IMG/VR virus record: IMGVR_UViG_3300009443_000003
Coordinates: 1 to 64,000 of that record
Source: a virus
Length of the DNA stretch: 64,000 bases
Strand: one strand, 5' to 3'
Shown here: positions 1 to 64,000 of the stretch, piece after piece
How the letters are laid out: the number at the start of each line of letters is the position of its first letter
Numbering within the stretch: the first letter of the stretch is position 1
Translations under genes and position numbers: made by a program
Notes under the pieces: generated by a model
Told to the model about the DNA's origin: nothing
Database searches by the model: none
The model's input: only the letters and a program-made list of their open reading frames with translations

Positions 1-645
1 GACTCTGTAAAGGAGAACTATTATCATATCCCGAAAGAGATTTTTGAGACTGAATATTTTAAGAAGCACAGATGTTTGACTCTGCCAGATGCTGCGGCTG
101 ACGGTGCGGGTAAAGTTTATGCTGTTTACGGTGTATATGATCTTGCAAGTGGTTGGAATAACATGGGCGGATCTGATTTAAGATTCCAGTCTGGTGCTGA
201 CTTCTCAATCGATAAGATGTTATTTAGAAGAATGTATGATGGTTCAGGACCTGCACAAGCAGCTGAAGAGTTACAATACTATGTACTTAATGCTTCACTT
301 GCCGATCTGTCAAGGCAGATTCTTGAGAATCCGATCTCTTTCCAGTACTCAAGATTAACTGGTGATTTAAAGTTCATGGGTGATACACCAAAAGGTGATA
401 TTATTCTAGAGGTTTATGAGACAATTCCAGACTGCGCTCTGTATGATGATGAGATCTTCTTTAGATATATTAGCGCAAAGATCAAACAATCACTTGGTGC
501 CAAATTGGGTATCTTCAAATTTGCTTTACCTGGTAATGTAGACTTTGATTATGATGCAATTAAATCAATGGGTGATGATGAACTTTCTGCTATTGAAGAA
601 GAAATCAAGGGTGATGAAGGTGTGGACTGGATGTTCCATAGCTAA
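1..645 (+). CDS. Virion structural protein, 3' part (5' end outside the window)
   Basis: Frame 1 is open from the first base to the stop at 643-645, so this is the C-terminal 214 residues of a longer protein. A TTG at 76 lies inside the reading frame and is not a convincing start. The last 100 residues combine an acidic motif of the form EVYETIPD with a region ending in hydrophobic-charged strands. By eye they recall a C-terminal domain shared by structural proteins of T4-like marine phages (recollection of the family, not a search). It lies 17 bases ahead of the gp25 homologue and is part of the baseplate/tail cluster. The exact role in the virion is unknown. Confidence 0.6.
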   Translation, partial: DSVKENYYHIPKEIFETEYFKKHRCLTLPDAAADGAGKVYAVYGVYDLASGWNNMGGSDLRFQSGADFSIDKMLFRRMYDGSGPAQAAEELQYYVLNASLADLSRQILENPISFQYSRLTGDLKFMGDTPKGDIILEVYETIPDCALYDDEIFFRYISAKIKQSLGAKLGIFKFALPGNVDFDYDAIKSMGDDELSAIEEEIKGDEGVDWMFHS

Positions 646-662
646 AAGAGATACATATAAAG

Positions 663-1019
663 ATGGAATTGTACATTAAATATATAGGAGATCCTAACTA
701 TGATCCAAATCAAGTTCATATTGAGAATGAAGTACAACAACTTATAACTCAAATTGAAACTACTCTTTTTACTGATAAAGGAGAAGTTTTAGGCGCTCCT
801 GGTTTTGGCTGTAATTTAGAAGATTTGATATATTCATTACAGTACAATGAACAGCAATTGAAATCAACAATAGAAGGTCAGATAAACGCGTATTGTCCAC
901 TGGCTAAAAAATATAACGTGAAAACCGAAATTAGCTTTTTACGAGGTACTGTGAGAGATGTTGCTTATATTGACATCACAGTTGATAATAGTTATCTTGT
1001 GCAGGTTTACGTAAATTAA
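663..1019 (+). CDS. 25: Baseplate wedge subunit, gp25-like
   Basis: The 118-residue protein has the size and layout of the gp25/GPW (lysozyme-like, W0025) baseplate family. It has an N-terminal acidic helix region, then a central stretch at about residues 41-57 with a Gly-rich turn (VLGAPGFGCNLEDLIY) matching the family pattern of a small loop followed by an L-x-D/E helix, and a C-terminal strand pair ending in VQVYVN. In T4 gp25 sits in the baseplate core next to the gp6 wedge and is needed for sheath polymerisation. The gp6 homologue starts 13 bases downstream, as expected. The start ATG follows an A-rich stretch with no Shine-Dalgarno sequence. Confidence 0.85.
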   Translation: MELYIKYIGDPNYDPNQVHIENEVQQLITQIETTLFTDKGEVLGAPGFGCNLEDLIYSLQYNEQQLKSTIEGQINAYCPLAKKYNVKTEISFLRGTVRDVAYIDITVDNSYLVQVYVN

Positions 1020-1032
1020 ATAAATAAAACGG

Positions 1033-2859
1033 ATGGCAGATCTTAAATTTTTAAATAAGCTTAGAGTAACAGGTGCTCAGATTAAACAGGATGCAAGAAC
1101 ATATATTTCTCGTATCTATAATCGTGCCGGTACCTTGTTCACTGAGGCCTCTCCTTTCGCACAACTCTTAAATGTAATGAGTGAGATGAGTGAATTGATT
1201 ATGTTCTACGTAGAAGATTCTTTAGTGGAACAGAATATTTACACGGCTCAACAAGCCGAGTCAATTTACGGTATGTCAAGACTAACTGGACATGATGCAA
1301 CTAGAGGCTATGCTGCTTTTGGTGAAATTGAGTTTAGGTGGAAGCCGGGCGCTGATTTTGTTAAAATTGCAGGTACTGGTCTAACATTTGATGGTAGAGC
1401 TGTTATTAAGTTCGACTCAAATGGTCTAAAGTACACTGTTCAAACACCAAGAGAAAGATTTAGAGTTGAGAAGAGTAATAAGAATAAATTTTCATGTGAA
1501 ATTATACAAGGTGAATATGAATCACAAACTGTAACTGGGACTGGAGAGAATCTTCAGTCTTACAATATAAACGTTAGAGGATTAACTGACCATAACAAAA
1601 TTACAGTCTACGTAAACGGCGAAGTATGGACTAAACATGTTTCACTCTATGACATGAACGCTAATGAAAAAGCTTATATGGTTAAGACTGGAATTAGCGG
1701 CGGATTAGACCTTTACTTTGGTAACGGTTCTTTCGGTATGCCACCTGCAAATGGTGCCACAATCGAGATTGAGTATATTAAACACAGTGGCTCTAAAGGT
1801 AATTTGCCTGATGGTTCAGATCTAACTGTAAAATGGGAAACGGAAGGTGAGGATTCAATTGGAGAACTACATGACCTAAATGAATTCTTTGATATAACAG
1901 TAACATCTTCTCCGAAGATGGGAGCAGATCGTGAATCAACTGATTTTACAAGGATTCTAACACCACTTGCAAGTAAGTCGTATGTGTTAGCCACTCCAGA
2001 CAACTATGAGTACTTCTTATCTAAGTACAACCAGTTTTCATATATTGATGCTTACAACCGCACAGACGACCAGTATTTAGACGACGATAACGTAGTTTAC
2101 ATCTTTGCAATGCCAGACTTTAAGAGAAAGTTAACTGCAGGTATGGATTATTTCTCTCTACCGCAACAGGAGATGTTCTTTACACAAAGCGAATATGATG
2201 CAATGTATCAGGTGTTGCAAAACTCAGGCCAGATGATGATGGCTGCTGAAGTTAAATTCGTAGAACCAATTGTCAAGAAGTATAGTATGGATGTTGCAAT
2301 CAGATACTTTGATGGCTTTAGTAAACAAGAGATTGCAAACGACGTAAGAGCAGCTATCTCAAATTATATGCTTAACATTACGAGAAGAGATAAGCTGCCT
2401 AAGTCAGACATTGTCTATATTCTTGAAGAGATTGAAGGTATTGATTCGGTTAACGTAAGATTCATTAGCCAGAAAGAAGAAGATGCACTTAGATTGGGTT
2501 ACTATGAGACTGTAACTACAACTATTCAGCCACAAGAACCAGTTACTCTTGAAAATATCGGTAACGGTAAACAAAAATATGTATTCTTCCAGAAGATTGA
2601 GGAGTCTAATCTAGTTAGAATTAACCCAGGAGATTCTATCCCAGACTCAGTTAGAGGCTTAGATCAATGGGGTGATATTATAATGGGCAAAGATGAAGTT
2701 GCTATCTTTAGAGGTGGTTGGTTAGACCGCGATGACGATCTTGTCGATGATGATGTAAAATTAAATGAAGAGGCTGCACTAAGTATAAACTTTGATGAAG
2801 CTCCTGTGCCTAGAACAATTTACACTAGAGTGCAAGCTGGAAATAGAAAAGCGTTATAA
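1033..2859 (+). CDS. 6: Baseplate wedge subunit, gp6-like (baseplate J family)
   Basis: The 608-residue protein is close in size to T4 gp6 (660). It follows gp25 directly and carries the baseplate-J hallmark in its middle: at about residues 290-305 a segment with MGADRESTDF, corresponding to the family's GG-x-x-x-E-S-D-x-x-R region, followed by the T-P-x-x-Y-E segment near residue 322. In T4, gp6 dimers form the inner ring of the hexagonal baseplate that opens on contraction. The C-terminal 100 residues are acidic and probably a separate domain. The stop codon overlaps the next ATG by one base (TAATG), so translation is likely coupled. Confidence 0.85.
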   Translation: MADLKFLNKLRVTGAQIKQDARTYISRIYNRAGTLFTEASPFAQLLNVMSEMSELIMFYVEDSLVEQNIYTAQQAESIYGMSRLTGHDATRGYAAFGEIEFRWKPGADFVKIAGTGLTFDGRAVIKFDSNGLKYTVQTPRERFRVEKSNKNKFSCEIIQGEYESQTVTGTGENLQSYNINVRGLTDHNKITVYVNGEVWTKHVSLYDMNANEKAYMVKTGISGGLDLYFGNGSFGMPPANGATIEIEYIKHSGSKGNLPDGSDLTVKWETEGEDSIGELHDLNEFFDITVTSSPKMGADRESTDFTRILTPLASKSYVLATPDNYEYFLSKYNQFSYIDAYNRTDDQYLDDDNVVYIFAMPDFKRKLTAGMDYFSLPQQEMFFTQSEYDAMYQVLQNSGQMMMAAEVKFVEPIVKKYSMDVAIRYFDGFSKQEIANDVRAAISNYMLNITRRDKLPKSDIVYILEEIEGIDSVNVRFISQKEEDALRLGYYETVTTTIQPQEPVTLENIGNGKQKYVFFQKIEESNLVRINPGDSIPDSVRGLDQWGDIIMGKDEVAIFRGGWLDRDDDLVDDDVKLNEEAALSINFDEAPVPRTIYTRVQAGNRKAL

Positions 2860-3131
2860 TGGAAGCACCCTTTAAAGGCTTATTAAGGTATAAACGTAGA
2901 AAGATTTATGATGTTGCAAAGCACCGTAAAGACTCTAGACTTAATACTGGTTACGATTATAAGGACAATCTTTTTAATCTGATGACCTCGAAACACATTC
3001 GTAGAAATCAGATTATTAAAGAGTTTATGCTCTTTCTTAATGATTATTTTTATAATATTATTAAGGGCGTTAAGCACCTAAAAACGTTTAAAAATTACAC
3101 AGTAGAAAAAGACGATACTAATGTACGATAA
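2859..3131 (+). CDS. Small basic protein between gp6 and a wedge-like gene
   Basis: A 90-residue protein rich in Lys, Arg, Tyr and Phe. It starts on the gp6 stop codon (TAATG) and overlaps the next gene by 11 bases, so it is embedded in a translationally coupled baseplate operon. No family was recognised. The composition, a basic N-terminus (FKGLLRYKRRKIYDV) and a hydrophobic middle (FMLFLNDYFYNII), would suit a small structural or assembly factor. It could be a connector between gp6 and the 925-residue protein, but nothing in the sequence proves this. Confidence 0.7.
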   Translation: MEAPFKGLLRYKRRKIYDVAKHRKDSRLNTGYDYKDNLFNLMTSKHIRRNQIIKEFMLFLNDYFYNIIKGVKHLKTFKNYTVEKDDTNVR

Positions 3132-5898
3132 ACTAAGATTTTTTAACGGATTTGACTATGACATGAACATGGTCAAAGATGCTGATGGTATCTGGCAAGG
3201 TAACGTCTATCTAGATGAAGTATCTGTTGGTCTCTACGAAACGGCTAACATTTTCTTATTAGAGGAGACTGGCTACTACTATGCGGGTCAGACTACATCT
3301 GCTACAATGCCAGGTTTGATTCAGCCGATTGAAAATTCAGTTGGTTCAAAACTAGTTTGTAAATGGATTGATGAAAAAGGAACGTCTAGTGATATTTTTA
3401 TCTACGGTGCGGAAATGAAGAATGGCCAGCCCGTTATTACACACCATAAAGAGTTAACATTAGAGCCACAGCTACAGTCGGTTGCACCTTATAATGTTGT
3501 TGATGGTGTTAAGTATTATGAGAAGCTGGACTTTAAAAAATTGAGCAACCAGGCGCTGCAGTTAAATGTAGCTTTAAGATCTAATGCTGACGGACCACAC
3601 AGGCGCGTCTTAGGTATTTATGATGTAGTTAATGGAATTGAGACACAAGTCGCTCAGATTGCATTCTATGGCGAAGTGGTTGCCGAAGACGAAAGACTTA
3701 GAACTTTACTACAAAATTTCGGCGCAACTCTAGATGAAGGAGACTTCCTACTCTTTAAAGAGCACGACATCTCGGAACAAAGCCCAGACTATAAACTCTT
3801 AAACAGAAAGCGTAAAGAGCTCTTACTAGAGCTACATAATATTAAACCCTTCGTTGGTACTTACAAGGCAATCTTAAATGCGATTGACTTCTTTGGTTAT
3901 AGCAATATAACACTAAAAGAATACTGGATGAACGTTGACAAGAGCAAACCTTCTTTTGGTAAACTCTTTGCGATTCCTGTCCCTAATTCTTCGGTGCGCG
4001 GTGAGATGTTGCGTAAGAAGTTGACGGTACAGATCCCTTCAAGTACAATGAAGAAGACTAGTCGTTTTAGCCTAGTCTACAGATTAAACGAGCCGAACGG
4101 TGGTGTTGACCAGTGGGATATTCCAACCGTTGATGAGATATTTGAGTATACACCGGATGAAATCTTAATCAAGCTCTATGGTTTAAAGCAGAAATTACAG
4201 CGTGAATATCTGCCATTAAATACTAAGATTGTAGATATTACAGCAGAAGGTGACTACTTTACTCAGAGAAACTTAAATGTATGGAACGTTCAGAATGAGA
4301 TTGGTTTTATAAGTGAGGGTCATGATATTAAATTTAAGGTTGCGCCAGAAGGTAGAACTCTCTTTATTGAGGATTTGGGTCTAGTGCTAGAGACAACTTT
4401 AGATAAGAATAGTGCTGACTATCAAACATACTTAGGTTTTACACCAGCTGATTTTGCAATAGCAACTACATCTCAACTACAAGAACTCGAAGATATTTAC
4501 AATGAGTTCTACGAGTACTACATTGAAAGAGACTTAAGGACGTTTAACCAGGATATTCCAGTTGGCTGTCCGGTTATCTTAGACGGTAGTGAAACTTTTA
4601 GGGACACTTGGTTCGACGGTGGTTTTACATGGGACGATGCTATTGACCCGAACTCACAGCTCTTAGTAACTTGGGATAACTGGTGGAAACGCTGGGTTTA
4701 TGAAGTTGAATGGCTTGTAACTGGACCTAATGGTTTTAGCTTTGAAGTTCGCGGTGATATTGACAACTATCTAACAATGCCAATTATAGTACCTTACGAA
4801 GGCAGCTATACGGTTGAGATGAGAGTTTATGACCTTTTTGGCCATCGATCACACTATAGAGAAAGAGATCTTTTTCAAGTTGAACTAAAAGACGTTGAAC
4901 TCTATGGAGTCTATAAGTGGTTAGACCCAGTAAGATGGAATGATAAAGGCTTAACTTGGAATAAGTCAGGTGGCTATTGGGATAACGCTCAAGACAGTAG
5001 TGTAACTGTAGACCAGGCAATTGCAAGTCTATCCAATACGCTAGACAGGGCTAATTATTTACACGATGAAAGCCAAGGTATTAGGTTTTCAATGGTAAGA
5101 AGGTATAATGACACGTTAACTGAAACTGGTTTTTCAGAGACTACTGGGCCGTACCAATTTGATGAATCTAGGTTTAGATGGAGAGACACTGAACATCTTT
5201 CTTGGAATGCAACTAGGGTTGGTAGTGATTTGTCTGCATCTTTTAAAGTTTACGATATAGAGAATGGCGATGAAATTGCGATTGACTTTAAAGATCCAAA
5301 TACTGAAGTTATTACAACAGGTTCACATGTGATTACAAGCAATACGGCAAGCTCGCCGGTTAACACAGCTCAATATGAAGCTGAATGGGAAGCAATTAGA
5401 GATGAATTAAATAACTCAACCAATCCAATCATTCAGAAGTTTAACTGGAACGCAGTTTTTCACGATACTAATGGTGACGGCTATGCTGATACATTTTTGT
5501 ATATGCTGGCTGTAGGTAAAGAGTACTCTAAGAATTATGACTTTGAGAGTGTTACCGTAACGCCAAATGGCGCAAGTGCTATTTTAGCCGATGGAGAATT
5601 ACACGTGGTTCACTATAATCCAGGTTTTGATGATACTAAGATTTTTAGAGAATATACTGAGGTTGAAAGATCAACTCACGTTACAATTGCAGCTGATGCT
5701 ACTAACATGCCGGGTATTAAAAACCCAAAGTGGGGCATTGTAAACAGAAGCAACCCTGAAATAAATGATATATACTATGATAGTATGTGGTTAACCTACA
5801 TATTCCAAGACCCAGGTACTTATGAGATTACACTTGAGGTTGAAGATACCAATGGTAACCACAACGTCGTCAAACGTAATATGATAAATGTAAAATAA
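3121..5898 (+). CDS. Large baseplate wedge-like protein with PKD/Ig-like domains (gp7 position)
   Basis: A 925-residue protein directly after gp25 and gp6, the place where T4 carries the 1032-residue wedge protein gp7. Sequence identity to gp7 cannot be seen by eye, so this is a positional call. Residues about 478-585 form a Trp-rich PKD/Ig-like domain (VILDGSETF, then VTWDNWW, then PYEGSYTVEMRVYD). Residues about 870-925 form a second typical PKD end (DPGTYEITLEVEDTNGN). A region near residues 205-260 is rich in charged residues and resembles a helical docking segment. Such domains often decorate baseplates or anchor fibres. The start at 3121 overlaps the previous gene by 11 bases. Confidence 0.7.
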   Translation: MYDKLRFFNGFDYDMNMVKDADGIWQGNVYLDEVSVGLYETANIFLLEETGYYYAGQTTSATMPGLIQPIENSVGSKLVCKWIDEKGTSSDIFIYGAEMKNGQPVITHHKELTLEPQLQSVAPYNVVDGVKYYEKLDFKKLSNQALQLNVALRSNADGPHRRVLGIYDVVNGIETQVAQIAFYGEVVAEDERLRTLLQNFGATLDEGDFLLFKEHDISEQSPDYKLLNRKRKELLLELHNIKPFVGTYKAILNAIDFFGYSNITLKEYWMNVDKSKPSFGKLFAIPVPNSSVRGEMLRKKLTVQIPSSTMKKTSRFSLVYRLNEPNGGVDQWDIPTVDEIFEYTPDEILIKLYGLKQKLQREYLPLNTKIVDITAEGDYFTQRNLNVWNVQNEIGFISEGHDIKFKVAPEGRTLFIEDLGLVLETTLDKNSADYQTYLGFTPADFAIATTSQLQELEDIYNEFYEYYIERDLRTFNQDIPVGCPVILDGSETFRDTWFDGGFTWDDAIDPNSQLLVTWDNWWKRWVYEVEWLVTGPNGFSFEVRGDIDNYLTMPIIVPYEGSYTVEMRVYDLFGHRSHYRERDLFQVELKDVELYGVYKWLDPVRWNDKGLTWNKSGGYWDNAQDSSVTVDQAIASLSNTLDRANYLHDESQGIRFSMVRRYNDTLTETGFSETTGPYQFDESRFRWRDTEHLSWNATRVGSDLSASFKVYDIENGDEIAIDFKDPNTEVITTGSHVITSNTASSPVNTAQYEAEWEAIRDELNNSTNPIIQKFNWNAVFHDTNGDGYADTFLYMLAVGKEYSKNYDFESVTVTPNGASAILADGELHVVHYNPGFDDTKIFREYTEVERSTHVTIAADATNMPGIKNPKWGIVNRSNPEINDIYYDSMWLTYIFQDPGTYEITLEVEDTNGNHNVVKRNMINVK

Positions 5899-5911
5899 TA
5901 AACAAACAAAA

Positions 5912-6478
5912 ATGGCAAACATTACACAAATCTTAGGAACAGATTCTATCTCATCTTCTAGGCCAGTTATTAATAGTAACTTCCAGCTGGTGAATGATGA
6001 TATTGCTGATCTACAGGCACTTCTAGATCCTACAAATGCTACTATTCAGAATATTTCATCTGCAACAGTACAAAGCTTGACAGTACTTAACGGTACAACA
6101 AACATTGCTACATTTACAGCATCCGGTATTGATTTAGACGTTGATGTTGAATTTGCTGCAAGAACTACGATGGCCGGTGAAATTGTAAAGCCTGGTGTTG
6201 AAGGTAGCGCTGTAGTTCCAACTGCAACAACGTCTCCGGGCTCTTTAGCCGAGTCAGCTTATTTTGTAAATACGGCATTCTTGTTACCGGCAGGTATCGA
6301 GGGTCAAGAAGTAACCATTATCAACGTTAATACTAGTGCTGTTACAGTTGGTGTTCAAGCAGGATCAACTTTAGGAGCAACTTCTATTAGCTTAGATGGA
6401 CAGAACTCAACAGTAACATTAAGATACATCGGTACAGTTTGGTATGTGATCTCATCACACGCTGCAACTATATCGTAA
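5912..6478 (+). CDS. Small beta-rich tail/baseplate structural protein
   Basis: A 188-residue protein between large baseplate genes. The first 45 residues look like a helical trimerisation or attachment segment (INSNFQLVNDDIADLQALL). The rest is Ala/Thr/Ser/Val-rich beta structure, and the C-terminal 70 residues have the alternating pattern of a beta-sandwich seen in fibre tips and decoration proteins (GQEVTIIN, then VTLRYIGTVWYVI). There is no Cys and no catalytic motif. A role as a short fibre or baseplate spike/decoration protein is inferred from composition and position only. Confidence 0.65.
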   Translation: MANITQILGTDSISSSRPVINSNFQLVNDDIADLQALLDPTNATIQNISSATVQSLTVLNGTTNIATFTASGIDLDVDVEFAARTTMAGEIVKPGVEGSAVVPTATTSPGSLAESAYFVNTAFLLPAGIEGQEVTIINVNTSAVTVGVQAGSTLGATSISLDGQNSTVTLRYIGTVWYVISSHAATIS

Positions 6479-6500
6479 GCAATAAATTAAAAGAATATAA

Positions 6501-8435
6501 ATGGCAACTCCGTTAGTTAGAATACCTCAACCAAGAGGCGGCACGATGTACGCTTTTGCGTCTTCTGCTAGAGATATGACTAGGGCGTTCAATAACCCTG
6601 ACCTGAACTTTGAGTTCAGCCGTTATGCGTTATTGGATTTACCTGACTTTACACAATCCACAAATGGTGCAAATACAATTGACTTTAGTTTAAACCTGGT
6701 TAATGCATCTGGAAGTGCTTATTCTGCCGGCGCGCCAAACATTGATTTTGCACAGACTTTTCAGAATTATACATTAAATGCTGAAGAGCTCTTATTACAA
6801 GATGACGATTACGATCCAATAATTCTACAGTCAGATGCTGAAAAATTATTCTTTAAATGGTTAAGCAATCTAGGTGCGATTAGATTTAGAACTGCTGATT
6901 CAAACGAGGCTACAATCGGCGCTCTAACCGAAGAGAACAATTCAATTCAGACTGGTGCTGTTTATGATCGAGTAGTTAAGTACATTGGTACAATTGACGC
7001 TGAGAACGATATTGCCTATAAAGGTAATGCATATCATGAAGTTTACATTAACGTGCCAACTTCAGTAGGTTCAACGCCAACTGTTCTTTTCCAGCCTAGA
7101 CAATATAACACAACAGCAACCAAACTCTATGCTGATAATGTAATTGAAGGCAGATCGGGTCAAAACCACCCAGATCCAAACATCAACTTATTATCAGTTG
7201 TAGATACTTACGACGTAGGCACAGGTGAGGCCTATTACAATATTAATCCAAATGCAACCGATAGCGTACAAATTGTTTTTAACGATACCTCATATGCTCA
7301 GATTACAAATGTATCTGATGTTGAGAATTTATTAGACTTTGCTAAAACAGGTCAGCAGTTTACTTTCAATGCCATTTTGGTTTACTATGACTTATATAGC
7401 GCTTCTAATCCTTCACAAAGGGCGACTAACTTATATGGTATTCTAATCTTAGATGAAATTCAGTCCACTGGCGGAACTGGTTCTAAGATTCACGAGCAGA
7501 TTAAATTTAAACCGAATGAAGTAACAGGACTTAACGGTAATGCCTTCTCTTTGAAGCTTAACCTTAAGTTTAACTCTTCTCTAGATAACGTTGGTGTTGA
7601 GACTTCAGTAAATGACTTTACTACATTCTCAATGGATCTGTTTATGGATACGACGACTGCTCTTGAGAATGCAACTGAGTTATTAATTGAAGCTAACAGA
7701 AGATATGGTTATCTAGCAGAGAGGCTGGATAGCGTAGAGAATCTAGTAGTTGGTAGTCAAGAGAATGATGAACTAGTTGCTAGAATAGCTGAGGTTGAAG
7801 AGCAGATGCAGAATGCATCTCTACAGCTACAAGACTCAGATTCTCTGTTACAACTTATTACTAAAGCACACGACCGTATCAATTCAATGATTGACGGTAC
7901 TATCCCAACTGAGATCCAATATAATACTGACGTAATCTTTGCTGGTGCAGGTACAAGAATTGATAAGTCTAATCCTGAAAAGATTAAGATTATAAATGAT
8001 GTAAACGGATACTCTATCACACCTGCATTTACATGGGATCAAGTTGGTACTCCGACCTTGATTACTACTAGCAGTCCGTTTGACGTTGGTGCATCAGGCC
8101 AAGGCGCTCAAGCTTTTGGTATTTATGCTAAATTAGCAAACTATACAAATAGGCTAAGTTTACAGAACTTATTAACCAATGACCCTAATGATGATCTAGA
8201 TATATACATTGACGATGGTTCATTTGCATGGAAAGCTGGTCAATTATTTAAGATCTCTTTCGATACAATAAACATGGGTGGTAACTCAATTAACATATAT
8301 ACGGGCCGCGCTACTGGGTACGATAAGACAATTGCAACTCTACAGCCGGTACAGCTTATTAGTGATAAGCCATATATTGAGGTTGTGTGTATCGACCCTA
8401 TAAACTACATTTTTGAAGTGGATATATTAAGATAA
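6501..8435 (+). CDS. Large baseplate/tail structural protein with central coiled coil
   Basis: A 644-residue protein. The N-terminal 370 residues are mixed beta with many Asn, Thr and Asp. Residues about 385-460 are strongly heptad-like (repeats of LIEANRRYGYLAERL and VEEQMQNASLQLQ type) and should form a coiled coil. The last 170 residues are again beta-rich. This organisation of globular head, coiled-coil neck and beta C-terminus is typical of trimeric baseplate/fibre connectors. No specific family is recognised. It stops one base before the next gene begins, so the two are probably translated together. Confidence 0.65.
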   Translation: MATPLVRIPQPRGGTMYAFASSARDMTRAFNNPDLNFEFSRYALLDLPDFTQSTNGANTIDFSLNLVNASGSAYSAGAPNIDFAQTFQNYTLNAEELLLQDDDYDPIILQSDAEKLFFKWLSNLGAIRFRTADSNEATIGALTEENNSIQTGAVYDRVVKYIGTIDAENDIAYKGNAYHEVYINVPTSVGSTPTVLFQPRQYNTTATKLYADNVIEGRSGQNHPDPNINLLSVVDTYDVGTGEAYYNINPNATDSVQIVFNDTSYAQITNVSDVENLLDFAKTGQQFTFNAILVYYDLYSASNPSQRATNLYGILILDEIQSTGGTGSKIHEQIKFKPNEVTGLNGNAFSLKLNLKFNSSLDNVGVETSVNDFTTFSMDLFMDTTTALENATELLIEANRRYGYLAERLDSVENLVVGSQENDELVARIAEVEEQMQNASLQLQDSDSLLQLITKAHDRINSMIDGTIPTEIQYNTDVIFAGAGTRIDKSNPEKIKIINDVNGYSITPAFTWDQVGTPTLITTSSPFDVGASGQGAQAFGIYAKLANYTNRLSLQNLLTNDPNDDLDIYIDDGSFAWKAGQLFKISFDTINMGGNSINIYTGRATGYDKTIATLQPVQLISDKPYIEVVCIDPINYIFEVDILR

Positions 8436-8436
8436 G

Positions 8437-11400
8437 ATGAATACAAATAACTCAATTTCTAGCACGGTTAAGAAACTTCTCGAGATCAATACTAACTCGT
8501 TGAAGACCTTCGAACGTATAAACGAAGCGATTACAACACAAGAGAAGAACGTGCCACTTGAAATCTTAAACGGTGAAGGTGGGACAACAACTGTTTATGT
8601 GCCTTCTTTTGGCTACATGAAACGTGAACTTGAGCGTTTAGATACTAATCTTAAAGCCCTAAGCGGTCTTGGTAAAGGCAATACTAAAGTAAGGCTTTCA
8701 GATGGTACTTACCAAAATGTAATTACATCTAGACTTAAGAGCCCTGCAAACGATATTAGAACTTTTACAAAGCCGGATCAATTTAAGGTAAAGTCTAACT
8801 ACTTTTTTGAAGACTTTTTGAACCCGCTTTTATCAGTTTCATTTAATGTTACAAATCAAATTCCAAGCGATACCGAGCGAGTTCTTGTAAAAAGAATTCT
8901 TTTTGACAATACTAGCCAGGCTGCTGTTGACTTCTTTAACGAGAACTTCTTAAACCAAGAAGAAATTGACCATGCACAGGCAATTAGAGATATTGCTAAC
9001 AATAACATTTCATATCAAGTTGACGAAGAATTAAGAGACATGCCTTATCAGAGTGTTCTCTACTTTGGTTCTTTCGACGTTTTAGCAATAAATGACTCTA
9101 AGAGAACAGTAACTATTGACGGTCAGACTAAAAGAAAGGCAGTTAAAAGATACCGCCTAGACAAGCTAACATATACAGATTCTAACAAAGACGTTAAAGA
9201 TACCGAGGTCTTAAAAGAAGGTGATGAACTTATCGTTAATACTGGTAAGATGACCACTAAATATAAGGCTACTAGAGTAGACAGTTCGACAAGAGAGGTT
9301 GAACTAGAGCTTGTAGAAGGCTTTGAGGCTATTAGGATTGGCGCTAACGCACTTAAAATTTATAAGAATACAAACATTCAGCTGAATGTAGAAATCAACG
9401 TAGGGTTCAACGAACGCGTCCTAGTGTTTGTTAAAGCAATTGACCCGGATTCTAAAATTCTAGCTGAGAACTGGTCACCTGGTGTTGGCTTTTATACTAA
9501 TGACCTGAGTAGAGTTGATGAGGACGGAAACGTTATAACTCTTGCAAATTATTACAAAGAAGAAGTTGCTGACTTTGGTCAATTTATCAGAGCACTAAAA
9601 GAGGACTCAATACCACCTTCAACTGAGGGTATTACGCCAGATGCTCCAACAATTGACGCTGCAAACTTTAGTGTTGTACAAATTAACAGACACTTAACTG
9701 ATAATGATGCTGCTAACAAGATTAAGCAGTTGTCAAGAGATAAAGTTGCAGTAGAGGAGGCAATCAAGAAATTAGACGATACAATCGTTAAGAAGAGATC
9801 TGAAATCGCGACTAAAAAATACACGTCGCAGATTGAGTCTGATAAAGACAGAAACCAGTTAGCGAGCTTAGTTGAGCAGCGAACTTCTGAAACTAGACTC
9901 TACGGTTCTATTGTAAACCAGGTTCAAAGCCTTTCTTCAGATACTAATGTTACTAACGTAACTCCTAAATTTAGAATTAGAGGTTTCTGGTCTATTCCAG
10001 CCGATAAAAAGGTTGCTTCAACCACAGATCAAAGAGTTGTACAATTTGTTATTCAGTACAGATACCTTTCAACTAGCGGTAAAGCACCTGAAGTTTCTCA
10101 GTTGACCTTTACCGAAGATGCTAGAGAGAAAACAGCAGTCTTCTCAAACTGGAATGAAGTTAAAACACCAGTTAGAGAAAGAGCTAAAGATCCAGTAAGT
10201 GGAAAGTTTGTATGGCAAGACTCTTTAATAGAGGACGGTCAGAAAGTTAACTTTAACCAGCTTGACATTCCTATTCAACAAGGTGAAATCGTTGAGTTTA
10301 GAATCAAGTCTGTTTCTGAAGCTGGCTTCCCAGCTAATCCAATCATGTCAGACTGGTCAGCTCCGATTACAATTGCGTTCCCAGATGCTGAGTTAGACAC
10401 GACTGATCTACAAGATATTGTTGATCTAAACAAAACAGAGTTAACAAGTGTCAGACTAGCAGAAGAGCTAGACTCTAAAGGAGTTTACACACATGTTGGC
10501 GACTCATTTACTGCTAACGAGAGCTACTATGCGCACGTTGCAACTAATCTGGCTTCGGGCTTTTTATCACCTGAACAAAAGCCAATTTCAGTTTACGATA
10601 AACTGGCTGAACTACAGCAGAAAATTGAAGCGCTACAACAACAAATTGAAAATGCCAAAGGTGAACTTCTAGTTAAACTTATTGCTGAAGACGGTACAGT
10701 AACTATTATTAACAAGAATACTAATAATAAGATCTTTGCTGGCTATTACGTAGATGAGGTTGCTGAAATTTCAATTAAGAAAGGCCACATTGTAACTAAG
10801 ACATTTAAACTCCTACTTGAGAATACTAAAGCAACTCAACTTGAATTAATTTCGAGAATTGCCGGTGAAAGAACAAAACCAGCTTACAGATCTTCTGCAA
10901 GTGGTTCTGTTGCAGGTATACATAGCTTTGGTAACGTAAGTAACGACCAGGGTACTAATGATGTTGATGATAAGATAGTATCAGACATTTATTACACAAG
11001 CAAAGGTAAATATGATCTTGCGCCTATTCTTTACCAAAACTTAACAGGTACCGAATTAACAAGATATGATCTATTACAACCAGCGCCATATCAGTCTGCT
11101 CAGAGAAGAGGTCAATTCATTTACTCAAGGTATATGGATATTGCTAACGTTGAGCCTCTGTATGCAGTGAATGCGGTGACAAACCAGCAAATTTCAAGCA
11201 CTAACTTTAGATACTATGAACATACGTTAAGTTACGGTACGTTTGAGGGTAGTGATGCTAACTTCTTAACGCCTGATGGCGATGCTGATTCAACTAATTA
11301 TATTTGGGCAGGTTCTTTCGGTAGATACTGGTCTTCATCACAGCAGACCCCACCACTGATTCAATTCCAAGAATGGGGCGGTTACGACCCGGAAGCAGTT

Positions 11401-12192
11401 GACTGTACTGCAATTACAAGTATTAATACCACTACATACAACAATGGTATCTTTATGCATAAGGACCATCCAGATATTGAAACTTTCTTTGGGTCAACAT
11501 ATCCACAGGCCAATTCAGATCCATCAGATTTAAAGGATAGCGAACAGGTGCAAGCGCTACAAGCTATTGTAGACAGTGGTATCTACACAATGCCGATTAC
11601 AGCTAATATACCGAACGGTGCTCTAACCAGTACGCATTTAGGTTTAACAGGTTATGCTCTAAAACAATTAGGCTTTAGAGATACTAACAACATGATTACG
11701 GCTGACAGAAGAACGTTTAAAATGTCTTTCGATGCCAATGATCAGTATCTACTAGGAGGTCGCTCTTGTGGTGCTTTCTTATACATGTCGCCAATTAACT
11801 TATTCTCACTTTCAATTGATGGTGATAATGATCTTTCTAGAAAACACTTAAATCAGGGTGATGCTAATGCTATTGCAGTTGATATTGTATTCCAGTACAG
11901 AATGACTGATTACGCCGGTAACGATACTACGACCGATATTGGTAACATTGCAGGTTTAAGAGGTTCTAGTGTTTCTAACGTTACGTATTCTAAGAAAATT
12001 GGATTAGATATATTCGACGAAGGTGACGATCAATTCTCATTTGACTTAGAAGTATTTGCTAAATACTCAGCAAAAGGTAGCAATATTAACTCGATTAAGG
12101 CTGCTCAGCTAGTTGCAAATACGGCTGTTGGTAATGATGTTTCGGCTGCATCTCCAATCTCACCACTAGGCTTTACTCTTTACTCTAGTTAA
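8437..12192 (+). CDS. Very large baseplate/tail protein with coiled coils and an FN3-like domain
   Basis: A 1251-residue protein. Its N-terminus is helical. Residues about 425-510 form a long charged coiled coil (AVEEAIKKLDDTIVKKRSE). Residues about 515-655 resemble a fibronectin-III/Ig domain (RGFWSIP, later EFRIKSVSEAGFPANP and WSAPITI), and residues about 720-745 form a second coiled coil (LAELQQKIEALQQQIENAKG). The C-terminal 450 residues are beta-rich with Asn/Thr/Ser and look like a globular fibre domain. Its location among baseplate genes supports a virion role, probably baseplate periphery or fibre attachment. No family is named. A perfect 7-bp hairpin overlaps its stop codon. Confidence 0.65.
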   Translation: MNTNNSISSTVKKLLEINTNSLKTFERINEAITTQEKNVPLEILNGEGGTTTVYVPSFGYMKRELERLDTNLKALSGLGKGNTKVRLSDGTYQNVITSRLKSPANDIRTFTKPDQFKVKSNYFFEDFLNPLLSVSFNVTNQIPSDTERVLVKRILFDNTSQAAVDFFNENFLNQEEIDHAQAIRDIANNNISYQVDEELRDMPYQSVLYFGSFDVLAINDSKRTVTIDGQTKRKAVKRYRLDKLTYTDSNKDVKDTEVLKEGDELIVNTGKMTTKYKATRVDSSTREVELELVEGFEAIRIGANALKIYKNTNIQLNVEINVGFNERVLVFVKAIDPDSKILAENWSPGVGFYTNDLSRVDEDGNVITLANYYKEEVADFGQFIRALKEDSIPPSTEGITPDAPTIDAANFSVVQINRHLTDNDAANKIKQLSRDKVAVEEAIKKLDDTIVKKRSEIATKKYTSQIESDKDRNQLASLVEQRTSETRLYGSIVNQVQSLSSDTNVTNVTPKFRIRGFWSIPADKKVASTTDQRVVQFVIQYRYLSTSGKAPEVSQLTFTEDAREKTAVFSNWNEVKTPVRERAKDPVSGKFVWQDSLIEDGQKVNFNQLDIPIQQGEIVEFRIKSVSEAGFPANPIMSDWSAPITIAFPDAELDTTDLQDIVDLNKTELTSVRLAEELDSKGVYTHVGDSFTANESYYAHVATNLASGFLSPEQKPISVYDKLAELQQKIEALQQQIENAKGELLVKLIAEDGTVTIINKNTNNKIFAGYYVDEVAEISIKKGHIVTKTFKLLLENTKATQLELISRIAGERTKPAYRSSASGSVAGIHSFGNVSNDQGTNDVDDKIVSDIYYTSKGKYDLAPILYQNLTGTELTRYDLLQPAPYQSAQRRGQFIYSRYMDIANVEPLYAVNAVTNQQISSTNFRYYEHTLSYGTFEGSDANFLTPDGDADSTNYIWAGSFGRYWSSSQQTPPLIQFQEWGGYDPEAVDCTAITSINTTTYNNGIFMHKDHPDIETFFGSTYPQANSDPSDLKDSEQVQALQAIVDSGIYTMPITANIPNGALTSTHLGLTGYALKQLGFRDTNNMITADRRTFKMSFDANDQYLLGGRSCGAFLYMSPINLFSLSIDGDNDLSRKHLNQGDANAIAVDIVFQYRMTDYAGNDTTTDIGNIAGLRGSSVSNVTYSKKIGLDIFDEGDDQFSFDLEVFAKYSAKGSNINSIKAAQLVANTAVGNDVSAASPISPLGFTLYSS

Positions 12193-12211
12193 ACTTGTTT
12201 ATCTCAAGTTT
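12191..12211 (+). terminator. Perfect 7-bp hairpin at gene end, weak terminator candidate
   Basis: AAACTTG (12191-12197) and CAAGTTT (12205-12211) are perfectly complementary around a 7-base loop, and the left arm overlaps the stop codon of the 1251-residue gene. Only three T residues end the right arm, so this is at best a partial terminator or an mRNA-stabilising hairpin. It lies just ahead of a putative promoter at 12220. Confidence 0.4.
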
Positions 12212-12219
12212 CAGTCTAT

Positions 12220-12228
12220 GATATATAG
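12220..12228 (+). promoter_or_regulatory. Putative phage late promoter, GATATATA motif
   Basis: GATATATAG lies 34 bases ahead of the start of the 2311-residue gene, in a 69-base gap after a hairpin. The same GATATATA core recurs ahead of other transcription units in this window and resembles the T4 late promoter box TATAAATA. A second run, TATATAAAAAA at 12240-12250, lies closer to the start. Confidence 0.4.
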
Positions 12229-12261
12229 ATTGCAGAAGCTATATAAAAAAGAAGGCAATAG

Positions 12262-15200
12262 ATGGCATTACAATCAATTAACTTATATTCTAAAACTGGA
12301 ATAACTAATCCATGTACTGGTGGTGGTCAGGGTACATTAGGCGTTTTCTATTGGGATGACGATGATGGCTCCAGCGGTAGTCTAACACCGAACTCTTTAG
12401 ACACTATTGTAAGTAATAGTAAGGAGATCTATAATGATAGCTTATTTCAAAGTTTAGCACAGGATGGTTGGTATGCTGAGTCTCTCTTTCCTGGTCAAAA
12501 TCAAGTTGATGTGTATCAGTTTCAGAGTGGTAGCTGGGGGAGTTATACGCAATGTCAACCTTCTGCTACAGCTTCAATTACAGTTTATTATAAAGACCCT
12601 AATCAATTAGACCCTAGTGTAGGTCCTGATGACACTAATCCTTGTGACCCTAATGTCAGCGCATCCCAGGAAACAATCTACTATGACTCTACTGCCCAAG
12701 GTGGAGTAGGCTTTGGTTTAACTCTAGCACAGGCTATTCAGTACAACGTAGGCGTTTTTTATGATTTTAGTCTGAGTCAACAACTAGATGACGGTTGGTA
12801 CGCTGACGATGATTTTCCAGATTCTGTAAATGATGTAAACGTTTATCTTTTTTTAGGAGGCGCTCATTATTCAAATCTAAATACTAACGGTTATATTATA
12901 TGCCAATCAACGGGAGGGACCTCTACAACTAGTGGAACTAGTGGAACTAGTGGAACTAGTGGAAGTTCTGGGACTGCAGGTGCTTTTTCATTAAGAGTAA
13001 CCGCAGCAGAAGCAGCGCCTTTTTTATGCCAAGATGTCACAGATGATGATCCCGATTCAACAATTCCTTTCTATACTATACACTATTGGACATCTAGTGG
13101 TCCTTTAACACTAGCTCAAGTAGCTGATGCAAATATACCTATTTTCTCAGATGAGAATAGTGCTGTTGACTACGGCCTTCGTGTTCAGAGTGGAGTTACA
13201 CCAACGTACAGTGGTATTATTAAGTTTAGTGGTTACTTTAGAGAATTTAAGCAGAGAGGTATATTCTATTGGGAATTTAATGACTCTAATCCGGCGAATT
13301 CTAAGTGGAGGAGCGAGTTACAAGATGATTGTCCGCCTATTCCAGAACCACAAGCATGGCCTATAACACTTTACCATGATAACACTTTGTCTAATCCAGA
13401 TAGTATTTCAGAATACTGCTGTAGCAATAATTCAACTTCAGCAGTGTGGTATTACTGGAGTGTAAATCCTTATCCAAATCTATTAACTTTAGCTAATGCT
13501 GGTATTTTACTCTACAATACTGCAAATGCAGCTGAAATTTCTTTATTTCCTGAACTTATCCCATTTGGTATATGGGGAGATGACACTGGCAGTGGCACTG
13601 GTAAACTGCTTAAATTTAGACCTAATGATGATCTTCAACCAACATGGTTCGGCCTAGACGATAGTGATACGGAGACAGAGAGCCCTAACATCACACAATA
13701 TTTTAACTGTGGTTATTTTACTCAGCCTGCTGGTAGCCCGAATACCAACATACAGAGTACAAGTCCTTTTGCGAACAAAGTATTTTATGCTTTTCATTCA
13801 TGTGATCCAACAGCGGGCGAACATATTTTACATGTAGTCGACGGGCAGCATTTTGCTAACGTTGACAACTTTATGAGTGACTTTATAGAAACTCTAGTAA
13901 GAACTAACCCTAAGTTGACAACTATTGAAACTGGCGTTATTGGCTGTCAAACTTACAAGCATAAAGTTATTGCAGAGAGCATCGAAGAAGCAGTGCAGCT
14001 TTTAAAAGCGGAAAAATTGAACGGTGTCAAATATTATGATGCTGTACAAGAGTCTGAGTTAAGTGATTTAGGTATTGGTGACTTTGTAACTCTTAGTATT
14101 TACGCAGACTGCTGTGATTGTATACAAAGATTAAACGATAGTAGGTATCAGTTTGGTGAAACTGGTGTTGTTCAACCAGCTGGCCTAGGGCCTAACTTTG
14201 CAGTAGAGAGAAATGCAAAGCTGGATAACGTTGCTAAACCTCTTTTAAGAACTAATCCTAAACTAACAACTAATGTTAAACTTGTTGTTAACTCAAGAGA
14301 TGAACTATATCTTGATTCGATCAGTGCAACTGATGATTTAGCATCTGCTAATTACAAGAAGTTCCCGGTTAATCCAAGAGGATCGTATGCGTATGATCTG
14401 ACTAGATTCTACACTAAGAATAAAACACCGCTTGAAATAGTTTACACAACTAAGAGGCGAGATTCTGACTTCTCTGTTTTCTCTGAGTATGAGAAACAGA
14501 TCGAAGAAGATTACCATTACGGTACGGCAATGAACTACTCTAAGTTATATGACGAGGAGTTTAGAATGTTTGCTCCGATCTATGTTGATCTAAATATGCC
14601 TAAGAAGTTTGTAATCTACAGGATAAACGACCCTAAGGATAGTACTTCTTTTACAGATAGTGCTCTTGGCAACGAAGCTAGAATTAAAAAGTTAATTGAG
14701 AAATCTGAGATTGTTAAGGTTTTTGATCTGACTAAAAATAGTAATATCGGTAAGTATTTAAGAAATTACGTACAGGATCAAGCCTTTCCAAAGGCTCCGA
14801 TTACATTCTCATTCGAAGAGAATGAAAAGACTACATATAATGGTATTGATTTAATTAAAGGTGGTTTTACTAAGAAGGCTGAGTATATGCATAACGATTT
14901 TATACTTAAAGATAAGCCTTTAGTAGCCGCTAATGATTTTGTTACAGATGGCTTTAGAAGAAACCATATTGCGGCTGCAAACATCATCAACATGGAATTC
15001 TTGTTCGATGACCCACATGCAAGTACTTATTCAGTTAACAGATATATTGGTCTTTACGTAGATGATATTGAGACTGGTTCTGGTCGAGTTTCTTCGATTA
15101 GAAATGGTAGTATTATCTTTAAGAACGTGAACTCTAACATGAGCTCTACGTTTGACTATGCGGCAATACCTTCTTATAAGATGTTAACTGAAATGCCAAT

Positions 15201-18200
15201 TTTAGCATATGCTAGAACTGGCGAAAATTACTATAAGCTAGATAATACAAAGAGCTATGACCATAGTAGACTGGAGCTTAGAGTTCAGGACTCTAGAAAT
15301 GAGATCCCAACACAGCTGGGTATACAGTACAAAGGTCAAACAATTGACATAAAGGCTAATCCTAACAGGGGGTTTGACTTTATCAAAGTTAAAGTTGTCG
15401 ATATTCCAAACCACAACGATAAAATTGCACTGGCTACAGTAAAGAATGAGTCTTATAGATTTACTTTTGTTAAATTTGTAGCTAATGTTAACGTTCAGAT
15501 TGATGATTCAGTTGGTAATACAATAACTTTTAACACTGGTGCTGATATTACTACAGCTCTTTCTAACGTACAAACCGCATATACAGCTCCATTTGCTGAT
15601 GTTTACAACCTTGAAATTTTAGACAATGGCTTTATCTTAACCGAGAAGTTAGCCAATCTACTTAATCTAGCACCAGAAGTTACCACATCGAATGGTAACG
15701 TCTTTAATAGAAAGGAGATCTATACAAACGTTGAGATACCAAACAGATCTTATTATGCCGCAGATCCAAATACTGCAAGCCCGAATTACTTAACCAAAGG
15801 AACTTTCAGCGGACAATACTTTTCTGCTGCTGGTAATACTAGAGATGTCGCTATTGCTTTAACTAAGTTAATTAGAGAAAGAGGAGACTTTGATGCATTT
15901 AACATTGGTGATGAGATTTATATAAGTGTTAAGATACCGGGTTATAAAATTATGCAGCAAGCATTCTTAGTTAACAGGAATAATACACTACCGTTCTTGG
16001 AGTTTGATGCTATTAACGTAGACTCTGATAACGAATTAGAGCTAGGAGATTTAGCTATCGGTACTTCTGGCAACTGGGATGCGTATTTCTTTAAAGGTGG
16101 TAATTTAGAGAATAAGAGTATTTTAGTGACTAAAGAAACTGCTCCAATTATAAGTGTAGGTGAGTATTTACCAACTGCATATAAGGGGCGTTATAATAGA
16201 GTCGTAGATATTGTTCAAGATATTACAGACCCTGCCGGTGATTACTTAAAGGTTATATTATCTTTGGAGAACTCAGTTAAGGATGGTGAGGTTAGAGTTT
16301 TTGTAGATAGAGACTTAACGATGGGTCTATTCTCAGCATACTCAATTTACGATATGGACTTTGACTTCCACGATACAGCTAATTCTAATCTTAAAGAATT
16401 GAATCACGAGACAATAGACCAGATAGTTTATGAACCTTATAGTGGGGTTAGTCAAAATACTAGTCCAGGAGCAGGTGACCTAATAAAAACCGATGTTCTA
16501 GATGCAGCTTACGAAATTTCACCAGATTTATATTTTGCTAATCTACAGCCTATTCTTGGCAACGAAGATATTGATGATGTTGACTTAGAATCAATCGGAA
16601 GTGAGTACGATAGGCTTTCTGAAAATGAAATCAAAGAGTTTGCAATAGGGTCAAGAGTTGTGCCTAATATTAACAAGTGGGTTCTAAGAAATGGAAATAC
16701 TGTAAGAGAAGAGCCTTATCACTTAAACGCTAATAGTGCTTTTGGTAGAACAAACTTTGCACCGGACCTTGAAGTTACAGAACGTGATATAAAAGCATTT
16801 ACTCATGAATGGTTCTATATTGAAAACTTACCAGATTATTTAAGGTTCTGGCAGATTAACAATACTTTTAGTTACATTAACTTTATTAAAGGGTTTGATC
16901 TAACTAAAGACCTATTTAAGAGAGTTGACTACGACTACTTCGATATGTTCATGGTCGGCGAAGGTCACGAAATTGATCTTTATAATGATGATCCACTTGA
17001 ACGAGATTCAAGTCTTTTCAATATTAACAGTTATGTAAAATCTAATCTACGTAAGAAATACACTATCATTGACAATGGTTCTTCTGAAACTTTTGCAAAT
17101 ACTATATTTAAGGGCTTAAATGTGACTCTTAAATCTAGAAAAGAGTTTGTTAATAGCGTAGCTTCAGAATTTGTAAAGAATACCGAGTTCAACGGTTATA
17201 AGTTTAGTATAATGGTTAAGGTTAACAATCAAGCTTCTAACAATTCAATTGATTTTGAGGTTATTCAGAATAAGAAGTTTAAATTTGTAATCTTCTATAT
17301 TACGTTGAATACGGGTGATGTTTGGGCATCAGATCTAAACAGAAAGCTATTCTATGAACTTAAACACCAACTTAACTATAACACAGTTACTAATAAATAC
17401 GTTTATGCTGATATAAACATTTCCGGCGCATTAGACTTAAAGGCTATTAATTTTAACGGTTTAAGTCCTTATCGAGTTTATGGTATTGACCATGCGGATG
17501 GATCAGTTTCTAATTTTGATTCTCAAATATCTAAGAATACTTCAGGTACTTATAATAATATTGTAATTGACTTAGGTGCTATTGGTGAATATCAAGTACA
17601 AGTCTTCTCAGTAGAATCTGATAGTGAACTTTTCATACAAGGTAGACCAACTAAAGTCGGAGGGTCTGTTAGCGACCCAGATTATTATTTAGATACAGTT
17701 GCTTTAAATATTGCTGATCTTAAGAACGCAACATATACTTATATTGGCGGTGGTTTTAACGCACAGCAATTGATACTTAATGAATTAACTGCCGGTAATG
17801 TCTCTAAAGTACTTAACAACAACGATGACAGAGTTACTTATACAACTATCGAGAGTGATGGAACTGTAAATAATAATAGGTTTACTATTAACTTTAATGA
17901 TGGTAAAGAGTTTGTTAAGAAGGTAGATCTAACCACAGTTGAAGACGTTGATAAACCGAAGAGCTATAAATTATTAAGCACTGGTGTTACAGCAAAGTTG
18001 ACTATAAGCGATCCGGTCGCTGCTAAAGAGAAGTATTATGATGATTATAATAAGTCTAAGAAAACAATAGGCTATAACATCGTAGCTACTAATCCATACT
18101 ATGCATTCATGGTAAGACACTCAGGTGATTATACTATAGATCTAGAACCTGTAGTTACCTTTACGGACATTTATACACACTTTAAAACAAATAGAAAGCA

Positions 18201-19197
18201 CTCTACTCTAGATTTACGTGAACAACTATTTGAGACGCCTCTATATAAACACAGTCTGACTAGTTCAGCTGAGATTAACGTTGCTAGATCTTACTATAAT
18301 AAATTCAATAGATGTGGTGTTGCTTTTAACGTTGGTTTTATTAAAGACTCAAACGTGATGAAGGTGGTTCAAGGTGAAGCTATTGTGCCTCAGGCGTCAA
18401 CACATGATTTAGGTTGGGGTAAAATTAAGAACCATTACTATCATAAGGTTAATGAGATTAATCCGAACGGTGTGTTGAAACTGACTAAAGGTGGAGACTT
18501 TTTACCTGTTTACCCGGTGATTGATGAGATAGCAATTGACTACAAAGATGTTAATGTCTTTAAGTCTTCTTGGGAAGATGGATATTACACAAGGTCTCTG
18601 GCAGGTGGTAATAAGGTTAACGTTGCGGGTACTTTTGATACTGCAGAAGAAAGATCTTATCTGGGTTCTACGGTCATGAAACTACAAGATGCTTATTTCT
18701 TAACAGAGTTTACAGTTCAGTTTGCAGGCTCGGAAGAAGAGCTAGACGATATTTTAAGAACTAATAATAATGAGAATGATGTTGTAATCTACGAAGACGA
18801 TCAGACACTAATTGCTGACTTCTACATGAATGACGTGGTCTATCAAAAATTAAGTGATCTCGGTGCTTTAAATACGCTTTCTCAGTTTATTGACCCGGTA
18901 AAGTCAATTGGTGATAAGACTACGCTGAGTGATGATATGCAGGACTACGTAAACAAGAACTTGATTCAAGCGTTTACAATTGACCAGATTGACCTTTGGG
19001 TAAGTAGATTTAAAGGTGCTCAGTCTAATATATTAAGCACTTCAAGTCTTGAGGGTCTAGATGACGGCGGCTTTACTAGAGATCAGAGCTTTACTTATAG
19101 CTTACATGGTGATACACCGCTAAACTTCAGGTTGATATATAACAAAAGACTAGGCTATTCTTACAATATTAGACCTATGATAAAAATACAGTCCTAA
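12262..19197 (+). CDS. Giant tail/fibre protein with Cys-rich repeated N-terminal domains
   Basis: At 2311 residues this is the largest gene. The first 500 residues hold four or five copies of a degenerate module of about 100 residues. Each copy has an I-[TN]-[VL]-Y start, a Cys, an LTLAxA-like helix, an aromatic-Asp strand (VFYWDD, VFYDFS, GIFYWEF) and a C-terminal Cys or Trp. A Gly-Thr-Ser linker sits at residues 223-240. Two copies of an RTNPKLTT motif occur at about residues 545 and 660. After residue 660 the protein is Lys/Asp/Asn-rich and Cys-free, with many beta stretches, and resembles large structural proteins of uncultured T4-like phages. It is probably a tail-fibre or baseplate adhesin; the receptor role of the N-terminal repeats is inferred. 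Confidence 0.65.
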   Translation: MALQSINLYSKTGITNPCTGGGQGTLGVFYWDDDDGSSGSLTPNSLDTIVSNSKEIYNDSLFQSLAQDGWYAESLFPGQNQVDVYQFQSGSWGSYTQCQPSATASITVYYKDPNQLDPSVGPDDTNPCDPNVSASQETIYYDSTAQGGVGFGLTLAQAIQYNVGVFYDFSLSQQLDDGWYADDDFPDSVNDVNVYLFLGGAHYSNLNTNGYIICQSTGGTSTTSGTSGTSGTSGSSGTAGAFSLRVTAAEAAPFLCQDVTDDDPDSTIPFYTIHYWTSSGPLTLAQVADANIPIFSDENSAVDYGLRVQSGVTPTYSGIIKFSGYFREFKQRGIFYWEFNDSNPANSKWRSELQDDCPPIPEPQAWPITLYHDNTLSNPDSISEYCCSNNSTSAVWYYWSVNPYPNLLTLANAGILLYNTANAAEISLFPELIPFGIWGDDTGSGTGKLLKFRPNDDLQPTWFGLDDSDTETESPNITQYFNCGYFTQPAGSPNTNIQSTSPFANKVFYAFHSCDPTAGEHILHVVDGQHFANVDNFMSDFIETLVRTNPKLTTIETGVIGCQTYKHKVIAESIEEAVQLLKAEKLNGVKYYDAVQESELSDLGIGDFVTLSIYADCCDCIQRLNDSRYQFGETGVVQPAGLGPNFAVERNAKLDNVAKPLLRTNPKLTTNVKLVVNSRDELYLDSISATDDLASANYKKFPVNPRGSYAYDLTRFYTKNKTPLEIVYTTKRRDSDFSVFSEYEKQIEEDYHYGTAMNYSKLYDEEFRMFAPIYVDLNMPKKFVIYRINDPKDSTSFTDSALGNEARIKKLIEKSEIVKVFDLTKNSNIGKYLRNYVQDQAFPKAPITFSFEENEKTTYNGIDLIKGGFTKKAEYMHNDFILKDKPLVAANDFVTDGFRRNHIAAANIINMEFLFDDPHASTYSVNRYIGLYVDDIETGSGRVSSIRNGSIIFKNVNSNMSSTFDYAAIPSYKMLTEMPILAYARTGENYYKLDNTKSYDHSRLELRVQDSRNEIPTQLGIQYKGQTIDIKANPNRGFDFIKVKVVDIPNHNDKIALATVKNESYRFTFVKFVANVNVQIDDSVGNTITFNTGADITTALSNVQTAYTAPFADVYNLEILDNGFILTEKLANLLNLAPEVTTSNGNVFNRKEIYTNVEIPNRSYYAADPNTASPNYLTKGTFSGQYFSAAGNTRDVAIALTKLIRERGDFDAFNIGDEIYISVKIPGYKIMQQAFLVNRNNTLPFLEFDAINVDSDNELELGDLAIGTSGNWDAYFFKGGNLENKSILVTKETAPIISVGEYLPTAYKGRYNRVVDIVQDITDPAGDYLKVILSLENSVKDGEVRVFVDRDLTMGLFSAYSIYDMDFDFHDTANSNLKELNHETIDQIVYEPYSGVSQNTSPGAGDLIKTDVLDAAYEISPDLYFANLQPILGNEDIDDVDLESIGSEYDRLSENEIKEFAIGSRVVPNINKWVLRNGNTVREEPYHLNANSAFGRTNFAPDLEVTERDIKAFTHEWFYIENLPDYLRFWQINNTFSYINFIKGFDLTKDLFKRVDYDYFDMFMVGEGHEIDLYNDDPLERDSSLFNINSYVKSNLRKKYTIIDNGSSETFANTIFKGLNVTLKSRKEFVNSVASEFVKNTEFNGYKFSIMVKVNNQASNNSIDFEVIQNKKFKFVIFYITLNTGDVWASDLNRKLFYELKHQLNYNTVTNKYVYADINISGALDLKAINFNGLSPYRVYGIDHADGSVSNFDSQISKNTSGTYNNIVIDLGAIGEYQVQVFSVESDSELFIQGRPTKVGGSVSDPDYYLDTVALNIADLKNATYTYIGGGFNAQQLILNELTAGNVSKVLNNNDDRVTYTTIESDGTVNNNRFTINFNDGKEFVKKVDLTTVEDVDKPKSYKLLSTGVTAKLTISDPVAAKEKYYDDYNKSKKTIGYNIVATNPYYAFMVRHSGDYTIDLEPVVTFTDIYTHFKTNRKHSTLDLREQLFETPLYKHSLTSSAEINVARSYYNKFNRCGVAFNVGFIKDSNVMKVVQGEAIVPQASTHDLGWGKIKNHYYHKVNEINPNGVLKLTKGGDFLPVYPVIDEIAIDYKDVNVFKSSWEDGYYTRSLAGGNKVNVAGTFDTAEERSYLGSTVMKLQDAYFLTEFTVQFAGSEEELDDILRTNNNENDVVIYEDDQTLIADFYMNDVVYQKLSDLGALNTLSQFIDPVKSIGDKTTLSDDMQDYVNKNLIQAFTIDQIDLWVSRFKGAQSNILSTSSLEGLDDGGFTRDQSFTYSLHGDTPLNFRLIYNKRLGYSYNIRPMIKIQS
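12928..12963 (+). repeat. Four tandem copies of a 9-bp repeat (ACTAGTGGA)
   Basis: ACTAGTGGA is repeated four times in a row and encodes Thr-Ser-Gly units of the flexible linker at residues 223-234 of the giant fibre protein. The repeat is exact and in frame, so copy number could change by slippage without breaking the gene. Confidence 0.9.
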
Positions 19198-19198
19198 A

Positions 19199-21190
19199 AT
19201 GGCAATCAACATAAAAGAAATATTAACTAATGATAGCGATGTAATTAAAGTTGACAAGACTAATTACAACTTTGATCAGCTTGTTGCTAACGGCGGTGGA
19301 CCGATCGGGATCAAGGGCCAGAAAGGCGAACTTGGAGGTGTCGGTACAACAGGAGCAAAGGGTGAAAATGGTGATGAAGGAGCAAAAGGAGCAAAAGGAG
19401 ATACTGGCGCTGATGTTAACAACTGGGGTAGAATAAGCTACGACAGCGCTACAGACGCTGATATATTAAAACCGAAGAGAGGTGGTACTACTGATGAGCC
19501 TGTTTCTATTATTCTAGGCGATGAAGCCTATGTATACGGTGTAACAGATGGTATTGACAATCCAACTGCGTGGTTAAATATAGTTTTACCTGATAGTCCA
19601 AAATACAGTAATTATGCTAGTTTTTTAAACAGCACTTCTTCTGTTTTAAATCTTACAAGTTCAACCCAGTCAAGCGTTGATACTTACCAGATTAGCCATG
19701 GAACTTCTACAAATAGTGTAGACTTTAAGATAGACATTAAGAATAGTTTATACTTAAATGCACCTGATTTAGTGCAGATTACATCTAATACTGCGATTAA
19801 GCTTAATGCTGCTAACAACAATATTACATTAGGGCCAGATACTGGTACTTCTTCAGGTCTAATTGACTTAAGAGCAGATAGTGTTATTGCTAGAGGTAAT
19901 TTGACAGTTGAAGGTACTACTACTGGTTATATTAAAGTGCCAAATGGTACTACGGCTAATAGACCAACCGGTGCTTATGGTATGATCCGCTACAATACTA
20001 ATTTAGATGTTGGTCATAGCAGTGATAAAGGTAGTTTAGAGACTTTTGTTCAGCACCCAGAAGGAGATTACTGGAAGCCTTTGGGTAATATGGTAGACGC
20101 AGACGGCGATACTTTTATTACAGTAGACTATGCTGAAAACGATGGAACTGATAATGTGATTAGACTTAATGTTGGTTATCTTAGCGGTAGTTCTTACTTA
20201 ACAGAAGTTGTTGGTACTTTTGGTGAAACTGTAAGTGATGGAACAACAGATATTGATAGAGTATTTAAGTATAACAACGTTATTTATGCAGCTGATGATA
20301 TTTTAGTGGCAAATGATTCTGGTTTAAGGATTAAGGAAAATGGAGCAACACCGGGCGGTAGTCAAGTTGCTGCACAGAATAGCGGTGCTGCAGCTGCTAA
20401 TAGAACTTTAGCAGATTACTTTTATAGAGAAAGTGCATTACAATATGACGTTGATGCATTTACTGACGGTACTCCATTTACTAATACGGTCACTGCTTCT
20501 ACATCTAGCTACAGAAGAACAAATCAGGTTATAAAGGCTCTTGGTTGGGATCCGTCTGTTGGAAGTACTCTATCAAGCGCAAACGTAGCTATTATCATTG
20601 ACCACAATAAAACAAAAATGTCTTATGTTAAAGTTGGGCATATGGTAACGGTTTGGGGAAGAATCGATTATTTCCCTTATTCAATAGCCAGTACTAACTT
20701 AAGTACAGAAACACCAGATATTAATTTTGATGGCACAAGCGGATCATCTGGTATTACTACACCTTCTAGAAGAGCTGCATTTGCAATAGGTAAACCAGCT
20801 ACTTTCCCATATACTTCTGGTCTTACAGATACTAGAGTTGTATTCCCAATATCTGTTAGTTTAACAGCACAAGACGGTACAGCTGCTAGTGTTGGTTTTA
20901 GATATTTTGGAGTTATTGAACCAGGTATGAATGTGTTTACAATTATACAAGTAGATGATAGTACTGGTTTTATACCTGACGAAGCGTCAGAATCAGCCGA
21001 TTCACACCACGCTAAGCATTTAGATATTGATGATTTAAAAGTAACATCAGCTACACCAGGTGAAGTTATTACATTAGAGTATAACTTTAGCATGCCTACT
21101 GATATAAACTCATATGATCTTAGTTCTAATTCTCTTGCTATTTACACTGAAGCTGAACTTACACAAAACCAAAACCAAAACCAAAACTAG
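19199..21190 (+). CDS. Collagen-like tail fibre protein
   Basis: A 663-residue protein. Residues 34-72 form about twelve Gly-X-Y triplets (GPIGIKGQKGELGG, then GAKGENGDEGAKGAKGDTG), a collagen-like triple-helix shaft. An N-terminal helix of about 30 residues would attach it to the virion. The following 590 residues are Ser/Thr/Asn-rich beta structure typical of a trimeric fibre, with a segment near residue 245 (GTTANRPTGAYGMIRYNT) common in phage fibre knobs. The C-terminus ends in a QN repeat. It starts two bases after the giant gene, so the two are likely one fibre assembly. The call as a tail fibre is strong; its receptor is unknown. Confidence 0.75.
   Translation: MAINIKEILTNDSDVIKVDKTNYNFDQLVANGGGPIGIKGQKGELGGVGTTGAKGENGDEGAKGAKGDTGADVNNWGRISYDSATDADILKPKRGGTTDEPVSIILGDEAYVYGVTDGIDNPTAWLNIVLPDSPKYSNYASFLNSTSSVLNLTSSTQSSVDTYQISHGTSTNSVDFKIDIKNSLYLNAPDLVQITSNTAIKLNAANNNITLGPDTGTSSGLIDLRADSVIARGNLTVEGTTTGYIKVPNGTTANRPTGAYGMIRYNTNLDVGHSSDKGSLETFVQHPEGDYWKPLGNMVDADGDTFITVDYAENDGTDNVIRLNVGYLSGSSYLTEVVGTFGETVSDGTTDIDRVFKYNNVIYAADDILVANDSGLRIKENGATPGGSQVAAQNSGAAAANRTLADYFYRESALQYDVDAFTDGTPFTNTVTASTSSYRRTNQVIKALGWDPSVGSTLSSANVAIIIDHNKTKMSYVKVGHMVTVWGRIDYFPYSIASTNLSTETPDINFDGTSGSSGITTPSRRAAFAIGKPATFPYTSGLTDTRVVFPISVSLTAQDGTAASVGFRYFGVIEPGMNVFTIIQVDDSTGFIPDEASESADSHHAKHLDIDDLKVTSATPGEVITLEYNFSMPTDINSYDLSSNSLAIYTEAELTQNQNQNQN
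21164..21187 (+). repeat. Four tandem copies of CAAAAC at the end of the fibre gene
   Basis: CAAAAC is repeated four times, encoding the QNQNQNQN C-terminus of the collagen-like fibre protein. Being a 6-bp unit, changes in copy number keep the frame. Confidence 0.9.
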
Positions 21191-21192
21191 GG

Positions 21193-22023
21193 ATGATAAC
21201 ATTAACGTACGTGTTAGATAAATTAAAAGCTATTTGGCAGAATAAGCAACTCAGGAACTTCTTGATAATTGTTCTTGTTGCTCTATTATTCTTAAAACAA
21301 TGTAATCAAATCTCTAATCTAAAAAGAGAAGTCGATCAAGTTGAAGAAACTGCAAATAGAAACTTTAATAATTACAAGGCAGCTCAAGATACAGTTAGAC
21401 TTTTAGAACTTAAAAATGGTAAGCAAGCTGCTACGATTAAGAGTTATGAGTTTGATATTGCTAACCTAGAAGAAGAACAACATGGTTTAATAGCTAAGTA
21501 CCGGGGTGTTTTAGATATTAATAAGGACTTGAACAAGGTTAACACTCTTCTTTCGGCAGATATTAAGATTAAAGATAGTTTGCTAGCTGCTATTTCTGTA
21601 GAAAGAATAGACTCAATTACTGATAAAGTAACGTTTGATAGATTTGATGACTTTGGTCATGGCAATACTAGGAATTTAGCCGGTAGTATGTTTGTTTATA
21701 GGGATGGAGATAATCTACTGTACAGGGACGCTATCTTTTCAATTCAACAGGAAATGAGCCTTTATGCTGCGATTGAAGATGCTGATGGAGATAGCCAAGA
21801 TGAGATTAAGATTACAACGGACTATCCTGGCCTTATAATAACTGACATTGAAAATATAAACCTGATAAATAGTAAGTTGAACCAGAAGTATGAGAAGAAA
21901 TCTGGCTGGTCTATAGGCTTAGGCGTTGGGTATGGAGTAAATTTAAACAATAACCAAGTAATTAGCTATGGACCTAGTCTAGGCATAGGTCTTTTCTGGT
22001 CACCTAAATGGTTAAGATTTTAA
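21193..22023 (+). CDS. Membrane-anchored coiled-coil protein, spanin-like lysis candidate
   Basis: A 276-residue protein with a basic N-terminus and one membrane segment at about residues 21-36 (FLIIVLVALLFL). It is followed by a long periplasm-type coiled coil to about residue 135 (LKREVDQVEETANR, then LKNGKQAATIKSYE) and a C-terminal beta-hairpin region (WSIGLGVGYGVN, then GPSLGIGLFW). The last part resembles the C-terminal Gly-aromatic strands of membrane proteins found beside lysis genes in Bacteroidetes phages (recollection, not a search). By architecture it could bridge inner and outer membranes like a spanin. It sits between fibre and structural genes, with no endolysin recognised nearby, so the lysis role is an inference. 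Confidence 0.55.
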   Translation: MITLTYVLDKLKAIWQNKQLRNFLIIVLVALLFLKQCNQISNLKREVDQVEETANRNFNNYKAAQDTVRLLELKNGKQAATIKSYEFDIANLEEEQHGLIAKYRGVLDINKDLNKVNTLLSADIKIKDSLLAAISVERIDSITDKVTFDRFDDFGHGNTRNLAGSMFVYRDGDNLLYRDAIFSIQQEMSLYAAIEDADGDSQDEIKITTDYPGLIITDIENINLINSKLNQKYEKKSGWSIGLGVGYGVNLNNNQVISYGPSLGIGLFWSPKWLRF

Positions 22024-22024
22024 T

Positions 22025-24091
22025 ATGGCACAATCATCAAGATATTTTAGAATAGACGACGACGTACTTTTAGAGTTCATCTATCACGATCAATCTAACC
22101 CAAACGCGTATGAGATTGACGTAGACGATAATGGCTCTGAAGTTATGTTCTTGGACACGGACCAAGGCAATCCATTTGCTCAAAGACACCTGATCTCTGA
22201 ATTAGGTGGCGACGTTGTCAACTTCGATGTAACTGATGATGGAGCCTACATTGCAGTTGAAGGATTTGCCGCTAGAACTCTACTATTACAGAACGGTAAG
22301 ACTTATAAATTTAACGTAAGCGCTCTTGCAGTACCTACAGACTTTGATATTGAAGGTACATTAGGTATAAAGAGTTACGATGTGGTTGCCGGAGTTTTAA
22401 CGTTTGTGCCGAATACAGACGGCCAAACTAGTTATACTTATCCAAATAGAGTTGGTGGTAAAATTACAGTTGACCGTAGAGCTAATCCACTGTTCTCAAA
22501 CCCAGATGAAGATACTGGCAATGACGTTAACCAGACATTAGGTCGCTTTCATGCGGTACAACATCTAGATGATAAAACAAAGTATGCTCTGATTGGTTAT
22601 GACTCAACTGGAGTCTACGCTAAGTATAATTACATAAACAACTCAACGGATTGGCAAGGATCAAACTCAGGCGATCTGGTGACCAACCAGGCGGCGAATA
22701 CACTTGCTATCAACTATATCAAGTACGATACAATTAGACTACATTTAAGAAGTGGCTATTCTTTCGCTGCTCGAGGCTATGAGGGTTTCTTGTTTGAAGT
22801 AACTGCCGATAGAACTTCTGGCGTGAAGAACTATCTAACACAGTTAGTCTACTTGAATCAGAGTAACTACGAGTACGCTAATCCAAAGCCTTTTATTCTA
22901 GGTGAGACTCTCTACTCTAAGTTTATTGAAGTAAAGGTACCAACTCTAGTACAGCAGAATCAAGAGTTCTTAGATAGGTTCTATGGTGACGGTACTCAAT
23001 TCTCATCTGACGTTTCACAGACTTCAAACTACGGTATTAGTTTTAAGCTAATCGATACTCTTTCAGCTGAAGCTGGATTTGACTATATTTACACAGGTGA
23101 AGAGAATAAGTTTACGGTTTCAAGAGAGGATGAATTCCAGGACTTTACGGTTGTAGTTGAAGACGCTGATGATGGAGATTACTTTAAGATCTACGGTGAA
23201 AAAGATAATTCAGCTTCTAATTTTGAGGGCTATATCCTGAATAGAATTCAGACTAGCCAAGATGATATTACAGTCTTCTTTGACATCGAAGTATTTGAAC
23301 AAGTTGGTGTTTCTAATATTAAGACGGCAACTGCAGGCTTTACACAATATGAAGATTTTGATACTCCAGTTGTATATCGACCAGTTATTCAAAATGCAAA
23401 TACAGCGGTTAATTTCTCAATTGACGTAACGATGAGAATTTACAACCAGACTGATAATACTCAAATCGTAAAGAGAGCGAGTTTAACAGTACCTCAGGCT
23501 GCGAAATACGGTAAGACTTTACAGAAGGTTACAATTAGCTCAGCTAACAAATTATCTGAGATTTATAATGTGTTGCCAAATACAGTTCCGAATAGAGTTA
23601 TTCAAGATGTATTGACAAATGCACTACCGAGAAGTACAAAACAGGTAATTGCACTTGTTGAAAGACATAATGTTGTAACAGCTTCTGCTCCAGTACAAGC
23701 GGTACCTAGTCTTTCGGATCCAAATACAATTGAAATCGAAGACGTAGAAGAAGTAAGCTATGTTAGTAATAAGCAAACAGTAATAATAATACCACCTTTT
23801 ACAACTTATATTAAATTTAAGTTTGCTAAAAAGAAAGGCGATGATCTGGAATATATCTCACTAAATAATATTGAAAACGTTGTCCTAACTGTTGGTAGAG
23901 GTGAAAAGGCTCTTAAGTTTAACCACTATCCACATAAAGACATTGAGATGATCGACGGTGAAGTTCTATTTAAGATTGATGAAGGAAATGCTAAGATCAT
24001 TAATGGCCGTAACAGAGGTAGATTCTACATATCTCTGGATAACGGTAACGAAGAAACTATGTTAACAACAGGAAGATATAGAGCAGGCTAA
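22025..24091 (+). CDS. Large beta-rich virion structural protein
   Basis: A 688-residue protein, Asp/Asn/Thr-rich and without Cys, starting two bases after the previous stop. Several segments have the alternating hydrophobic pattern of Ig-like beta-sandwiches (TLLLQNGKTYKFNVS, FTVVVEDADDGDYFKIYG). The C-terminal 100 residues contain IIIPPFTTYIKFKF and a Gly-rich tail. Its stop codon shares a base with the next ATG (TAATG), linking it to the tail-tube-like protein. It is probably a baseplate or tail structural protein; no specific family was recognised. Confidence 0.65.
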   Translation: MAQSSRYFRIDDDVLLEFIYHDQSNPNAYEIDVDDNGSEVMFLDTDQGNPFAQRHLISELGGDVVNFDVTDDGAYIAVEGFAARTLLLQNGKTYKFNVSALAVPTDFDIEGTLGIKSYDVVAGVLTFVPNTDGQTSYTYPNRVGGKITVDRRANPLFSNPDEDTGNDVNQTLGRFHAVQHLDDKTKYALIGYDSTGVYAKYNYINNSTDWQGSNSGDLVTNQAANTLAINYIKYDTIRLHLRSGYSFAARGYEGFLFEVTADRTSGVKNYLTQLVYLNQSNYEYANPKPFILGETLYSKFIEVKVPTLVQQNQEFLDRFYGDGTQFSSDVSQTSNYGISFKLIDTLSAEAGFDYIYTGEENKFTVSREDEFQDFTVVVEDADDGDYFKIYGEKDNSASNFEGYILNRIQTSQDDITVFFDIEVFEQVGVSNIKTATAGFTQYEDFDTPVVYRPVIQNANTAVNFSIDVTMRIYNQTDNTQIVKRASLTVPQAAKYGKTLQKVTISSANKLSEIYNVLPNTVPNRVIQDVLTNALPRSTKQVIALVERHNVVTASAPVQAVPSLSDPNTIEIEDVEEVSYVSNKQTVIIIPPFTTYIKFKFAKKKGDDLEYISLNNIENVVLTVGRGEKALKFNHYPHKDIEMIDGEVLFKIDEGNAKIINGRNRGRFYISLDNGNEETMLTTGRYRAG

Positions 24092-24642
24092 TGATATTAA
24101 ACAGTAGAAATAACTTATTTGACTTTCGTTTTCCAAGAAAGTTTGTTCCAGAAGAAGTTGCTGAAAAGTATAAGCCTTATCTGAATAAAATTCCAGGTGG
24201 TCTTTTGGCAGAGCCAGTAGACTTTGTGAACTATTCAATCCAGGGTTTAAATATTCCTGGAATTAGTTTTGATCCAACGACTCAAGCTGATAATGATGGA
24301 ACAACAAGATACCACAGAGGTGCTATTCCGATCCAAAATACAATTGATCGTCAGTTTACAGTGACCTTTCAGTTATTGGATGGATATATAAACTACTGGA
24401 TTATGATGGACACCTTGCTCTATTATTATGCAAGAACCACAAAAGAGCCTTATATTCAAGGATTGACATTAAGGATCTTAGATTCAGAAGGAAGCAGTGT
24501 TGCTTATATGCAGTTTGAAAGAGTTATTATGAACTCAATTAACGAACTAAGTTTAAGCATGGCAGACAACGTGGCGGAATTTAGCACATTTGAGGTTACA
24601 TTCTTCTACAATAAATTAAACTTAAGGCTAGAAATAGAATAA
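24091..24642 (+). CDS. Tail tube / baseplate tube-like protein (gp19/gp54 type)
   Basis: A 183-residue protein of the size of T4 tail tube gp19 (163). The middle has a pattern of alternating beta strands with a conserved-looking FTVTFQLLDGYINYWIMMD segment (residues about 92-110), followed by RILDSEG and a final strand pair ending in EVTFFYNKLNL. This layout recalls tube-fold proteins of distant T4-like phages, in which an N-terminal arm with a PGISF turn precedes a beta-barrel. It could be the tube itself or a tube-like baseplate cap. It is translationally coupled to the preceding structural gene and followed eight bases later by a small head-type protein. Confidence 0.55.
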   Translation: MILNSRNNLFDFRFPRKFVPEEVAEKYKPYLNKIPGGLLAEPVDFVNYSIQGLNIPGISFDPTTQADNDGTTRYHRGAIPIQNTIDRQFTVTFQLLDGYINYWIMMDTLLYYYARTTKEPYIQGLTLRILDSEGSSVAYMQFERVIMNSINELSLSMADNVAEFSTFEVTFFYNKLNLRLEIE

Positions 24643-24649
24643 AGATAAA

Positions 24650-25018
24650 ATGAAGACATTTAATAAATACTTAGTTGAAGAACATGTGACAGAAACCGAC
24701 ATGGAACTAATCAAAGAGGGTTTACAGGAAGAATGGACTCCGGAATTAGAAGCTAAGGTTGATGCTGCTATCGATGAATTCATGAAGCAATACGCAGATG
24801 CTGATGGAAACTTAAGTATTGAAAGGCTTAATGAAGAGATGACTAATGAAGGTTTTCTAGGTTCTATCTTAGGTGGTTTAACAGGATACGCACTTGGTAA
24901 ATCAGTTGGTAAAATGGTTGCTAAGGTATTGGGTATTGAAAAAGGTGTACTTTATGACTTGTTAACTTCAAGACTAGTCGGTGCTGCTTTAGGCGCTAGT
25001 CTTGGTAAAAGATTCTAA
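24650..25018 (+). CDS. Capsid-targeting-like peptide plus Gly-zipper hydrophobic protein
   Basis: A 122-residue protein. Residues 1-11 (MKTFNKYLVEE) closely resemble the capsid-targeting peptide of T4 internal proteins (MKTYQEFIAE), with a possible prohead-protease site after LVE. A second candidate site is TNE-G at residues 65-68. Residues 68-95 and 108-119 are hydrophobic with Gly spacing typical of membrane glycine zippers (GSILGGLTGYALGKSVGK and GAALGASLG). The combination suggests a processed internal head protein that could insert into a membrane on DNA entry. This is inference; no homologue was searched. It ends one base before the RuvC-like gene. Confidence 0.6.
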   Translation: MKTFNKYLVEEHVTETDMELIKEGLQEEWTPELEAKVDAAIDEFMKQYADADGNLSIERLNEEMTNEGFLGSILGGLTGYALGKSVGKMVAKVLGIEKGVLYDLLTSRLVGAALGASLGKRF

Positions 25019-25672
25019 ATGAACTATATCGCAGTTGACTTCTCCTTAAACTCTCCGGGTATTTGCTTATATAACGATAAGAGTAAGAAGTATAAATTTA
25101 TTGGTTACATTAAGCCGAAGACAGGCACAAAGAAAGAACAAGCCTTACAAGAAGAATTAGGCATGTTGCAAGATGTAACGATGGTGACTCAGCCAGATTT
25201 TACAAATGATGAAAACTATTCGGGCTCTGAACTTGCAAAAGTAAAGCGCTACGATCGAATGGCTGATGAAATAATTAATCTCATTCTACAAGAGTCCTTT
25301 CCAGGCGACTCATTTACTATTGCATTCGAAGGAACTTCATACGGCTCAAAGATGGGTACTAACAATATGATCGATATGGCAGCCGGCGCAGCAATCTTAA
25401 AACTAAAGATGTTGAAAGTTCTACAGCCGGAAGATTTGCTAACGGTCGCTCCGACGACAATTAAGAAATTCGCTGGTAAAGGTAATATGAATAAGTCTCA
25501 AGTGTTCGATGCTTTCGTTGCTAATTCAATAGATGACAAGTCTCTGCTTAAGAGTCCATTCTACGCTCGGATTAAAGAGCTAGACTGTGGGAAAAAGGTG
25601 CCTAAACCTGTTGATGACCTCGTCGACGCTTTCTTTCTTGCAGCCATGATCTCTGCTCCAGCTCTAACCTAA
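25019..25672 (+). CDS. RuvC-like Holliday junction resolvase
   Basis: A 217-residue protein with the RNase-H-fold arrangement of RuvC. Asp7 follows a strand (YIAVDFSLNSPG), Glu104 ends a second strand (TIAFEG), and a C-terminal DD-x-x-D cluster at Asp199, Asp200 and Asp203 (KPVDDLVDAF) completes four acidic metal ligands. The segment at about residues 144-159 (APTTIKKFAGKGNMNK) matches the family's P-x-x-[VI]-K-K-x-x-x-G-K-G region. It would resolve branched replication intermediates before packaging, the role of endonuclease VII (gp49) in T4. It precedes the gp32-gp61-UvsY-UvsW block, which fits. Confidence 0.8.
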   Translation: MNYIAVDFSLNSPGICLYNDKSKKYKFIGYIKPKTGTKKEQALQEELGMLQDVTMVTQPDFTNDENYSGSELAKVKRYDRMADEIINLILQESFPGDSFTIAFEGTSYGSKMGTNNMIDMAAGAAILKLKMLKVLQPEDLLTVAPTTIKKFAGKGNMNKSQVFDAFVANSIDDKSLLKSPFYARIKELDCGKKVPKPVDDLVDAFFLAAMISAPALT

Positions 25673-25745
25673 CCTTATCTCTCCCCGAAAAGACATTTAT
25701 TATATGCAAGCCCTGGGGATTTGTTCCAAAAAGGTTCAAAAAAAC

Positions 25746-25765
25746 TTCAACTTTTTTCAGTTGAA
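25746..25765 (+). promoter_or_regulatory. Hairpin/operator-like inverted repeat overlapping a promoter
   Basis: TTCAACT (25746-25752) and AGTTGAA (25759-25765) form a perfect 7-bp inverted repeat around a 6-base loop. The right arm overlaps TTGAAA at 25761-25766, a possible -35 element, so the repeat may be an operator as well as a hairpin. It could also be a weak terminator for the resolvase gene, but there is no T-run after it. Confidence 0.45.
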
Positions 25766-25790
25766 ACAATCTGTTAGCTAGATATATAAT
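25761..25790 (+). promoter_or_regulatory. Putative promoter with TTGAAA and GATATATAAT elements
   Basis: TTGAAA (25761-25766) and TATAAT (25785-25790) are separated by 18 bases, close to a sigma70-type layout. The downstream element is also part of the recurrent phage motif GATATATA. A transcript would begin near 25797, which favours ATG 25811 over ATG 25793 for the small gene that follows. Confidence 0.45.
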
Positions 25791-25810
25791 ACATGCAAGC
25801 AGATTATACT

Positions 25811-26011
25811 ATGACGAGTAGATGTTTATGCACGGCAGAATATTTCCAGCTTAATAGCATTCTAACAAATATGGTGTTACACGGTTCGATCTCAAACGAT
25901 GATCGCGAAGAACTACTACACAAAGCGAAGTTGCTAAAGACTGAGGATGGTAAGTGGAAAGATTCAAACGGAGACATATTAACTCTCAACTCGACTGAAA
26001 CAATAGTCTAA
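25811..26011 (+). CDS. Small hypothetical protein ahead of gp32
   Basis: A 66-residue protein from ATG 25811; an in-frame ATG at 25793 would add six residues. I prefer 25811 because 25793 lies only three bases after the -10 element. The sequence has two Cys near the N-terminus (RCLCTAEYF), a helical middle with a DDREELLHKAKLL segment and a KWKDSNGDIL end resembling a small beta-hairpin. No family was recognised. It is separated from the gp32 gene by 65 A-rich bases. Confidence 0.55.
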   Translation: MTSRCLCTAEYFQLNSILTNMVLHGSISNDDREELLHKAKLLKTEDGKWKDSNGDILTLNSTETIV

Positions 26012-26076
26012 TTGCAACTATAAGGTTTGAAAGTAATTTCAAGGAATTAAACATTTAAAAAGTAAATTAAAGTAAA

Positions 26077-27000
26077 ATGAGCGACAATTTTGACATTTTC
26101 AATTTGGGCGTAGAAGACGTAGAAACGCATCAGCCCGCAGCAAACACTTCAGCAAATGAAGTCTACAAACCATCAGCCGACGACGGCAAAGATGGAACTT
26201 ACAAAGCACTAATCCGCTTTGTTCCTAACCCAGAGAATCCACGCAACTCTCTTATTCAAAAGTACGTACACTGGTTGACTAATTCATCTGGTGAAGGTAA
26301 ACTGGTAGACTCTCCAAGTTCAATTGGTGAGAAATGCCCGATTGCAGACGTATTCTGGAAATTGCGTAAAAGCGATTCTGCAGTTGATCGTAAAGCTTCA
26401 GAAAAATTGAAGCGTCGTCAACAGTACTACGCGTTGATTAAGATCATTAAAGATCCACAAAACCCAGACTTAGACGGTACTTACAAAGTCTTTAAGTTCG
26501 GTTACAAAATCAAAGAGAAGATCGACGCTGAGTTGAAGCCAGACTTCGGTGAGCCAACACAAGTATTTGACCTATTTGAAGGTAAGAACTTTGAGTTGAT
26601 TATCACTCGTCAAGGTGAATACAACAACTACGACAAATCTAAATTCTCTTCAAGTCAGTCAGCTATTATCTTAGGCGATGCTCCGGCAGAACGTAACAAA
26701 GAGAACATGGCTACTATTAAAGAAGAGCTAGAAGACGCACCTTCGCTTGCTACGTATGACTATCAAGCGTGGGACGAAACAACTCGTGCTTTCGTAAACG
26801 ACGTCCTTAGAATGTATCTAAATCCAGGTGATTCTATCTCTGAAATCTCTAGCCCAGCACCAAAGAAAAGTGCAGCTAAGGCAGAGCCTAAGAAAGAAGA
26901 ACCAGTAGCAGTTGAAGCAGAAGCAGCTAGCGCAAGCAGCTCTTCTAGCGTGAACGCAGATGATGATTTAGATTCTTTCTTGAATGACCTCGACATCTAA
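26077..27000 (+). CDS. 32: Single-stranded DNA-binding protein, gp32-like
   Basis: The 307-residue protein is close to T4 gp32 (301). It has an N-terminal segment before residue 40, a central OB-fold core at about residues 40-230 with basic and aromatic residues, including ALIRFVP, a CPIADVFWKL segment and YALIKIIKDPQ, and an Ala/Ser/Lys linker. It ends in an acidic tail (DDDLDSFLNDLDI) that in gp32 binds partner proteins. The Zn-binding set of T4 gp32 (His plus three Cys) is not present; only Cys87 is seen. It coats single-stranded DNA at the fork and during recombination. The primase gene begins 17 bases before its stop. Confidence 0.85.
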   Translation: MSDNFDIFNLGVEDVETHQPAANTSANEVYKPSADDGKDGTYKALIRFVPNPENPRNSLIQKYVHWLTNSSGEGKLVDSPSSIGEKCPIADVFWKLRKSDSAVDRKASEKLKRRQQYYALIKIIKDPQNPDLDGTYKVFKFGYKIKEKIDAELKPDFGEPTQVFDLFEGKNFELIITRQGEYNNYDKSKFSSSQSAIILGDAPAERNKENMATIKEELEDAPSLATYDYQAWDETTRAFVNDVLRMYLNPGDSISEISSPAPKKSAAKAEPKKEEPVAVEAEAASASSSSSVNADDDLDSFLNDLDI

Positions 27001-28054
27001 ACTTACTGATGACTTAAAGGACAGAATAAAAAGTACTCTTAAAGAAATAGCAGTACAAGAACATTCTGCACCTAATAAGCAAATGCTAAAAGACATGCCA
27101 GGACGAATAGTCTTGGCATGTCCTTATTGTGGTGACTCGCATACTGATGACACAAAGAAACGTGGCAACTTATATTGGGACACTTTACAGTATCACTGTT
27201 ATAACTGTGGACATCATACGAATATCCACACAATGGCCAAGGACTTTCAGGTTCGGATGGGCCAGAGCCAAGACACATTTAACGTTATTGACTATATTCA
27301 GAGCAATAAGATGAAGGTGAAGCAGTCAGATGCTTTGCAACACAACATCTTAAAGAAGCTAAACGATATTGCAATTACAGTTGATGAGTTTAAGAAATTT
27401 GCACATGCGGAAGAGGTTCAACCTGGCGACTGGATCTGGTTTAAACTAAAAGAAAGACTCTTACATAATAGAGCCGAAGAGTTTCTCTACTCACCTAAGA
27501 CCTATAAGCTCTGGATCCTAAACTTTGGCGCTAACGGTAATATCATTGGCGTACAGAGTAGAAGAATGAAAGGCTACGGTCAACGTTATTTGACCTACGA
27601 TATTGGTAAGCTCTATGAAGAGATGAAGAAAGAGCATGGTCTGACTGAAGATGAACTGGCTCGAGTTAACAAGGCATCTACACTTTTCGGTATAATGCAA
27701 CTTAATTTCCAAAGAGACGTTACAATGTTTGAAGGTCCTCTTGACGCCAAGTTCATGAGCAACTCACTTGCACTTGCAACTGCTGGTAGATCGACAGAAG
27801 AGTTTGATGAAATGGCAACTGTCAGATATATGTTTGACAACGATAAAACAGGTAAGAAGAAGATGATTGAGAAGCTTAAGAAGGGCAGACCAGTCTTTAT
27901 GTGGCAGAAATTCTTACAAGATTTTAAGCTAGATAAATATGATATAAAGGATCTAAATGATCTGATGTTGAAATGTTACGAGCTTAAAAACGACGCACAT
28001 AAGAAGATTAACGATTATTTCACATCAAGTCAATTAGACCTATGGTACATATAG
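26984..28054 (+). CDS. 61: DNA primase, gp61-like
   Basis: The 356-residue protein matches T4 gp61 in length. An N-terminal zinc ribbon is visible with Cys46, Cys49, Cys72 and Cys75 (CPYCGD, then CYNCG). A TOPRIM-type catalytic region follows, with an FEGPLDAKF motif at about residues 248-256 and FDNDKTG at about 284-290, supplying the metal-binding Glu and Asp residues. It makes RNA primers on the lagging strand together with helicase gp41 (gene at 53815). It overlaps gp32 by 17 bases and the next gene by 13, so the block is a coupled operon. Confidence 0.88.
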   Translation: MTSTSKLTDDLKDRIKSTLKEIAVQEHSAPNKQMLKDMPGRIVLACPYCGDSHTDDTKKRGNLYWDTLQYHCYNCGHHTNIHTMAKDFQVRMGQSQDTFNVIDYIQSNKMKVKQSDALQHNILKKLNDIAITVDEFKKFAHAEEVQPGDWIWFKLKERLLHNRAEEFLYSPKTYKLWILNFGANGNIIGVQSRRMKGYGQRYLTYDIGKLYEEMKKEHGLTEDELARVNKASTLFGIMQLNFQRDVTMFEGPLDAKFMSNSLALATAGRSTEEFDEMATVRYMFDNDKTGKKKMIEKLKKGRPVFMWQKFLQDFKLDKYDIKDLNDLMLKCYELKNDAHKKINDYFTSSQLDLWYI

Positions 28055-28257
28055 ATGAATTAATGATTGACAACGAATTAGACGATTTTTATAGAGACCG
28101 CGACCGATTCAAAGGTCATAAGCTCTTAATTGACTTTGAGCAAATTGAGCTTAAGTTTACACCAAAGGATTTTAGTGCCGGCAAGCCAAAGATGAAGAAG
28201 AAACAGACGGCTGCCAAGTACATAAAACCTAGTAGAGACAAAGGTTCTCTATTTTAA
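28042..28257 (+). CDS. Small hypothetical protein in the replication operon
   Basis: A 71-residue protein overlapping the primase gene by 13 bases. It has an acidic N-terminus (MVHIDELMIDNELDDFY) and a Lys-rich C-terminal half, and ends in DKGSLF. The short hydrophobic end recalls C-terminal clamp-binding peptides of T4 proteins, and the polymerase C-part here also ends in LF, so interaction with the gp45 clamp is a speculation to test. No family was recognised. Confidence 0.65.
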   Translation: MVHIDELMIDNELDDFYRDRDRFKGHKLLIDFEQIELKFTPKDFSAGKPKMKKKQTAAKYIKPSRDKGSLF

Positions 28258-28268
28258 AGATATATTGA

Positions 28269-28691
28269 ATGAGCAAAGAAAAGATACTAGAGCTTGACAA
28301 AAAATTAAGCACCCAACGCACCAACTGGTCTAATAAGATTAAAGAACTTGCCAAAGGCCTAAAGAACATTAATCAACTAGAAGATGTAATATCGGAAGTG
28401 TTATCTACAAGACAGATCTTGATAGACAACATGGCCTATATTAACATGAAGGTAAAAGAGCAGAAAGCCACAATTGGCTCTAGATACAGAGAGGCATATA
28501 TAAGATACTACGAATACGACTATAAACTAGGCGAGAAGCAGAAAGAACGCTTTATTGAGACTGATCTCAGAGATGAGAACATGATTCTTTCACACCTAGA
28601 AAATCAACTTGAATTTTTGAAAGAGTCGGTTAAGACTCTAGATAATATGGGCTTTGCTATTAGAAATAGGCTAGCTCTAAAAGATCTATAA
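28269..28691 (+). CDS. uvsY: UvsY-like recombination mediator
   Basis: The 140-residue protein is nearly identical in length to T4 UvsY (137) and lies immediately ahead of UvsW. It is helical and highly charged. Its last 25 residues (LKESVKTLDNMGFAIRNRLALKDL) align by eye with the UvsY end, where an S-R-G-F-A-I-K segment is followed by a basic helix. UvsY loads the UvsX recombinase onto gp32-coated single strands; both partners are encoded in this window. The call rests on length, position and this C-terminal motif. Confidence 0.65.
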   Translation: MSKEKILELDKKLSTQRTNWSNKIKELAKGLKNINQLEDVISEVLSTRQILIDNMAYINMKVKEQKATIGSRYREAYIRYYEYDYKLGEKQKERFIETDLRDENMILSHLENQLEFLKESVKTLDNMGFAIRNRLALKDL

Positions 28692-28696
28692 TAAGA

Positions 28697-30211
28697 GTGG
28701 AACTTACACTAACGGAAAATAAACAGCTATTACGAATTGACTCGGCTACAGACATGGAGCTCGAGCAACTCAACATATCCTTAAATAAGAGGATTGAATC
28801 ATGGCGTTTTAACCCGTTGGTAAAGAAAGGTCTTTGGGATGGCTACATCTCATATATTAAAGACGATACGTGGATCCCGTCAGGCCTATGGCGTGAAGTT
28901 ATGTTGATTGCTAAAGATTATAACTATGATCTAAAACTGAACGGCATCACTGAACTATTTGACCGCAACATTCAACAAGAGGCTTTTGAAGAATGGGCGT
29001 TAGACTTTTTTGACGGTCACCCAGACGGTATCTCACCTAGAGACTATCAGATGGACGCAGCTTTTAACATCCTAAAATTTAGGCGCTGTTTAGCAGAGCT
29101 GGCTACATCAGCCGGTAAGACCTTAATCTCATTCTTGACTGTGGCTTATACGTTAGAGAAGCAGAAGGCCGAGAAGATACTCTTTATTGTACCTAACGTT
29201 TCGCTTGTAGTTCAAGCATCTGAAGACTTCTTAGATTATAACTGGCAAAACAGAGTTAGTATTAAAGTACAGCAGATCTACAGTGGCCAGAAGATTAGAG
29301 CTGGGCGTAATGTTGTGATCGGCACATACCAGTCGCTTGTTAAGAAGAAGGCTGAGTACTTCGATCAGTTTGATGCAGTTATCATTGACGAGACACATAA
29401 AGCTAAGTCACAGTCCATTAAAACCATTCTATCTAAGTGTAAGAATGCAGACTATAGATTCGGACTATCAGGTACGATCCCTAAACCAGGTTCATTGGAC
29501 CGATTAACCTTAATGTCACATACAGGCCCTGTAATTACAGAGGTGACTGCCAATTACCTACAGAATGAAGGTCACATTGCTAAATGTAATGTAAAGGTAA
29601 TTAAGATGGACTATGCTACTGAGTCTACAAAAGAGGCTTTTAGAGAGATGGCATTCAATAAATATGAAAGCAAAGATGTCTTTAAATTTGAACAAAATTA
29701 CGTTATCAATTCGCCAGGTAGGCTCAACTTTATTTGTAACGTTATTTCCAGAATACCACGCAATTCCCTTGTACTTTTCCACCGCATTGAACATGGTCAG
29801 CGTATTTATGAGAAATTGCGCCAAGAGAGTGACAAACGGGTCTACTATGTCGACGGCGGTACCGATAAAGATATTCGCGAAGAATACAAGAAGAAGATGG
29901 AGGCGGGTGAAGAAGTGGTGATTGTAGCCTCTTATGGTACATTTTCGACCGGTATTTCAATTAAAAAGATCCATAACATATTCTTTACAGAGTCGTTTAA
30001 GTCTGAAGTTATCATTCGCCAGTCGATTGGTCGAGGGCTTAGACAACACTCTTCAAAAGACTCAGTTAACATTATAGATTTTGTAGATGATATTAGTCTG
30101 CCGGACTGGGATAACTACCTGATTCGACATGCTAAAGCTAGACAGAAGATCTACAAGGAACAGAAGTTCAAGTACGATATTAAAAACGTCACTTTTGAAG
30201 GTGATATATAA
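28697..30211 (+). CDS. uvsW: UvsW-like recombination helicase
   Basis: A 504-residue superfamily 2 helicase; T4 UvsW is 587. Walker A is at about residues 136-142 (ATSAGKT), the DEAH-type box reads DETH at 231-234, motif III reads GLSGT near 255, and motif VI is RQSIGRGLRQ near residue 440. The N-terminal 110 residues form the UvsW-type DNA-binding domain. It unwinds R-loops and branched DNA and helps switch from origin- to recombination-dependent replication. The start is a GTG at 28697, five bases after the UvsY stop; it is the only start giving the full N-terminal domain. The GATATATA motif at its 3' end is a promoter for the next gene. Confidence 0.88.
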   Translation: MELTLTENKQLLRIDSATDMELEQLNISLNKRIESWRFNPLVKKGLWDGYISYIKDDTWIPSGLWREVMLIAKDYNYDLKLNGITELFDRNIQQEAFEEWALDFFDGHPDGISPRDYQMDAAFNILKFRRCLAELATSAGKTLISFLTVAYTLEKQKAEKILFIVPNVSLVVQASEDFLDYNWQNRVSIKVQQIYSGQKIRAGRNVVIGTYQSLVKKKAEYFDQFDAVIIDETHKAKSQSIKTILSKCKNADYRFGLSGTIPKPGSLDRLTLMSHTGPVITEVTANYLQNEGHIAKCNVKVIKMDYATESTKEAFREMAFNKYESKDVFKFEQNYVINSPGRLNFICNVISRIPRNSLVLFHRIEHGQRIYEKLRQESDKRVYYVDGGTDKDIREEYKKKMEAGEEVVIVASYGTFSTGISIKKIHNIFFTESFKSEVIIRQSIGRGLRQHSSKDSVNIIDFVDDISLPDWDNYLIRHAKARQKIYKEQKFKYDIKNVTFEGDI

Positions 30212-30213
30212 TA
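30203..30213 (+). promoter_or_regulatory. Putative late promoter, GATATATAATA
   Basis: GATATATAATA spans the stop codon of the uvsW gene and lies 35 bases before the ATG of the first head-type protein of the next cluster. It marks a plausible switch from the replication block to a late-expressed block. Confidence 0.45.
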
Positions 30214-30248
30214 CTGTAATAACAAATTTAAAAACAAAGAAACATATA

Positions 30249-31814
30249 ATGGAACGATTAGTAACATTTGAACAATTTGCTGAGCAAAAGGCAAAAAAAG
30301 ATCAGGTTCAACTTGAGGAAGAGTTGAATGCAAAAAGGGAAGCTTCAGCAAATAGCTTTAAGGACTTATTATCTGAATTCGGTGTAACTTCAATGAGTGA
30401 ATTATCTGAAGAAGATAAGCCTAAATTTAACGAGAGATTAGGTACTTTAACAGAATCTGCACTATTGCTAGAAGGCACAAGATCTCAAGTAGGGAAGATC
30501 GATAAGAAAGGTAGGATTACATCGGTCTATGTACACTATGATGGTTATCCAGACCACATGGTACCAATGATTAAGAACTACGACAAGAAAGGTGTTGACC
30601 AACTAGTTAAACTAGGTAAGTCTGGTATCTCATATTTAGACAAGAATATCGGTAAAAAGCAAGACTTTAATAGTCCAGTAAGGGGAACCACTCTATTCTA
30701 CGGTAGAGATCGCGGAGAGAACAAAGATATGACTACTACATGGACCAACGCAGCTGACATTAAAGGTTACTTTAAAGAAGTTGCTAACGACGGTGGAGCT
30801 GAATACGTTTATCTATATGATGAACGAGATGGAAAGTGGTACATGGGAGATACTTATGGTAGCCCTGTATTACAAGTAGTTGAATCAGTAAACGAGGCTG
30901 TTATTGCAATCAGTGGTAAGAGAACAGCCAAGAAAGTAGCTTTAAGACTAACCAGATTATTTGATACCAAGTTAACAGCTCTTGCTGCGGATAAAGTAAC
31001 AATGCTAGGCTTCTTGAAAGAGTTATATTTCTATGCAATGGAAGACGCTAACTTTTCACGCGAGGCCAATGTGACAATGAACATGATTAAGGGTAAGATT
31101 AGCCCGCTAGAAGTTAAAGTAGAAGGCTTGGATGGTGAAGTTATTAGAATTTCAGCTAAGACGATAAAAACTATAGCAGACAAATACTACTCAGATCTTG
31201 CAAATGCAGGTGATTGGTCAGGTATTGGTATTACTGAAGGTTTTGCAATGTACTTAGATCAAATCGGAGAGTCTAACATGGCACAAGCACTTCTTGACTC
31301 TTTTAATGCACAGTTTGAAGGTGAAGAGAAAAGAGTTTCTAGAACTGAAAAGCTTTATGAATTATCACAGAGATTAGAATCTACCAATGAGGCTAAAGAA
31401 TCAGTAAACGAAGCTAAATACGATAAGAAGAAGCTTTTAAAGTTAATCAAGAATCATGATGATGCTGAAATCCTAGTTAATGGAAAATGGTACATCATCT
31501 ATAATCCAGATAACGGTAATGACGAAAACACAGATATGTGGAATGACGATTCAGTATTTGCATTAGATCAAGATGGTGAAGAGTTTGAAATCAATTACAA
31601 AGATATTGAGCATTTTAAAGAGTCTGTTGAAGTAAACGAGACTGAAATTAAATCTGATGATGAATTCAAAGAATATGCATTCACAATACTTCAAAAAGCA
31701 TTTGGAGCAGACTTTGATGAAGCAAAAGCGCAAGAAGTTGTCGATGGTATCTTAGGTAAAGTTGATGGCGATTATGGTAAGGCTGCAGGTATTTTGCAAA
31801 GCTCACTTGGCTAA
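30249..31814 (+). CDS. Capsid-targeted polyprotein-like internal head protein
   Basis: A 521-residue protein. The start at 30249 is chosen over an upstream in-frame ATG at 30129 that lies inside uvsW, because it follows a promoter motif and begins with a capsid-targeting-like peptide (MERLVTFEQFAEQ). Three acidic linkers with V-x-E or T-x-E sites occur at about residues 212-218 (ESVNEAV), 378-391 (STNEAKESVNEAK) and 458-466 (ESVEVNETE). They divide the protein into an N-terminal domain with a VHYDGYPDHMVP motif seen in other phage proteins, a helical domain and two small C-terminal domains. Processing by a prohead protease into several packaged proteins is an inference from these sites. Confidence 0.65.
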   Translation: MERLVTFEQFAEQKAKKDQVQLEEELNAKREASANSFKDLLSEFGVTSMSELSEEDKPKFNERLGTLTESALLLEGTRSQVGKIDKKGRITSVYVHYDGYPDHMVPMIKNYDKKGVDQLVKLGKSGISYLDKNIGKKQDFNSPVRGTTLFYGRDRGENKDMTTTWTNAADIKGYFKEVANDGGAEYVYLYDERDGKWYMGDTYGSPVLQVVESVNEAVIAISGKRTAKKVALRLTRLFDTKLTALAADKVTMLGFLKELYFYAMEDANFSREANVTMNMIKGKISPLEVKVEGLDGEVIRISAKTIKTIADKYYSDLANAGDWSGIGITEGFAMYLDQIGESNMAQALLDSFNAQFEGEEKRVSRTEKLYELSQRLESTNEAKESVNEAKYDKKKLLKLIKNHDDAEILVNGKWYIIYNPDNGNDENTDMWNDDSVFALDQDGEEFEINYKDIEHFKESVEVNETEIKSDDEFKEYAFTILQKAFGADFDEAKAQEVVDGILGKVDGDYGKAAGILQSSLG

Positions 31815-31835
31815 TCAATAAAAAGAACTACAACA

Positions 31836-33119
31836 ATGAGAAAATTACTTTCATATCAAGAATTTTTAGTTGAGAAAGCATCTGCTCCGGTAGATGCAAA
31901 TCTCATTCTAGAGGGCGGTGCAGCTGGTCATATGTCGCATCCGTTCGACGAAAAAGAATTGACATTTGGTGACTTTAAAAAGATCGTTGAGTTTGGCTTA
32001 AGAGGCGAACTTAACTTTGAAGAAGAAGTTACCGAAAAGACCGACGGACAAAACTTATTTGCAACTGTAATGGATGGTGAGGTTAAATTTGCCAGAGGTA
32101 TTAATGATATGAGGAATCCAATGGATCTAAAAACTTTTAAACAAAAGTTTGAAGCACATAAAAGTCCACTAGTAAGAGATACTTTTCAATTCGCAGCAGA
32201 AGATTTAGCAAATTCATTAAATAAGCTACCAGCAAAAGACTTAGAGGTTTTTAATAATGGTAAGAGTTTTATGAATATGGAGCTAATCTACTCGAAGAAC
32301 CCAAATGTAATTTATTACGACAGGGATGTTATTCAATTCCATGGTATTAAACATACTGATGGTGATGGTAATGAAATAGGAGATGAAACAAAATACGCAG
32401 CATCAATTGCAAAGGTTCTTAAAGACCTTAAACTTGATATGGGTAAAACATTTTCAATTATCCCACCACAAATCATTAAAATGGGTAAGGATATTGACTT
32501 CGATGCAAACAAAGCTAAATTCCTTAAACAAATTGAAGATCTACGTAAACAGTACAACTTAACAGATGCTGATGAAGTTTCTATGTATCATGAAATGTGG
32601 TGGAGAGAAACTATCGATAAGAACTTTCCGGATCTAACACAAGATCACAAAGAAGGACTTTTATTAAGATGGGCGTATGATGATAAGAAGACTCTTAATA
32701 TAAGAAGTCTTGATAAAGAGTTAGGTAAAGATAAAGCTGCTCTAATTAAAAAGTTTGACAAAGAAGATGTAAAGAAAAAACAAAAAGAGAACATGAGACC
32801 TTTTGAAGATTTATTTCTTGAACTAGGTAGTGTTATCTTAAAGAACGCATCTAACTTTGTGGCTGCTAATCCAGCTGCAGAAATGCAGAGACTACAAAAG
32901 CAATTAAAAGATGAAGCGGAAGCAGTTAGAAAAAGCGGTGATGTTTCGGACATTGAAAAAGTTGCTAAAGAACTTGAAAGACTTGAAAGAATCGGAGGTA
33001 TCGAATCAATTATACCAACAGAGGGTATTGTCTTTAGATACAAAGGCAAGACTATGAAGCTAACAGGAACATTCGCTGCAGTTAACCAGCTTATGGGTTT
33101 TATAAAATACGGTAGATAA
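31836..33119 (+). CDS. Ligase-like nucleotidyltransferase with capsid-targeting-like N-terminus
   Basis: A 427-residue protein. It begins MRKLLSYQEFLVEKA, like a capsid-targeting peptide with a candidate LVE-K cleavage site. It then carries the motifs of covalent nucleotidyltransferases (DNA/RNA ligases): motif I EKTDG with nucleophile Lys68, and near the C-terminus EGIVFRYKGKTMKLTG (residues 396-411) covering motifs IV and V. The region between holds a charged helical insertion (about 310-385). It would seal or adenylylate nucleic acid ends, or be a divergent member without that activity. Homologous proteins with the same targeting peptide are known from T4-like marine phages (recollection). 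Packaging in the head is an inference. Confidence 0.65.
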   Translation: MRKLLSYQEFLVEKASAPVDANLILEGGAAGHMSHPFDEKELTFGDFKKIVEFGLRGELNFEEEVTEKTDGQNLFATVMDGEVKFARGINDMRNPMDLKTFKQKFEAHKSPLVRDTFQFAAEDLANSLNKLPAKDLEVFNNGKSFMNMELIYSKNPNVIYYDRDVIQFHGIKHTDGDGNEIGDETKYAASIAKVLKDLKLDMGKTFSIIPPQIIKMGKDIDFDANKAKFLKQIEDLRKQYNLTDADEVSMYHEMWWRETIDKNFPDLTQDHKEGLLLRWAYDDKKTLNIRSLDKELGKDKAALIKKFDKEDVKKKQKENMRPFEDLFLELGSVILKNASNFVAANPAAEMQRLQKQLKDEAEAVRKSGDVSDIEKVAKELERLERIGGIESIIPTEGIVFRYKGKTMKLTGTFAAVNQLMGFIKYGR

Positions 33120-33129
33120 AACATAACAC

Positions 33130-34974
33130 ATGGCATTACAAAACCTTAAGACATATTTTGAGTCGACTAACAGAAACGACTTCATGCAACTTCTAGAAAA
33201 CACATGCGTTGTTTCTGAGAAGATTCAAGCATCCTCATTCCACGTTAGAAAAACTAACAGCGGTTTTGAGTATTATAAGAGCGGTTCTAAGGACGCAATG
33301 AACAAAGTTGATAGAACTATTGTAAAGTACTATGAAAATGCCATCAAGTACTTTAAATCAATTTCTGGTGACATTGCTGAACAGATGCCAACTGACTGGA
33401 AGTTTGGCTTTGATTATATGGTTGATAAGAAGACTGTAGACATTGAATACGACAAGCTACCAAAGAACCACCTGATCTTAACGCATATTCAGGTGATGAG
33501 TCCTAGCAATCCTACTGAAATCAAGAAGGTGGTTAGAGACCCAAACATTCTTTACAAGTGGGCAGATATTCTAAGCGTACAGAGACCTCAAGTTATTTTC
33601 CAAGGTAAATTGTCAGACTACCAGAAAGAAGATTTGGTTAAACTTTTAGAAATGAGCGAAACTCAATTCAAGAAAGAGTTTACAGACGCTTCTTTTACTA
33701 GAAAGATCTATAATATCTTTAATAAAGGCTTGAACTCAACAGGTCTTAATCTAGATTTAGAAAAAGACATTGACTCTTTAATCTTAAACTTCTTTGACGG
33801 TAAGTCAGTTAAGAACTTTAAGCTTGAGAGATTTGACAAGGCTGAAAGAGACAGCCGCAATCCATCTGACATGTATCAGATCTCAATCTTAGATCTAGTA
33901 GAATACATCTCACAATACGATATTCCTAGCATTGAACTTAAAGAAGATGATACCGACATAAGGTACATCGAACTTATTTCAATCCTATTTAACTCATATG
34001 TAGAAAAGCACGCAACAAAATATATTGGTGCTAGCTTTGACTCAGCAGACTTTGCACAAGGCGAAGAGTTTGCACTCAATACTACATTTATTAAAAACGA
34101 AAAGACACTATCACTGGTTCAGAAAGATGTTCTAGCAGAGCTTTACAAGATTGCGCTGGGTTCATTTAGAAAGAAGAGAACTAAAGAGACTGATATTATC
34201 AACGCTGCTTTAATGGAGCAGATCAACGAGATCGTTGCTAAGATTGAAGCTCTAGTGATGGGCGAAACAAACGAAGGCGACGTTATGAACTTCAACACCT
34301 ATCTAAAGACACAGAATTTACAAACACAAGTAAGCCCAATTACTGAAGCATTAACTGTTAAATATGCTGAACAAGGCAAGAAGCCTGTTAACATGTTCGT
34401 GGGTAGATTTCAACCATTTACGCTTGGACATGCTAAAGTGATTGAGACGATTAGTAAGCAGAATGGATTCCCAGTAGTTATTTTTCTAGTAAAGGCAAAA
34501 GCTAAAAAGAAAGAAGATGCTTTTAAGAGACCTTATGATGAAGATCTACAGATTGAGATGCTAAACAAATTAAAGTCAAAGTACCCAATTAAGGATGTAT
34601 ATGTAATTGAAGGTTCTGCTGGAATTGATAAAATGTTTAATGCAATGAGAGGCGATGGATATGAACCAGTCCTTTGGGGAACAGGAACCGACAGGATGAA
34701 AAACTATGGATTTCAAGTAAACAATCAACAATACAGAGAGGATCTAGGAGTTAGAGCAGACTTTGGCCTGTTTGAGATTCCAAGAACCGGCAAGAATATT
34801 TCAGCAACGCAGGTTAGAAACGCAATGCTAGATGGTGACGAGAAGCTCTTTAAGAAGCTAACTCCGAAAGAGATACATTCTATGTATGGTGATTTAAAAG
34901 ACAAACTAGAGGCCTCAATGGCAACTAATGAGTCAACCATTATGACCTTCGATCAATTTACAAAGAATATATAA
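33130..34974 (+). CDS. Fusion of an RNA-ligase-like domain and a cytidylyltransferase-like (NMNAT type) domain
   Basis: A 614-residue protein. The N-terminal part contains EKIQASSF (Lys31) and FGFDYMVDKK near residue 95, resembling motifs I and III of Rnl2-type RNA ligases. A clear EG-x-V motif IV was not found, so activity is doubtful. The C-terminal 190 residues form a nucleotidyltransferase of the HxGH class: GRFQPFTLGH at residues 425-434 and ISATQVRNAM at about 557-566, as in NadM/NadR NMN adenylyltransferases. The extreme C-terminus (TIMTFDQFTKNI) copies the form of a capsid-targeting peptide. It sits between head-type proteins, suggesting packaging or co-expression with them. The substrate is not known. 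Confidence 0.7.
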   Translation: MALQNLKTYFESTNRNDFMQLLENTCVVSEKIQASSFHVRKTNSGFEYYKSGSKDAMNKVDRTIVKYYENAIKYFKSISGDIAEQMPTDWKFGFDYMVDKKTVDIEYDKLPKNHLILTHIQVMSPSNPTEIKKVVRDPNILYKWADILSVQRPQVIFQGKLSDYQKEDLVKLLEMSETQFKKEFTDASFTRKIYNIFNKGLNSTGLNLDLEKDIDSLILNFFDGKSVKNFKLERFDKAERDSRNPSDMYQISILDLVEYISQYDIPSIELKEDDTDIRYIELISILFNSYVEKHATKYIGASFDSADFAQGEEFALNTTFIKNEKTLSLVQKDVLAELYKIALGSFRKKRTKETDIINAALMEQINEIVAKIEALVMGETNEGDVMNFNTYLKTQNLQTQVSPITEALTVKYAEQGKKPVNMFVGRFQPFTLGHAKVIETISKQNGFPVVIFLVKAKAKKKEDAFKRPYDEDLQIEMLNKLKSKYPIKDVYVIEGSAGIDKMFNAMRGDGYEPVLWGTGTDRMKNYGFQVNNQQYREDLGVRADFGLFEIPRTGKNISATQVRNAMLDGDEKLFKKLTPKEIHSMYGDLKDKLEASMATNESTIMTFDQFTKNI

Positions 34975-34993
34975 AAAAACAAAAGATAAAGAA

Positions 34994-37438
34994 ATGGCAA
35001 CAGTAACAATGGACGCAATGGACCCTAAATCAAAAGGTCTAGCCAAACTACTTAAGAAGAATAAAGTAAAGATGGAGATCTTAACGATGAGAGGCCCTTC
35101 AGGCTGGCCTGAGGTTGAACTAACTGGTAAGAGAGAAGATCTTGAAACAGTTTTAGCCGACGGTGAATATGGTTGGGATGACCCAGAATTAGCTGAGTAC
35201 ATTGAAGAAAGTGCTGATGTTAATGAGGCAAAGATCACTCTCAAGAGACGTTACACTGAGAATCATCCAGCAGTTACAGTTGGTAAAGCAGCTCGTATCA
35301 GAAATAAAATGCTCGAAGCAATTGCTGACGGAGCCCTTACTGAAGAAGAGTTTAACAATATCTTAAGCGAATACTCTGCAAACGCAAAACAGTGGATGAA
35401 GAGAAACGCTAGATTCTTTAACGTATCTGAAGAAGGTATTGCACTTTCTAAGTTTGGTAAGAAAGCGCTTTCTGCAGTTGTAGTTAACGAAGAAGAATCA
35501 GTTACTGAATCAGAAGCTGAAAACATTTTAGACGATCTTTTAGATGAGAGAGGCGGAGATATGGGAGAATTACATGGAATGGAAATGGAAGATGCATTAG
35601 ATACAGTCGAAGCATACGGACATAAAGGTTCTAAAGCAAAAAAGATTGCACAGGAATTACATTCTTTATGTAACGAATCAACAGTTACTGAAGCTAAATT
35701 CGTAAAAGATTTTAATAGAGATGTTTTAAACGCGAAAACAAAAGAAGAAGTTTTAGAGCTTTATCCAAACGCTGAATTCTTTATCGGTAAATCAGATCAT
35801 TTCTTTGGAGAGTTTGATGAAAATTTATTCTTTAAAGCATACTATACAAAAGGACAAAAAGAATTTGAAATCAAATCAGTTTATTCTGAAAAAGGAAGCA
35901 ACTATGTTCATTTATACAATGAATCAGTAGTTACTGAAAACTATGAAGTTATCTATAGTGATGGTGTAAGTGCTATGAAAAAATTCAGAAATGAAAAACA
36001 AGCTCTTGACTTCATGAAGCAAACCATTGCTTCTAATAAAAAACTAAGGGATATTGCAGTTTACAAACCAGGAATGTATTCAACAACTCAAACTGAATTA
36101 GTTGTCTCTTTTTGGGGAAATGGTTCTTACTTAGACAACGTTTCTAAGAAAGATCCTAAACTAGCGGCTAAAAAATTAGAGGAATCAGAGTATGTTGAAG
36201 AAGGTCGTAAGTTTGTAGCTGCTGCCAAGAAAGCTAAAGATGCTGGTGACGAAGAGTTTGAATTTAACGGCAAGAAGTTCCCGGTGACTATTAAAGAAGG
36301 AAATGCATTTGGTGCAGCAAGAGCTAAAGCAATTGCTGATGGTAAAGATGAGTTTACAGTTGACGGAGAAACTTACAAGGTAAAATCAGTTGACAAAGAA
36401 GACAAAGAGAACGCTGAAGAATTTAAAGGTGAGTCTTTTATCATCGAGTCTTTCTCTAAGTTTGTAGAAAGCCTTAACGAGTCTGAAATGCTTACAGAAG
36501 CATTCAAGTCAATGAAGCTTGCACAACTGCTAACACCTAAGAAGAAAACAAACTGGGATAAAGGTCTTGCTCAAGAGTTCTATAACTACACTCAAGTTAA
36601 ACTAGATAAGGTTGAAGACCACGACCTGTTAGAAATAGATCCACAGACTGCTTACAAGCAAAAAGGTGGTACTAAAGTAAAGTTCTTCTTAATCGACAAC
36701 GAAAAGCAGAGTCCTTACACTGACGATAACTCTGACGGTAGAATCCAACCAGGACTAATTGCAGTCTTAAACGGTAACAATGATTTTATGGGAGCTGTTT
36801 ATAAAAGATTTAGCAATGAAAAAGGTAGAGTCTTAACTAAAACTGATAAAGCGGATTCACTTGGTGTTGACAAGAGAAGAAAGGGCTACGGCGCTACTGG
36901 ACTTTCAAGTGCTAAGAGAATTGCTGACTTTGCAGATAGAGCAATCGTAATCGATATTGACATCTTAAGACAGAGATATTCAGCTCAACAACAAAAAGAT
37001 TCAAGAACTGCTGCTAAGAAAGGAGCTATTGCATTTAAGACGGACAAAGAGTTTAAAGCTGAGAATATCGCAAGATACAACGAGATCTTAGCTAATAAGG
37101 CTGCAGCACTGCCACTTGATAAAATGGTTAAAGGTGCAATCGACAAACTCGCTGATCAGATTAAAGAAGGTGTAGCTAAAGGCGAAAAAGGACGTTACGG
37201 CGACATTATCATTGGTAAAAACTCAAAAGGCCGCGAAGCTAAAATGAGAGATGCTTCTAACCACATGAGCAATATCCTAGATGACTATGGCAGATATGTA
37301 CAATATATTGCTGATGGTGAAAAGGAGAAAGAAGACTGGGGTGAAGAAAACTCATACTACGCTAGAGAGGCAAAAACATATGCTAAGAACATTAAAGACA
37401 AGATCAACCAGATTGATACCTTTGATTATGCTTGGTAA
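34994..37438 (+). CDS. Multi-domain polyprotein-like internal head protein
   Basis: An 814-residue protein divided by repeated acidic linkers with a hydrophobic-x-Glu site: residues 71-79 (EESADVNEA), 165-172, 227-234 (NESTVTEA), 309-315 (NESVVTE), 396-403 (EESEYVEE) and 480-502 (ESFIIESF, then NESEMLTEAF). Between them are small domains, among them a DUF-like segment at about 404-470 (KFVAAAKKAKDAGDEEFEF) and a 310-residue C-terminal domain rich in Lys and Asp. The linkers match the (I/L/V)-x-E pattern cut by the T4 prohead protease. The start lacks the usual targeting peptide, but the internal FSKFVESLNE resembles one. No enzymatic motif was recognised. Confidence 0.65.
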   Translation: MATVTMDAMDPKSKGLAKLLKKNKVKMEILTMRGPSGWPEVELTGKREDLETVLADGEYGWDDPELAEYIEESADVNEAKITLKRRYTENHPAVTVGKAARIRNKMLEAIADGALTEEEFNNILSEYSANAKQWMKRNARFFNVSEEGIALSKFGKKALSAVVVNEEESVTESEAENILDDLLDERGGDMGELHGMEMEDALDTVEAYGHKGSKAKKIAQELHSLCNESTVTEAKFVKDFNRDVLNAKTKEEVLELYPNAEFFIGKSDHFFGEFDENLFFKAYYTKGQKEFEIKSVYSEKGSNYVHLYNESVVTENYEVIYSDGVSAMKKFRNEKQALDFMKQTIASNKKLRDIAVYKPGMYSTTQTELVVSFWGNGSYLDNVSKKDPKLAAKKLEESEYVEEGRKFVAAAKKAKDAGDEEFEFNGKKFPVTIKEGNAFGAARAKAIADGKDEFTVDGETYKVKSVDKEDKENAEEFKGESFIIESFSKFVESLNESEMLTEAFKSMKLAQLLTPKKKTNWDKGLAQEFYNYTQVKLDKVEDHDLLEIDPQTAYKQKGGTKVKFFLIDNEKQSPYTDDNSDGRIQPGLIAVLNGNNDFMGAVYKRFSNEKGRVLTKTDKADSLGVDKRRKGYGATGLSSAKRIADFADRAIVIDIDILRQRYSAQQQKDSRTAAKKGAIAFKTDKEFKAENIARYNEILANKAAALPLDKMVKGAIDKLADQIKEGVAKGEKGRYGDIIIGKNSKGREAKMRDASNHMSNILDDYGRYVQYIADGEKEKEDWGEENSYYAREAKTYAKNIKDKINQIDTFDYAW

Positions 37439-37541
37439 ACTTAAAAAAGTATTCTTTGAGTATTGGATTAAACCGTGGTACTCATTGTAATATTTACTAT
37501 AATAATGTGCATATAAAATTATTAAATAAATCTAACAAAAA

Positions 37542-38030
37542 ATGAAACATGTAAAATTATTCGAACAATTTCTAAATGAGGATGTTAAAGTTAAAGGTAA
37601 TATCTCAGAAGAAACAGCTAATGAATTGCTTGATTTTCTAAAACGGGCTATCGGTAAAAAATTAAACTGGAAAGAATTTTCAAAATGGCATGGTGGAGCT
37701 GCTCAATTAGGTAAAAAATCACCAGCACAAAAAAAGTTCTTAGAAGCCAATTATGAATGCGAGATTGTAGATGTTACAATGCGCTACTTACCTAAGTATA
37801 AAAATGCTCAGTATTCAGTGTCATATCTACAAAATACATCATGGCATGGCTCTCCGCATGTCAAAGAAGCGCCACTTTTATTATATAAAGATGATCCTAA
37901 TTGGACACCAGAGGAAGGCGATACTAAAGATAGGGCTTTAGAAAAAAGTCTTGAAAGGTACCATGACGAAAGGCAATGGGACAGATTTTCAGATATAACT
38001 AGAATAGGTCGATTCACGCCCTATTTATAA
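37542..38030 (+). CDS. Small capsid-targeting-type protein
   Basis: A 162-residue protein starting MKHVKLFEQFLNEDV, a textbook form of the capsid-targeting-like peptide used by this phage, with a candidate cleavage LNE-D after residue 13. The remainder contains a Trp/His-rich region (WKEFSKWHGG, then NTSWHGSPHV) and a charged C-terminus. It is preceded by 103 bases of A/T-rich sequence containing ATATTTAC at 37490-37497, possibly a promoter. No function beyond probable head localisation can be read. Confidence 0.6.
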   Translation: MKHVKLFEQFLNEDVKVKGNISEETANELLDFLKRAIGKKLNWKEFSKWHGGAAQLGKKSPAQKKFLEANYECEIVDVTMRYLPKYKNAQYSVSYLQNTSWHGSPHVKEAPLLLYKDDPNWTPEEGDTKDRALEKSLERYHDERQWDRFSDITRIGRFTPYL

Positions 38031-38041
38031 TAGGTCGATTC
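38003..38041 (+). repeat. 13-bp direct repeat spanning a stop codon
   Basis: AATAGGTCGATTC occurs at 38003-38015 and again at 38029-38041. The first copy is in the last codons of the 162-residue protein, and the second begins at its stop. A 26-bp period suggests a partial tandem duplication. Confidence 0.85.
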
Positions 38042-38059
38042 GATGTTCATTAATTCAAT

Positions 38060-38818
38060 ATGCCAAGTACTTCAAAAGCACAACAGAGACTAATGGGAAT
38101 GGCTTACGCTTATAAAAAGGGTGAGCTTGATGCCAAAGAGGCTAGCCAGGAGGTAAAAGACCTAGCAGACTCTATGACATTAAAGCAGCTTAAGAAGTAT
38201 GCTGCAACAAAACATGAAGGACTACCAGACAAAGTGGACGACAATCTTCAACCAGGAGATGTTGGTGGAATGGGACCAATCAAATTCCCAACAGCAACTG
38301 AGACCGGTTCTGGTGATGTTCCTGCAGGCCAAGGCGATGCAGAAGAAGAATATAAAAAGAAACGTAGAAAAATGAAACACTTAAAGAACTTTGAACAGTT
38401 TATCAATGAATCTCAATTCGCTGATGATAGTACTTCTAATCAAGATGCTAAGTTAAGGCTAAAAGAACGTACAGAACTAACAAAAAAATTAATTAAGGCA
38501 ACCGGGATTACAACATGGGAAGTAGACTATAGCCATGGTTTTTTTACCATGAATACAAAGACTAAAGGAAATACCGGAACTGAAATATTTGGAATAAAAG
38601 ATTTGGATTATAGTTTTACTTGGAGAATTCTTAACTCTGACGATTATGAACCATTGGCACCAAAAGAAATGCAGATAGTCGCACAACCAACAGACGGCAG
38701 CGGAGGTCGTACCAAACGCAATTGGTATGTAACAAAAGGTAATGTTGCTACAATTGATGATGTTATAAAAGCAATGTCAAACTTAGAGGTAGGTAAATCT
38801 GGTTGGAAACAAGCATAA
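38060..38818 (+). CDS. DUF3008-like domain fused to a capsid-targeting-type protein
   Basis: A 252-residue protein. Residues 1-58 (PSTSKAQQRLMGMAYAYKKG, ending KHEGLPDKV) match the small phage/bacterial domain of unknown function DUF3008. A Gly/Pro-rich acidic linker leads at residue 105 to MKHLKNFEQFINES, an exact capsid-targeting-like peptide that would be a normal protein start (ATG 38372) in its neighbours. The last 130 residues form a small beta domain. Either the gene is a fusion of two older genes or a second protein is made from the internal start. Both the fused peptide and the adjacent genes point to a head-localised protein. Confidence 0.65.
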   Translation: MPSTSKAQQRLMGMAYAYKKGELDAKEASQEVKDLADSMTLKQLKKYAATKHEGLPDKVDDNLQPGDVGGMGPIKFPTATETGSGDVPAGQGDAEEEYKKKRRKMKHLKNFEQFINESQFADDSTSNQDAKLRLKERTELTKKLIKATGITTWEVDYSHGFFTMNTKTKGNTGTEIFGIKDLDYSFTWRILNSDDYEPLAPKEMQIVAQPTDGSGGRTKRNWYVTKGNVATIDDVIKAMSNLEVGKSGWKQA

Positions 38819-38835
38819 AACAATAAAATAAAAAA

Positions 38836-39249
38836 ATGAAACACTTAAAGAACTTTGAATCCTTTCTTAATCCAGGATCTGAAAACGCAGTTTATGAAAA
38901 AATAAAATTCGGATCTTACTACTTTAATAAAGGACAATTTAGTGAATTCGATCTACCTGCTAAAGGAGAAACTGCATATGCTTTGATTGCACATAATACC
39001 GTTGAGGTTAACAAACAATCCATGTATTTAAGATCTGAAGGAGATATGAACATTGGTGCTGGATTTAGACCTACGGTACTTGCCGTTGCTGAAGATGAAG
39101 CATCGATTAAAGCAGCATATGATACACAACTAAAAGTTGGAGGAACTGGTGCAAATCTTTCTTTCTCATATGGGACTATTACAGTTAAGGGTAATAATGT
39201 ACCATTTACAGAGATTGGCGGCCATTTGGCAAAAGGAAATATAAAATAA
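38836..39249 (+). CDS. Small capsid-targeting-type protein without the cleavage Glu
   Basis: A 137-residue protein starting MKHLKNFESFLNPG. The first 24 bases of the gene are identical to those at the internal start 38372, but the usual Glu of the LNE site is replaced by Pro-Gly, so protease cleavage may be lost. The rest is beta-rich with a FSYGTITVKG segment near the end. It sits 17 bases after the preceding gene and 4 bases before the next. It may be an uncleaved internal protein. Function unknown. Confidence 0.6.
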   Translation: MKHLKNFESFLNPGSENAVYEKIKFGSYYFNKGQFSEFDLPAKGETAYALIAHNTVEVNKQSMYLRSEGDMNIGAGFRPTVLAVAEDEASIKAAYDTQLKVGGTGANLSFSYGTITVKGNNVPFTEIGGHLAKGNIK

Positions 39250-39253
39250 AAAA

Positions 39254-39772
39254 ATGAAACATCTAAATAACTTTGAATCTTTCGTAAACGAATCATATGA
39301 CGGTAACATGTCAGACTTTAAATATGAGTTTCCAATGAAGTTTGAAGAAGTAACAGGTAATCCAGAAAAAGCTATCAAGAGAATCACTAAGAGCGGTAAA
39401 GGTTATGAAGTTAGAACCTCAACTTACATGAGTGAAGACGAAATGAAAGCTGTTGGTGCTGCAATGAACTTGGATCTAATCAGTTATAACAAAGGTAGCA
39501 ACGTTGCAATTACAGTTTATGAGTCTAAAGTCAACGAAGAATACATTGAACTTCCAAGTCTTGATGTACCTGCAACTGAATTGATTGATGCATTTAGACA
39601 ATGGTATAAAGACACCGCAGATAACTGGGAAGACTTTAAAGAAGACATGGCTGAAGATTCAGTTGATGAAGCAGCTAAGAACGCACAGATGGAAATCTTA
39701 GCTCACCTTTCTAATGAGATGAATGACATTATCAAAGACAGAAAATTTAAGGTTAGAGCAGACTTCAAGTAA
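39254..39772 (+). CDS. Small capsid-targeting-type protein
   Basis: A 172-residue protein starting MKHLNNFESFVNESYDG, with a candidate VNE-S site, and a second site-like VNEEY near residue 96. The body contains a beta-rich domain to about residue 90 and an acidic helical C-terminal half ending in a Lys/Arg-rich tail. It is the last gene of the capsid-targeting cluster and is followed by a strong terminator. A role as an internal head protein is inferred from the N-terminal peptide and the cluster. Confidence 0.6.
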   Translation: MKHLNNFESFVNESYDGNMSDFKYEFPMKFEEVTGNPEKAIKRITKSGKGYEVRTSTYMSEDEMKAVGAAMNLDLISYNKGSNVAITVYESKVNEEYIELPSLDVPATELIDAFRQWYKDTADNWEDFKEDMAEDSVDEAAKNAQMEILAHLSNEMNDIIKDRKFKVRADFK

Positions 39773-39800
39773 GATTGTTAACAACTTTTACAAAATAATT

Positions 39801-39831
39801 AGCCTGAGATTTTTTAGTCTCGGGCTTTTTT
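39801..39831 (+). terminator. Strong rho-independent terminator
   Basis: AGCCTGAGA (39801-39809) pairs with TCTCGGGCT (39818-39826), one G-T wobble, around an 8-base loop, followed by a run of T. It ends the capsid-targeting-type gene cluster. Confidence 0.9.
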
Positions 39832-39866
39832 ATTATATTTACACTGTAATTAAAACAAAGAACAAC

Positions 39867-40139
39867 ATGAACTACAAGAATTTTAACCGCCACGAAGTTT
39901 TTAACTGCGAAGATTTAGACAATGTTCGAGAAGCCATTAAAAATCTGGGCGAAAAAGAGAAGGCATTTACTTCTATCGAAAACAGTCTTTGGGGACTCTA
40001 TGACGGTTACCTTTACGAAGGTCTCGATGAAAAACTTTACCAAATCTTAGACTTCAAGGTTTTTTGTAACCTTACTAAGACTCTTAAGAAGATTGAAGAT
40101 CATATTAAAGCTAACGGAGAATCAGTTACATTAGTCTAA
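39867..40139 (+). CDS. Small hypothetical protein
   Basis: A 90-residue protein from ATG 39867 (MNYKNFNRHEVF). A longer reading from 39723 would start inside the previous gene and cross its terminator, so it is rejected. The protein is acidic and helical with a LWGLYDGYLYEG segment. It follows a terminator and a TATATTTAC sequence at 39834-39842 that could be a promoter, which suggests an independent, perhaps early, unit. No family was recognised. Confidence 0.6.
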   Translation: MNYKNFNRHEVFNCEDLDNVREAIKNLGEKEKAFTSIENSLWGLYDGYLYEGLDEKLYQILDFKVFCNLTKTLKKIEDHIKANGESVTLV

Positions 40140-40157
40140 CCTTTAAATTATAAAATC

Positions 40158-40475
40158 ATGCAAGTAGCAGATCAAATGCAAGCAGTACGCAAATTAGTAG
40201 AGGGCTATTATAAAGACTCATTAGTATGGGACTACACAATGCCACCAATGACATCTGACCAAGGTCAACATATAATCCAGATTGGTACATCCATACTCTG
40301 TACAAAATGGGGCATTGGTTATTCAGGAGGTAGCTTTGTACAGGCTGTGGTTGACAATGACCTAATGGCAGCTGTGGGCAGAGCAGATGGCACAAATATT
40401 AAGATGCTGCCTTTCTACTGCAAGTTAATCTATAACGTCGGTATGCCAATGGAGCTTGCTGAGCTTCAAAAGTAA
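40158..40475 (+). CDS. Small hypothetical protein ending at a terminator
   Basis: A 105-residue protein with a compact alpha/beta look (residues 1-20 helical; then MPPMTSDQGQHIIQIG, a Cys-containing strand and a Gly-rich turn WGIGYSGGSF). It is not recognised. It lies 18 bases after the previous small gene and is followed by a very strong terminator, so the two small genes form a short transcript of their own. Confidence 0.6.
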   Translation: MQVADQMQAVRKLVEGYYKDSLVWDYTMPPMTSDQGQHIIQIGTSILCTKWGIGYSGGSFVQAVVDNDLMAAVGRADGTNIKMLPFYCKLIYNVGMPMELAELQK

Positions 40476-40492
40476 ACAAACCACGTAGAACC

Positions 40493-40529
40493 AAGCGGGG
40501 CAACATCAGAGCGCGTTGCCCCGCTTTTT
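40493..40529 (+). terminator. Very strong rho-independent terminator
   Basis: AAGCGGGGCAAC (40493-40504) pairs perfectly with GTTGCCCCGCTT (40515-40526) around a 10-base loop and is followed by TTT. It separates the small-gene unit from the modification-like operon. Confidence 0.95.
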
Positions 40530-40547
40530 AGTATAGATATACTAAAC
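40529..40547 (+). promoter_or_regulatory. Palindrome and GATATACTAAA promoter-like element
   Basis: TAGTATA-GA-TATACTA (40529-40544) is a perfect 7-bp inverted repeat directly after the terminator. It contains GATATACTAAA, a variant of the recurrent GATATATA motif, 38 bases ahead of the next start. It could be a promoter with an overlapping operator for the operon from 40585. Confidence 0.4.
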
Positions 40548-40584
40548 AAAGTAGTACTTCACCATATAACATCTAAACAAGAAT

Positions 40585-40917
40585 ATGAGCGATTTAATAG
40601 ACAACATCTTAGAACAAGCAGACCAAATCATTAACCACAGATCAGAAGAAAAGAACCGCCAATACGGTCCTTTCGAAGAAGGCATGCGCAGAGCTGCGAT
40701 GATCTGTTCTGGTATGACTGGTAAGCAATTCACAGGAGCTGACATGTACGCCGCACTTGTTGCTCTTAAACTGAGCAGACACTCTTATAACTACAAGCAA
40801 GATAATTTGCTTGATGCTGCAGCTTATATCGGTGGCCTGGATAACTACATCCAAAAGTACGGCTACAAAGAGACAGAAAAACCACTAGAAACAGGCGACG
40901 CAGATGCAGGAATTTAA
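40585..40917 (+). CDS. DUF6378-like small protein
   Basis: A 110-residue protein with an N-terminal helix and a QYGPFEEGMRRAAMIC segment, then ADMYAALVALKLSRHSYNYK followed by DNLLDAAAYIGGLDNY. This arrangement (YGxF, a helix with a conserved K-x-[SA]-R, then D-N-x-[IL]-D-A-A-x-Y) matches the phage family DUF6378, whose members look like MazG-type nucleotide pyrophosphohydrolases. No activity is established for it. It heads a chain of overlapping genes and overlaps the SGNH-like gene by 14 bases. Confidence 0.6.
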   Translation: MSDLIDNILEQADQIINHRSEEKNRQYGPFEEGMRRAAMICSGMTGKQFTGADMYAALVALKLSRHSYNYKQDNLLDAAAYIGGLDNYIQKYGYKETEKPLETGDADAGI

Positions 40918-41983
40918 GTACTTTACAGATTATGAGCAAGACCACTCAATTAAGATTGGTATTGCAGCACTAGTTGGCAAATTAAGCCCAAAGGATAGTT
41001 CACATAAGTCCGGCTGGGCTTTCATGCTTTGTAATCAACTCTGGCATGCTGGTTTTAAGAATGCTGAAGTTATTACAGAGGTCAACGTGGATTGGTCAGA
41101 CTATGACGTAATCCTGATTGAACATGGTATGGAGTTTAAAGGTGCTTTCAATATCTTTGGCGGAGCCAACGATGATCTTTATCATCAGCTTAATCGCCTC
41201 TTTGTAGAAGGTGTAAGATTCTACAGTCTACACCATGATATGCCAGCTGTTAATGAACTAATTGAGAAACGATTAAAGACCGGTTCAGATCTATTCAAAA
41301 CGCTTGAGACAAGGATTGACGAGGCTAAAACAATATGCAGCCAGATTCCAAGAGTGGACCATATCGAGAAGACAGATAAACTCTGTTTTGGTGATAGCCA
41401 CTCTTTCAGCCAGTATACACCAGGTTATATGTGTGATCGCAACGACGGTCTAACACTCTTCGGCACTCTAAAGCGTGGCATGGAAGAATGCGTTTATCCT
41501 TGGACTAAAGAACTTAGAGTCTATCTAGGCAACATCGATATTAGACACCACTTAATGCGTCAAAAAGATCCAGAATCTGCATTAGAAGGTTTAATGCAGA
41601 ACTATGAAGGCGAACTTCTAAGAATGCAGGAACGTGGTATAGAAAAGATCGAGATTGTACAGGCTTTACCAATCGAGAATGAGTCTAGAGCCTTACCGAA
41701 GACCGGTTATTATAAAGGCACTCCTTTCGCTGGATCGTGGGAAGAACGCACTCACCTAGTTAATACCTTTAACTGGTATGTTAATGAGATGGGAGAACGT
41801 AATGGCTGGCAAGTATGGAAACACCCTGACGTTTATCTAAATTCTATTGGCGAATTAGACTTTGAAGTAATGGAAAAACCTAAATCAGTCCATATCGCTA
41901 GAAAATATTATAGATGGGATTTAACTAACAATGTACCTAATTCAAACCTAGAGAGTAGAGTACAATCAAATGCACTTTTTTAA
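40904..41983 (+). CDS. SGNH/GDSL-hydrolase-like protein
   Basis: A 359-residue protein. A Gly-Asp-Ser-His motif (CFGDSHSFSQ, residues 161-170) is a likely SGNH block I with Ser165. A later Asn-containing strand (YLGNIDIRHH) and a C-terminal His (KPKSVHIARKYY) could complete an esterase- or acyltransferase-type active site. Before it, about 150 residues form a separate alpha/beta domain with a Trp-rich start and a SLHHDMP segment. It overlaps the previous gene by 14 bases and the glycosyltransferase by one base. Candidate roles are acyl transfer or hydrolysis in a sugar or base-modification pathway. The family match is moderate. Confidence 0.55.
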   Translation: MQEFKYFTDYEQDHSIKIGIAALVGKLSPKDSSHKSGWAFMLCNQLWHAGFKNAEVITEVNVDWSDYDVILIEHGMEFKGAFNIFGGANDDLYHQLNRLFVEGVRFYSLHHDMPAVNELIEKRLKTGSDLFKTLETRIDEAKTICSQIPRVDHIEKTDKLCFGDSHSFSQYTPGYMCDRNDGLTLFGTLKRGMEECVYPWTKELRVYLGNIDIRHHLMRQKDPESALEGLMQNYEGELLRMQERGIEKIEIVQALPIENESRALPKTGYYKGTPFAGSWEERTHLVNTFNWYVNEMGERNGWQVWKHPDVYLNSIGELDFEVMEKPKSVHIARKYYRWDLTNNVPNSNLESRVQSNALF

Positions 41984-42014
41984 TGGAAAATTTAATGGAA
42001 AATTTAATGGAAAA
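41983..42014 (+). repeat. Tandem 12-bp repeat giving three in-frame start codons
   Basis: ATGGAAAATTTA occurs at 41983-41994 and 41995-42006 and is followed by ATGGAAAAA at 42007. The repeats encode MENLMENLMEK and supply three in-frame ATG codons at the start of the glycosyltransferase gene, the first overlapping the preceding stop codon. Confidence 0.9.
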
Positions 42015-42852
42015 ACGAAGTATTAATGAAAGAGTACTTATTACAGTAACGGGTACTTGGGCACCATCACATGCTAAAAATTGGATGGAATGTGAGATGA
42101 CATGGGTTAGTAAACTAAGAGAAAAGGGCTTTGATGTTGTCTATCTGGTGTCAAACCCACACTTAGATAAACCTTACGAAAGAGTTGGTAATTTCTTCTT
42201 TGTAAACTGTAAAGATGATCTAGATTCAATCTACCTTAAGAATCATTACTACGTCTCACAATATGTGAATAACGATACTGATTATGATTACAGATTTCAT
42301 ACAGATAGTGATACTTTTATTCACCCTGAGCGGTTTGTCGACCTACTAGAAGAATATGTTGATGAAAATCCTAAAGATTGGGTAGGCTGTACAATACCTT
42401 ATCCAGGCTTTAATACATGGACTTTAAATAAATGTGAAATATTACCCGGAAACTGGAACAATATCTCTTATTTTGCAAGCGGTGGTTCAGGCTTTTTATT
42501 GTCAAATAAAGCTATGCAAATACTGGTTGATGAGCTTGACTACGATTCTTATATTAATAAGACTAATCAAGAACCATGGGGTTCAGATAAATTATGGGCA
42601 TGTGATCTAATAGCAGGCCACTTCCTCTATAAGAATGGTATTAACCTATGGCATGATAGCCGAATTCTTTTCGAATCAAAATACCATCCTGTAATGGCTG
42701 ATCCGCATGGTGTTGGTCGACCCTTCGTGGGTGATAGAGACTCATTTATGACCGTTCAACACTATTGCAACGGCCATATGCGTGAAATCATGGAAATGCT
42801 CTATGGTAAAGACTGGGATAAAACTAAGATCTATCATGGCCATGACCGATAA
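41983..42852 (+). CDS. Glycosyltransferase, GT-A fold, Fringe/GT31-like
   Basis: A 289-residue protein. It has an N-terminal Rossmann-type strand (RVLITVTGTW), a DxD metal/nucleotide-sugar motif in YRFHTDSDTFIH (Asp108-Ser-Asp110), and, near residue 167, FASGGSGFLLSNKAMQ, which strongly resembles the A-S-G-G-A-G motif of Fringe/C1GALT glycosyltransferases. A later GSDKLWACD segment is typical of the acceptor-side loop. It would transfer a sugar from a nucleotide-sugar to an acceptor. In a phage, DNA bases, virion proteins or host glycans are candidates. Its start codon overlaps the previous stop (TAATG) and three in-frame ATGs are available, so the exact start is uncertain. Confidence 0.75.
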   Translation: MENLMENLMEKRSINERVLITVTGTWAPSHAKNWMECEMTWVSKLREKGFDVVYLVSNPHLDKPYERVGNFFFVNCKDDLDSIYLKNHYYVSQYVNNDTDYDYRFHTDSDTFIHPERFVDLLEEYVDENPKDWVGCTIPYPGFNTWTLNKCEILPGNWNNISYFASGGSGFLLSNKAMQILVDELDYDSYINKTNQEPWGSDKLWACDLIAGHFLYKNGINLWHDSRILFESKYHPVMADPHGVGRPFVGDRDSFMTVQHYCNGHMREIMEMLYGKDWDKTKIYHGHDR

Positions 42853-42864
42853 CAGAAAGAAGAT

Positions 42865-44073
42865 ATGACTAAAATTAAAACTAATAGATATTACGAAGAC
42901 TTTCTCTATTACTATCAGAAGGCAAAGGATCAGCAGAAGAAATGTAATCTAGGCTCTATTCCGCACCCAGAAAGCGGTATGGATGATAGCTTAATGGAGC
43001 ATGTTGAACTCTACGACGTAGTAGAGCGTAAGTTGGCAGGTTTTAGTCAGATCAAGAATGATGTATTCTATGGCTGGTCTAAAGAACACCCATACTGGTC
43101 AAAGATGCATGCCGGCAATGTCTCAGCTCAGCGTAAAGAAGTTGCTACCAACTGGACTGGCAAACAGAAAACATTCGGCATGGCCGAATGGTTCTACGTC
43201 TTCTTGCTACATGCTGTAACCGGCAGTGGCATTAACTATGCTAAGAAGCCATCAGGCTACCACAACTCACTGCTTTTTCATCTACATGAATGTGATACAA
43301 TTGAAGCTATGTGTGAGGTTGTTAAGACACATCCTAAGCCGTTCTTTACTTCGGTTGGGTATCAATTTCCAAAGTTCCCGAAGCCGCCTAAGGCTGAACC
43401 CAGTGGCTTTGTGGGCATGGAGGATTACTCTACTCAATTCCAGTATAAAAAAGGTGGCGACTACTACCTATGTGAGTTTGCACCAAGACTGGTTAGAGAG
43501 ATGGCAGACTGGATCCAGAAAGAGAACCGCAAGTTTCCACTTAGAGAACTTGGTGAATGGATGTTTGCATGGAATGAGAAGAATGGCCTGAATGCCTACA
43601 GATTCCAGTACGCAGCATTCTTGGCAGATATTGCAGACTTCTACCCAGAGTATATTGAGCTCTACAGTCCATTCTACTATGGCACAAATGCAGTTGAATG
43701 TATTAGCTATCTGGCAGATCCGGTAGGTAAGATGAACAAGATTGAATTTTTAGACGAAGTGATGCTGCAGATCAACCGAGATACAGGTGGAAGACCATAC
43801 GACGCAGAAGATGTTGCATGTGATTATATCCGTTGGGTTGAGAACTACGTGCGGCCTGGTGCAGCATATGACCATCTGGACTATGATAACCTATGGAACT
43901 CATCCAATATTAAGGACCATCCATTTGGTAGACAGAAAGCAATGCTGGAACTGGGTATTATCGAAACCTTTAACGGTATGAAACACCACCCGTCAGATGA
44001 TAAAGTTATTGCCGAGGCCGGTATTACAGTAGAACAATACAAAAATATGATAAAAGAGCACTATGTCGCATAA
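42865..44073 (+). CDS. Unknown 402-residue protein in the modification-like cassette
   Basis: No family was recognised. The protein is aromatic-rich and mostly helical, with several unusual segments: WSKEHPYWSKMHAGN (about residue 72), a central region with TGSGINYAKKPSGYHNSLLFHL and HECDTIEAM, and a C-terminal YYGTNAVECISYLADPVGKM. Conserved-looking His, Cys, Trp and Asp residues in this soluble protein suggest an enzyme. It is flanked by a glycosyltransferase and a PLP enzyme with short spacing (12 bases upstream, 11-base overlap downstream). One can ask whether it belongs to the thymine-hypermodification enzymes of T4-like phages, but the sequence did not match the families I could recall. 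Confidence 0.6.
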   Translation: MTKIKTNRYYEDFLYYYQKAKDQQKKCNLGSIPHPESGMDDSLMEHVELYDVVERKLAGFSQIKNDVFYGWSKEHPYWSKMHAGNVSAQRKEVATNWTGKQKTFGMAEWFYVFLLHAVTGSGINYAKKPSGYHNSLLFHLHECDTIEAMCEVVKTHPKPFFTSVGYQFPKFPKPPKAEPSGFVGMEDYSTQFQYKKGGDYYLCEFAPRLVREMADWIQKENRKFPLRELGEWMFAWNEKNGLNAYRFQYAAFLADIADFYPEYIELYSPFYYGTNAVECISYLADPVGKMNKIEFLDEVMLQINRDTGGRPYDAEDVACDYIRWVENYVRPGAAYDHLDYDNLWNSSNIKDHPFGRQKAMLELGIIETFNGMKHHPSDDKVIAEAGITVEQYKNMIKEHYVA

Positions 44074-44959
44074 TAAACACACAGGATTATTAATCAACCA
44101 GGATTTAAACTTGATGATGCCTAATCGTCAGGCTTGGCTAGATCTAGCCGGTGACTGGCAAGATCCGTTTCCAGACCCAATAGTTACAGAGCACAATGGC
44201 TTTAATGTAGTTAGAGAGGACATGATGGGCTTTGGTTCTAAGTGCCGTTTTGGTGACATCTTAGTAAGCACATGTGAAAAAGATACTCTAGTCTATGTAC
44301 AACCAAGATACGGTTTTGCAGGTATCTCACTTGCATATCTGGCCAAGAAGTATAACAAGAAGTTAGTTCTATTTAGTCCAAGTCAAAAGGAGATCTCAGA
44401 CCACCAGGCGATCTGTATTGAACGTGGCGCTGAGATGAAGTTTAAGCGTATTGCAGCAATGCCAGTCTTAAACGCACATGCTAAAAAATGGGCAGAAGAG
44501 AACGATGCTTTCTTTATACCGCTTGGGCTTAAACATGAACTAGTAACTGCAGCAGCTGTTAAAGTAGCTTATGATCTTGCAGAGAAGCAAGGCTATCCAC
44601 AAGAGGTTTGGTCGGCTATTTCAACCGGTGTTCTACAAAGATCTTTACAGATTGCATGGCCGGATGCAGATTTTCATGGAGTTGCAGTTGCACGTAACAT
44701 ACAGAAAGGCGAAAGAGGTAGAGCTACATTATGGTCACATCCAAAGGCTTTTACGCAGAATGTTGATGCAGAATTTTACCCTCCCTTTCCATCTGCACTA
44801 AACTACGACGCTAAGGCTTGGGAATTCATGCAGAAGCATGCCAGCCCTGGAGCCTGGTTCTGGAACGTAGGTGGTGACCCAAAGCCAGAAGACTCGATGA
44901 CCAAAGTAAACACTAATTCTTACAGAGAATGGGGTCAAGTTTTAACCGAAGACGTGTAA
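44063..44959 (+). CDS. PLP-dependent enzyme, fold type II (cysteine/threonine synthase-like)
   Basis: A 298-residue protein. Residues 51-64 (REDMMGFGSKCRFG) place Lys60 where fold-type-II enzymes bind pyridoxal phosphate. Residues about 75-95 follow with a substrate-binding loop and helix (VQPRYGFAGISLAYLAKKYNKK), and residues about 195-215 with SAISTGVLQRSLQIAWPDAD, as the usual S-G-G-[ST]-[GL]-x-x-G-[LI] region. It resembles ACC deaminases and cysteine synthases. In phages such enzymes have been linked to amino-group or amino-acid addition on modified thymines, which fits the neighbouring glycosyltransferase, but the reaction here is unknown. It overlaps the unknown gene by 11 bases. Confidence 0.7.
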   Translation: MSHNKHTGLLINQDLNLMMPNRQAWLDLAGDWQDPFPDPIVTEHNGFNVVREDMMGFGSKCRFGDILVSTCEKDTLVYVQPRYGFAGISLAYLAKKYNKKLVLFSPSQKEISDHQAICIERGAEMKFKRIAAMPVLNAHAKKWAEENDAFFIPLGLKHELVTAAAVKVAYDLAEKQGYPQEVWSAISTGVLQRSLQIAWPDADFHGVAVARNIQKGERGRATLWSHPKAFTQNVDAEFYPPFPSALNYDAKAWEFMQKHASPGAWFWNVGGDPKPEDSMTKVNTNSYREWGQVLTEDV

Positions 44960-44998
44960 ACAAAAGAGGATTAATCTATAATACTACAAAGAAATAAT

Positions 44999-45463
44999 AT
45001 GGCAAACACAGATAATAAATGTTCGGATCTTGACGTGGCAGATTTCCACTCAAATGCAGATGACACCTTTGGCTTAATCTTTAACAAGCAGAAAGAATTA
45101 CAAGAGCGTCTTGGCTTTAATTTTGAAGGCTGGACAATCAAAGAAATCGCTGACTTTTGGATGGTTAACAAACATGCATTAAGTGACGAACTCAACGAGA
45201 TGTTTGATGCCCTAGGCGGTATCAACGACGGTATTGGTAACGCAGGCTGGAAGTATTGGAAGCAAGACAATGCAAAAGCTGCTAACATGAAAATTGAAGA
45301 TCTATCCGAAGCAGACAAATTAGAACTCTTTTATGAATGGATTGACGGATTACATTTTTACATGAACTTTGCAATAGCAATTGGTATGACTAGTAAAGAT
45401 GTTGTTAATCTATACATGGCGAAGAACGCAGAGAATCACGACAGACAAGAAAGAGGCTACTAA
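44999..45463 (+). CDS. Dimeric dUTPase (all-alpha NTP pyrophosphatase type)
   Basis: A 154-residue protein with the helical dUTPase/MazG-superfamily pattern. It has an N-terminal E-x-x-x-Asp/Glu region (MVNKHALSDELNEMFDALGG), a GWKYWK helix, a metal-binding helix (KLELFYEWIDGLHFYMNFAI), and the characteristic C-terminal K-N-x-x-N-x-x-x-Q-x-x-G-Y end (KNAENHDRQERGY). It hydrolyses dUTP to dUMP, keeping uracil out of DNA and supplying the thymidylate precursor. It comes before DNA polymerase. The T4 dCTPase/dUTPase (gp56) belongs to the same all-alpha NTP-pyrophosphatase superfamily. Confidence 0.8.
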   Translation: MANTDNKCSDLDVADFHSNADDTFGLIFNKQKELQERLGFNFEGWTIKEIADFWMVNKHALSDELNEMFDALGGINDGIGNAGWKYWKQDNAKAANMKIEDLSEADKLELFYEWIDGLHFYMNFAIAIGMTSKDVVNLYMAKNAENHDRQERGY

Positions 45464-45483
45464 TTTAAAACAGGATAGAGTAC

Positions 45484-46887
45484 ATGCTATTAGACATTGA
45501 GCAGAAAGAAAATGAAGTAATCGTCAGCTACTACGATAAGAAAGGCGAAGTTTCATTTAAACGCTATCGCGTAGATAACTTTGAGAATTGGACAGTAGCT
45601 GAAGATAACGACAGATACAGAGACCAAAACTTTAAAAACTGGGACGGCAGAGCAATCAAACGCAAACGCTCAAGAACTTACAACAAATTCAGTCTACTCT
45701 ATTTTATGGACTCTCTGCCTGAAGCAGATAGAGAAGAGATCTTTGCATTCAACATGCCAAGAACATACTATGTCGATATTGAGACTGAGATTGTAGATGG
45801 CTTTCCAAGACCAGAAGAGGCTAAGAGTCGTATCTTAACTTTTTCGATCATTACACCAGAACGTAAAGCAATTGTACTTGGTCTAGATGACTTGAATGCA
45901 GAACAGATCAAGAAGATTGAAGATGACACTAACGCTCACTTCAAGAACTACGATCAAGACTGGACTTTTAGCTACTACAAGTTTAAGAATGAGTATGATA
46001 TGCTCTATAACTTCTTGCACAAGTTCTTGCCTAAGTTTCCAATGATGACCGGCTGGAACTTTATCAACTATGACTGGCAATATATTGTTAATCGCTGTAA
46101 GAGGCTACAGATTGATCTAACTGAAGTTGCAATCACAGGAGCACTAGACAAAAAAGACTCAAGACCATTACACATGGGTATTCTTGACTATATGCAGCTC
46201 TATGATAAGTATGATCGTTCGGTTGCGGTAAAAGAGTCTAACAAACTTGACTTTGTGTCAAGCCAAGTCTTGAATGTGGCCAAGATTAAATACACAGGTT
46301 CACTGCAAGATCTTTACGAGAACAACTTTCAAAAATATGTTTACTATAACGTAGTTGACTCTGTGTTGGTTTATTATATTGACCAACAGTTAAAGTCAAT
46401 GGAAGTCCTACTGACCTTATCAACTATTACTAAAATGCCACTCTATAAAGCAGCCAGCCCCGTTGCAGTAACAGAGTCTTTAATTGCAAGAAAGCTTGCA
46501 GAAGACAACGTTAAGATCGGCGTTGAGTATGACAAAGAGGACAGTAAGAAAGACGGTCAGTATGAAGGTGCTTTTGTAAAACAACCAATTGTTGGTTATT
46601 ACTCAGGAGTAAGTGCATTTGACTTTGCATCACTGTACCCATCGGTGATGAGGCAGTTTAATATCTCGCCGGATGCTTTCATTGAAATTGTACCGGAAGC
46701 TGAAATTGCCGAGCGCAGAAAAGATAATAACGTAATCGTTTGCGAGAACGGAGTTGTCTATAAAAAGGAAGATTCAATCCTAAAAAAGATCCTCAGCGAT
46801 CTATATGCACAAAGAAAGGAATACAAGAAGGCTTCATATGCTTATTATGAAAAAGCACATGAACTTCAAAAAAAATTTAGGCTCTAA
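45484..46887 (+). CDS. 43: DNA polymerase, N-terminal part (exonuclease and palm motif A)
   Basis: A 467-residue family B polymerase fragment. It contains the three exonuclease motifs: Exo I DIETE (Asp98, Glu100), Exo II near WNFINYD (about residues 190-200) and Exo III YNVVDSV (about 286-293). It also contains polymerase motif A DFASLYPS (residues 380-387). It ends about 60 residues after motif A (YKKASYAYYEKAHELQ) with a normal stop. Motifs B and C are missing and are found in the gene at 50807, so the two must combine to make an active gp43. The reading frame is intact; the split is a gene arrangement, not a frameshift. No intein residues were seen at the break. Confidence 0.9.
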   Translation: MLLDIEQKENEVIVSYYDKKGEVSFKRYRVDNFENWTVAEDNDRYRDQNFKNWDGRAIKRKRSRTYNKFSLLYFMDSLPEADREEIFAFNMPRTYYVDIETEIVDGFPRPEEAKSRILTFSIITPERKAIVLGLDDLNAEQIKKIEDDTNAHFKNYDQDWTFSYYKFKNEYDMLYNFLHKFLPKFPMMTGWNFINYDWQYIVNRCKRLQIDLTEVAITGALDKKDSRPLHMGILDYMQLYDKYDRSVAVKESNKLDFVSSQVLNVAKIKYTGSLQDLYENNFQKYVYYNVVDSVLVYYIDQQLKSMEVLLTLSTITKMPLYKAASPVAVTESLIARKLAEDNVKIGVEYDKEDSKKDGQYEGAFVKQPIVGYYSGVSAFDFASLYPSVMRQFNISPDAFIEIVPEAEIAERRKDNNVIVCENGVVYKKEDSILKKILSDLYAQRKEYKKASYAYYEKAHELQKKFRL

Positions 46888-46912
46888 TTTAGAAAGAACC
46901 AGCAGCCTGTTT

Positions 46913-46926
46913 GATATATAAAAAAC
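46913..46926 (+). promoter_or_regulatory. Putative promoter, GATATATAAAAAAC
   Basis: The GATATATA motif follows the polymerase N-part. With the terminator at 46973 downstream, a transcript of about 70 bases could be made before nrdB. Confidence 0.35.
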
Positions 46927-46972
46927 AAGCAGCGCTGCTAGTGTCTTACTAATAAAAAACGATTAATCGGAA

Positions 46973-47003
46973 CAAGGTCTACCCTAATAAGCAGGCCTTT
47001 TTT
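46973..47003 (+). terminator. Terminator candidate before nrdB
   Basis: AAGGTCT (from 46974) pairs with AGGCCTT (46993-46999), one G-T wobble, around a 12-base loop and is followed by TTTTT. It lies about 35 bases ahead of the nrdB start, so nrdB could have its own promoter or be controlled by attenuation. Confidence 0.7.
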
Positions 47004-47038
47004 AGACTAATCTGCAATTGTAAAAAAACTAGCAAATA

Positions 47039-48046
47039 ATGTCACTATTTAAAGAAAGAATAGAATTTAAGCCTTTTGAGTACCCGGAGTATTATACCGA
47101 GGGTTGGCTGAAACAAGCTCAAGCGTTCTGGTTACACACAGAGATCTCTATGCAAGGAGATGTAAAAGACTGGAATGAAAGAATGGAAGCACATGAAAAG
47201 AACCTGGTAGGCAATATTTTGCTAGGTTTTGCACAAACTGAATGTGCAGTTTCAGATTACTGGACTGGTATGGTAACAAAGTGGTTTCCGAAGCATGAAA
47301 TCAAGCAAATGGCAATGATGTTTGGCTCACAAGAGACTATTCATGCCACTGCATACTCATATCTAAATGAAACTCTAGGACTAGAGGACTTCACTGCATT
47401 CTTACACGAACCAGCAACAGCTGAAAAGTTTGAGCATTTAACCTCAACCGAAGCTGATTGGACTCATGACGATCTTGCCGAAAACTCAAATGCAAGAAGA
47501 CAAGTTGCTAGATCTTTAGCAATCTTTAGTGCCTTTGCAGAAGGCGTTTCACTCTATTCTTCATTTGCGGTACTCTACTCGTTCCAAATGAGAAACTTAT
47601 TAAAAGGTATTGGTCAGCAAATGAAATGGTCAGTACGTGATGAGTCTCTACACTCTAAAATGGGTTGTCAACTCTTCAGACACATGACTGATGAATACCC
47701 AGATCTAAAAGAACAGGTTAAAGACGATGTTGTTAGAGCTGCTCAACTAATGGTTGAAATGGAGCACAAATTCATCGATAAGATGTTTGAAATGGGTAAT
47801 CTTGAAAACCTTAAGAAAGAAGATCTTAAGAGCTTTATTACCAAAAGAGCCAATGAAAAAATTGCAGAACTTGGTTACACAGAAGGCCCTTTCATGGAAT
47901 ATGATGAAGAGAGCGCTAGTCAACTAGACTGGTTCTACCATCTAACCGGTGGCCACACACATACCGACTTCTTTGCAGTTCGACCAACTGACTATTCAAA
48001 AGCAGGCGAAGACGAAAACTGGGACGAAGATGACTTATTCGACTAA
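47039..48046 (+). CDS. nrdB: Ribonucleotide reductase small subunit (class I)
   Basis: A 335-residue R2 protein that supplies the radical-generating metal cofactor to NrdA. The Glu-x-x-His pair at Glu99 and His102 (QETIHATAY) is followed by Tyr106 at the radical position. FAEGV and RDESLHSKMG supply the later Glu, Glu and His ligands. By spacing from Glu99 (31 residues), the first ligand is Glu68 rather than the Asp of E. coli R2, a feature of subclass Ic/Id enzymes such as Flavobacterium R2. The C-terminus ends with an acidic NWDEDDLFD, which in the family docks to NrdA. It lies 14 bases before nrdA and sits inside the split polymerase gene. Confidence 0.9.
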   Translation: MSLFKERIEFKPFEYPEYYTEGWLKQAQAFWLHTEISMQGDVKDWNERMEAHEKNLVGNILLGFAQTECAVSDYWTGMVTKWFPKHEIKQMAMMFGSQETIHATAYSYLNETLGLEDFTAFLHEPATAEKFEHLTSTEADWTHDDLAENSNARRQVARSLAIFSAFAEGVSLYSSFAVLYSFQMRNLLKGIGQQMKWSVRDESLHSKMGCQLFRHMTDEYPDLKEQVKDDVVRAAQLMVEMEHKFIDKMFEMGNLENLKKEDLKSFITKRANEKIAELGYTEGPFMEYDEESASQLDWFYHLTGGHTHTDFFAVRPTDYSKAGEDENWDEDDLFD

Positions 48047-48059
48047 TTAATTATACACG

Positions 48060-49913
48060 ATGTTTAAAATGTTTAAAAAAGAAGATACAGACCGCACTGA
48101 AGTGGTTAATTACGCAGCAGACTTAGGCTGGGAAATCGGAGTAGATTTTCCAACATGGGCTAACACTGAAATCTACGTAAAAACAATCAGCAGAGGCTAT
48201 CTGTTAGAAGGTGAAACACCGAAAGATGCTTACTGGAGAGTTGCAACTACAACTGCTAAAAGACTGCAAAAGCCAGAAATGGCAAGCAAGTTCTTTGACT
48301 ACATCTGGAAAGGCTGGTTAAACCTAGCATCTCCAGTACTTTCAAACACTGGAACTGAGCGCGGTCTACCAATCTCTTGTTTTGGGATTGATGTCGCAGA
48401 CTCAATTGCAGATATTGGCGGTAAGAATCTAGAGATGATGCTCTTAGCAAAACATGGCGGTGGTGTTGGTATTGGTGTTAACCAGATCAGATCTGCTGGA
48501 TCTACGATCCGCGGTAATGGAACTTCAGACGGTGTTGTACCTTTTATTAAGATCTATGACTCAACTATCCTAGCTACTAATCAAGGAAGTGTAAGACGTG
48601 GCGCAGCTTCGGTTAACATTGACATTGAGCATGGTGACTTTTGGGAATGGTTAGAAATACGTGAACCAAAGGGTGACGTTAATCGCCAGTCTTTAAATAT
48701 CCACCAGTGTGTGATTGTACCAGATGGTTTTATGCAAAAGGTAGAAGCCGGTGATAAAGAAGCACGTAAAAGATGGGCTGCAGTGCTTAGAAAACGTAGA
48801 GCAACAGGTGAGCCTTATATCATGTTTAAAGGTAATGTGAACAGTGCAAATCCAGATGCTTACAAGAACAATGGTCTAAAGGTTTATATGACCAACATTT
48901 GTTCTGAGATTGCACTACATACAGATGAGAACCACTCTTTTGTATGTTGTTTAAGTTCATTGAACCTGGCAAAATATGATGAGTGGAAAGACACAGATCT
49001 AATCTACACTGCAACATGGTTCTTGGATGGAGTACTTGAAGAATTTATCCAGAAAGCAAAATACATGCGTGGTTTTGAGAATAGCGTGAGATCAGCAGAA
49101 AAAGGTAGAGCTTTAGGACTTGGAGTCTTGGGCTGGCACACTTACCTGCAAGAGCACAATATTCCATTCGAAGGCCTAACAGCTCAGTTTGAAACACGTA
49201 AGATCTTCTCTCAACTAAAGACTGAAAGTGAGAAGGCAAGCCGAGATCTAGCCAAAGAATATGGTGAACCTCTATGGTGCGTTGGCACCGGCATGCGTAA
49301 TACGCACCTGAGAGCCGTTGCGCCAACTGTGAGCAACTCAAAACTTGCTGGTAACTATTCACCAGGTATTGAGCCTTGGGCTGCTAACGTATTCACAGAA
49401 CAAACTGCAAAGGGTACTTTTATTCGTAAGAACCCAACGTTAGAACAAGCTTTAGATCTAATCGGTAAGAATACAAAAGACACTTGGGATAAGATCCTAG
49501 AAGATGGTGGTAGTGTACAAGGTCTAGATTGGATGGATGATTATCACGTACATATCGGTGAGGCTCTAGATAAAGATTGGGGCACTCCGATCCATAAAGA
49601 TAAATTGAAAGAAGCGCCAGAAGCAGCCGAAGATCAGTTTATTCCAATGAAAGATGTATACAAGACCTTTAAAGAAATTAACCAACTTGAGCTGGTAAAA
49701 CAGGCTGGAGTGAGACAACAATATGTTGACCAAGCAGTCTCTTTGAACTTAGCGTTTCCAATTGAGGCAACACCTAAGTTTATCAACCAAGTGCACCTAG
49801 AAGCTTACAATCAAGGTATTAAGACGCTCTATTACATGAGAACAGAGTCAGTACTGAGAGGCGATATTGCAACAAGAGCAATGGATCCAGATTGTATCAG
49901 CTGTGATGGATAA
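48060..49913 (+). CDS. nrdA: Ribonucleotide reductase large subunit (class I)
   Basis: A 617-residue R1, shorter than the common 750 because the N-terminal ATP-cone is absent, so the overall dATP activity-control site is missing. The active-site residues are readable: Cys107 in LPISCFG, the catalytic Asn-x-Cys-x-Glu as NICSE (about residues 279-283), and the pairing Cys in CCLSSLNL. The C-terminus has the redox CxxC tail (DPDCISCDG). It reduces ribonucleotides to deoxynucleotides for phage DNA synthesis. It follows nrdB directly and precedes a terminator and the clamp gene. Confidence 0.92.
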   Translation: MFKMFKKEDTDRTEVVNYAADLGWEIGVDFPTWANTEIYVKTISRGYLLEGETPKDAYWRVATTTAKRLQKPEMASKFFDYIWKGWLNLASPVLSNTGTERGLPISCFGIDVADSIADIGGKNLEMMLLAKHGGGVGIGVNQIRSAGSTIRGNGTSDGVVPFIKIYDSTILATNQGSVRRGAASVNIDIEHGDFWEWLEIREPKGDVNRQSLNIHQCVIVPDGFMQKVEAGDKEARKRWAAVLRKRRATGEPYIMFKGNVNSANPDAYKNNGLKVYMTNICSEIALHTDENHSFVCCLSSLNLAKYDEWKDTDLIYTATWFLDGVLEEFIQKAKYMRGFENSVRSAEKGRALGLGVLGWHTYLQEHNIPFEGLTAQFETRKIFSQLKTESEKASRDLAKEYGEPLWCVGTGMRNTHLRAVAPTVSNSKLAGNYSPGIEPWAANVFTEQTAKGTFIRKNPTLEQALDLIGKNTKDTWDKILEDGGSVQGLDWMDDYHVHIGEALDKDWGTPIHKDKLKEAPEAAEDQFIPMKDVYKTFKEINQLELVKQAGVRQQYVDQAVSLNLAFPIEATPKFINQVHLEAYNQGIKTLYYMRTESVLRGDIATRAMDPDCISCDG

Positions 49914-49968
49914 GAAATCCGGTGGTATGAAACAGGACCACATTTAGGACCGTTATAGTTAACGGGTT

Positions 49969-50007
49969 GGGCAGAGAAAAGTTCGCTACTATCTCTGCCC
50001 TTTTTAT
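49969..50007 (+). terminator. Strong rho-independent terminator after nrdA
   Basis: GGGCAGAGA (49969-49977) pairs perfectly with TCTCTGCCC (49992-50000) around a 14-base loop, followed by TTTTT. It ends the nrdB-nrdA unit. Confidence 0.93.
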
Positions 50008-50059
50008 TGAAACTGTTTGCTCTTTTCACATACAATAACTAAACATAAATTAAAAAAAT

Positions 50060-50803
50060 ATGAAGTTAAAAATTGATCGTATTGACCAGCACGCGTTGAC
50101 CAACTTTATCAATCGCGTTAAGCTAATTGACTCTTTCATCTACATGAAAATCACTAATGGTAGAATCGAGTCTTCTGTTTATTTACCGCAGAGAGATGCA
50201 GTAAAGAGCCATGTTGTAAACATGGACCAGATTTTCCAGACCAATGAGATTGTACCTAGTGACAAAGCCCTAAAGATTGCATTCTTCGATGGTGTTAAAG
50301 TTATTGAAGCAATCAAACACTTTGAACATGATGCTATTAAAGGTGAAATTGAATTCATCGAGAATGATGAAGAATACGTAGCATCTACGTTTAGAATCTA
50401 CAACGATGAGTTAGAAATTAAGCTATCTTGTTCAGAACCATCATTGGGCTTTAAAGATCTTACAAAAGAGCAACAAGAAGCTATCTTCTCAAGAGATAAT
50501 AGTGCATTCAACTTTGAGATCGATACTCATATGATTAACAAAGTAAAGAACTTGTTTAATCTAGACACAGAAGAAACATTTAGTATTAAAGCTAACGGTA
50601 AAGGAGTTAACGTTGATGGTAAATCATTTAGCGTTGTGATTAATCCAGAAAGCAAAGGCTCTGGTAAGGCTACAGTCTATAAGAAGTATTTGAACCTGTT
50701 AGACAGGGAAGAACAAAACGTGTTCGTATCGAGCTCGAAAGTTGTCTTCCAGTCTAAGGATTCAGAAACACTATTAACTGTATCAACTTGCCAAACAGCT
50801 TAA
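50060..50803 (+). CDS. 45: Sliding clamp, gp45-like
   Basis: A 247-residue protein (T4 gp45 is 228) with the beta-strand-rich sliding clamp pattern. It has an N-terminal IDQHALTNFINRVKLI segment, a middle QTNEIVPSDKALKIAFFDGVK region and a C-terminal VFVSSSKVVFQ strand. It encircles DNA, tethers the polymerase and in T4 also activates late transcription with gp55 and gp33. It sits between nrdA and the polymerase C-part, three bases ahead of the latter, so the clamp and the C-terminal polymerase fragment are probably co-translated. The ATG follows an A-run with no Shine-Dalgarno sequence. Confidence 0.8.
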   Translation: MKLKIDRIDQHALTNFINRVKLIDSFIYMKITNGRIESSVYLPQRDAVKSHVVNMDQIFQTNEIVPSDKALKIAFFDGVKVIEAIKHFEHDAIKGEIEFIENDEEYVASTFRIYNDELEIKLSCSEPSLGFKDLTKEQQEAIFSRDNSAFNFEIDTHMINKVKNLFNLDTEETFSIKANGKGVNVDGKSFSVVINPESKGSGKATVYKKYLNLLDREEQNVFVSSSKVVFQSKDSETLLTVSTCQTA

Positions 50804-50806
50804 TAA

Positions 50807-52015
50807 ATGGATATAAAAGAGTTAGAAAATAAACCAATAGATCAATTGACTGATGCTGACGCTAAGCTGCTTGTAGATCACTACAAGCAGCTTTCAGCAA
50901 AGTATACAGCTTATGAGCAGGCGGTTAAGTTAACTCTTAACTCGATCTACGGAGCCTTTGGTAACAAATGGTTTCACTTCTTCAATATCGACATTGCAGA
51001 GTCAATTACAAAACAGGGTAAGAATGCTATTCTCTACTCAGAGTCAATCTTGAACAAATATGTTCAAGAATTTTGGCATAAAGACACTGCAGTTCACGAG
51101 CAATTCGGTATTAAAGTAAAGGGTAAAATAGAGAAGCCAGCTGTAATCTACATCGATACTGACTCATGTTACGTTCAGTTTCAAGATGTTTATGAGTCTA
51201 TCATCTGGGAAGATGAAAGTAAGAAGATGTCAATTGACGAGTTTATCTTAGCACTTTATGGCTTTAGACTTAATAATTATATTGTTAAGTGTATGGAGAT
51301 GTACGCTGAGAAACGTAATACTGATAACTTCTTAATGTTTGAGCTTGAGACTATTGCATATAATGGTATCTGGATGAGCAAGAAGAAGTACATTCAGAAT
51401 ATTGCATGGGACGATAAACTAGAGAAGACCGATCGACATGCGCCTCTGAAAAAGATTAAGACGATTGGATATGATACTATTCAATCTTCAACACCAGCAT
51501 TTGTAAGAGCAAAACTAGTTGAAGCACTTAAAATTATATTTAAGAGTGCTAAAACACCAAGTGCTGAAGAATTACAAGAACTTGTTCAATTCATGAAGCA
51601 GGTCAGAAAAGAGTTCCAGCTTGCAGATATTGACGAGATCTCATTTAACAGAAGGACAAACAATATTGAGAAATATATTGTTGACGACCAGATTGAATTT
51701 CAAGTTGGTCTAAAATGTCCGGCCAATGTTAAAGCAGCAGGTTACTACAACTACCTGCTTAATATGAACTCTAAATTTAAAACAAAGTATAAAGTAATTG
51801 GTAACGGTGAGAAGCTAAAGATCTACAACTGTAAGAGTCCAATCAGTGAAGTTTATGCCTATCTACCAGGTGAACATCCTTATGAGTTTGCACCAGAGAT
51901 AGACTACGACACTCAGTTTGAAAAGGCAATGATTGACCCGTTAAACAGAGTACTTACAGCAATCGGTCTACAGACACTTGACACTAATCTACTTTATGCA
52001 TCAGCACTATTTTAA
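50807..52015 (+). CDS. 43: DNA polymerase, C-terminal part (fingers, palm motifs B and C, thumb)
   Basis: A 402-residue protein. Motif B (KLTLNSIYG, residues about 41-50) and motif C (YIDTDS, about 114-120) of family B polymerases are present, together with the thumb region. Motif A and the exonuclease are in the gene at 45484, about 3.9 kb upstream. The first 35 residues (LENKPIDQLTDADAKLLVDH) are not typical polymerase and may be a subunit-docking extension. The C-terminus ends in SALF, similar to a clamp-binding tail. It must pair with the N-part to work. Separation by nrdB, nrdA and gp45 shows a stable rearrangement. Confidence 0.9.
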   Translation: MDIKELENKPIDQLTDADAKLLVDHYKQLSAKYTAYEQAVKLTLNSIYGAFGNKWFHFFNIDIAESITKQGKNAILYSESILNKYVQEFWHKDTAVHEQFGIKVKGKIEKPAVIYIDTDSCYVQFQDVYESIIWEDESKKMSIDEFILALYGFRLNNYIVKCMEMYAEKRNTDNFLMFELETIAYNGIWMSKKKYIQNIAWDDKLEKTDRHAPLKKIKTIGYDTIQSSTPAFVRAKLVEALKIIFKSAKTPSAEELQELVQFMKQVRKEFQLADIDEISFNRRTNNIEKYIVDDQIEFQVGLKCPANVKAAGYYNYLLNMNSKFKTKYKVIGNGEKLKIYNCKSPISEVYAYLPGEHPYEFAPEIDYDTQFEKAMIDPLNRVLTAIGLQTLDTNLLYASALF

Positions 52016-52017
52016 TT

Positions 52018-52209
52018 ATGGACAATTTTTACGAAGTAATCAGACAAATGGCAAAAGACACTCCTAATGATTCAGAATTAGGCTGTAAAATAAGACACTT
52101 GTTTTGCCAGATTAACAAAGAGAACGCTAAAAAGCTAAATGCTCAAAAAGCAGCATCTAATCAGATCGATCTTGAGGACATGATAAACGAAGTCAACAAT
52201 GGAGATTAG
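52018..52209 (+). CDS. Small hypothetical protein
   Basis: A 63-residue protein two bases after the polymerase C-part. It is helical and charged with a Cys pair (CKIRHLFCQ) and an acidic C-terminus (DLEDMINEVNNGD). It is not recognised. Its position ahead of another small coiled-coil gene and uvsX suggests a replication or recombination accessory protein. Confidence 0.55.
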   Translation: MDNFYEVIRQMAKDTPNDSELGCKIRHLFCQINKENAKKLNAQKAASNQIDLEDMINEVNNGD

Positions 52210-52210
52210 T

Positions 52211-52378
52211 ATGAATAAAGAACAACATGAGTTTGTTCTAAAATATCAAAAGATCTACGATCGACTTGCTCAGTTAGAGGGCAGAATGCAGGAACTGCAG
52301 GCAGAAAGCCAGGCCTTAATCGAAGAGCTTGAAACATTACGTGAAGAAGAACGTACAAAATTTAAAACAGAAGAATAA
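52211..52378 (+). CDS. Small coiled-coil protein
   Basis: A 55-residue open reading frame from ATG 52211, separated by one base from the previous stop and by two bases from the uvsX start. The sequence is a clear heptad-like helix (YDRLAQLEGRMQELQAES and LIEELETLREEERTK). Such small acidic coiled-coil proteins are common in T4-like replication clusters. The tight packing with no gaps supports it as a real gene. No function is known. Confidence 0.6.
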   Translation: MNKEQHEFVLKYQKIYDRLAQLEGRMQELQAESQALIEELETLREEERTKFKTEE

Positions 52379-52380
52379 TT

Positions 52381-53502
52381 ATGGCAAAAACTAAGAATAA
52401 AGAGTTCAGCTTTGACGATATTAACGCTGAATTAGCAAACTTAAATCCATTAGGTTCAGTAATGGAACACTCTAGTTTTAGTGAAGTTACAGAGTGGATT
52501 GACACTGGTAACTACCACTTAAATGCATGTGTTAGTGGAACTCTATTTGGTGGTTGGCCAAACAACAGATCTTGCTCAATTGCAGGACCTTCTGGAACCG
52601 GTAAGACATATCTAATTCTAAACTCAATCCATCGTGCGATTGAAATGGGCTACAACATCATATTTTATGATTCAGAAGCCGCTGTTGATAGAGACCTTAT
52701 GAAGAAATTCGGTATTGACACTACTAAAGTTAACTATCAGCCGGTAAACACAGTACAAGATTTTAGAACCTCTATTACTACGATCACATCTAGAATGCAA
52801 GAGGCCAAGCGTGCTGGTGCTGAACTACCTAAGATGATGTTTATCTTAGATTCAGCAGGTAACTTAGCTACGGCCAAAGAGATTGAAGATGCTAAGTCAG
52901 GCAGTGACAAGTCTGATATGACACGCTCTAAAGTGCTTAAGTCAATCTTTAGAATTATCATGACACCAATGGCCGACTTAAAGATTCCTTTTATCTTTAC
53001 TAACCATACATACCAGACACAGAGCTTTATTTCACAGCAAGTTGCCGGTGGTGGTACAGGACCTGAATATGCAGCATCAATCGTACTCTTTTTAAACAAG
53101 GCACAGCTCAAAGAAGGTGGTGAAAAGGCCGGTATTATTGTAACTGCAAAACCAAACAAGAACAGATTTGCAAAACCAAATCCAATTAAGTTTCATCTAC
53201 ACTTTAGTGAAGGTATGAACAGATACGTAGGTCTAGAGAACTACATTGACTGGGAAGATATTGGTATTGCACGTGGCAGTATTGAAAAAGGCCAGAAAGT
53301 GCCAAAGGCAACGGCTCGTGGCTGGATCTGTAAGCACCTAGAAGAGGTTATACCTAACAACGAATTCTTTACCGATAAGGTCTTTACCCAAGAAGTTCTT
53401 GAGAAGATTGATAAGAAAATCTACGACCTGTTCAACTACAATACAGACGTTCAGTTTGATGTAGACGATATTATGGAAAGTACGGTAGAAGATGAGGATT
53501 AA
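52381..53502 (+). CDS. uvsX: RecA-like recombinase, UvsX
   Basis: The 373-residue protein is close to T4 UvsX (391). Walker A is at residues 69-76 (GPSGTGKT); Walker B is in the hydrophobic-Asp segment MMFILDSAGN near residue 160, followed by a SDMTRSKVLK loop typical of RecA-like proteins and an IFTNHTYQ segment. The C-terminal region is acidic (DVDDIMESTVEDED). It drives strand exchange with UvsY (28269) and gp32. The next gene overlaps its end by 11 bases. Confidence 0.92.
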   Translation: MAKTKNKEFSFDDINAELANLNPLGSVMEHSSFSEVTEWIDTGNYHLNACVSGTLFGGWPNNRSCSIAGPSGTGKTYLILNSIHRAIEMGYNIIFYDSEAAVDRDLMKKFGIDTTKVNYQPVNTVQDFRTSITTITSRMQEAKRAGAELPKMMFILDSAGNLATAKEIEDAKSGSDKSDMTRSKVLKSIFRIIMTPMADLKIPFIFTNHTYQTQSFISQQVAGGGTGPEYAASIVLFLNKAQLKEGGEKAGIIVTAKPNKNRFAKPNPIKFHLHFSEGMNRYVGLENYIDWEDIGIARGSIEKGQKVPKATARGWICKHLEEVIPNNEFFTDKVFTQEVLEKIDKKIYDLFNYNTDVQFDVDDIMESTVEDED

Positions 53503-53791
53503 TGAAGATAAGCTGCCGATTAAATATGTGATTGGTATTGAGAAAGATCTACCGGGCTGGCCAACAGGCATGGACATTGTCTATAATGAAATTACAATGT
53601 GTGTGCGTAACACAGACAGATATAAAGGTACTTTCACTCTACACGCTTTAAAAACATACCGTTTCCCAGAAGTAGAAGAAGAACATCTAGTGGCCTCATT
53701 AAACGAGGCTGTTACCGATGGTCTACTAGAACAAACTAACCAAGAAGAGGGCAAAGAGGCTTATAAGATTCTAATGAATCCATTTGAGTAA
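53492..53791 (+). CDS. Small hypothetical protein between uvsX and gp41
   Basis: A 99-residue protein overlapping uvsX by 11 bases. It has alternating basic and hydrophobic strands (IKYVIGIEKDL, YNEITMCVRN) followed by an acidic helical end (VEEEHLVASLNEAV). No family was recognised. Its coupling to uvsX and position before the gp41 helicase suggest a replication or recombination partner, but the sequence does not say which. Confidence 0.6.
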   Translation: MRINEDKLPIKYVIGIEKDLPGWPTGMDIVYNEITMCVRNTDRYKGTFTLHALKTYRFPEVEEEHLVASLNEAVTDGLLEQTNQEEGKEAYKILMNPFE

Positions 53792-53814
53792 ACCTCATAT
53801 AACAATAAAAATAT

Positions 53815-55131
53815 ATGCAATTCGGACAAGACTTTGAGAAGATATTCTTTAGACTATCTTTGGCCAAGCCAAAATATCTACAAGCTATTAAGACTGACTA
53901 TTATCAGTCTGAAGAGATTGATATTTTAAGCTATCTTGCAAACAAGTTTTATGTTAAGTTCAATGAGACACCATCAAAGGACCAACTAAAACTACTTGCA
54001 CAGAACAGCAAGCGAGCTAAAGAAAAAGTCACAGACAGCATCTTAGACCTGCTCTTTGACGTTGATCTAGATCAGTATGATGATGAGTGGCTAACAGATA
54101 CTGCAGAGTCTTGGATTAAATGGAAAACATTTAACACATCACTTACTGATACAATTGAGTTTATTAAGACAACTCAAGTTACACCAGAGAATACTGAGAG
54201 TATTATTCAGAAAGTTAAAGGCTTAATCAACGAACGTAACAACATTACCTTTAACTCAGATCTGGGTCTAGACTTCTTTAACCCAGAAGATCACGATCAG
54301 AAAGAGACTGATAAAGTAAGCTCTGGTTACAACTTTGTTGATAGACTACTTGGTGGTGGTTATGACAAAGGCGGTAACTTAATCGTTTATGCTGGTGAAC
54401 AAAACATTGGTAAATCAATTTATCTAGCTAACGACGCAGCAAGCTTTGTTAAGATGGGCACAAACACCGTTGTAATTACAGCGGAAATGGCAGCACATAA
54501 GTTTGTAAAACGTATTGGTTCAAACTTACTATCGATTAATATAAGTGAATATGCTGACAAGTCTAAGAACAGAGACTTAATGAAGCGTAAGCTTGAGACC
54601 GTGGGTGATGGCTTTACTCCTCCTGGTCAACTCTTTGTTAAACAAATGCCAACGTCACAAGCAACAGTACTTGATATTGAGGCTTATGTTAGTCAGATTG
54701 AAGAAGAACGTCAGATTAAAATCGGTGCAGTTATAATTGACTACATAAACATTTTGGCCAACTACCGTAACTTAAATACGGAGAATACATATATGAAGAT
54801 TAAGCAGATTGCAGAGGACTTAAGAGCAATGGGTCAACGCAATGACTGGTTGATCGTAACAGCAACTCAGATTACACGAAGCGGTTATAACTCAAGCGAC
54901 ATTACAATGTCCGACATTGCAGAATCAGCTGGTCTATCACACACTGCCGATATTATGTACGGTATTATTCAAGATGATCTAATGCGAGCAAATGAAGAAT
55001 ACTGGCTTAAGATCTTAAAGATAAGAGACGGTGAAGGAAAGGGCACTAAATGTAAGTTGAACATCAACTGGAACTATATGCGCCTAATAGAAACAGAAGA
55101 ATTAAGCACATCAAATTTACACGGAATATAA
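53815..55131 (+). CDS. 41: Replicative DNA helicase, gp41-like (DnaB family)
   Basis: A 438-residue protein (T4 gp41 is 475). An N-terminal helical domain of about 170 residues precedes the RecA-like motor. Walker A is GEQNIGKS at residues 194-201, H1a is ITAEMA near residue 222, Walker B is AVIIDYINI near 305, and the H3 motif ATQITRSGY is near 345. It moves 5'-3' on the lagging strand and binds the gp61 primase. No separate helicase-loader (gp59) gene is obvious near it. The stop overlaps the next ATG by one base. Confidence 0.9.
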   Translation: MQFGQDFEKIFFRLSLAKPKYLQAIKTDYYQSEEIDILSYLANKFYVKFNETPSKDQLKLLAQNSKRAKEKVTDSILDLLFDVDLDQYDDEWLTDTAESWIKWKTFNTSLTDTIEFIKTTQVTPENTESIIQKVKGLINERNNITFNSDLGLDFFNPEDHDQKETDKVSSGYNFVDRLLGGGYDKGGNLIVYAGEQNIGKSIYLANDAASFVKMGTNTVVITAEMAAHKFVKRIGSNLLSINISEYADKSKNRDLMKRKLETVGDGFTPPGQLFVKQMPTSQATVLDIEAYVSQIEEERQIKIGAVIIDYINILANYRNLNTENTYMKIKQIAEDLRAMGQRNDWLIVTATQITRSGYNSSDITMSDIAESAGLSHTADIMYGIIQDDLMRANEEYWLKILKIRDGEGKGTKCKLNINWNYMRLIETEELSTSNLHGI

Positions 55132-55568
55132 TGAATAGAGATAAAATATTTGACAATAACTTTGATTCACCGGATTTTGAGATAAATTCAAACATGTCGT
55201 TTGAACTCGATTCTAGTTTCAAAGACACCCTAGATGAAGACATCAAGATTCATTATGACATGATTGCCAATAAGATCCATAAATTGATCGAGCTTTCACG
55301 TTTTAAGCAGTTTAATGATGTTGATGACCTAGGTAGATGTAAGAAGCTGAAGAAGTCAGACATCAACGATGTATATGGTTACATTGTTGATGAGATGAAA
55401 GCTAAATTTAGCAGAATAGACATTTTTAGCGAAATGTGTGTGTACTTCGATATTAAACCTGATAAGTTTTATAGTTCATTGAGTAACGTCTACAAAGAAG
55501 ACTTAATTCAAGAACTAGATTTAAGAACTGGTGTTTTAGAGAGAAAAAACATTAACAAGTTATTTTAA
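55131..55568 (+). CDS. Hypothetical protein between gp41 and gp47
   Basis: A 145-residue acidic protein that starts on the gp41 stop (TAATG) and ends immediately before gp47. The middle is helical (YDMIANKIHKLIEL) and the C-terminal half contains IDIFSEMCVYFDIKPDKFY, a segment I have seen conserved between gp41 and gp47 genes of T4-like marine phages. No function is established. It might take the place of the helicase loader gp59, which is not otherwise visible, but nothing in the sequence shows this directly. Confidence 0.6.
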   Translation: MNRDKIFDNNFDSPDFEINSNMSFELDSSFKDTLDEDIKIHYDMIANKIHKLIELSRFKQFNDVDDLGRCKKLKKSDINDVYGYIVDEMKAKFSRIDIFSEMCVYFDIKPDKFYSSLSNVYKEDLIQELDLRTGVLERKNINKLF

Positions 55569-56684
55569 ATGATTGAGCCTAAAGTAATTGAAGCAGGAGC
55601 GAAAAGGGTTTGGGTATTAGGCGATCTTCATTTTGGCGTTAGAGCCAATTCACAAGAGTGGTTAGCTATCCAAAAGCAGTTTTTCGAAGAATTGTTTATC
55701 CCAACATTAAAGAAGCATGTAAAGCCAGGTGATGTTTTAGTCCAGGTTGGTGATACATTTGACAACAGACAGAGTATTAATATCAAAGTATTAAACTATG
55801 CTGTTGATCTATTTGAGAGACTTGGTGAAATTCTACCAGTCTATGTTATTGTCGGAAACCACGATATTTGGGCAAAGAAAACAAATGAAGTATCATCAAT
55901 CGATACTTTAAAATGGATTCCAAACGTACAGATCTATAAGGACCCTGAACTTTTAAAATGGTCCGGTAGAAATATACTACTGATGCCATGGCGTAGAGAT
56001 ACTACGCATGAGACTGAGACACTGGCAGAATACCCACAGTCAGATGTTGTATTCTGTCATTCAGAAGTTAAAGGCATCTACCTAAACTCTAAAGTACGTA
56101 ATGAGCATGGTACCGAGACCAATGTTTACAGTAAGTATACTAGAGTCTACAGTGGCCACATCCACTACCGACAAGAGAAGGATAAACTCTTGATGGTTGG
56201 TGTGCCTTACCAGCTAACAAGATCAGACGCTAACAATCCGAAAGGCTTCGACCTGGTTGATTTAGAAGACATGTCAGAGACCTTCTTTGAAAACCATATA
56301 TCACCACGTTTTGTTAAATACAACATCACACAACTCTTCGATATAACTCTAGGAAGCTTTAAGAAGCAGATTAACAATAACTTTGTAGATCTGTTTGTAC
56401 CAAGCCAAATTGCAAGCACAAGTGCTCTAAGCCATCTGGTTAATAAGATCCAACATGTTAGTCGTAGATTAGAACCCAACATCTACCAAGAAGAGAACTG
56501 GATCGACAAGGATTTTCATGACATCGACAAGATTGAAGAAATGTACAAGGATTATAACATCATGAATCTATGTAACATGTACGTTGAAGGTATTCAAGAA
56601 GACGATGAGTTGAAACAAAAGCTAAAAGATAAGCTAAAACAACTGTACACGCAAGCTGCGTACAATTACGAGACTGACGAATGA
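55569..56684 (+). CDS. 47: Recombination endonuclease subunit gp47 (Mre11-like)
   Basis: The 371-residue protein is close to T4 gp47 (339). The metallophosphoesterase motifs are in order: GDLH at residues 18-21, GDTFDNR at 61-67, GNHD at 96-99, CHSEVKG near 160 and GHIH near 196. They form the Mn-binding nuclease site of the Mre11 family. It forms a complex with gp46 that resects DNA ends to create single strands for UvsX. It ends four bases after the start of gp46 (ATGA overlap). Confidence 0.92.
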   Translation: MIEPKVIEAGAKRVWVLGDLHFGVRANSQEWLAIQKQFFEELFIPTLKKHVKPGDVLVQVGDTFDNRQSINIKVLNYAVDLFERLGEILPVYVIVGNHDIWAKKTNEVSSIDTLKWIPNVQIYKDPELLKWSGRNILLMPWRRDTTHETETLAEYPQSDVVFCHSEVKGIYLNSKVRNEHGTETNVYSKYTRVYSGHIHYRQEKDKLLMVGVPYQLTRSDANNPKGFDLVDLEDMSETFFENHISPRFVKYNITQLFDITLGSFKKQINNNFVDLFVPSQIASTSALSHLVNKIQHVSRRLEPNIYQEENWIDKDFHDIDKIEEMYKDYNIMNLCNMYVEGIQEDDELKQKLKDKLKQLYTQAAYNYETDE

Positions 56685-58351
56685 GAATAGATTACATTGA
56701 GTTTAAAAACTTTGCGAGTTACGGTAATCAAAAACAGAGGCTAGAATTCAAAAAAGATGGCTCAGAGTTATTTTTAACTCTAGGTAAGAATGGTGATGGT
56801 AAAACAACTATCGCTAACGCCATTATTTTTGCACTCTACGGTAAAGTAGAGGGTGTAAAGTTAAGTGATCTGCCAAACAGAATCAACAAAGAACTTTGGG
56901 TTAAGGTTGGTATTCAGTGTGGCACGATCAATGTTGAGATTGAGCGCGGTCTTGCACCTACTAAGTTTAACGTACTAATCAACGGCGTTGAGTTTGACAA
57001 AGCAGGCAAGCGCAGCGTCCAAGAGTACTTGGAAGAAGAGGTCTATGGTATACCGTATCATGTCTTCAAGAATATTATCATTCTTTCAATCAATGACTTT
57101 AAGTCTTTCTTGACAATGAATGGCGCCGACAAACGCCAGATTATTGACAGGATGTTTGGCTTTTCAATCTTAAACGATATGCAGCGCGCAATCAAAGAAG
57201 AGCGCAAGTCGGTTAAGATGGACATTGACAACTATGAATCTGAGTTAAATCAGATCATGGAGTCAATCAAGTCAGTACGCCATAAGCTCAATACGCTGCT
57301 TGAAGAATCAAGTGAGAAGAATGCTAGTAAGATTAAAGAGCTAAAAGAGAGTCTGGTTGCCTTGAACGAAGAGGCTAAAACAATGAAGGTCGATGCAGAT
57401 CAGATCAGCGAGAACATTACACTTAAGAAGGACGAATATGAAAGCCAAAGAACAGATGCCAGCTCTTTAAAGCATGAGCTTGACTATCTTAAGAAGAAGC
57501 TAGAGTTATATGAAGATGGGCACTGTCCAACTTGTGAAACTAAGCTAGACTCAGAGTGGCATATGGAGAAGAAAGATGAGTATGCTACTAAGATTGAAGA
57601 GGACACTAAGAAGATCAAGTCAATTAAACTTGAGATGGATGCAATCACTGCGAACGCAACAGAGCTAAAAGAGTCTAAGAAGAGCATCGATACAAAGATC
57701 AACGACATTAAGTATAACATGAAGTCAATGAAGGCAGAACTTGTCAAGATTAAAGAGACTTCAAGTGGTGATGAGTTTGACCATCTTAAGAGCTTGATTG
57801 AACAGTTTGAAGAATCTGAAATTGAGAAATCAAACAAGCGCGATCAGCTAAGCGGCGACTATAACTTTATGAGCATTGTTGAGCAAGTCTTAGGTGAAGA
57901 TGGTGTTAAGAATCTAGCGGTAAAGACAATCTTACCAGGCTTAAATGCGAACATTGCAGCGATGGCTCAAACAATGCACTTACCTTTCCATATTCGATTT
58001 GATGAGAAGTTTAACTGTATTATCAATCACCTTGGTGAAGATATTAACCCGTTAACCTTATCAACGGGTGAGCGTAAGAAAGCAGACTTTATTATTATCA
58101 TAGCTATTATTAAGATCTTGAAGCTAAGGTTCCCACAACTGAACTTACTCTTCTTAGATGAGTTATTGAGTTCAGTTGACCACGACGGCGTCTACAATAT
58201 TCTAAAGATCTTAAACCAGGTTATTAAAGAGAACAAGATTAATACCTTTGTGATTAACCATACGGTTCTGCCACATGAGATCTTTGATAAGAAGATTCAG
58301 ATCTACAGAGAGAACGGCTTTTCTAAGTTCGAGATCGGCAGCATAGAATAA
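56681..58351 (+). CDS. 46: Recombination endonuclease subunit gp46 (Rad50/SMC-like)
   Basis: A 556-residue SMC-type ATPase (T4 gp46 is 560). Walker A is GKNGDGKT (about residue 37). Long coiled coils surround a zinc hook, CPTC at about residues 281-284. The signature is LSTGERKK near residue 459 and Walker B is LLFLDELL near 487, followed by the D-loop. With gp47 it forms the end-resection complex. It starts within the last codons of gp47 (ATGA), so the two are translationally coupled. Its stop is followed by a promoter-like GATATATA at 58368. Confidence 0.93.
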   Translation: MRIDYIEFKNFASYGNQKQRLEFKKDGSELFLTLGKNGDGKTTIANAIIFALYGKVEGVKLSDLPNRINKELWVKVGIQCGTINVEIERGLAPTKFNVLINGVEFDKAGKRSVQEYLEEEVYGIPYHVFKNIIILSINDFKSFLTMNGADKRQIIDRMFGFSILNDMQRAIKEERKSVKMDIDNYESELNQIMESIKSVRHKLNTLLEESSEKNASKIKELKESLVALNEEAKTMKVDADQISENITLKKDEYESQRTDASSLKHELDYLKKKLELYEDGHCPTCETKLDSEWHMEKKDEYATKIEEDTKKIKSIKLEMDAITANATELKESKKSIDTKINDIKYNMKSMKAELVKIKETSSGDEFDHLKSLIEQFEESEIEKSNKRDQLSGDYNFMSIVEQVLGEDGVKNLAVKTILPGLNANIAAMAQTMHLPFHIRFDEKFNCIINHLGEDINPLTLSTGERKKADFIIIIAIIKILKLRFPQLNLLFLDELLSSVDHDGVYNILKILNQVIKENKINTFVINHTVLPHEIFDKKIQIYRENGFSKFEIGSIE

Positions 58352-58367
58352 CATAATAATTCAGTAG

Positions 58368-58376
58368 GATATATAC
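58368..58376 (+). promoter_or_regulatory. Putative late promoter, GATATATAC
   Basis: GATATATAC sits 22 bases before the start of the AAA+ gene, in the 47-base gap after gp46. It shares the GATATATA core with the other sites. Confidence 0.4.
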
Positions 58377-58398
58377 TAAAAAACAAACATATTCTACA

Positions 58399-59751
58399 AT
58401 GCACTTTTTAGATTTTAATAGCTTTCTTAACGAAGCGCAAGTAATGAAAACTACGGGCATGTTTGACGCTAAGTTAGACAAGGCTGCAGATGTTATCATG
58501 GCATACTTGAACAAGAAGACTGGCGATGACTACAAGAAATTCCCATACATTTTAGTACACAGAATTGACGGTGCTGAAGATCCAGGTATCATGCTCTACT
58601 CTAATAAGTCTGACAAGGCTGTTAGAATCGGTGGTCAAAGTAAAGGACCTGGTATTGTAGGTTCTCTTGCTTTTTACTCAAAGCACTATACTGAAGTTGC
58701 TGACTTCATGGTTACTTCAGATCAGTTTCCAATCGTTAAATTAATTGATGAGTTTGTTAGACTGATGGATGCTAAATACGTTAAGCAGATTGCAGAATCA
58801 TATGATGCTCTTAACGAAGCTGCTTCAGACTATGCATTTAGCCAGGCTGAAATCAATGAGATTAATAAGCTTCTAGACAAGAAGATGCCGGTAACTAAGA
58901 TTGCTAAGAAGATGGATATTCCATATAGATCAGTCTTAAAGGTAAAGCGTAATATTTCTTCTGGTGAAGTTAAATCTAACATGGAAGTTAAAAACGAACA
59001 GACTCTTGATGATAAAGTGAAGTTCTTAGAGGAAACCATTGAAGACATCTATCAAATCTCAAGAAAAGTTGCAGCAGGTGCATTCAACTCACTCTTTATT
59101 TCAGGCCGAGCAGGTACTGGTAAAACATACAACGTTGAAAAAGCAATGCAAGATGAAGGTCTTGAAGAAGGTGAAGACTGGATATTGGTTTCAGGTGCAG
59201 CATCACCAATTATGATGTTCAAGAAGTTCTATCAATTTAGAAATAAGACTCTAGTCTTTGATGATTGTGACTCGGTATTTAGAGATGAGAATGGCCGTAA
59301 CATGCTTAAAGCAGCTCTTGATACTAAAGCTGTTAGAAAGATTAGCTGGATGAAGAAGTCTTCAATTGTATTTGACCCAAAAGATTTTGAAAATAACCCA
59401 GAAGCAGAATTTAACGCGCTAGAATCAGGTCTTGTACCAAACAAATTTGAATTTGCAGGTCGTGTAATTTTTATCTCTAACTTAGAGAAAGAGAAAGCAG
59501 ATCCAGATGGCGCAATTCGTTCTAGATCGATCCTAATTGATGTGGCACCAGATGATGCTACATTAATGGAGCGTATGAAGAAGTTACTTCCTTATCTAGA
59601 ACCAACTGATATGCCAGTGAACGAGAAAGAGGAGATCTATGAGTTCATGAAGAATGCAGGTGATGTTTCAATGAGAACATTCGTAAAAGCTGCAGGCTTT
59701 AAAAGAGCAGGTCTTTCTGACTGGCAAAGAATGGCACAGAGATACTTATAA
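58399..59751 (+). CDS. AAA+ ATPase with capsid-targeting-like N-terminus and HTH segment
   Basis: A 450-residue protein. Residues 1-14 (MHFLDFNSFLNEAQ) match the capsid-targeting-like peptide with an LNE-A site, and YDALNEAASDY near residue 135 is a second candidate linker. Residues about 150-180 form a helix-turn-helix (MPVTKIAKKMDIPYRSVLKV). The AAA+ domain follows with Walker A GRAGTGKT (about 236-243), Walker B LVFDDCDS (about 285-292) and an IRSRSILID sensor region near 375. It could remodel DNA or proteins. Processing at the linkers could release the ATPase from the head-targeted part. Neither function nor substrate is known. Confidence 0.65.
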   Translation: MHFLDFNSFLNEAQVMKTTGMFDAKLDKAADVIMAYLNKKTGDDYKKFPYILVHRIDGAEDPGIMLYSNKSDKAVRIGGQSKGPGIVGSLAFYSKHYTEVADFMVTSDQFPIVKLIDEFVRLMDAKYVKQIAESYDALNEAASDYAFSQAEINEINKLLDKKMPVTKIAKKMDIPYRSVLKVKRNISSGEVKSNMEVKNEQTLDDKVKFLEETIEDIYQISRKVAAGAFNSLFISGRAGTGKTYNVEKAMQDEGLEEGEDWILVSGAASPIMMFKKFYQFRNKTLVFDDCDSVFRDENGRNMLKAALDTKAVRKISWMKKSSIVFDPKDFENNPEAEFNALESGLVPNKFEFAGRVIFISNLEKEKADPDGAIRSRSILIDVAPDDATLMERMKKLLPYLEPTDMPVNEKEEIYEFMKNAGDVSMRTFVKAAGFKRAGLSDWQRMAQRYL

Positions 59752-59754
59752 TAA

Positions 59755-60840
59755 ATGGCAAGTTACAATCTAAAATACAACAAGGATGACTCAGTTATCC
59801 GACATATTATCATTGGTCTACTTGCAGATCTTAACAATAAGTTAAGCATCTCAAGGCAGCTGACTAACGATAATAGAGTTGTAGTAGATGTGCCTTTCTA
59901 TTATGCTGTTTCTGGTGATGAAAACTTCATGCGTGATAACTTTCTTTTCAGTACTTTGAATGGTGAGAATTGTGACGTAGATCCAACAAAAGCAGATGGC
60001 AACTATGACCGCGTACCAAGAGGTATTGTTAATCTAACGTCATTTGCAGTAGATCCTTCAAAGCTAGTTAACAAACGTAATCTAGGCAATTACAATAGAC
60101 TTAACCCAGAAGATGGTATGCTTGAGTCTTTTGTGGCTGAATTTGAAATGATTCCAGTAGTGTTAGGCGTTGATGTTGAAATTATAGTTTCAAGTCAGTT
60201 AGACCTTTTTAAAGTAACTGAGGCTATCATCAAGAAGATGTATAAAGCCAATTCGTACCACGTTGATGCAGGCCATCTAGAGGACGGTACTTACAGAATT
60301 AGTTCTGAGTATGCAATGCCAGATGACTATACAATGGAGAGGCCGATTGAGTACGGCTTTGATGATAAAGGTAATCATAAGGTTACTTTTAGTCTAGAGA
60401 TAAATTCATTCATGCCTTCATTTGACTTTGAAGAAGATGCTTATCAAACACTGACATTCACAACAACTGACGGTGGTAACTACATTGGTAATATAGAAGA
60501 TCCAAATGGAGTATTAACATCTGAAACCACTTCTGTATATTACAGTGAAGACTATTTAAAATTATGGCAATATGTAGGTTCTGGATCTCCAGAATCTGGA
60601 TGGACACTTACACATGAGGGTCAAGACGCTATTGACGAGGCTACTGCTACAGTTTTAACTGAAACACCAACAGACACGATAGAATATGAACGTAGAATAT
60701 CTAAGCGTAGAAAAGCATCCAACAGAATGTTCACTATTGGTAATTCAAGCCTAAACACAATCAACGATAATGAAGACGGTAAATCTGCATTGGGTGATGA
60801 TTATAGTGTCACTGGTAGAGACCTTCCATTTAACGAGTAA
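59755..60840 (+). CDS. T4-like virion structural protein (tail completion/sheath-stabiliser type)
   Basis: A 361-residue protein. The N-terminal strand-helix pattern (SVIRHIIIGLLADLNNKLSI) is followed by VDVPFYYAVSGDE. A central segment (AEFEMIPVVLGVDVEIIVSSQLDLFKVTEAIIKKMYK) resembles a neck/tail-completion family of T4-like phages in which a conserved R-x-P-[LV]-x-L strand precedes a helix. The C-terminal 100 residues vary and end in a basic stretch. It is four bases after the AAA+ gene and precedes another structural gene. The family was judged by eye only. Confidence 0.55.
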   Translation: MASYNLKYNKDDSVIRHIIIGLLADLNNKLSISRQLTNDNRVVVDVPFYYAVSGDENFMRDNFLFSTLNGENCDVDPTKADGNYDRVPRGIVNLTSFAVDPSKLVNKRNLGNYNRLNPEDGMLESFVAEFEMIPVVLGVDVEIIVSSQLDLFKVTEAIIKKMYKANSYHVDAGHLEDGTYRISSEYAMPDDYTMERPIEYGFDDKGNHKVTFSLEINSFMPSFDFEEDAYQTLTFTTTDGGNYIGNIEDPNGVLTSETTSVYYSEDYLKLWQYVGSGSPESGWTLTHEGQDAIDEATATVLTETPTDTIEYERRISKRRKASNRMFTIGNSSLNTINDNEDGKSALGDDYSVTGRDLPFNE

Positions 60841-60848
60841 ATTAGACA

Positions 60849-60860
60849 GATATATAATTA
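60849..60860 (+). promoter_or_regulatory. Putative late promoter, GATATATAATTA
   Basis: GATATATAATTA lies 21 bases ahead of the next ATG in a 41-base gap and is one of the best-formed copies of the recurrent motif. Confidence 0.5.
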
Positions 60861-60881
60861 AACAAAAAATCAAAATACGAA

Positions 60882-62054
60882 ATGACTAAATTAAGAAAAG
60901 GCATCATTTCGCCAACAGAAAAACAAGGCGTAGGTTACATCTTTGAGACTGCCGGCAAACTATTTAAAGTTACTGGTAATATCATTAAAGAAGCAACTGG
61001 AGCATCTGAAGAGTTTAACGCTCTATCAAAGGCTCTTGAGGCTTTCAAGGTAGATGAATCTGGCATTCAGTTTAACTATGACTTAAACAAAAAGTCACAG
61101 ATCACTGATCTGAACGAGGCGAAGTCTAAAAACTACGACGAATTAGTTGGTCTACAAGATAAAGCTGAATTCCTTAAGACTGAGTTAAAAGAATCTAAGT
61201 TAGCCGGTAAGAAAGCAGCTACTACTGAATTAGAAAAAGAATTAGCAGAAGTTAATGAAACTATCTTAACTTTAACCAACAGTGGTATTCAAGTAACCTT
61301 TAAATACGATGCTAACGAGAATAAGACTTTTATTGGCAACCGTGAGGTTATCACAGAAGGTGTTACAGAACAAGCTTTTGCATCAGCATTAATTAGATAT
61401 GAAGATAAAGGTCTTCTGAATCTATTTGAAACGGCTGCTAAAAACTTCGGTATGTACAACATCCTAGAATTCGTAACTGAGTCTCAACTTGGAGATGTAA
61501 AAGTTTCTACAATCCGTACTGAGAATAGAGTATATGCTTGGAGAATTAACGAGGCAACTAGAATCGGTAAGTTTATTCAAATGGAGCCACAAGAATTAAT
61601 CAACTACGTTGCTGAAGAAACAGGAGCAGATATTACAGCTTCAGTTCAAGATCTATTAGATGGTATTAAAGAACAAGTTGAAGATAGAGAGAATGCAGTT
61701 GCTTTAAGAAGAGAGATGATCTCATTCTTACAGGATCAAAAAGGTAGACTTGCAGAAGCAGATAGAAATATACCAGCTATTAAAGAAGCAGATCATTTCT
61801 TAAGCTCTGAGATTAAAAGAATCGGTGAAGAGATTGAATCTTTAGAGGAAGCAAAATTAGGCAGAGATGAAGGCTATCTAGAAGCTACTCTTAAAGTTGA
61901 TTTTGACGGTCTAACCAAAGGTACTACGGTATTGATAGATGCAATGGAATATTCTTCAGCTGGAAAAACAGATCTTCTGACTGTTTTTAAAGACGACAAG
62001 CCATTGAGAATTGAGAAGAGAGCAATTGAACTTCCTAGTTCAGAATTGACATAA
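60882..62054 (+). CDS. Helical structural/assembly protein ending at a terminator
   Basis: A 390-residue protein, mostly charged helix with coiled-coil stretches (KAEFLKTELKESKLAGKKAATT, then LRREMISFLQDQKGRLAEAD). It contains site-like segments DLNEAKS near residue 77 and VITEGVTEQ near 155, which resemble the prohead-protease sites of the head-type proteins. A scaffold or core protein, or another internal protein, is possible. It has its own promoter-like motif, is followed by a strong terminator, and is therefore likely a single-gene late transcript. No family was recognised. Confidence 0.6.
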   Translation: MTKLRKGIISPTEKQGVGYIFETAGKLFKVTGNIIKEATGASEEFNALSKALEAFKVDESGIQFNYDLNKKSQITDLNEAKSKNYDELVGLQDKAEFLKTELKESKLAGKKAATTELEKELAEVNETILTLTNSGIQVTFKYDANENKTFIGNREVITEGVTEQAFASALIRYEDKGLLNLFETAAKNFGMYNILEFVTESQLGDVKVSTIRTENRVYAWRINEATRIGKFIQMEPQELINYVAEETGADITASVQDLLDGIKEQVEDRENAVALRREMISFLQDQKGRLAEADRNIPAIKEADHFLSSEIKRIGEEIESLEEAKLGRDEGYLEATLKVDFDGLTKGTTVLIDAMEYSSAGKTDLLTVFKDDKPLRIEKRAIELPSSELT

Positions 62055-62080
62055 ATCCATTAGACTTTTAATAGTCAAGG

Positions 62081-62109
62081 AGCCCGTTTGGAAACAAATG
62101 GGCTTTTTT
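62081..62109 (+). terminator. Strong rho-independent terminator ahead of the late sigma factor
   Basis: AGCCCGTTTG (62081-62090) pairs with CAAATGGGCT (62095-62104), one G-T wobble, around a GAAA tetraloop, followed by TTTTTT. Confidence 0.95.
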
Positions 62110-62137
62110 GTTTATAATATACATAAAAATAAAAAGA

Positions 62138-62524
62138 ATGATCCAGGTGGCTAAGAAAAAGAACTATCTCAACAATAAAGACCTTTACAACGAAATTGTA
62201 AAATCAAAAGAAGCAGGCAAGTTAACTAGAGACGCTGAGAAGATGTTAGTGCTTCTTGCAGAACGTACAATTAGAAAATTAACCTATGTAAATGAAGATG
62301 ATAGAAATGACTGTCTACAGTTTGCTCTATTAGACTTACTTAAATACTGGCAGAACTTTAACCCAAAATATACCAACGCATTTGCATATTTTACAGAGAT
62401 AGCAAAAAGAGGCTACGCAAAAGGCTGGAATAAAATTCACCCAACAAAGTATAAGAACACACTGTCAATTGACCGTATTAGTGGAAACGGCTCAGATCAC
62501 GACGGTGGCATGTTTAACATCTAA
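62138..62524 (+). CDS. 55: Late transcription sigma factor, gp55-like
   Basis: A 128-residue protein from ATG 62138; a longer in-frame start at 62108 lies in the terminator and is rejected. The N-terminus (YLNNKDLYNEIVKSK) and the middle segment (DDRNDCLQFALLDLLKYWQNFNPKYTNAFAYFTEIAKRGYAKGW) match T4 gp55 by eye, including the helix that binds the promoter -10 box. It is shorter than T4 gp55 (185); the C-terminal clamp-contacting tail is not obvious. It redirects host RNA polymerase to late promoters, here perhaps the GATATATA motifs. Its stop overlaps the gp4 start by one base. Confidence 0.85.
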   Translation: MIQVAKKKNYLNNKDLYNEIVKSKEAGKLTRDAEKMLVLLAERTIRKLTYVNEDDRNDCLQFALLDLLKYWQNFNPKYTNAFAYFTEIAKRGYAKGWNKIHPTKYKNTLSIDRISGNGSDHDGGMFNI

Positions 62525-62997
62525 TGTCGATAAAGAACTTAAAGCCAAGTAATAATTCAGGCCACATTCAAGGTTATTTTAAACCTACTAATCCAGACAA
62601 ATATATTGGCCCCACTCCCATCATCTACAGAAGTTCATGGGAGCGCAAGTTCATGATTATGTGTGACACTAGAGACCACGTGCTAAAATGGTCTAGCGAA
62701 CCTGTTACAATTAAATATTGGTCATCTATAGATAATAAAGAGCATAAATATTATCCAGACTTCTACATGAAGACCAAAACAGAAGAAGGTGAAAAAGAGT
62801 TTTTGGTTGAGGTGAAACCAGAAGCTCAGATTAAAAAGCCAAAGCCACCAACCAAGAATTCAAAAAAGGCTCTTAACTCATATAAGTTTTTGGCAGAGCA
62901 ATACATAAAAAATAGAGACAAATACGCATATGCTAAGAAGTGGGCAGAAGCCCGCGGCTGGCGTTTCATTGTGCTTACTGAAAAGACTCTAGGCTAA
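62524..62997 (+). CDS. 4: Head completion protein, gp4-like (nuclease fold)
   Basis: The 157-residue protein matches T4 gp4 (150) in length and order of motifs. It has YRSSWERKFM at residues 35-44 (Glu40), WSSEPVTIKYW at 56-66 (Glu59), YYPDF at 76-80 (Asp79) and a LVEVKPEAQ end (Glu96, Lys98), the PD-(D/E)xK-like nuclease core of the family. The C-terminal helix (AKKWAEARGWRFIVLTE) is also typical. It acts late in head filling, before tail joining. It follows the gp55 homologue with a one-base overlap and sits one base ahead of the next gene. Confidence 0.88.
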   Translation: MSIKNLKPSNNSGHIQGYFKPTNPDKYIGPTPIIYRSSWERKFMIMCDTRDHVLKWSSEPVTIKYWSSIDNKEHKYYPDFYMKTKTEEGEKEFLVEVKPEAQIKKPKPPTKNSKKALNSYKFLAEQYIKNRDKYAYAKKWAEARGWRFIVLTEKTLG

Positions 62998-62998
62998 G

Positions 62999-63598
62999 AT
63001 GGGTAAAATTAAGAAAGATATAAAAGAATTAAGCCGAGAAGCTGGTGGCAAAACTAAAGCACGTAGAGAGGCTGAGAAGTGGTTTGTTGAGAGCAGCAAA
63101 AACGTTAGAGAAGGTGCTGTGGCTAGATACGGCGGTAGATTTAGAACAGGCATGATTCACGTGTTTAGATATGATAAGCCTAAAAATGAAGCAACTTTAC
63201 CGTGGTGGGATCGCAATCCAGTTGTTTTAGCACTAGATCCCGCTGATGGTAATGACTTCGGTATTAACCTTAATCTATTACCAGTCTCTTTTAAAGAAGA
63301 TATGCTGGACTTGATTTATGATAGACTAGAAGGTCAAATTGAGTCTAAAAAAGCAGGCAAAAAAGGCGTGGCAAGAATGCAAGGTCAAATACCATTAACA
63401 TATACTGGTGCTAAGGCCTTTCTAGAGCGATTTGGACTGGGTTTTGCCGTTAGACAATACATACCAGCATTAAAATCAAATCAAAAAATAGTTAACTATG
63501 AAAACTGGGCTAGAATAGCACTTTGCGACTTTATAGAGCTTAACGGTGCTTCAATCGGGAAGATCAGATACCAGTTCAGAAATCATCTTAGAAAATAG
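62999..63598 (+). CDS. Conserved T4-like virion assembly protein
   Basis: A 199-residue basic protein. A segment RTGMIHVFRYDKPK followed by LPWWDRNPVVLALDP and NDFGINLNLLPVSFKEDML matches a pattern common to a family of T4-like phage proteins in which an F-x-Y-x-P-K motif precedes L-P-[YW]-[YW]-D. I associate such proteins with DNA-end protection or baseplate assembly but cannot confirm which. It lies between gp4 and the portal gene and starts one base after the gp4 stop. The C-terminus is Arg/Lys-rich (KIRYQFRNHLRK). Confidence 0.55.
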   Translation: MGKIKKDIKELSREAGGKTKARREAEKWFVESSKNVREGAVARYGGRFRTGMIHVFRYDKPKNEATLPWWDRNPVVLALDPADGNDFGINLNLLPVSFKEDMLDLIYDRLEGQIESKKAGKKGVARMQGQIPLTYTGAKAFLERFGLGFAVRQYIPALKSNQKIVNYENWARIALCDFIELNGASIGKIRYQFRNHLRK

Positions 63599-63609
63599 GA
63601 TATATAAAA
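63599..63609 (+). promoter_or_regulatory. Putative late promoter ahead of the portal gene
   Basis: GATATATAAAA follows the stop of the previous gene by one base and lies 19 bases before the portal ATG. It is a close match to the recurrent late-promoter-like motif. Confidence 0.5.
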
Positions 63610-63628
63610 TTGAAAATACTATCATAAT

Positions 63629-64000
63629 ATGGCAGGTTATACAAACAAAAGAAACGGACCTTTAAGTTACGGTAGCAAACCGTTTAACTTATCGAACACG
63701 TTAAAGTCACTTTCATCATTCGGTATGCGTTATGATGACATGGTTCTACGCCAGTCTCAAGCGATTGGTCCAATGGAGGATATGTTTGGCTACGGCCAGA
63801 TGAATCCAATGGGTCTTGACAATGATGACATTTACGGTGCGTTTGCTGCACTGTCAATGACCGACATTAACCTTAAGAAGAACATTCCGTTTTTTGACCA
63901 AGAATACCAACAGAAGAGAGAAGAACTTAGAGCCTTTTCAATTAATGATGAGATTGAAGATATTCTAGACATTCTTTGCGATGAGACTGTAGTTTATGAT
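63629..64000 (+). CDS. 20: Portal-like protein, gp20 type, N-terminal part (runs off the window)
   Basis: 124 codons from ATG 63629 are open to the last base; the gene continues beyond the window. The N-terminal 60 residues are flexible and Met/Gly/Ser-rich. From about residue 100 the sequence EELRAFSINDEIEDILDILCDETVVYD resembles the start of the T4 portal gp20 core, where a helix with [IL]-x-x-[AI]-[IL]-D-x-[IL]-x-[DN]-[ET] leads into the stem domain. The portal forms the DNA entry ring at one head vertex. The location next to gp4 and a late promoter agrees. Confidence is limited by the missing C-terminal part. Confidence 0.6.
   Translation, partial: MAGYTNKRNGPLSYGSKPFNLSNTLKSLSSFGMRYDDMVLRQSQAIGPMEDMFGYGQMNPMGLDNDDIYGAFAALSMTDINLKKNIPFFDQEYQQKREELRAFSINDEIEDILDILCDETVVYD

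Follow-up and report, generated by a model that had tools for sequence, protein, structure and literature searches.

An ORF of 814 residues at positions 34994-37438 (plus strand) of the analysed window, a stretch of 64,000 nucleotides that is part of an 81,151-base IMG/VR virus record, raises the question whether one phage gene can supply several packaged proteins from a single precursor. The answer considered likely is that it encodes an internal-head-protein precursor polyprotein of a T4-like marine phage, targeted to the prohead and cut there by a gp21-family protease into packaged mini-proteins; cleavage and packaging are inferred.

Linkers and modules of the 814-residue ORF

The first-pass annotation had described an 814-residue ORF with six acidic linkers, and this held on checking the sequence, as the ORF contains all six named linker peptides. 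It placed the Glu residues at 78, 171, 233, 314, 402, and 501; positions 78 and 233 were right and the other four were one too low, the P1 Glu residues being 78, 172, 233, 315, 403, and 502. The number of six sites held only in part, as there are at least eight candidates. The two extra sites of the same kind are IKE435↓G (the arrow marks the proposed cut), which sits between two tandem repeats of about 30 aa, and LNE496↓S, which falls within an internal peptide resembling a capsid-targeting sequence (FIIESFSKFVESLNESEMLTE, residues 482-502). The ORF begins with MATVTMDAMDPKSKG and has no N-terminal capsid-targeting peptide (CTS); its CTS-like peptide is the internal one. The parts are as follows.

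34994-35227, plus strand: module A, residues 1-78, a beta-alpha-beta-beta-alpha mini-domain with candidate cut DVNE78↓A at its end
35228-35509, plus strand: module B, residues 79-172, ending with SVTE172↓S
35510-35692, plus strand: module C, residues 173-233, helical, ending with TVTE233↓A
35693-35938, plus strand: module D, residues 234-315, ending with VVTE315↓N
35939-36202, plus strand: module E, residues 316-403, ending with YVEE403↓G
36203-36298, plus strand: module F1, residues 404-435, an alpha-beta-beta repeat of about 30 aa (sequence and AF2 secondary structure), ending with IKE435↓G
36299-36388, plus strand: module F2, residues about 436-465, a second alpha-beta-beta repeat (sequence)
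36437-36499, plus strand: internal capsid-targeting-like peptide FIIESFSKFVESLNE496↓SEMLTE502↓A, fitting the N-terminal CTS pattern of this genome (MKHLKNFEQFINE↓S and others)
36500-37435, plus strand: domain G, residues 503-814, C-terminal, alpha/beta plus long helices, 312 aa, no assigned function

The loose motif [VLIYM]xE[ASNGF] occurs 15 times in the ORF versus 6.4 +/- 2.4 times in shuffled sequences (P 0.002; 2.3-fold), which taken alone is modest evidence for linkers. The strict linker ES.{0,3}[VIL][TN]E was found five times versus 0.03 expected, a number reached in none of 5000 shuffles, and [VILMY][TN]E 11 times versus 2.0 expected. There are 14 strict linkers in the whole 81-kb record, with five in this ORF, three in the ORF at 30129-31814, and two in a 172-aa ORF at 39254-39772.

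The AF2 model of the full protein has a mean pLDDT of 65 and a pTM of 0.30. Segments with pLDDT below 50 (residues 74-96, 162-170, 229-239, 298-330, 432-436 at the end of F1, and 465-543) cover or flank the cut sites; module A has pLDDT of about 90-96 over residues 1-70 and falls below 50 from residue 74. The annotation had proposed structure prediction as a check of domain boundaries, and in the AF2 model no domain spans a proposed cut, low-confidence linkers lying between small predicted domains. Residues 356-402, including part of module E, are likewise of low confidence in the full-protein model. In the AF2 input alignment, the first 65 or so residues of the G rows were wrongly placed, so the low-confidence stretch 465-543 is weak evidence. 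Domain G modelled alone reached a pLDDT of 75.6. Assigning a function to G from its fold was abandoned, as no Foldseek match in PDB or BFVD had an E value below 0.001 and Pfam, PHROG, and PDB-sequence searches gave no relative. Comparison of the full-length model with PDB was set aside too, with weak matches only (the best at E 0.3 to a 43-aa chain, and several KH-domain chains at E of about 1 or above).

No match to the ORF was found in Pfam, and none to its modules by tblastn in the INPHARED phage collection. No cultured relative of the 814-aa protein or of a divergent domain G was found, nor any matching GTDB genome contig. An identical 814-aa protein is present in a 176-kb record.

Module exchange among relatives

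Scanning IMG/VR yielded 33 loci at first; a further scan, with domain G, returned 136 stretches encoding relatives of this domain, of which 80 were kept. Modules were annotated from 23 seeds, in place of single-linkage clustering, which chained everything into one. The relatives are assembled from recurring modules in varying order, with 65 architectures among the 100 proteins of three or more modules. Module A was found in 40 proteins and 19 neighbour contexts, module B in 63 and 17, module H in 46 and 15, and module G in 68 and 16, respectively. The motif [VIL][TN]E is 28-fold denser at junctions than in module interiors (405 in 16,129 residues versus 44 in 49,224, or 25.1 versus 0.89 per 1000 aa). 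Among unrelated architectures, and without use of the seeds, 42% of BLASTP block ends are within 8 aa of a linker or CTS site, versus 10.5% for random positions (500-replicate maximum 14.5%). These endpoints are not independent, as many of the proteins are related, and the effect size was relied on, not a P value. The linkers thus separate interchangeable modules. A Pfam search of five modular relatives gave no matches, or only weak ones below the cut-off.

Single modules of the 814-aa ORF illustrate the exchange. Copies of module C, 87-95% identical in aa, occur inside J-P-C-... proteins of other phages, with DNA homology from nt 507 of the ORF (nine bases before the E172 codon ends at nt 516) to just beyond E233. 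Module D is 94.7% identical in DNA, from linker to linker (nt 682-945), to the J-P-E-H-F2-D-Z-I protein of locus L152. Module E has 14 copies in 10 contexts, with 84-94% identity in proteins of other architectures, and the F modules differ in number and position between relatives.

At the internal ESVV[TN]E linkers the codons are near-fixed as GAA TCA GTA GTT ACT/AAT GAA, beyond the codon usage of the same proteins: Ser is TCA in 44 of 53, the third-position Val GTA in 39 of 42, and the fourth-position Val GTT in 45 of 46. The resulting 18-bp DNA, GAATCAGTAGTTACTGAA, holds the inverted repeat TCAGTA-GT-TACTGA, as before E315 (window 35921-35938). Between unlike architectures, DNA homology begins no more than 30 nt from the Glu codon of a linker in 57% of cases and ends there in 36%, versus 12% at random. 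At G boundaries and N-terminal CTS sites the codons are near background and the residues are conserved. In the codon test, conservation as a pure by-product of shared DNA held for the ESVV[TN]E linkers and failed at G boundaries and CTS sites. It is inferred that modules are exchanged through recombination in the linkers, with the peptide kept by selection for processing.

Proposed cut sites, targeting peptides, and the prohead protease

In T4, gp21 cleaves at L/I-X-E and CTSs bring proteins to the core (PMC9026906). The equivalence of linker and CTS cut site is shown here by modules that come after either. Module B follows a linker in the 814-aa ORF (SADVNE↓AKITLKRR) and an N-terminal CTS in many relatives (MKKFEEFIGE↓GKITLKRR and MNFQDFINE↓GKKITLKRR; for example MKKFEEFIGE↓GKITLKRRYTENHP); relatives starting with module B do carry an N-terminal CTS. 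Three phages encode module U as a gene of its own (MKHIKLYEEFTSELNE↓AVNAS, MKHIKLFEQFIGE↓AVNPA, and MKHVQLFEQFVDGTNSTVNE↓NKYAK), and elsewhere it lies within polyproteins. Domain G in other phages has N-terminal MKHIHLFEAFVTSQKLNE↓A in place of the internal targeting peptide. Stand-alone genes of both kinds were located.

L034:11821 and L153:6927: CTS followed by module U
L016:11807, L134:8200, L097, and L111 (two): CTS followed by domain G

The two G-domain genes of L111 (5944-8015) are in tandem, each with its own CTS.

Residue-level conservation of the sites is likewise shown. Of 50 distinct G boundaries, all have L, V, or I at P3, 46 have N or T at P2, and 47 have E at P1; in the other three the pattern slipped out of register, the rows reading VLNE↓K, ILNE↓K, and YITE↓A. 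The information content at P3, P2, and P1 reaches 3.2, 3.3, and 4.0 bits, respectively, versus 0.6-1.9 bits at P4-P24, and the upstream sequence varies between an internal CTS (FESFSSFVESLNE), ESVVNE, and unrelated sequences. By analogy with T4 gp21, conserved P3-P1 in variable surroundings resembles a protease site. The motif is present in all distinct upstream sequences of modules B (40 of 40, as [VILMYFA]xE), C (8 of 8), D and E (13 of 13 each), F1 (29 of 29), F2 (18 of 18), and U (7 of 7), and in 24 of 25 for H and 37 of 44 for I. Counts were low for T (2 of 5) and K (1 of 2), with the motif just beyond the tested window in some printed cases (AINE↓KSYD, VVTE↓AKSK). The 0 of 31 for module A is a window artefact, as the printed examples read LNE↓ATV, LCE↓ATV, and VLE↓ASV.

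The protease gene itself is present. The T4-type head genes of the record encode the portal, the major head protein, the large terminase, and a 734-aa protein in which a head-maturation protease is fused to a coiled region resembling a scaffold. Peptidase_S77 was recognized at G000:65714-66073 (E 2.2e-14; 48.9 bits versus the Pfam cut-off of 27) and in seven of nine records searched. In PHROG the protease matches head maturation protease (2.3e-43), and T4-type genes for major head protein, portal, and terminase are in its neighbourhood; by sequence it also matches the T4 gp21 structure 5jbl. Two putative catalytic residues were looked at, and GELDHP (H73) and SSRAAG (S129) align with T4 gp21 positions, the crystallised chain having Ala at the expected His. 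This Ala is an inactivating mutation in the crystallised T4 gp21 chain.

65660-67864 of the 81-kb record (L043:2161-4365): protease-scaffold fusion ORF, with a copy of module A after an NENLVTE junction

Through this second copy of module A in the genome, a polyprotein module is physically part of the prohead core protein. The site LYE↓[DN]A is found in the major capsid proteins of G000, G004, and LR756500, where the propeptide cut is expected. By major capsid protein, the record is closest to a 462-kb huge phage (51%), Lak phages, and Tenacibaculum phage PTm1; a flavobacterial host is no more than a guess from these capsid proteins. PTm1 was dropped as a laboratory model, having no clear CTS set and no match to the 814-aa protein. 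The 462-kb huge phage with related capsid protein, LR756500 (L175, L176, L177), encodes well over a dozen small ORFs starting with MKYI..YEEFLLE↓ or similar, a sizeable group marked by CTSs.

About a dozen ORFs of the 81-kb record have a T4-like N-terminal or internal CTS, such as MKHLKNFEQFINE↓S, MKHVKLFEQFLNE↓D, and, between portal and protease, MKIYNTFESFIKE↓A. The following ORFs surround the 814-aa ORF.

30249-31814, plus strand: sister modular ORF J-P-H-T-I, with likely start at M41 of ORF 30129-31814 (MERLVTFEQFAEQ...) and three strict linkers
31836-33119, plus strand: CTS-bearing ORF, MRKLLSYQEFLVE↓K
33130-34974, plus strand: NMNAT-type nucleotidyltransferase ORF (Pfam PF01467, 2.4e-7), whose NMNAT domain comes right after a candidate cut, SPITE↓A, and whose C-terminal tail, MTFDQFTKNI, is CTS-like
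37542-38030, plus strand: CTS-bearing small ORF, MKHVKLFEQFLNE↓D
38060-38818, plus strand: DUF3008 domain, then internal CTS MKHLKNFEQFINE↓S (residues 106-118), then a second domain
38836-39249, plus strand: CTS-bearing small ORF, MKHLKNFESFLNPGSENAVYE↓K
39254-39772, plus strand: CTS-bearing small ORF (172 aa), MKHLNNFESFVNE↓S, with second linker ESKVNE

The equivalent of the J-P-H-T-I ORF in other phages holds modules A, C, and D of the 814-aa ORF. No database match was found for ORF 31836-33119. At L007:12354-13181, the same DUF3008 and CTS head is joined to the body of ORF 39254-39772, another exchange at a CTS.

The neighbouring NMNAT-type ORF obeys the site rule of the polyprotein too. 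The motif [ILV]xE↓[AG] lies directly before the NMNAT domain in all 45 distinct long-form relatives listed, with variable P2 (SPITE, SPILE, SPIME, YLNE). A stand-alone gene of about 198 aa, with MKHVKLFEQFINE↓A before the NMNAT-like part, occurs in five loci, and the CTS-like tail of the long form is kept in most relatives (for example MTFDQFIKNI). This pattern, known from sequence alone, suggests a possible virion-packaged enzyme of NAD metabolism with a C-terminal targeting tag; loci of interest are window 33130-34974, L142, L152, L169, L130, and L074. A programmed frameshift joining this tail to the 814-aa ORF was rejected, because relatives with a separate N-terminal CTS retain the upstream tail, which is also conserved in its own right. 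A CTS-bearing ORF at L045:947-1864 has a second CTS inside it and a domain of GNAT acetyltransferase type; it lies in the 176-kb record with the identical 814-aa protein.

Proposed mechanism, rival explanations, and known systems

In the proposed mechanism, the internal capsid-targeting peptide (residues 482-502, and an N-terminal one too in many relatives) would draw the precursor into the prohead core, and the gp21-family protease would cleave C-terminal to Glu at [VIL]-x-E in the linkers. Mini-proteins A, B, C, D, E, and F1/F2 and the 312-aa domain G would be freed, stay in the head, and be delivered with the DNA. Targeting through the internal CTS, cutting, head retention, and injection are each inferred, as is the role of every module, for which the T4 internal proteins suggest, by analogy, that it is probably takeover of the host or counter-defence. 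Whole modules are gained, lost, and swapped across phages, by inference through recombination inside the linkers, and cargo would be altered one module at a time with targeting and processing unharmed.

The first-pass annotation had read the ORF as a polyprotein with prohead-protease linkers. This is supported by the gp21-family protease, the modules behind CTSs with the same cut motif, P3-P1 conservation, and the AF2 linkers, with cleavage still inferred. Its several small packaged peptides are only partly right, as the C-terminal unit is a 312-aa domain and not a small peptide. Its contrast with T4 was overstated, because T4 likewise cleaves gp22, gp67, and gp68 into several pieces and trims Alt at both ends (PMC5694885).

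Several points count against the main reading. Without an N-terminal CTS, packaging of the first 480 residues depends on the internal CTS, a position untested in the T4 work consulted for comparison. The codons of the internal linkers are conserved, so the conservation of their sequence may be in part at the DNA level. T4 gp21 favours L/I at P3, and the internal linkers mostly have V. There is no virion proteomics, and no INPHARED phage matches the modules.

A first rival is that the linkers are recombination joints or flexible spacers only. The protein would then stay whole as a multidomain internal or early 'polyvalent protein', and E-S-V-V-T-E would persist since shared DNA at module ends permits exchange. 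The near-fixed ESVV[TN]E codons and the start and stop of DNA homology between unlike architectures at linkers speak for it. It is nevertheless unlikely, as the G boundary and N-terminal CTS sites keep their [VIL]xE residues despite near-background codons, the F-module, U, B, and NMNAT boundaries retain hydrophobic-x-E with unrelated flanks, the same modules also come after CTS peptides, and a gp21-family protease is in the genome. A second rival, also improbable, is a scaffold or core protein cut as proposed, whose fragments mostly exit the head like those of T4 gp22, gp67, and gp68, with nothing delivered. In its favour, T4 core proteins are cut into many exiting fragments (PMC5694885), the protease-scaffold fusion of the same genome has a module A copy, and the modules are small and acidic. 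Against it, module turnover between close relatives is very high, unlike that of an architectural scaffold, modules also stand alone as CTS genes, in the company of enzymes (NMNAT, GNAT) that carry the same CTS, and the 312-aa G domain is conserved across many phages. An ordinary cytoplasmic multidomain protein with incidental [VIL]xE motifs, for which the loose motif only modestly above chance (15 versus 6.4) could be cited, is very unlikely given the strict linker count (5 versus 0.03), the 28-fold junction enrichment, the CTS equivalence, and the coincidence of block ends.

The precursor-polyprotein reading can be carried further, to a bolder form that could equally well prove right or wrong. 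The linker would be a dual-purpose joint, its peptide a prohead-protease site and its near-fixed 18-bp DNA a place of module recombination. The lineage would keep an evolving cassette array of packaged effectors, one polyprotein unpacked in the prohead, with targeting peptides usable N-terminally, internally, or C-terminally. Such an array is somewhat like an integron, but it would be read as one polyprotein.

Among known systems, T4 IPI-III and Alt share the targeting peptide of MK..F..F[IVL].E type, the hydrophobic-x-E cut after Glu, the gp21-family protease, and T4-type head genes (PMC9026906). They differ in that each internal protein has its own gene and one N-terminal CTS (Alt is cut at the C-terminus too), whereas here one precursor holds several modules, its CTS can lie inside the chain, and phages shuffle modules with one another. 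T4 gp22, gp67, and gp68 are also single chains with many prohead-protease cuts, but their fragments mostly exit, whereas the segments of the 814-aa protein are folded, individually conserved modules, some of them also stand-alone CTS proteins. The ejection and inner-body proteins of phiKZ and SPN3US (proteases gp175 and gp245) are likewise numerous packaged proteins that a gp21-like protease matures by cleavage after Glu, but that protease is S80 versus S77 here, and the cuts known there take off propeptides (PMC10052503). The relevant passages of PMC10052503 describe no array of exchangeable cargo modules for them, and homology to phiKZ-type ejection proteins was tested only indirectly, tblastn against the phage collection giving no match.

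Polyvalent proteins (Iyer et al. 2017; PMC5512222) are combinatorial multidomain phage proteins thought to enter the host with the DNA and often processed. Their trait of several domains in many combinations on one polypeptide is met by the present family, with its 65 architectures in 100 proteins. They bear enzymatic domains that can be recognised, and a zincin-like peptidase serves for their processing (PMC5512222), whereas no known effector, enzymatic, or metallopeptidase domain was found in the 814-aa ORF with Pfam, and processing of the family is assigned, by inference, to the prohead protease at short linker sites. Exchangeable cargo modules on a cut precursor were not described in titles and abstract openings of the phage papers found on both polyproteins and prohead protease, a partial coverage that makes this weak evidence of novelty. 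With cleavage inferred, the system could be considered a previously undescribed form of T4 internal-protein processing.

If true, this would be a general route for phages to diversify injected proteins, modules behind a common cut site being swapped without re-evolving targeting or processing. The sequence rule of CTS plus [VIL]-[NT]-E↓ would read out the packaged proteome of a large uncultivated phage lineage, capsid-related to huge and Lak phages. It would also predict dozens of small unknown proteins delivered at infection, including the NMNAT-type enzyme and, in a close relative, a GNAT acetyltransferase.

Elsewhere in the window, an ATPase-like ORF at 58399-59751 (PHROG 1250, unknown function) has the N-terminal CTS MHFLDFNSFLNE↓A. 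Judged by eye, a family B DNA polymerase may be split in two between the ORFs at 45484-46887 and 50807-52015, which are separated by genes similar to those of ribonucleotide reductase.

Follow-up and report, generated by a model that had tools for sequence, protein, structure and literature searches.

A putative 5-hydroxymethylcytosine hypermodification cassette in a T4-like phage

We analysed a five-gene cassette within a 64,000-nucleotide stretch of virus record IMGVR_UViG_3300009443_000003 (hereafter, the window), the source of which is a T4-like phage. The cassette very probably serves DNA modification, and we lean towards reading the whole as a hypermodification module for 5-hydroxymethylcytosine (hmC) that would add an amino-acid-type group and, in some strains, a sugar. 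Sequence comparisons indicate hmC as the probable modified base, while amino-acid-type chemistry on hmC has about an even chance of being correct. A 176,489-bp contig that matches the window DNA at 99.9–100% identity represents the rest of the same phage.

Organisation of the cassette

The five open reading frames of the original prediction lie on the + strand where it had placed them, overlapping or abutting, and the strong terminator expected 5′ of them is present at 40495–40529 (+). This intrinsic terminator, evident from sequence and fold, comprises a 10-bp GC-rich stem and a 10-nt loop followed by TTTTT, and is absent from a consensus scan because the scan permits loops of ≤8 nt. Purifying selection acts on every cassette gene (dN/dS 0.03–0.11). 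Between near-identical phages, the block from the second gene (SG) to the last (PLP) is 74–94% identical, and the flanks are mostly 90–100% identical.

The first gene (40585–40917, +) encodes a DUF6378 protein (Pfam PF19905, E 1.3e-10), in keeping with its earlier assignment. In distant phages, its position is taken by ‘Nucleotide modification associated domain 1’ (DUF1599) proteins, with PF07659 matches at loci L172 (E 0.0022) and L216 (E 1.1e-6); the case for the DUF6378 protein as part of the functional unit is only positional. Beyond the cassette, the gene at 44999–45463 (+) had been called a dUTPase. It does match dUTPase_2 (PF08761, E 3.6e-9), but the type is that of the T4 gp56 dCTPase-dUTPase: tblastn matched it to T4 gene 56 (E 7e-14) as well as numerous sequences annotated as dCTP pyrophosphatases.

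The SGNH/GDSL-fold protein

The second gene (40904–41983, +) encodes a core protein, SG, that has no Pfam match. Its AlphaFold2 model (pLDDT 87.4) gave 38 PDB matches at E ≤ 1e-3, SGNH/GDSL esterases nearly throughout, and the sequence carries the GDS of block I (as GDSH), the Asn of block III (as GNID) and the His of block V (as SVH). The GDSH, GxIDxRHH and SVH columns are invariant across 33 homologues. Predicted fold, PDB matches and catalytic blocks together bear out the SGNH-like call made for this protein. A likeness of the SG N-terminal domain to the acceptor domain of T4 β-glucosyltransferase was also considered, and was absent among the best 50 PDB fold matches.

There are Aeromonas and Tenacibaculum phages with SG but without U402 (the fourth gene product) or PLP, and the role of SG is therefore wider than the cassette. 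In Aeromonas phages 31 and 44RR2, SG forms the N-terminal half of a 795-aa protein (PHG31ORF233c, phrog_17781), the C-terminal half of which weakly matches the helical domain of 5-hmdU DNA kinase (PF18723, E 0.0036; phrog_2396, E 0.0057), which makes SG the fusion partner of a modification-type domain. These phages differ from the cassette phage in having no U402 or PLP homologue, and U402 has no detectable homology to the C-terminal half.

U402, the PLP enzyme and the glycosyltransferase

The fourth gene (42865–44073, +) encodes U402, a 402-aa, all-helical core protein without a Pfam match, which is ADDT/aGPT-Pplase2-like by predicted fold. When its AlphaFold2 model (pLDDT 76.6, pTM 0.76) was compared with BFVD using Foldseek, proteins named as amino acid:DNA transferase domain proteins ranked first (57% identity, E 2e-31) and fourth (E 0.013, probability 1.00), while AGOG DNA glycosylases were among the weak PDB matches. 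The structure-based search originally suggested for this protein has thus placed amino acid:DNA transferases closest, and U402 resembles these in its modelled fold. Sequence searches did not add confirmation: Pfam and PHROGs returned nothing usable (ADDT was matched by 0/37 and 0/12 members in Pfam), profile–profile comparison supported no relationship to M6-type ADDT, to the second enzyme X390 described below or to the phage 31 C-terminal half, and PF18724 had no match in the four genomes searched. As neither U402 nor the glycosyltransferase had a tblastn match in 50,697 phage records, the module is all but missing from cultured phages.

The last gene (44063–44959, +) encodes a core PLP enzyme of the phage M6 gp52 family, phrog_7093 (E 1.2e-41 for the cassette enzyme and 2e-159 for M6 gp52), with a Pfam PALP match under the cut-off (E 8.5e-5). 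Its lysine K60 is invariant in the family alignment and aligns with the cysteine synthase lysine, which together with the family match upholds the fold-type-II assignment. A PFP..YD.K.W signature is common to the cassette enzyme, M6 gp52, Erythrobacter phage R6L gp1 and Microcystis phage Mae-JY30. Other phages have homologues that are fused to a DNA methyltransferase or encoded next to one; R6L gp1 and Mae-JY30 share the PLP family with the cassette but differ in having the PLP domain inside or beside a ParB/DNA-methyltransferase system, with no SG or U402.

Between SG and U402 lies a gene for a GT31-like glycosyltransferase (41983–42852, +) with a DSD motif. The original assignment holds in part, in that Galactosyl_T (PF01762) is matched with an E of 2.4e-4, but at 21.4 bits against a curated cut-off of 23, and the gene does not belong to the core. 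The protein is 81% identical in L007/L009, and its gene is missing from L005, L006/L028 and all X390-seeded loci. We regard it as an optional, strain-variable accessory because close relatives without it keep SG, U402 and PLP.

Distribution and gene neighbourhood

The core of SG, U402 and PLP recurs in >100 viral contigs at 27–100% identity and in several gene orders, and the cassette appears to be widespread in the T4-like phage family. In many phages, it is also accompanied by a second enzyme (X390) and by a protein of the LOG family. IMG/VR yielded 212 confirmed relatives for SG and 257 for X390 before 80 loci were selected. The SG-seeded set contained 89 SG and 88 U402 ORFs, and the X390-seeded loci (n = 69, many on truncated contigs) had U402 in 69/69, SG in 61/69 and PLP in 54/69.

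Gene order is variable, for example U402-X390-SG-PLP in L175–L179 and hydroxymethylase-deaminase (dCMP)-U402-(X390)-PLP-SG in the MAG contigs L216 and L217, so that linkage exceeds inherited synteny. The cassette is tightly linked to hydroxymethylase, dCMP deaminase, dCTPase and DNA polymerase, with ribonucleotide reductase also among its neighbours, and in the distant loci L166/L168 and L172 a gp42-type hydroxymethylase lies directly upstream. When 84,980 bacterial and archaeal species were scanned, non-exhaustively, with two short patterns, U402 homologues came up in four phage-like MAG-bin contigs only, and none was seen in host glycan loci.

The target base

As the original prediction noted, the window contains no dUMP hydroxymethylase or kinase; a dCMP-type hydroxymethylase is encoded elsewhere in the same phage. 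This is the only thymidylate-synthase (TS)-family gene of the 176 kb contig, and at the selectivity position its product, like phage 31 gp42, carries Asp in place of the Asn of TS and the M6 dUMP enzyme. Asp was present in all eight cassette-phage hydroxymethylases compared, and the 176 kb contig contained no Asn-type dUMP hydroxymethylase. The Asp-type enzyme and the adjacent gp56-type dCTPase therefore make hmC a likelier substrate than thymine. Phages 31, Aes012, AS4 and PTm1, which have other SG types, carry a second, weaker TS-family gene that is consistent with gp42. A gp42-type hydroxymethylase was not found in three large cassette contigs (G008, 165 kb; G009, 150 kb; G012, 183 kb), which may be fragments.

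A search of the remaining genome for TS-like and kinase genes, as had been proposed, recovered this dCMP-type gene but no hydroxymethyl-base DNA kinase: the 176 kb contig gave no match to the 5-hmdU-type family (HMUDK, M6 gp54 family, phrog_800). The T4 gp1-type deoxynucleoside monophosphate kinase (PF21448) matched phage 31 alone of the genomes searched, and radical SAM enzymes (PF04055) were absent from seven cassette-bearing records. The same phage encodes a guanylate-kinase-like protein, which is only a candidate for the base-activating kinase.

Comparison with known systems

The M6/SN1 thymidine hypermodification system (5-NedU in M6) shares with the cassette the PLP family and a phage-encoded pyrimidine hydroxymethylase, and an Nmad-type accessory protein in several loci is a further likeness to M6-type cassettes. 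In M6-like cassettes, the aGPT-Pplase2 gene is followed by the PLP gene (PMC9476957), an order that U402 and PLP reproduce here. Unlike in M6, a dCMP-type (Asp) hydroxymethylase is present and a dCTPase adjoins the cassette, the phage has no radical SAM or HMUDK kinase match, the SGNH protein and X390 are added, and U402 and M6 gp51 are not alignable by sequence. The T4 hmC system has its counterparts in the gp42-type hydroxymethylase, the gp56-type dCTPase and, in the window's own strain, a glycosyltransferase. In contrast with the glucosyl- and arabinosyltransferases of T4, the one here is an optional enzyme of GT31-like type, the core consists of PLP, ADDT-like and SGNH proteins, and the T4-type dNMP kinase is unmatched.

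Alternative explanations

M6/ViI-type thymidine hypermodification, in which the cassette would act on 5-hydroxymethyluracil in DNA, could account for the PLP family, the ADDT-like fold of U402 and the M6-like gene order, but is distinctly unlikely given the Asp-type enzymes, the adjoining dCTPase and the unmatched Asn-type hydroxymethylase, HMUDK-type kinase and radical SAM enzyme. Of the originally proposed multi-step base modification, modelled on hypermodified-thymine phages, the modification pathway is thus supported (by the M6 gp52 family, the U402 fold and the hydroxymethylase linkage), but its thymine target is not. A sugar-only modification of hmC, where U402 and PLP supply a nucleotide-sugar or amino-sugar precursor and SG and the glycosyltransferase place an acylated sugar, would have precedent in the arabinosyl- and pentosyl-cytosines known in T4-like phages (PMC6024577, PMC12838424), and would suit the GT31-like gene, the UDP-galactopyranose mutase that adjoins SG in Aes012, and the GT2 and UGM-like genes of L150/L161–L163. 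Close relatives without a glycosyltransferase nonetheless retain SG, U402 and PLP, and the likeness of U402 is to transferases that act on DNA rather than to sugar enzymes. Fold type II is, moreover, not the PLP-enzyme type usual for sugar aminotransferases, and we consider this explanation unlikely.

Surface or host glycan modification, raised as an alternative from the outset, is most improbable: a glycosyltransferase and an SGNH esterase fold are both common in glycan loci, but the linkage to nucleotide and replication genes is tight and the U402 homologues in the two-pattern scan were all in phage-like contigs. Free-nucleotide or amino-acid metabolism by auxiliary metabolic genes, with no DNA adduct, would agree with the dCTPase and ribonucleotide reductase neighbours and with the annotation of phrog_7093 as threonine dehydratase; the U402 fold and PLP family instead indicate DNA-acting systems, as do PLP relatives fused to DNA methyltransferase, making this very unlikely.

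Proposed pathway and implications

For hmC hypermodification, we infer the base, activating kinase and chemistry as follows. By homology, the gp56-type dCTPase and gp42-type dCMP hydroxymethylase would make hmdCMP, which would then be phosphorylated and polymerised. By analogy, a putative kinase would phosphorylate or pyrophosphorylate the hydroxymethyl groups in DNA to activate them, and U402, judging from its fold, may flip out the base and couple an amino acid or amine. M6 gp52 is thought to process the attached amino acid, for example by decarboxylation (PMC9476957, PMC6449724), and the PLP enzyme of the cassette may do likewise. SG, with its SGNH fold, could trim or add an acyl group, and in some strains the GT31-like enzyme may add a sugar. 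This would shield the phage DNA against restriction and against other defences that target DNA.

In the literature consulted, phage hmC is modified by glycosylation, and amino-acid-type hypermodification has been described for thymine. We tentatively suggest that the cassette may represent an undescribed hypermodification class, widespread in environmental T4-like phages, in which an amino-acid- or amine-derived group is built on hmC by a PLP enzyme together with an ADDT-like transferase; the SGNH protein, joined in many phages by X390 and the LOG-family protein, would be new to such systems, and the sugar step would be swappable. Direct predictions follow for the LC-MS mass and for reconstitution in vitro, and near-identical phages that differ in the swappable glycosyltransferase lend themselves to a natural comparison. 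Such a modification would likely serve to hide phage DNA from bacterial defences, and, if true, a cytosine version would bring a novel base chemistry and novel DNA-modifying enzymes, and would give type IV restriction and other defences a new target.

Organisation of the cassette

The cassette (40585–44959, + strand) comprises five ORFs on one strand, each abutting or overlapping the next, behind a terminator at 40495–40529, exactly the layout originally predicted. They encode a DUF6378 protein, an SGNH-like protein (SG), a GT31-like glycosyltransferase (GT), a 402-residue protein (U402) and a fold-type-II PLP enzyme. The following gene, originally called a dUTPase, does match dUTPase_2, but its type is the all-alpha T4 gp56 dCTPase-dUTPase (T4 gene 56, tblastn E = 7e-14); it has tblastn matches in hundreds of T4-like records, many labelled dCTP pyrophosphatase. 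Beyond it, ribonucleotide reductase genes separate the two ORFs (45484–46887 and 50807–52015) into which the family B DNA polymerase is split.

Four tandem genes (37542–39772) just upstream of the cassette open with a MKHLKNFEQFINE-like signature, which begins ten ORFs in all, every one on the + strand, the rest being elsewhere in G001, a contig of the same phage; similar tandem genes lie upstream in many relatives. This N-terminus resembles the peptides that direct T4 internal head proteins into the capsid; some of these proteins shield modified DNA from type IV restriction.

Conservation across related loci

An IMG/VR search seeded with the SG family found 212 relatives, of which 80 were kept for locus comparison. 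The recurring order among these was DUF6378–SG–U402–PLP–dCTPase–PolB, with identities of the recurring genes mostly ~50–100%. GT was confined to the window's own subclade in this set, and was absent from loci L005 and L006/L028. The cassette is often joined by X390 (e.g. L089:9443–10612), a protein of ~350–390 residues without a Pfam match that the window phage lacks; it was inserted between U402 and PLP in 22 loci of the SG-seeded set. A scan with X390 (257 relatives, 80 kept) added 69 new loci, encoding U402 (69/69), SG (61/69) and PLP (54/69), with GT in 0/69. The distant loci L175–L179 are rearranged to U402–X390–SG–PLP, with the members still together. In L166/L168 and L172 the cassette is immediately preceded by a gene for a gp42-type hydroxymethylase. 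Two T4-like contigs in MAG bins (L216 and L217) carry the run Nmad1-like–hydroxymethylase–dCMP deaminase–U402–(X390)–PLP–SG, followed in L217 by a C5-cytosine methyltransferase.

Several relatives carry accessory genes. A LOG-family protein (PF03641), of nucleotide N-glycosidase type and here within a DNA-modification cassette, lies between X390 (or U402) and PLP in 15 loci (e.g. L064:4897–5616), and a CitG-like (triphosphoribosyl-dephospho-CoA synthase) gene lies between SG and U402 in three (e.g. L129:3989–4783). In four loci, the interval from PLP to the dCTPase holds an alternative sugar module, made up of GT2 (PF00535) and a UDP-galactopyranose-mutase-like gene (e.g. L161:7833–10110). An HhH-GPD DNA glycosylase immediately upstream of U402 (L171:4018–4815; PF00730, E = 9e-10) could perhaps remove wrongly modified bases.

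Predicted functions of U402, PLP and SG

U402 has no sequence-level match, and its model is all-helical (pLDDT 76.6). The structure-based search proposed in the original prediction returned proteins named as amino acid:DNA transferases (ADDT) at BFVD ranks 1 and 4, the nearest being a 57% identical amino acid:DNA transferase domain protein and the other having E = 0.013 and prob 1.00. PDB matches were weak and included AGOG DNA glycosylases. On its modelled fold, U402 is a likely rather than an established ADDT member, since every profile test for membership failed.

The PLP enzyme belongs to phrog_7093 (E = 1.2e-41), the family of gp52 (E = 2e-159) from the Pseudomonas phage M6, whose alignment has an invariant lysine and the PFP..YD.K.W signature in common. 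M6-like cassettes encode a pyrimidine hydroxymethylase, Nmad5, aGPT-Pplase1, a kinase, a radical SAM protein, a PLP enzyme and aGPT-Pplase2 (PMC9476957), and M6 DNA contains 5-(2-aminoethyl)deoxyuridine (PMC6449724). In M6, the PLP gene comes immediately after that for aGPT-Pplase2 (gp51), just as it follows U402 in the window phage. In Erythrobacter phage R6L, the PLP domain of gp1 (L011:10930–13352) splits a DNA methyltransferase, which also has an N-terminal ParB-like region, into two halves.

The SG model is confident (pLDDT 87.4) and has a clear SGNH/GDSL esterase fold. In Aeromonas phages 31/44RR2, the SG homologue forms one protein with a domain that shows a weak match to the 5-hmdU kinase helical family, in Aes012 it adjoins a UDP-galactopyranose mutase, and in Tenacibaculum phage PTm1 it comes after ribonucleotide reductase genes.

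The phage encodes an Asp-type hydroxymethylase

The window's source record is 81,151 bp, and G001 (IMG/VR, 176,489 bp) covers the whole window at 99.9–100% DNA identity (approximately G001:39,110–103,109). G001 encodes a 278-residue thymidylate-synthase-family enzyme, such as the original prediction had suggested seeking elsewhere in the genome. It also carries a guanylate-kinase-like gene (PF00625) and, judged by inspecting the sequence, one for a dCMP deaminase. Asp or Asn at the selectivity position tells dCMP from dUMP enzymes. Aligned with phage 31 gp42, M6 gp58 and true thymidylate synthases, the G001 enzyme has Asp, like gp42, rather than Asn, as do 8/8 hydroxymethylases compared from cassette-bearing phages. 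At G001:131,832–133,179 (equivalent to L108:11832–13179), a Fpg/Nei-like DNA glycosylase (by inspection) is encoded immediately upstream of the guanylate-kinase-like gene; the latter also occurs in six other cassette phages and is absent from phages 31, Aes012 and PTm1.

A candidate pathway and its evolution

Gene content, linkage, folds, the PLP family and the Asp-type hydroxymethylase best fit hypermodification of 5-hydroxymethylcytosine (hmC) in DNA. The phage DNA would contain hmC, which a kinase would activate; U402 may then couple an amino acid or amine to the activated base, the PLP enzyme would process the attached group, SG may put on or take off an acyl group, and GT would glycosylate the resulting product. 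The weak points are the activating kinase, for which no gene was identified, the profile tests, which did not back the role of U402, and some large cassette-bearing contigs in which no gp42-type hydroxymethylase was detected.

That the cassette acts on thymine, as first proposed, conflicts with the hydroxymethylase type and is disfavoured for this reason; the original idea that the genes form a base-modification pathway largely holds, with a different likely base and core gene set. Modification by sugars only is possible, given the UDP-galactopyranose mutase and GT2 genes of some relatives, but GT is lost while the remaining cassette is kept. The surface- or host-glycan alternative is unlikely, since in a non-exhaustive scan of 84,980 bacterial and archaeal species with two short patterns, U402 homologues were confined to phage-like contigs.

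Purifying selection acts across all cassette genes (dN/dS 0.03–0.11). Synonymous divergence from the relative L007 is 0.4–1.5 in SG, GT, U402 and PLP versus ~0.1 in DUF6378 and the dCTPase, and sliding identity outlines the same block, a pattern that suggests SG to PLP as the functional unit. This divergent block would fit an exchanged or diversifying unit, as with anti-restriction modules.

Follow-up and report, generated by a model that had tools for sequence, protein, structure and literature searches.

The T4-type B-family replicase (gp43) of this phage is carried by two genes, and very probably the cut that separates them was made only once, in the ancestor of a large clade of phages and at the loop that tips the fingers hairpin, with both halves assembling into one enzyme. 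The DNA studied (hereafter, the window) is a stretch of 64,000 nucleotides from the incomplete, 81,151-bp virus record IMGVR_UViG_3300009443_000003. The usual state of gp43, common if not universal in the family, is a single polypeptide; here, its parts lie in two reading frames 3.9 kb apart, each with its own start and stop. The initial annotation of this region had proposed the split, and the boundaries of both genes, the distribution of the motifs between them and the size and ribonucleotide reductase (RNR) content of the gap were confirmed by profile searches (Pfam, as well as NCBIfam for the gap) and a residue check.

Gene 43A (45484-46887, plus strand) codes for the N-terminal half of the PolB replicase (467 aa), with the N-terminal domain, the 3'-5' exonuclease, the palm motif A and the first fingers helix. 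Gene 43B (50807-52015, plus strand) codes for the C-terminal half (402 aa), with the second fingers helix, motifs B and C, the thumb and a C-terminal tail. The two products match complementary parts of one Pfam profile, DNA_pol_B: 43A covers positions 28-137 (E = 2.3e-17, in addition to DNA_pol_B_exo1, E = 1.7e-11) and 43B positions 152-237 and on (E = 3e-17). All the exonuclease and motif A, B and C residues of RB69 gp43 that were checked are present across the pair: the equivalents of D114/E116/D222/D327 and of D411, Y416, R482 and K486 in 43A, and those of K560, N564, Y567, D621, T622, D623, K705 and K706 in 43B (RB69 gp43 numbering). The tail of 43B ends in LF, with L401 and F402 nearly invariant, and may be a clamp-binding site. 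Neither a second PolB nor a fused copy, the observation that the initial annotation had named as fatal to its reading, was found in the 81,151-bp record. Purifying selection on both halves is strong, with dN/dS of about 0.02 for 43A and 0.05 for 43B against L010, values taken from close pairs only because the comparison with more distant relatives was saturated.

The cut had been placed near the junction between palm and fingers. That position is ruled out by the alignment, which puts the break at RB69 gp43 residues ~509-522, and by the structure ranges of both half models. The AF2 model of 43A (pLDDT 86.5) fits residues 4-505 of RB69 gp43 (2dtu: Z = 29.4, rmsd = 3.4, 415 aligned), and that of 43B, of modest confidence when modelled alone (pLDDT 71), fits residues 514-901 (3cfo: Z = 17.6, rmsd = 8.7, 319 aligned). 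Both half models thus match the gp43 fold, and the break falls between residues 505 and 514, the tip of the fingers hairpin. 43A ends about 20 aa beyond the conserved residues of its fingers helix, and 43B begins about 40 aa ahead of the motif-B lysine. The least certain parts of the separate models include motif A in 43A (352-382) and positions 35-70, 115-122 and 173-224 in 43B, which correspond to motifs B and C and a palm/thumb stretch; as modelled, these are the palm, which needs both chains. Since neither half has a complete palm, 43A and 43B must associate to polymerise DNA. The simplest form of this association would be a 1:1 heterodimer, kept together through the palm that both chains share and through the two fingers helices. 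To this complex, 43A would bring the N-terminal and exonuclease domains and the palm portion with motif A, and 43B motifs B and C, the thumb and the conserved, putatively clamp-binding tail. A study on Aeromonas phage 25 reports that its 43A and 43B co-purify, with polymerase activity (PMC2988022). The heterodimer most likely assembles and is active, and the earlier expectation that both parts form one enzyme was sound as a statement of likelihood.

The arrangement is not particular to this phage: it goes back to the ancestor of a large clade that is distinct from the Aeromonas case. One well-supported group comprises the LR7565xx megaphages, the Lak phages, PAU, PTm5, MA9V-1 and about 160 distinct 43A genes of metagenomic origin. 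In the polymerase tree, the window, the megaphages, Lak, PAU and PTm5 form a single clade (support = 100/100) in which 37 of the 38 sequences are split, and the place of the cut is the same in every member save one. This large clade consists of jumbo and giant phages, whose hosts are mostly Bacteroidota. The distance between halves varies from 2 to 14 kb, and in some megaphages they lie 130-280 kb apart on opposite strands. An intact PolB was absent from 39 of the 40 related or reference records that were searched in full (Aeromonas 44RR among the 39), although most records of relatives are, like that of the window, incomplete contigs. Tenacibaculum PTm5, Sphingomonas PAU, Chryseobacterium MA9V-1 and the Prevotella Lak phages share the break of the window but differ from it in having a gap without nrdBA. 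PTm5, Lak and LR756500 further differ in that split inteins cut 43B again, at the DTD|S site of motif C. Cronobacter S13, whose match spans the start of 43B, was considered as a split relative and rejected, as its gene is intact. In the literature searched, which did not extend to the primary descriptions of phage 25 (Petrov 2010) and PTm1, no description of the fission in this clade was found, either as such or as a clade-wide trait.

The precedent cited in the initial annotation, the split gene 43 of Aeromonas phages, holds. In 44RR2.8t and 25, a T4-type PolB is also cut at the fingertip loop (in 44RR between RB69 residues 512 and 514, with which the break of the window aligns), and both halves are kept next to replication genes. 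Nevertheless, the Aeromonas halves are neighbours, with nothing but a short spacer or the gene of a GIY-YIG endonuclease between them, and their split is an independent event inside the Straboviridae, not common to the whole family. A gap filled with ordinary genes, as noted for the window, also has a precedent: the Acinetobacter phages 133 and Acj9 have 8 and 6 genes (about 2.4-2.9 kb) between their halves and no annotated endonuclease there, but with other cargo and on another branch of the tree; their split, too, arose independently of that in the window clade. Common descent with the Aeromonas and Acinetobacter splits is contradicted by the tree, in which these phages lie in clades separate from that of the window, with intact genes in between, and 4 state changes are forced.

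The exception within the clade is L219, the one intact relative that the suggested search retrieved. Its continuous polymerase gene is nested among split ones, together with L218 and LR756504 (support = 99/97), and its exclusion from the split clade is rejected (AU p = 0.003). One possibility is that fissions occurred repeatedly and independently at one loop, and that L219 simply kept the ancestral gene. The fingertip does appear to be a repeated break site, as it is also cut in Aeromonas 44RR, and the Straboviridae have undergone further changes between split and intact states. Yet, the deep position of L219 would require a separate fission in every surrounding lineage, and its gene sits in a neighbourhood that matches the 43B locus of LR756504, so that this scenario seems improbable. 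The intact gene of L219 is better read from its phylogenetic position as an apparent re-fusion. It seems likely, then, that the replicase of the whole jumbo and megaphage lineage has had two subunits (in places, three pieces) ever since one ancient fission event at the fingertip, that its halves drifted in some lineages to opposite strands hundreds of kilobases apart, and that the fission was reversed at least once.

Other explanations concern the halves themselves. They could be joined after transcription or translation into a single-chain enzyme, through trans-splicing by a split group I intron or through a split intein. The inteins at motif C of 43B in LR756500, Lak and PTm5, and the published polB gene of phage MIJ3 with split inteins (PMC6892783), give this idea some appeal; however, both halves have start and stop codons of their own, no intein sequence was found on either half at the fingertip break, and Rfam gave no match in the window, nor in the gap even at E = 5. 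An intein or intron at this break is rejected on these grounds, and trans-joining is very unlikely. It is hardly more plausible that the halves are uncoupled, 43A acting as an exonuclease by itself and 43B being either a relic or a protein of different function, with replication left to the host polymerase or to one encoded on a missing part of the contig. Exonuclease and polymerase are indeed separable domains, and the record is incomplete (81 kb). Nevertheless, strong purifying selection has preserved motif A in 43A and motifs B and C in 43B among phages that are very divergent, and jumbo records of up to 735 kb have these two parts as their only PolB. Finally, the metagenomic origin of the record could suggest an error of assembly or sequencing, or a pseudogene in decay. 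This can practically be dismissed, as the split is also present in the cultured and separately sequenced phages PAU, MA9V-1 and PTm5. The gene order of the window was found again in dozens of independent contigs, and purifying selection acts on both halves; therefore, the arrangement reflects neither chance nor decay.

Under the favored scenario of a single fission, the cut was probably made by the insertion of a homing endonuclease that was later lost. Genes fractured in this way, with split inteins and homing endonucleases, are said to have been described by Dassa et al. in 2009, and relatives of the window phage have such 43B genes, whereas the fingertip break of the window bears neither intein nor endonuclease. 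The absence of an endonuclease from the gap, noted at the outset, stands for the window but not for all its relatives: Vsr/MTES_1575-type homing-endonuclease genes survive directly after 43A in LR756500 and directly before 43B in PTm5. The same endonuclease family is also present in other genes of LR756500, which makes the argument for this origin circumstantial.

The gap itself (46888-50806, 3,919 bp) would have acquired RNR genes later. It contains, on the plus strand, nrdB for the small subunit (47039-48046; Pfam E = 1.8e-55, NCBIfam NF007186 above its cut-off), nrdA for the large subunit (48060-49913; Pfam, NCBIfam NF006577 above its cut-off) and a gene for a protein of 247 aa (50060-50803) directly upstream of 43B. 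It is also an RNR slot whose contents were exchanged at least 5 times. The third gene had been called the sliding clamp. It directly neighbours 43B throughout the window clade as well as in PAU and MA9V-1, and almost does in LR756500; its family shares homology with the gene that lies between the two halves in PAU, MA9V and PTm5. Its identity was not upheld, with no match to known clamps in Pfam, PHROGs or a PDB profile search and 2% by hhalign against the gp45 profile. Because these searches gave no support, the gp45-like label is a guess based on synteny, and the product is best called a putative clamp. The spacer after 43A (46888-47038) has two predicted hairpins (fold z-score = -4.4), the second of which (46975-46998, AGGTCT..AGGCCT then TTTTT) resembles a weak terminator of only -5.3 kcal/mol, and an intrinsic terminator is predicted after nrdA (49969-50005, GGGCAGAG..CTCTGCCC then TTTTT; hairpin of -16.9 kcal/mol followed by a U-run). 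Separate transcription units were considered and abandoned, as the hairpin after 43A was not found at the same place in most relatives checked and a scan for consensus promoters and terminators gave only chance-level matches.

Until now, accounts of split gene 43 have treated it as a local peculiarity of certain T4-like phages, associated with mobile endonucleases. In the large phage group considered here, it appears to be an old condition of the main replicase, both stable and widespread. The cut of one loop in unrelated phages points to the fingertip as a natural break point that tolerates the separation of two mobile helices. If a single fission is the correct reading, an essential replicase can move between split and fused states in nature. 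The natural series from intact to two-piece, three-piece and re-fused genes offers material to study how a polymerase assembles from parts, and could also show whether the break alters fidelity or the closure of the fingers, and whether fission brings an advantage or is neutral. For annotation, half-length "DNA polymerase" genes in jumbo phages should be taken as halves of one enzyme and not as two polymerases; MA9V-1 is annotated with two polymerase ORFs, and PTm5 with an "intein-containing split DNA polymerase precursor".

The T4-type PolB replicase of the window phage (gene 43, gp43) is encoded on the plus strand by two complete reading frames, as the initial annotation had proposed: 43A (45484-46887, 467 aa) carries the Pfam exonuclease domain together with the initial part of DNA_pol_B (profile 28-137), and 43B (50807-52015, 402 aa) carries the next part (profile 152 on). 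The two genes are 3,919 bp apart, and the search for a second, intact polymerase gene found no further PolB in the whole 81,151-bp record. Both halves are under selection (dN/dS of 0.022 for 43A and 0.046 for 43B against the related record L010), and 43B ends in an almost invariant LF. Since 43B starts only three bases from the stop of the preceding 247-aa gene, these two genes are probably read together. A dUTPase-2-like gene (44999-45463) lies just upstream of 43A; its relative in PAU, gp106, sits just downstream of the PAU 43A.

The break had been placed near the palm/fingers junction. An alignment of the clade halves with RB69 gp43, S-PM2, Melnitz, Cronobacter S13 and Aeromonas 44RR locates the end of 43A and the start of 43B at RB69 residues 509-522 throughout the clade, in the loop connecting the two antiparallel fingers helices. 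The AF2 models, compared with solved chains, cover RB69 4-505 (43A) and 514-901 (43B), and together with the alignment they put the break in this fingertip loop and not at the palm/fingers junction. All the residues checked against RB69 gp43 are present: D114, E116, D222, D327, D411, Y416, R482 and K486 in 43A, and K560, N564, Y567, D621, T622, D623, K705 and K706 in 43B. The enzyme would most likely be an obligate heterodimer whose palm is built from both chains, each fingers helix coming from a different chain, and which would be tethered to a putative clamp through 43B. The least certain regions of the separate models include motif A (43A 352-382), motifs B and C and a palm/thumb stretch (43B 35-70, 115-122, 173-224), as would be expected, short of proof, if the palm formed only once both chains meet. 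The heterodimer is made credible by Aeromonas phage 25, the halves of which are reported to co-purify and show activity (PMC2988022).

The split is widespread. Searches of IMG/VR yielded 162 distinct full-length 43A genes, and the distance between the halves ranges from 2.3 to 6.9 kb (median 4.3 kb) in the 86 loci measured, all with both halves in one locus. PolB was searched for in the whole window record and in 40 related or reference records (the set comprising LR756500-504, LR745206, two Lak, MA9V-1, PAU, PTm5, Aeromonas 44RR and 29 IMG/VR contigs). Only halves were found, with a single exception, some fragment contigs having 43A alone. The halves are separated by ~132 kb in LR756502, ~222 kb in Lak-A2 and ~281 kb in LR756504, where they also lie on opposite strands. 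In a tree of the 43A part, from which the columns of the split trait itself were excluded, the window phage, the megaphages, Lak and the other split relatives form one clade (100/100, careful tree) separate from T4-like phages and cyanophages. The Aeromonas 44RR polymerase is cut in the same loop as that of the window phage. The splits of Aeromonas 44RR/25 and Acinetobacter 133/Acj9 belong to another branch, nested among intact Straboviridae. Because of this separation and of the four state changes forced by the tree, gene 43 must have been split at least twice independently.

The exception is L219 (IMGVR_UViG_3300021479_000006), in which one continuous PolB frame of 949 aa (8001-10850) is the only PolB of the 167-kb contig. 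It is nested inside the split clade, grouping with the split L218 and LR756504 (99/97), and a group of split sequences without L219 is rejected (AU p = 0.003, a somewhat optimistic value, since this group was defined once the tree had been inspected). Over 43B, L219 and LR756504 share 54% identity, and the genes on either side of the L219 frame match the neighbors of the LR756504 43B. The simplest reading of these sequences is that two genes were brought together at the 43B locus and then fused, an apparent re-fusion. The same tree could also result if L219 kept the intact gene of the ancestor and fission occurred repeatedly around it, but this is costlier than a re-fusion in L219.

In LR756500 (L004:12416-15816), Lak (L132 and L133) and PTm5 (L134), a further break divides 43B at motif C (DTD|S); one of the resulting parts carries the N-half of an intein and the other the C-half (recognized by an Intein_splicing domain in LR756500 and by reading the sequence in Lak and PTm5). 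A homing-endonuclease-like gene (DUF7487 and a sub-threshold MTES_1575) separates the two parts in LR756500, and in PTm5 they are separated by a gene with the annotation VSR endonuclease; the polymerase is thus made from three genes. The same endonuclease family is represented in LR756500 by a gene that immediately follows 43A and overlaps the 43A stop codon, and in PTm5 by one immediately upstream of 43B. These adjoining genes make it plausible, if circumstantially, that the fingertip cut originated from a homing endonuclease. The NrdJ-like ribonucleotide reductase of LR756500 (L004:4069-8240) appears fractured as well, an ORF lying between parts that have intein-like N- and C-terminal ends.

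The gap of the window phage contains nrdB, nrdA and the 247-aa gene (50060-50803) that had been called a clamp. This gene belongs to a family common across the clade and is the conserved upstream neighbor of 43B; PAU, MA9V-1 and PTm5 have a homologue of it between their halves. No similarity to known clamps is detectable by sequence, and the clamp assignment is a tentative one made from position. The usual order in the window clade is nrdB, nrdA, an optional extra gene and the putative clamp, nrdBA being missing from L193, L208 and L140 and from the gaps of PAU, MA9V-1 and PTm5. A second nrdB/nrdA type, distantly homologous to the first (~28% and ~39% identity, respectively), occupies the same slot in 19 of the 89 loci compared; the two types share this place between 43A and the putative clamp gene with 43B, at 47039-49913 in the window and in L047-L066, L078, L149, L189, L291 and L294. 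Given these two distant types and the at least five exchanges required by a quick 43A tree, the gap is an exchange slot for ribonucleotide reductase. In many relatives (L284:12441-12881, L011, L018 and others), a gene for a small signal-peptide-like, outer-membrane-barrel-like protein lies between nrdA and the putative clamp gene. Several consecutive small proteins at 37542-39772 of the window have in common a similar MKHLKNFE(Q/S)F-type leader, placed at the start or within the protein; relatives have it between nrdA and the putative clamp gene too, which suggests a repeated N-terminal tag.

The split of gene 43 as such is already known: PHROGs families 2062 and 1918 fit the separate halves, and the PTm5 and MA9V-1 records each name two polymerase genes. 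The literature search found no description of a single old group-wide fission, far-apart halves, re-fusion or a ribonucleotide reductase slot.

A Shine-Dalgarno-like motif is present in just 2 of 48 window genes, and gene starts are A-rich, both of which are expected for Bacteroidota. For the named relatives, the hosts on record are Tenacibaculum, Chryseobacterium and Prevotella, which all belong to Bacteroidota, and together with the start sites they are suggestive of such a host for the window phage; the host listed for PAU is Sphingomonas.
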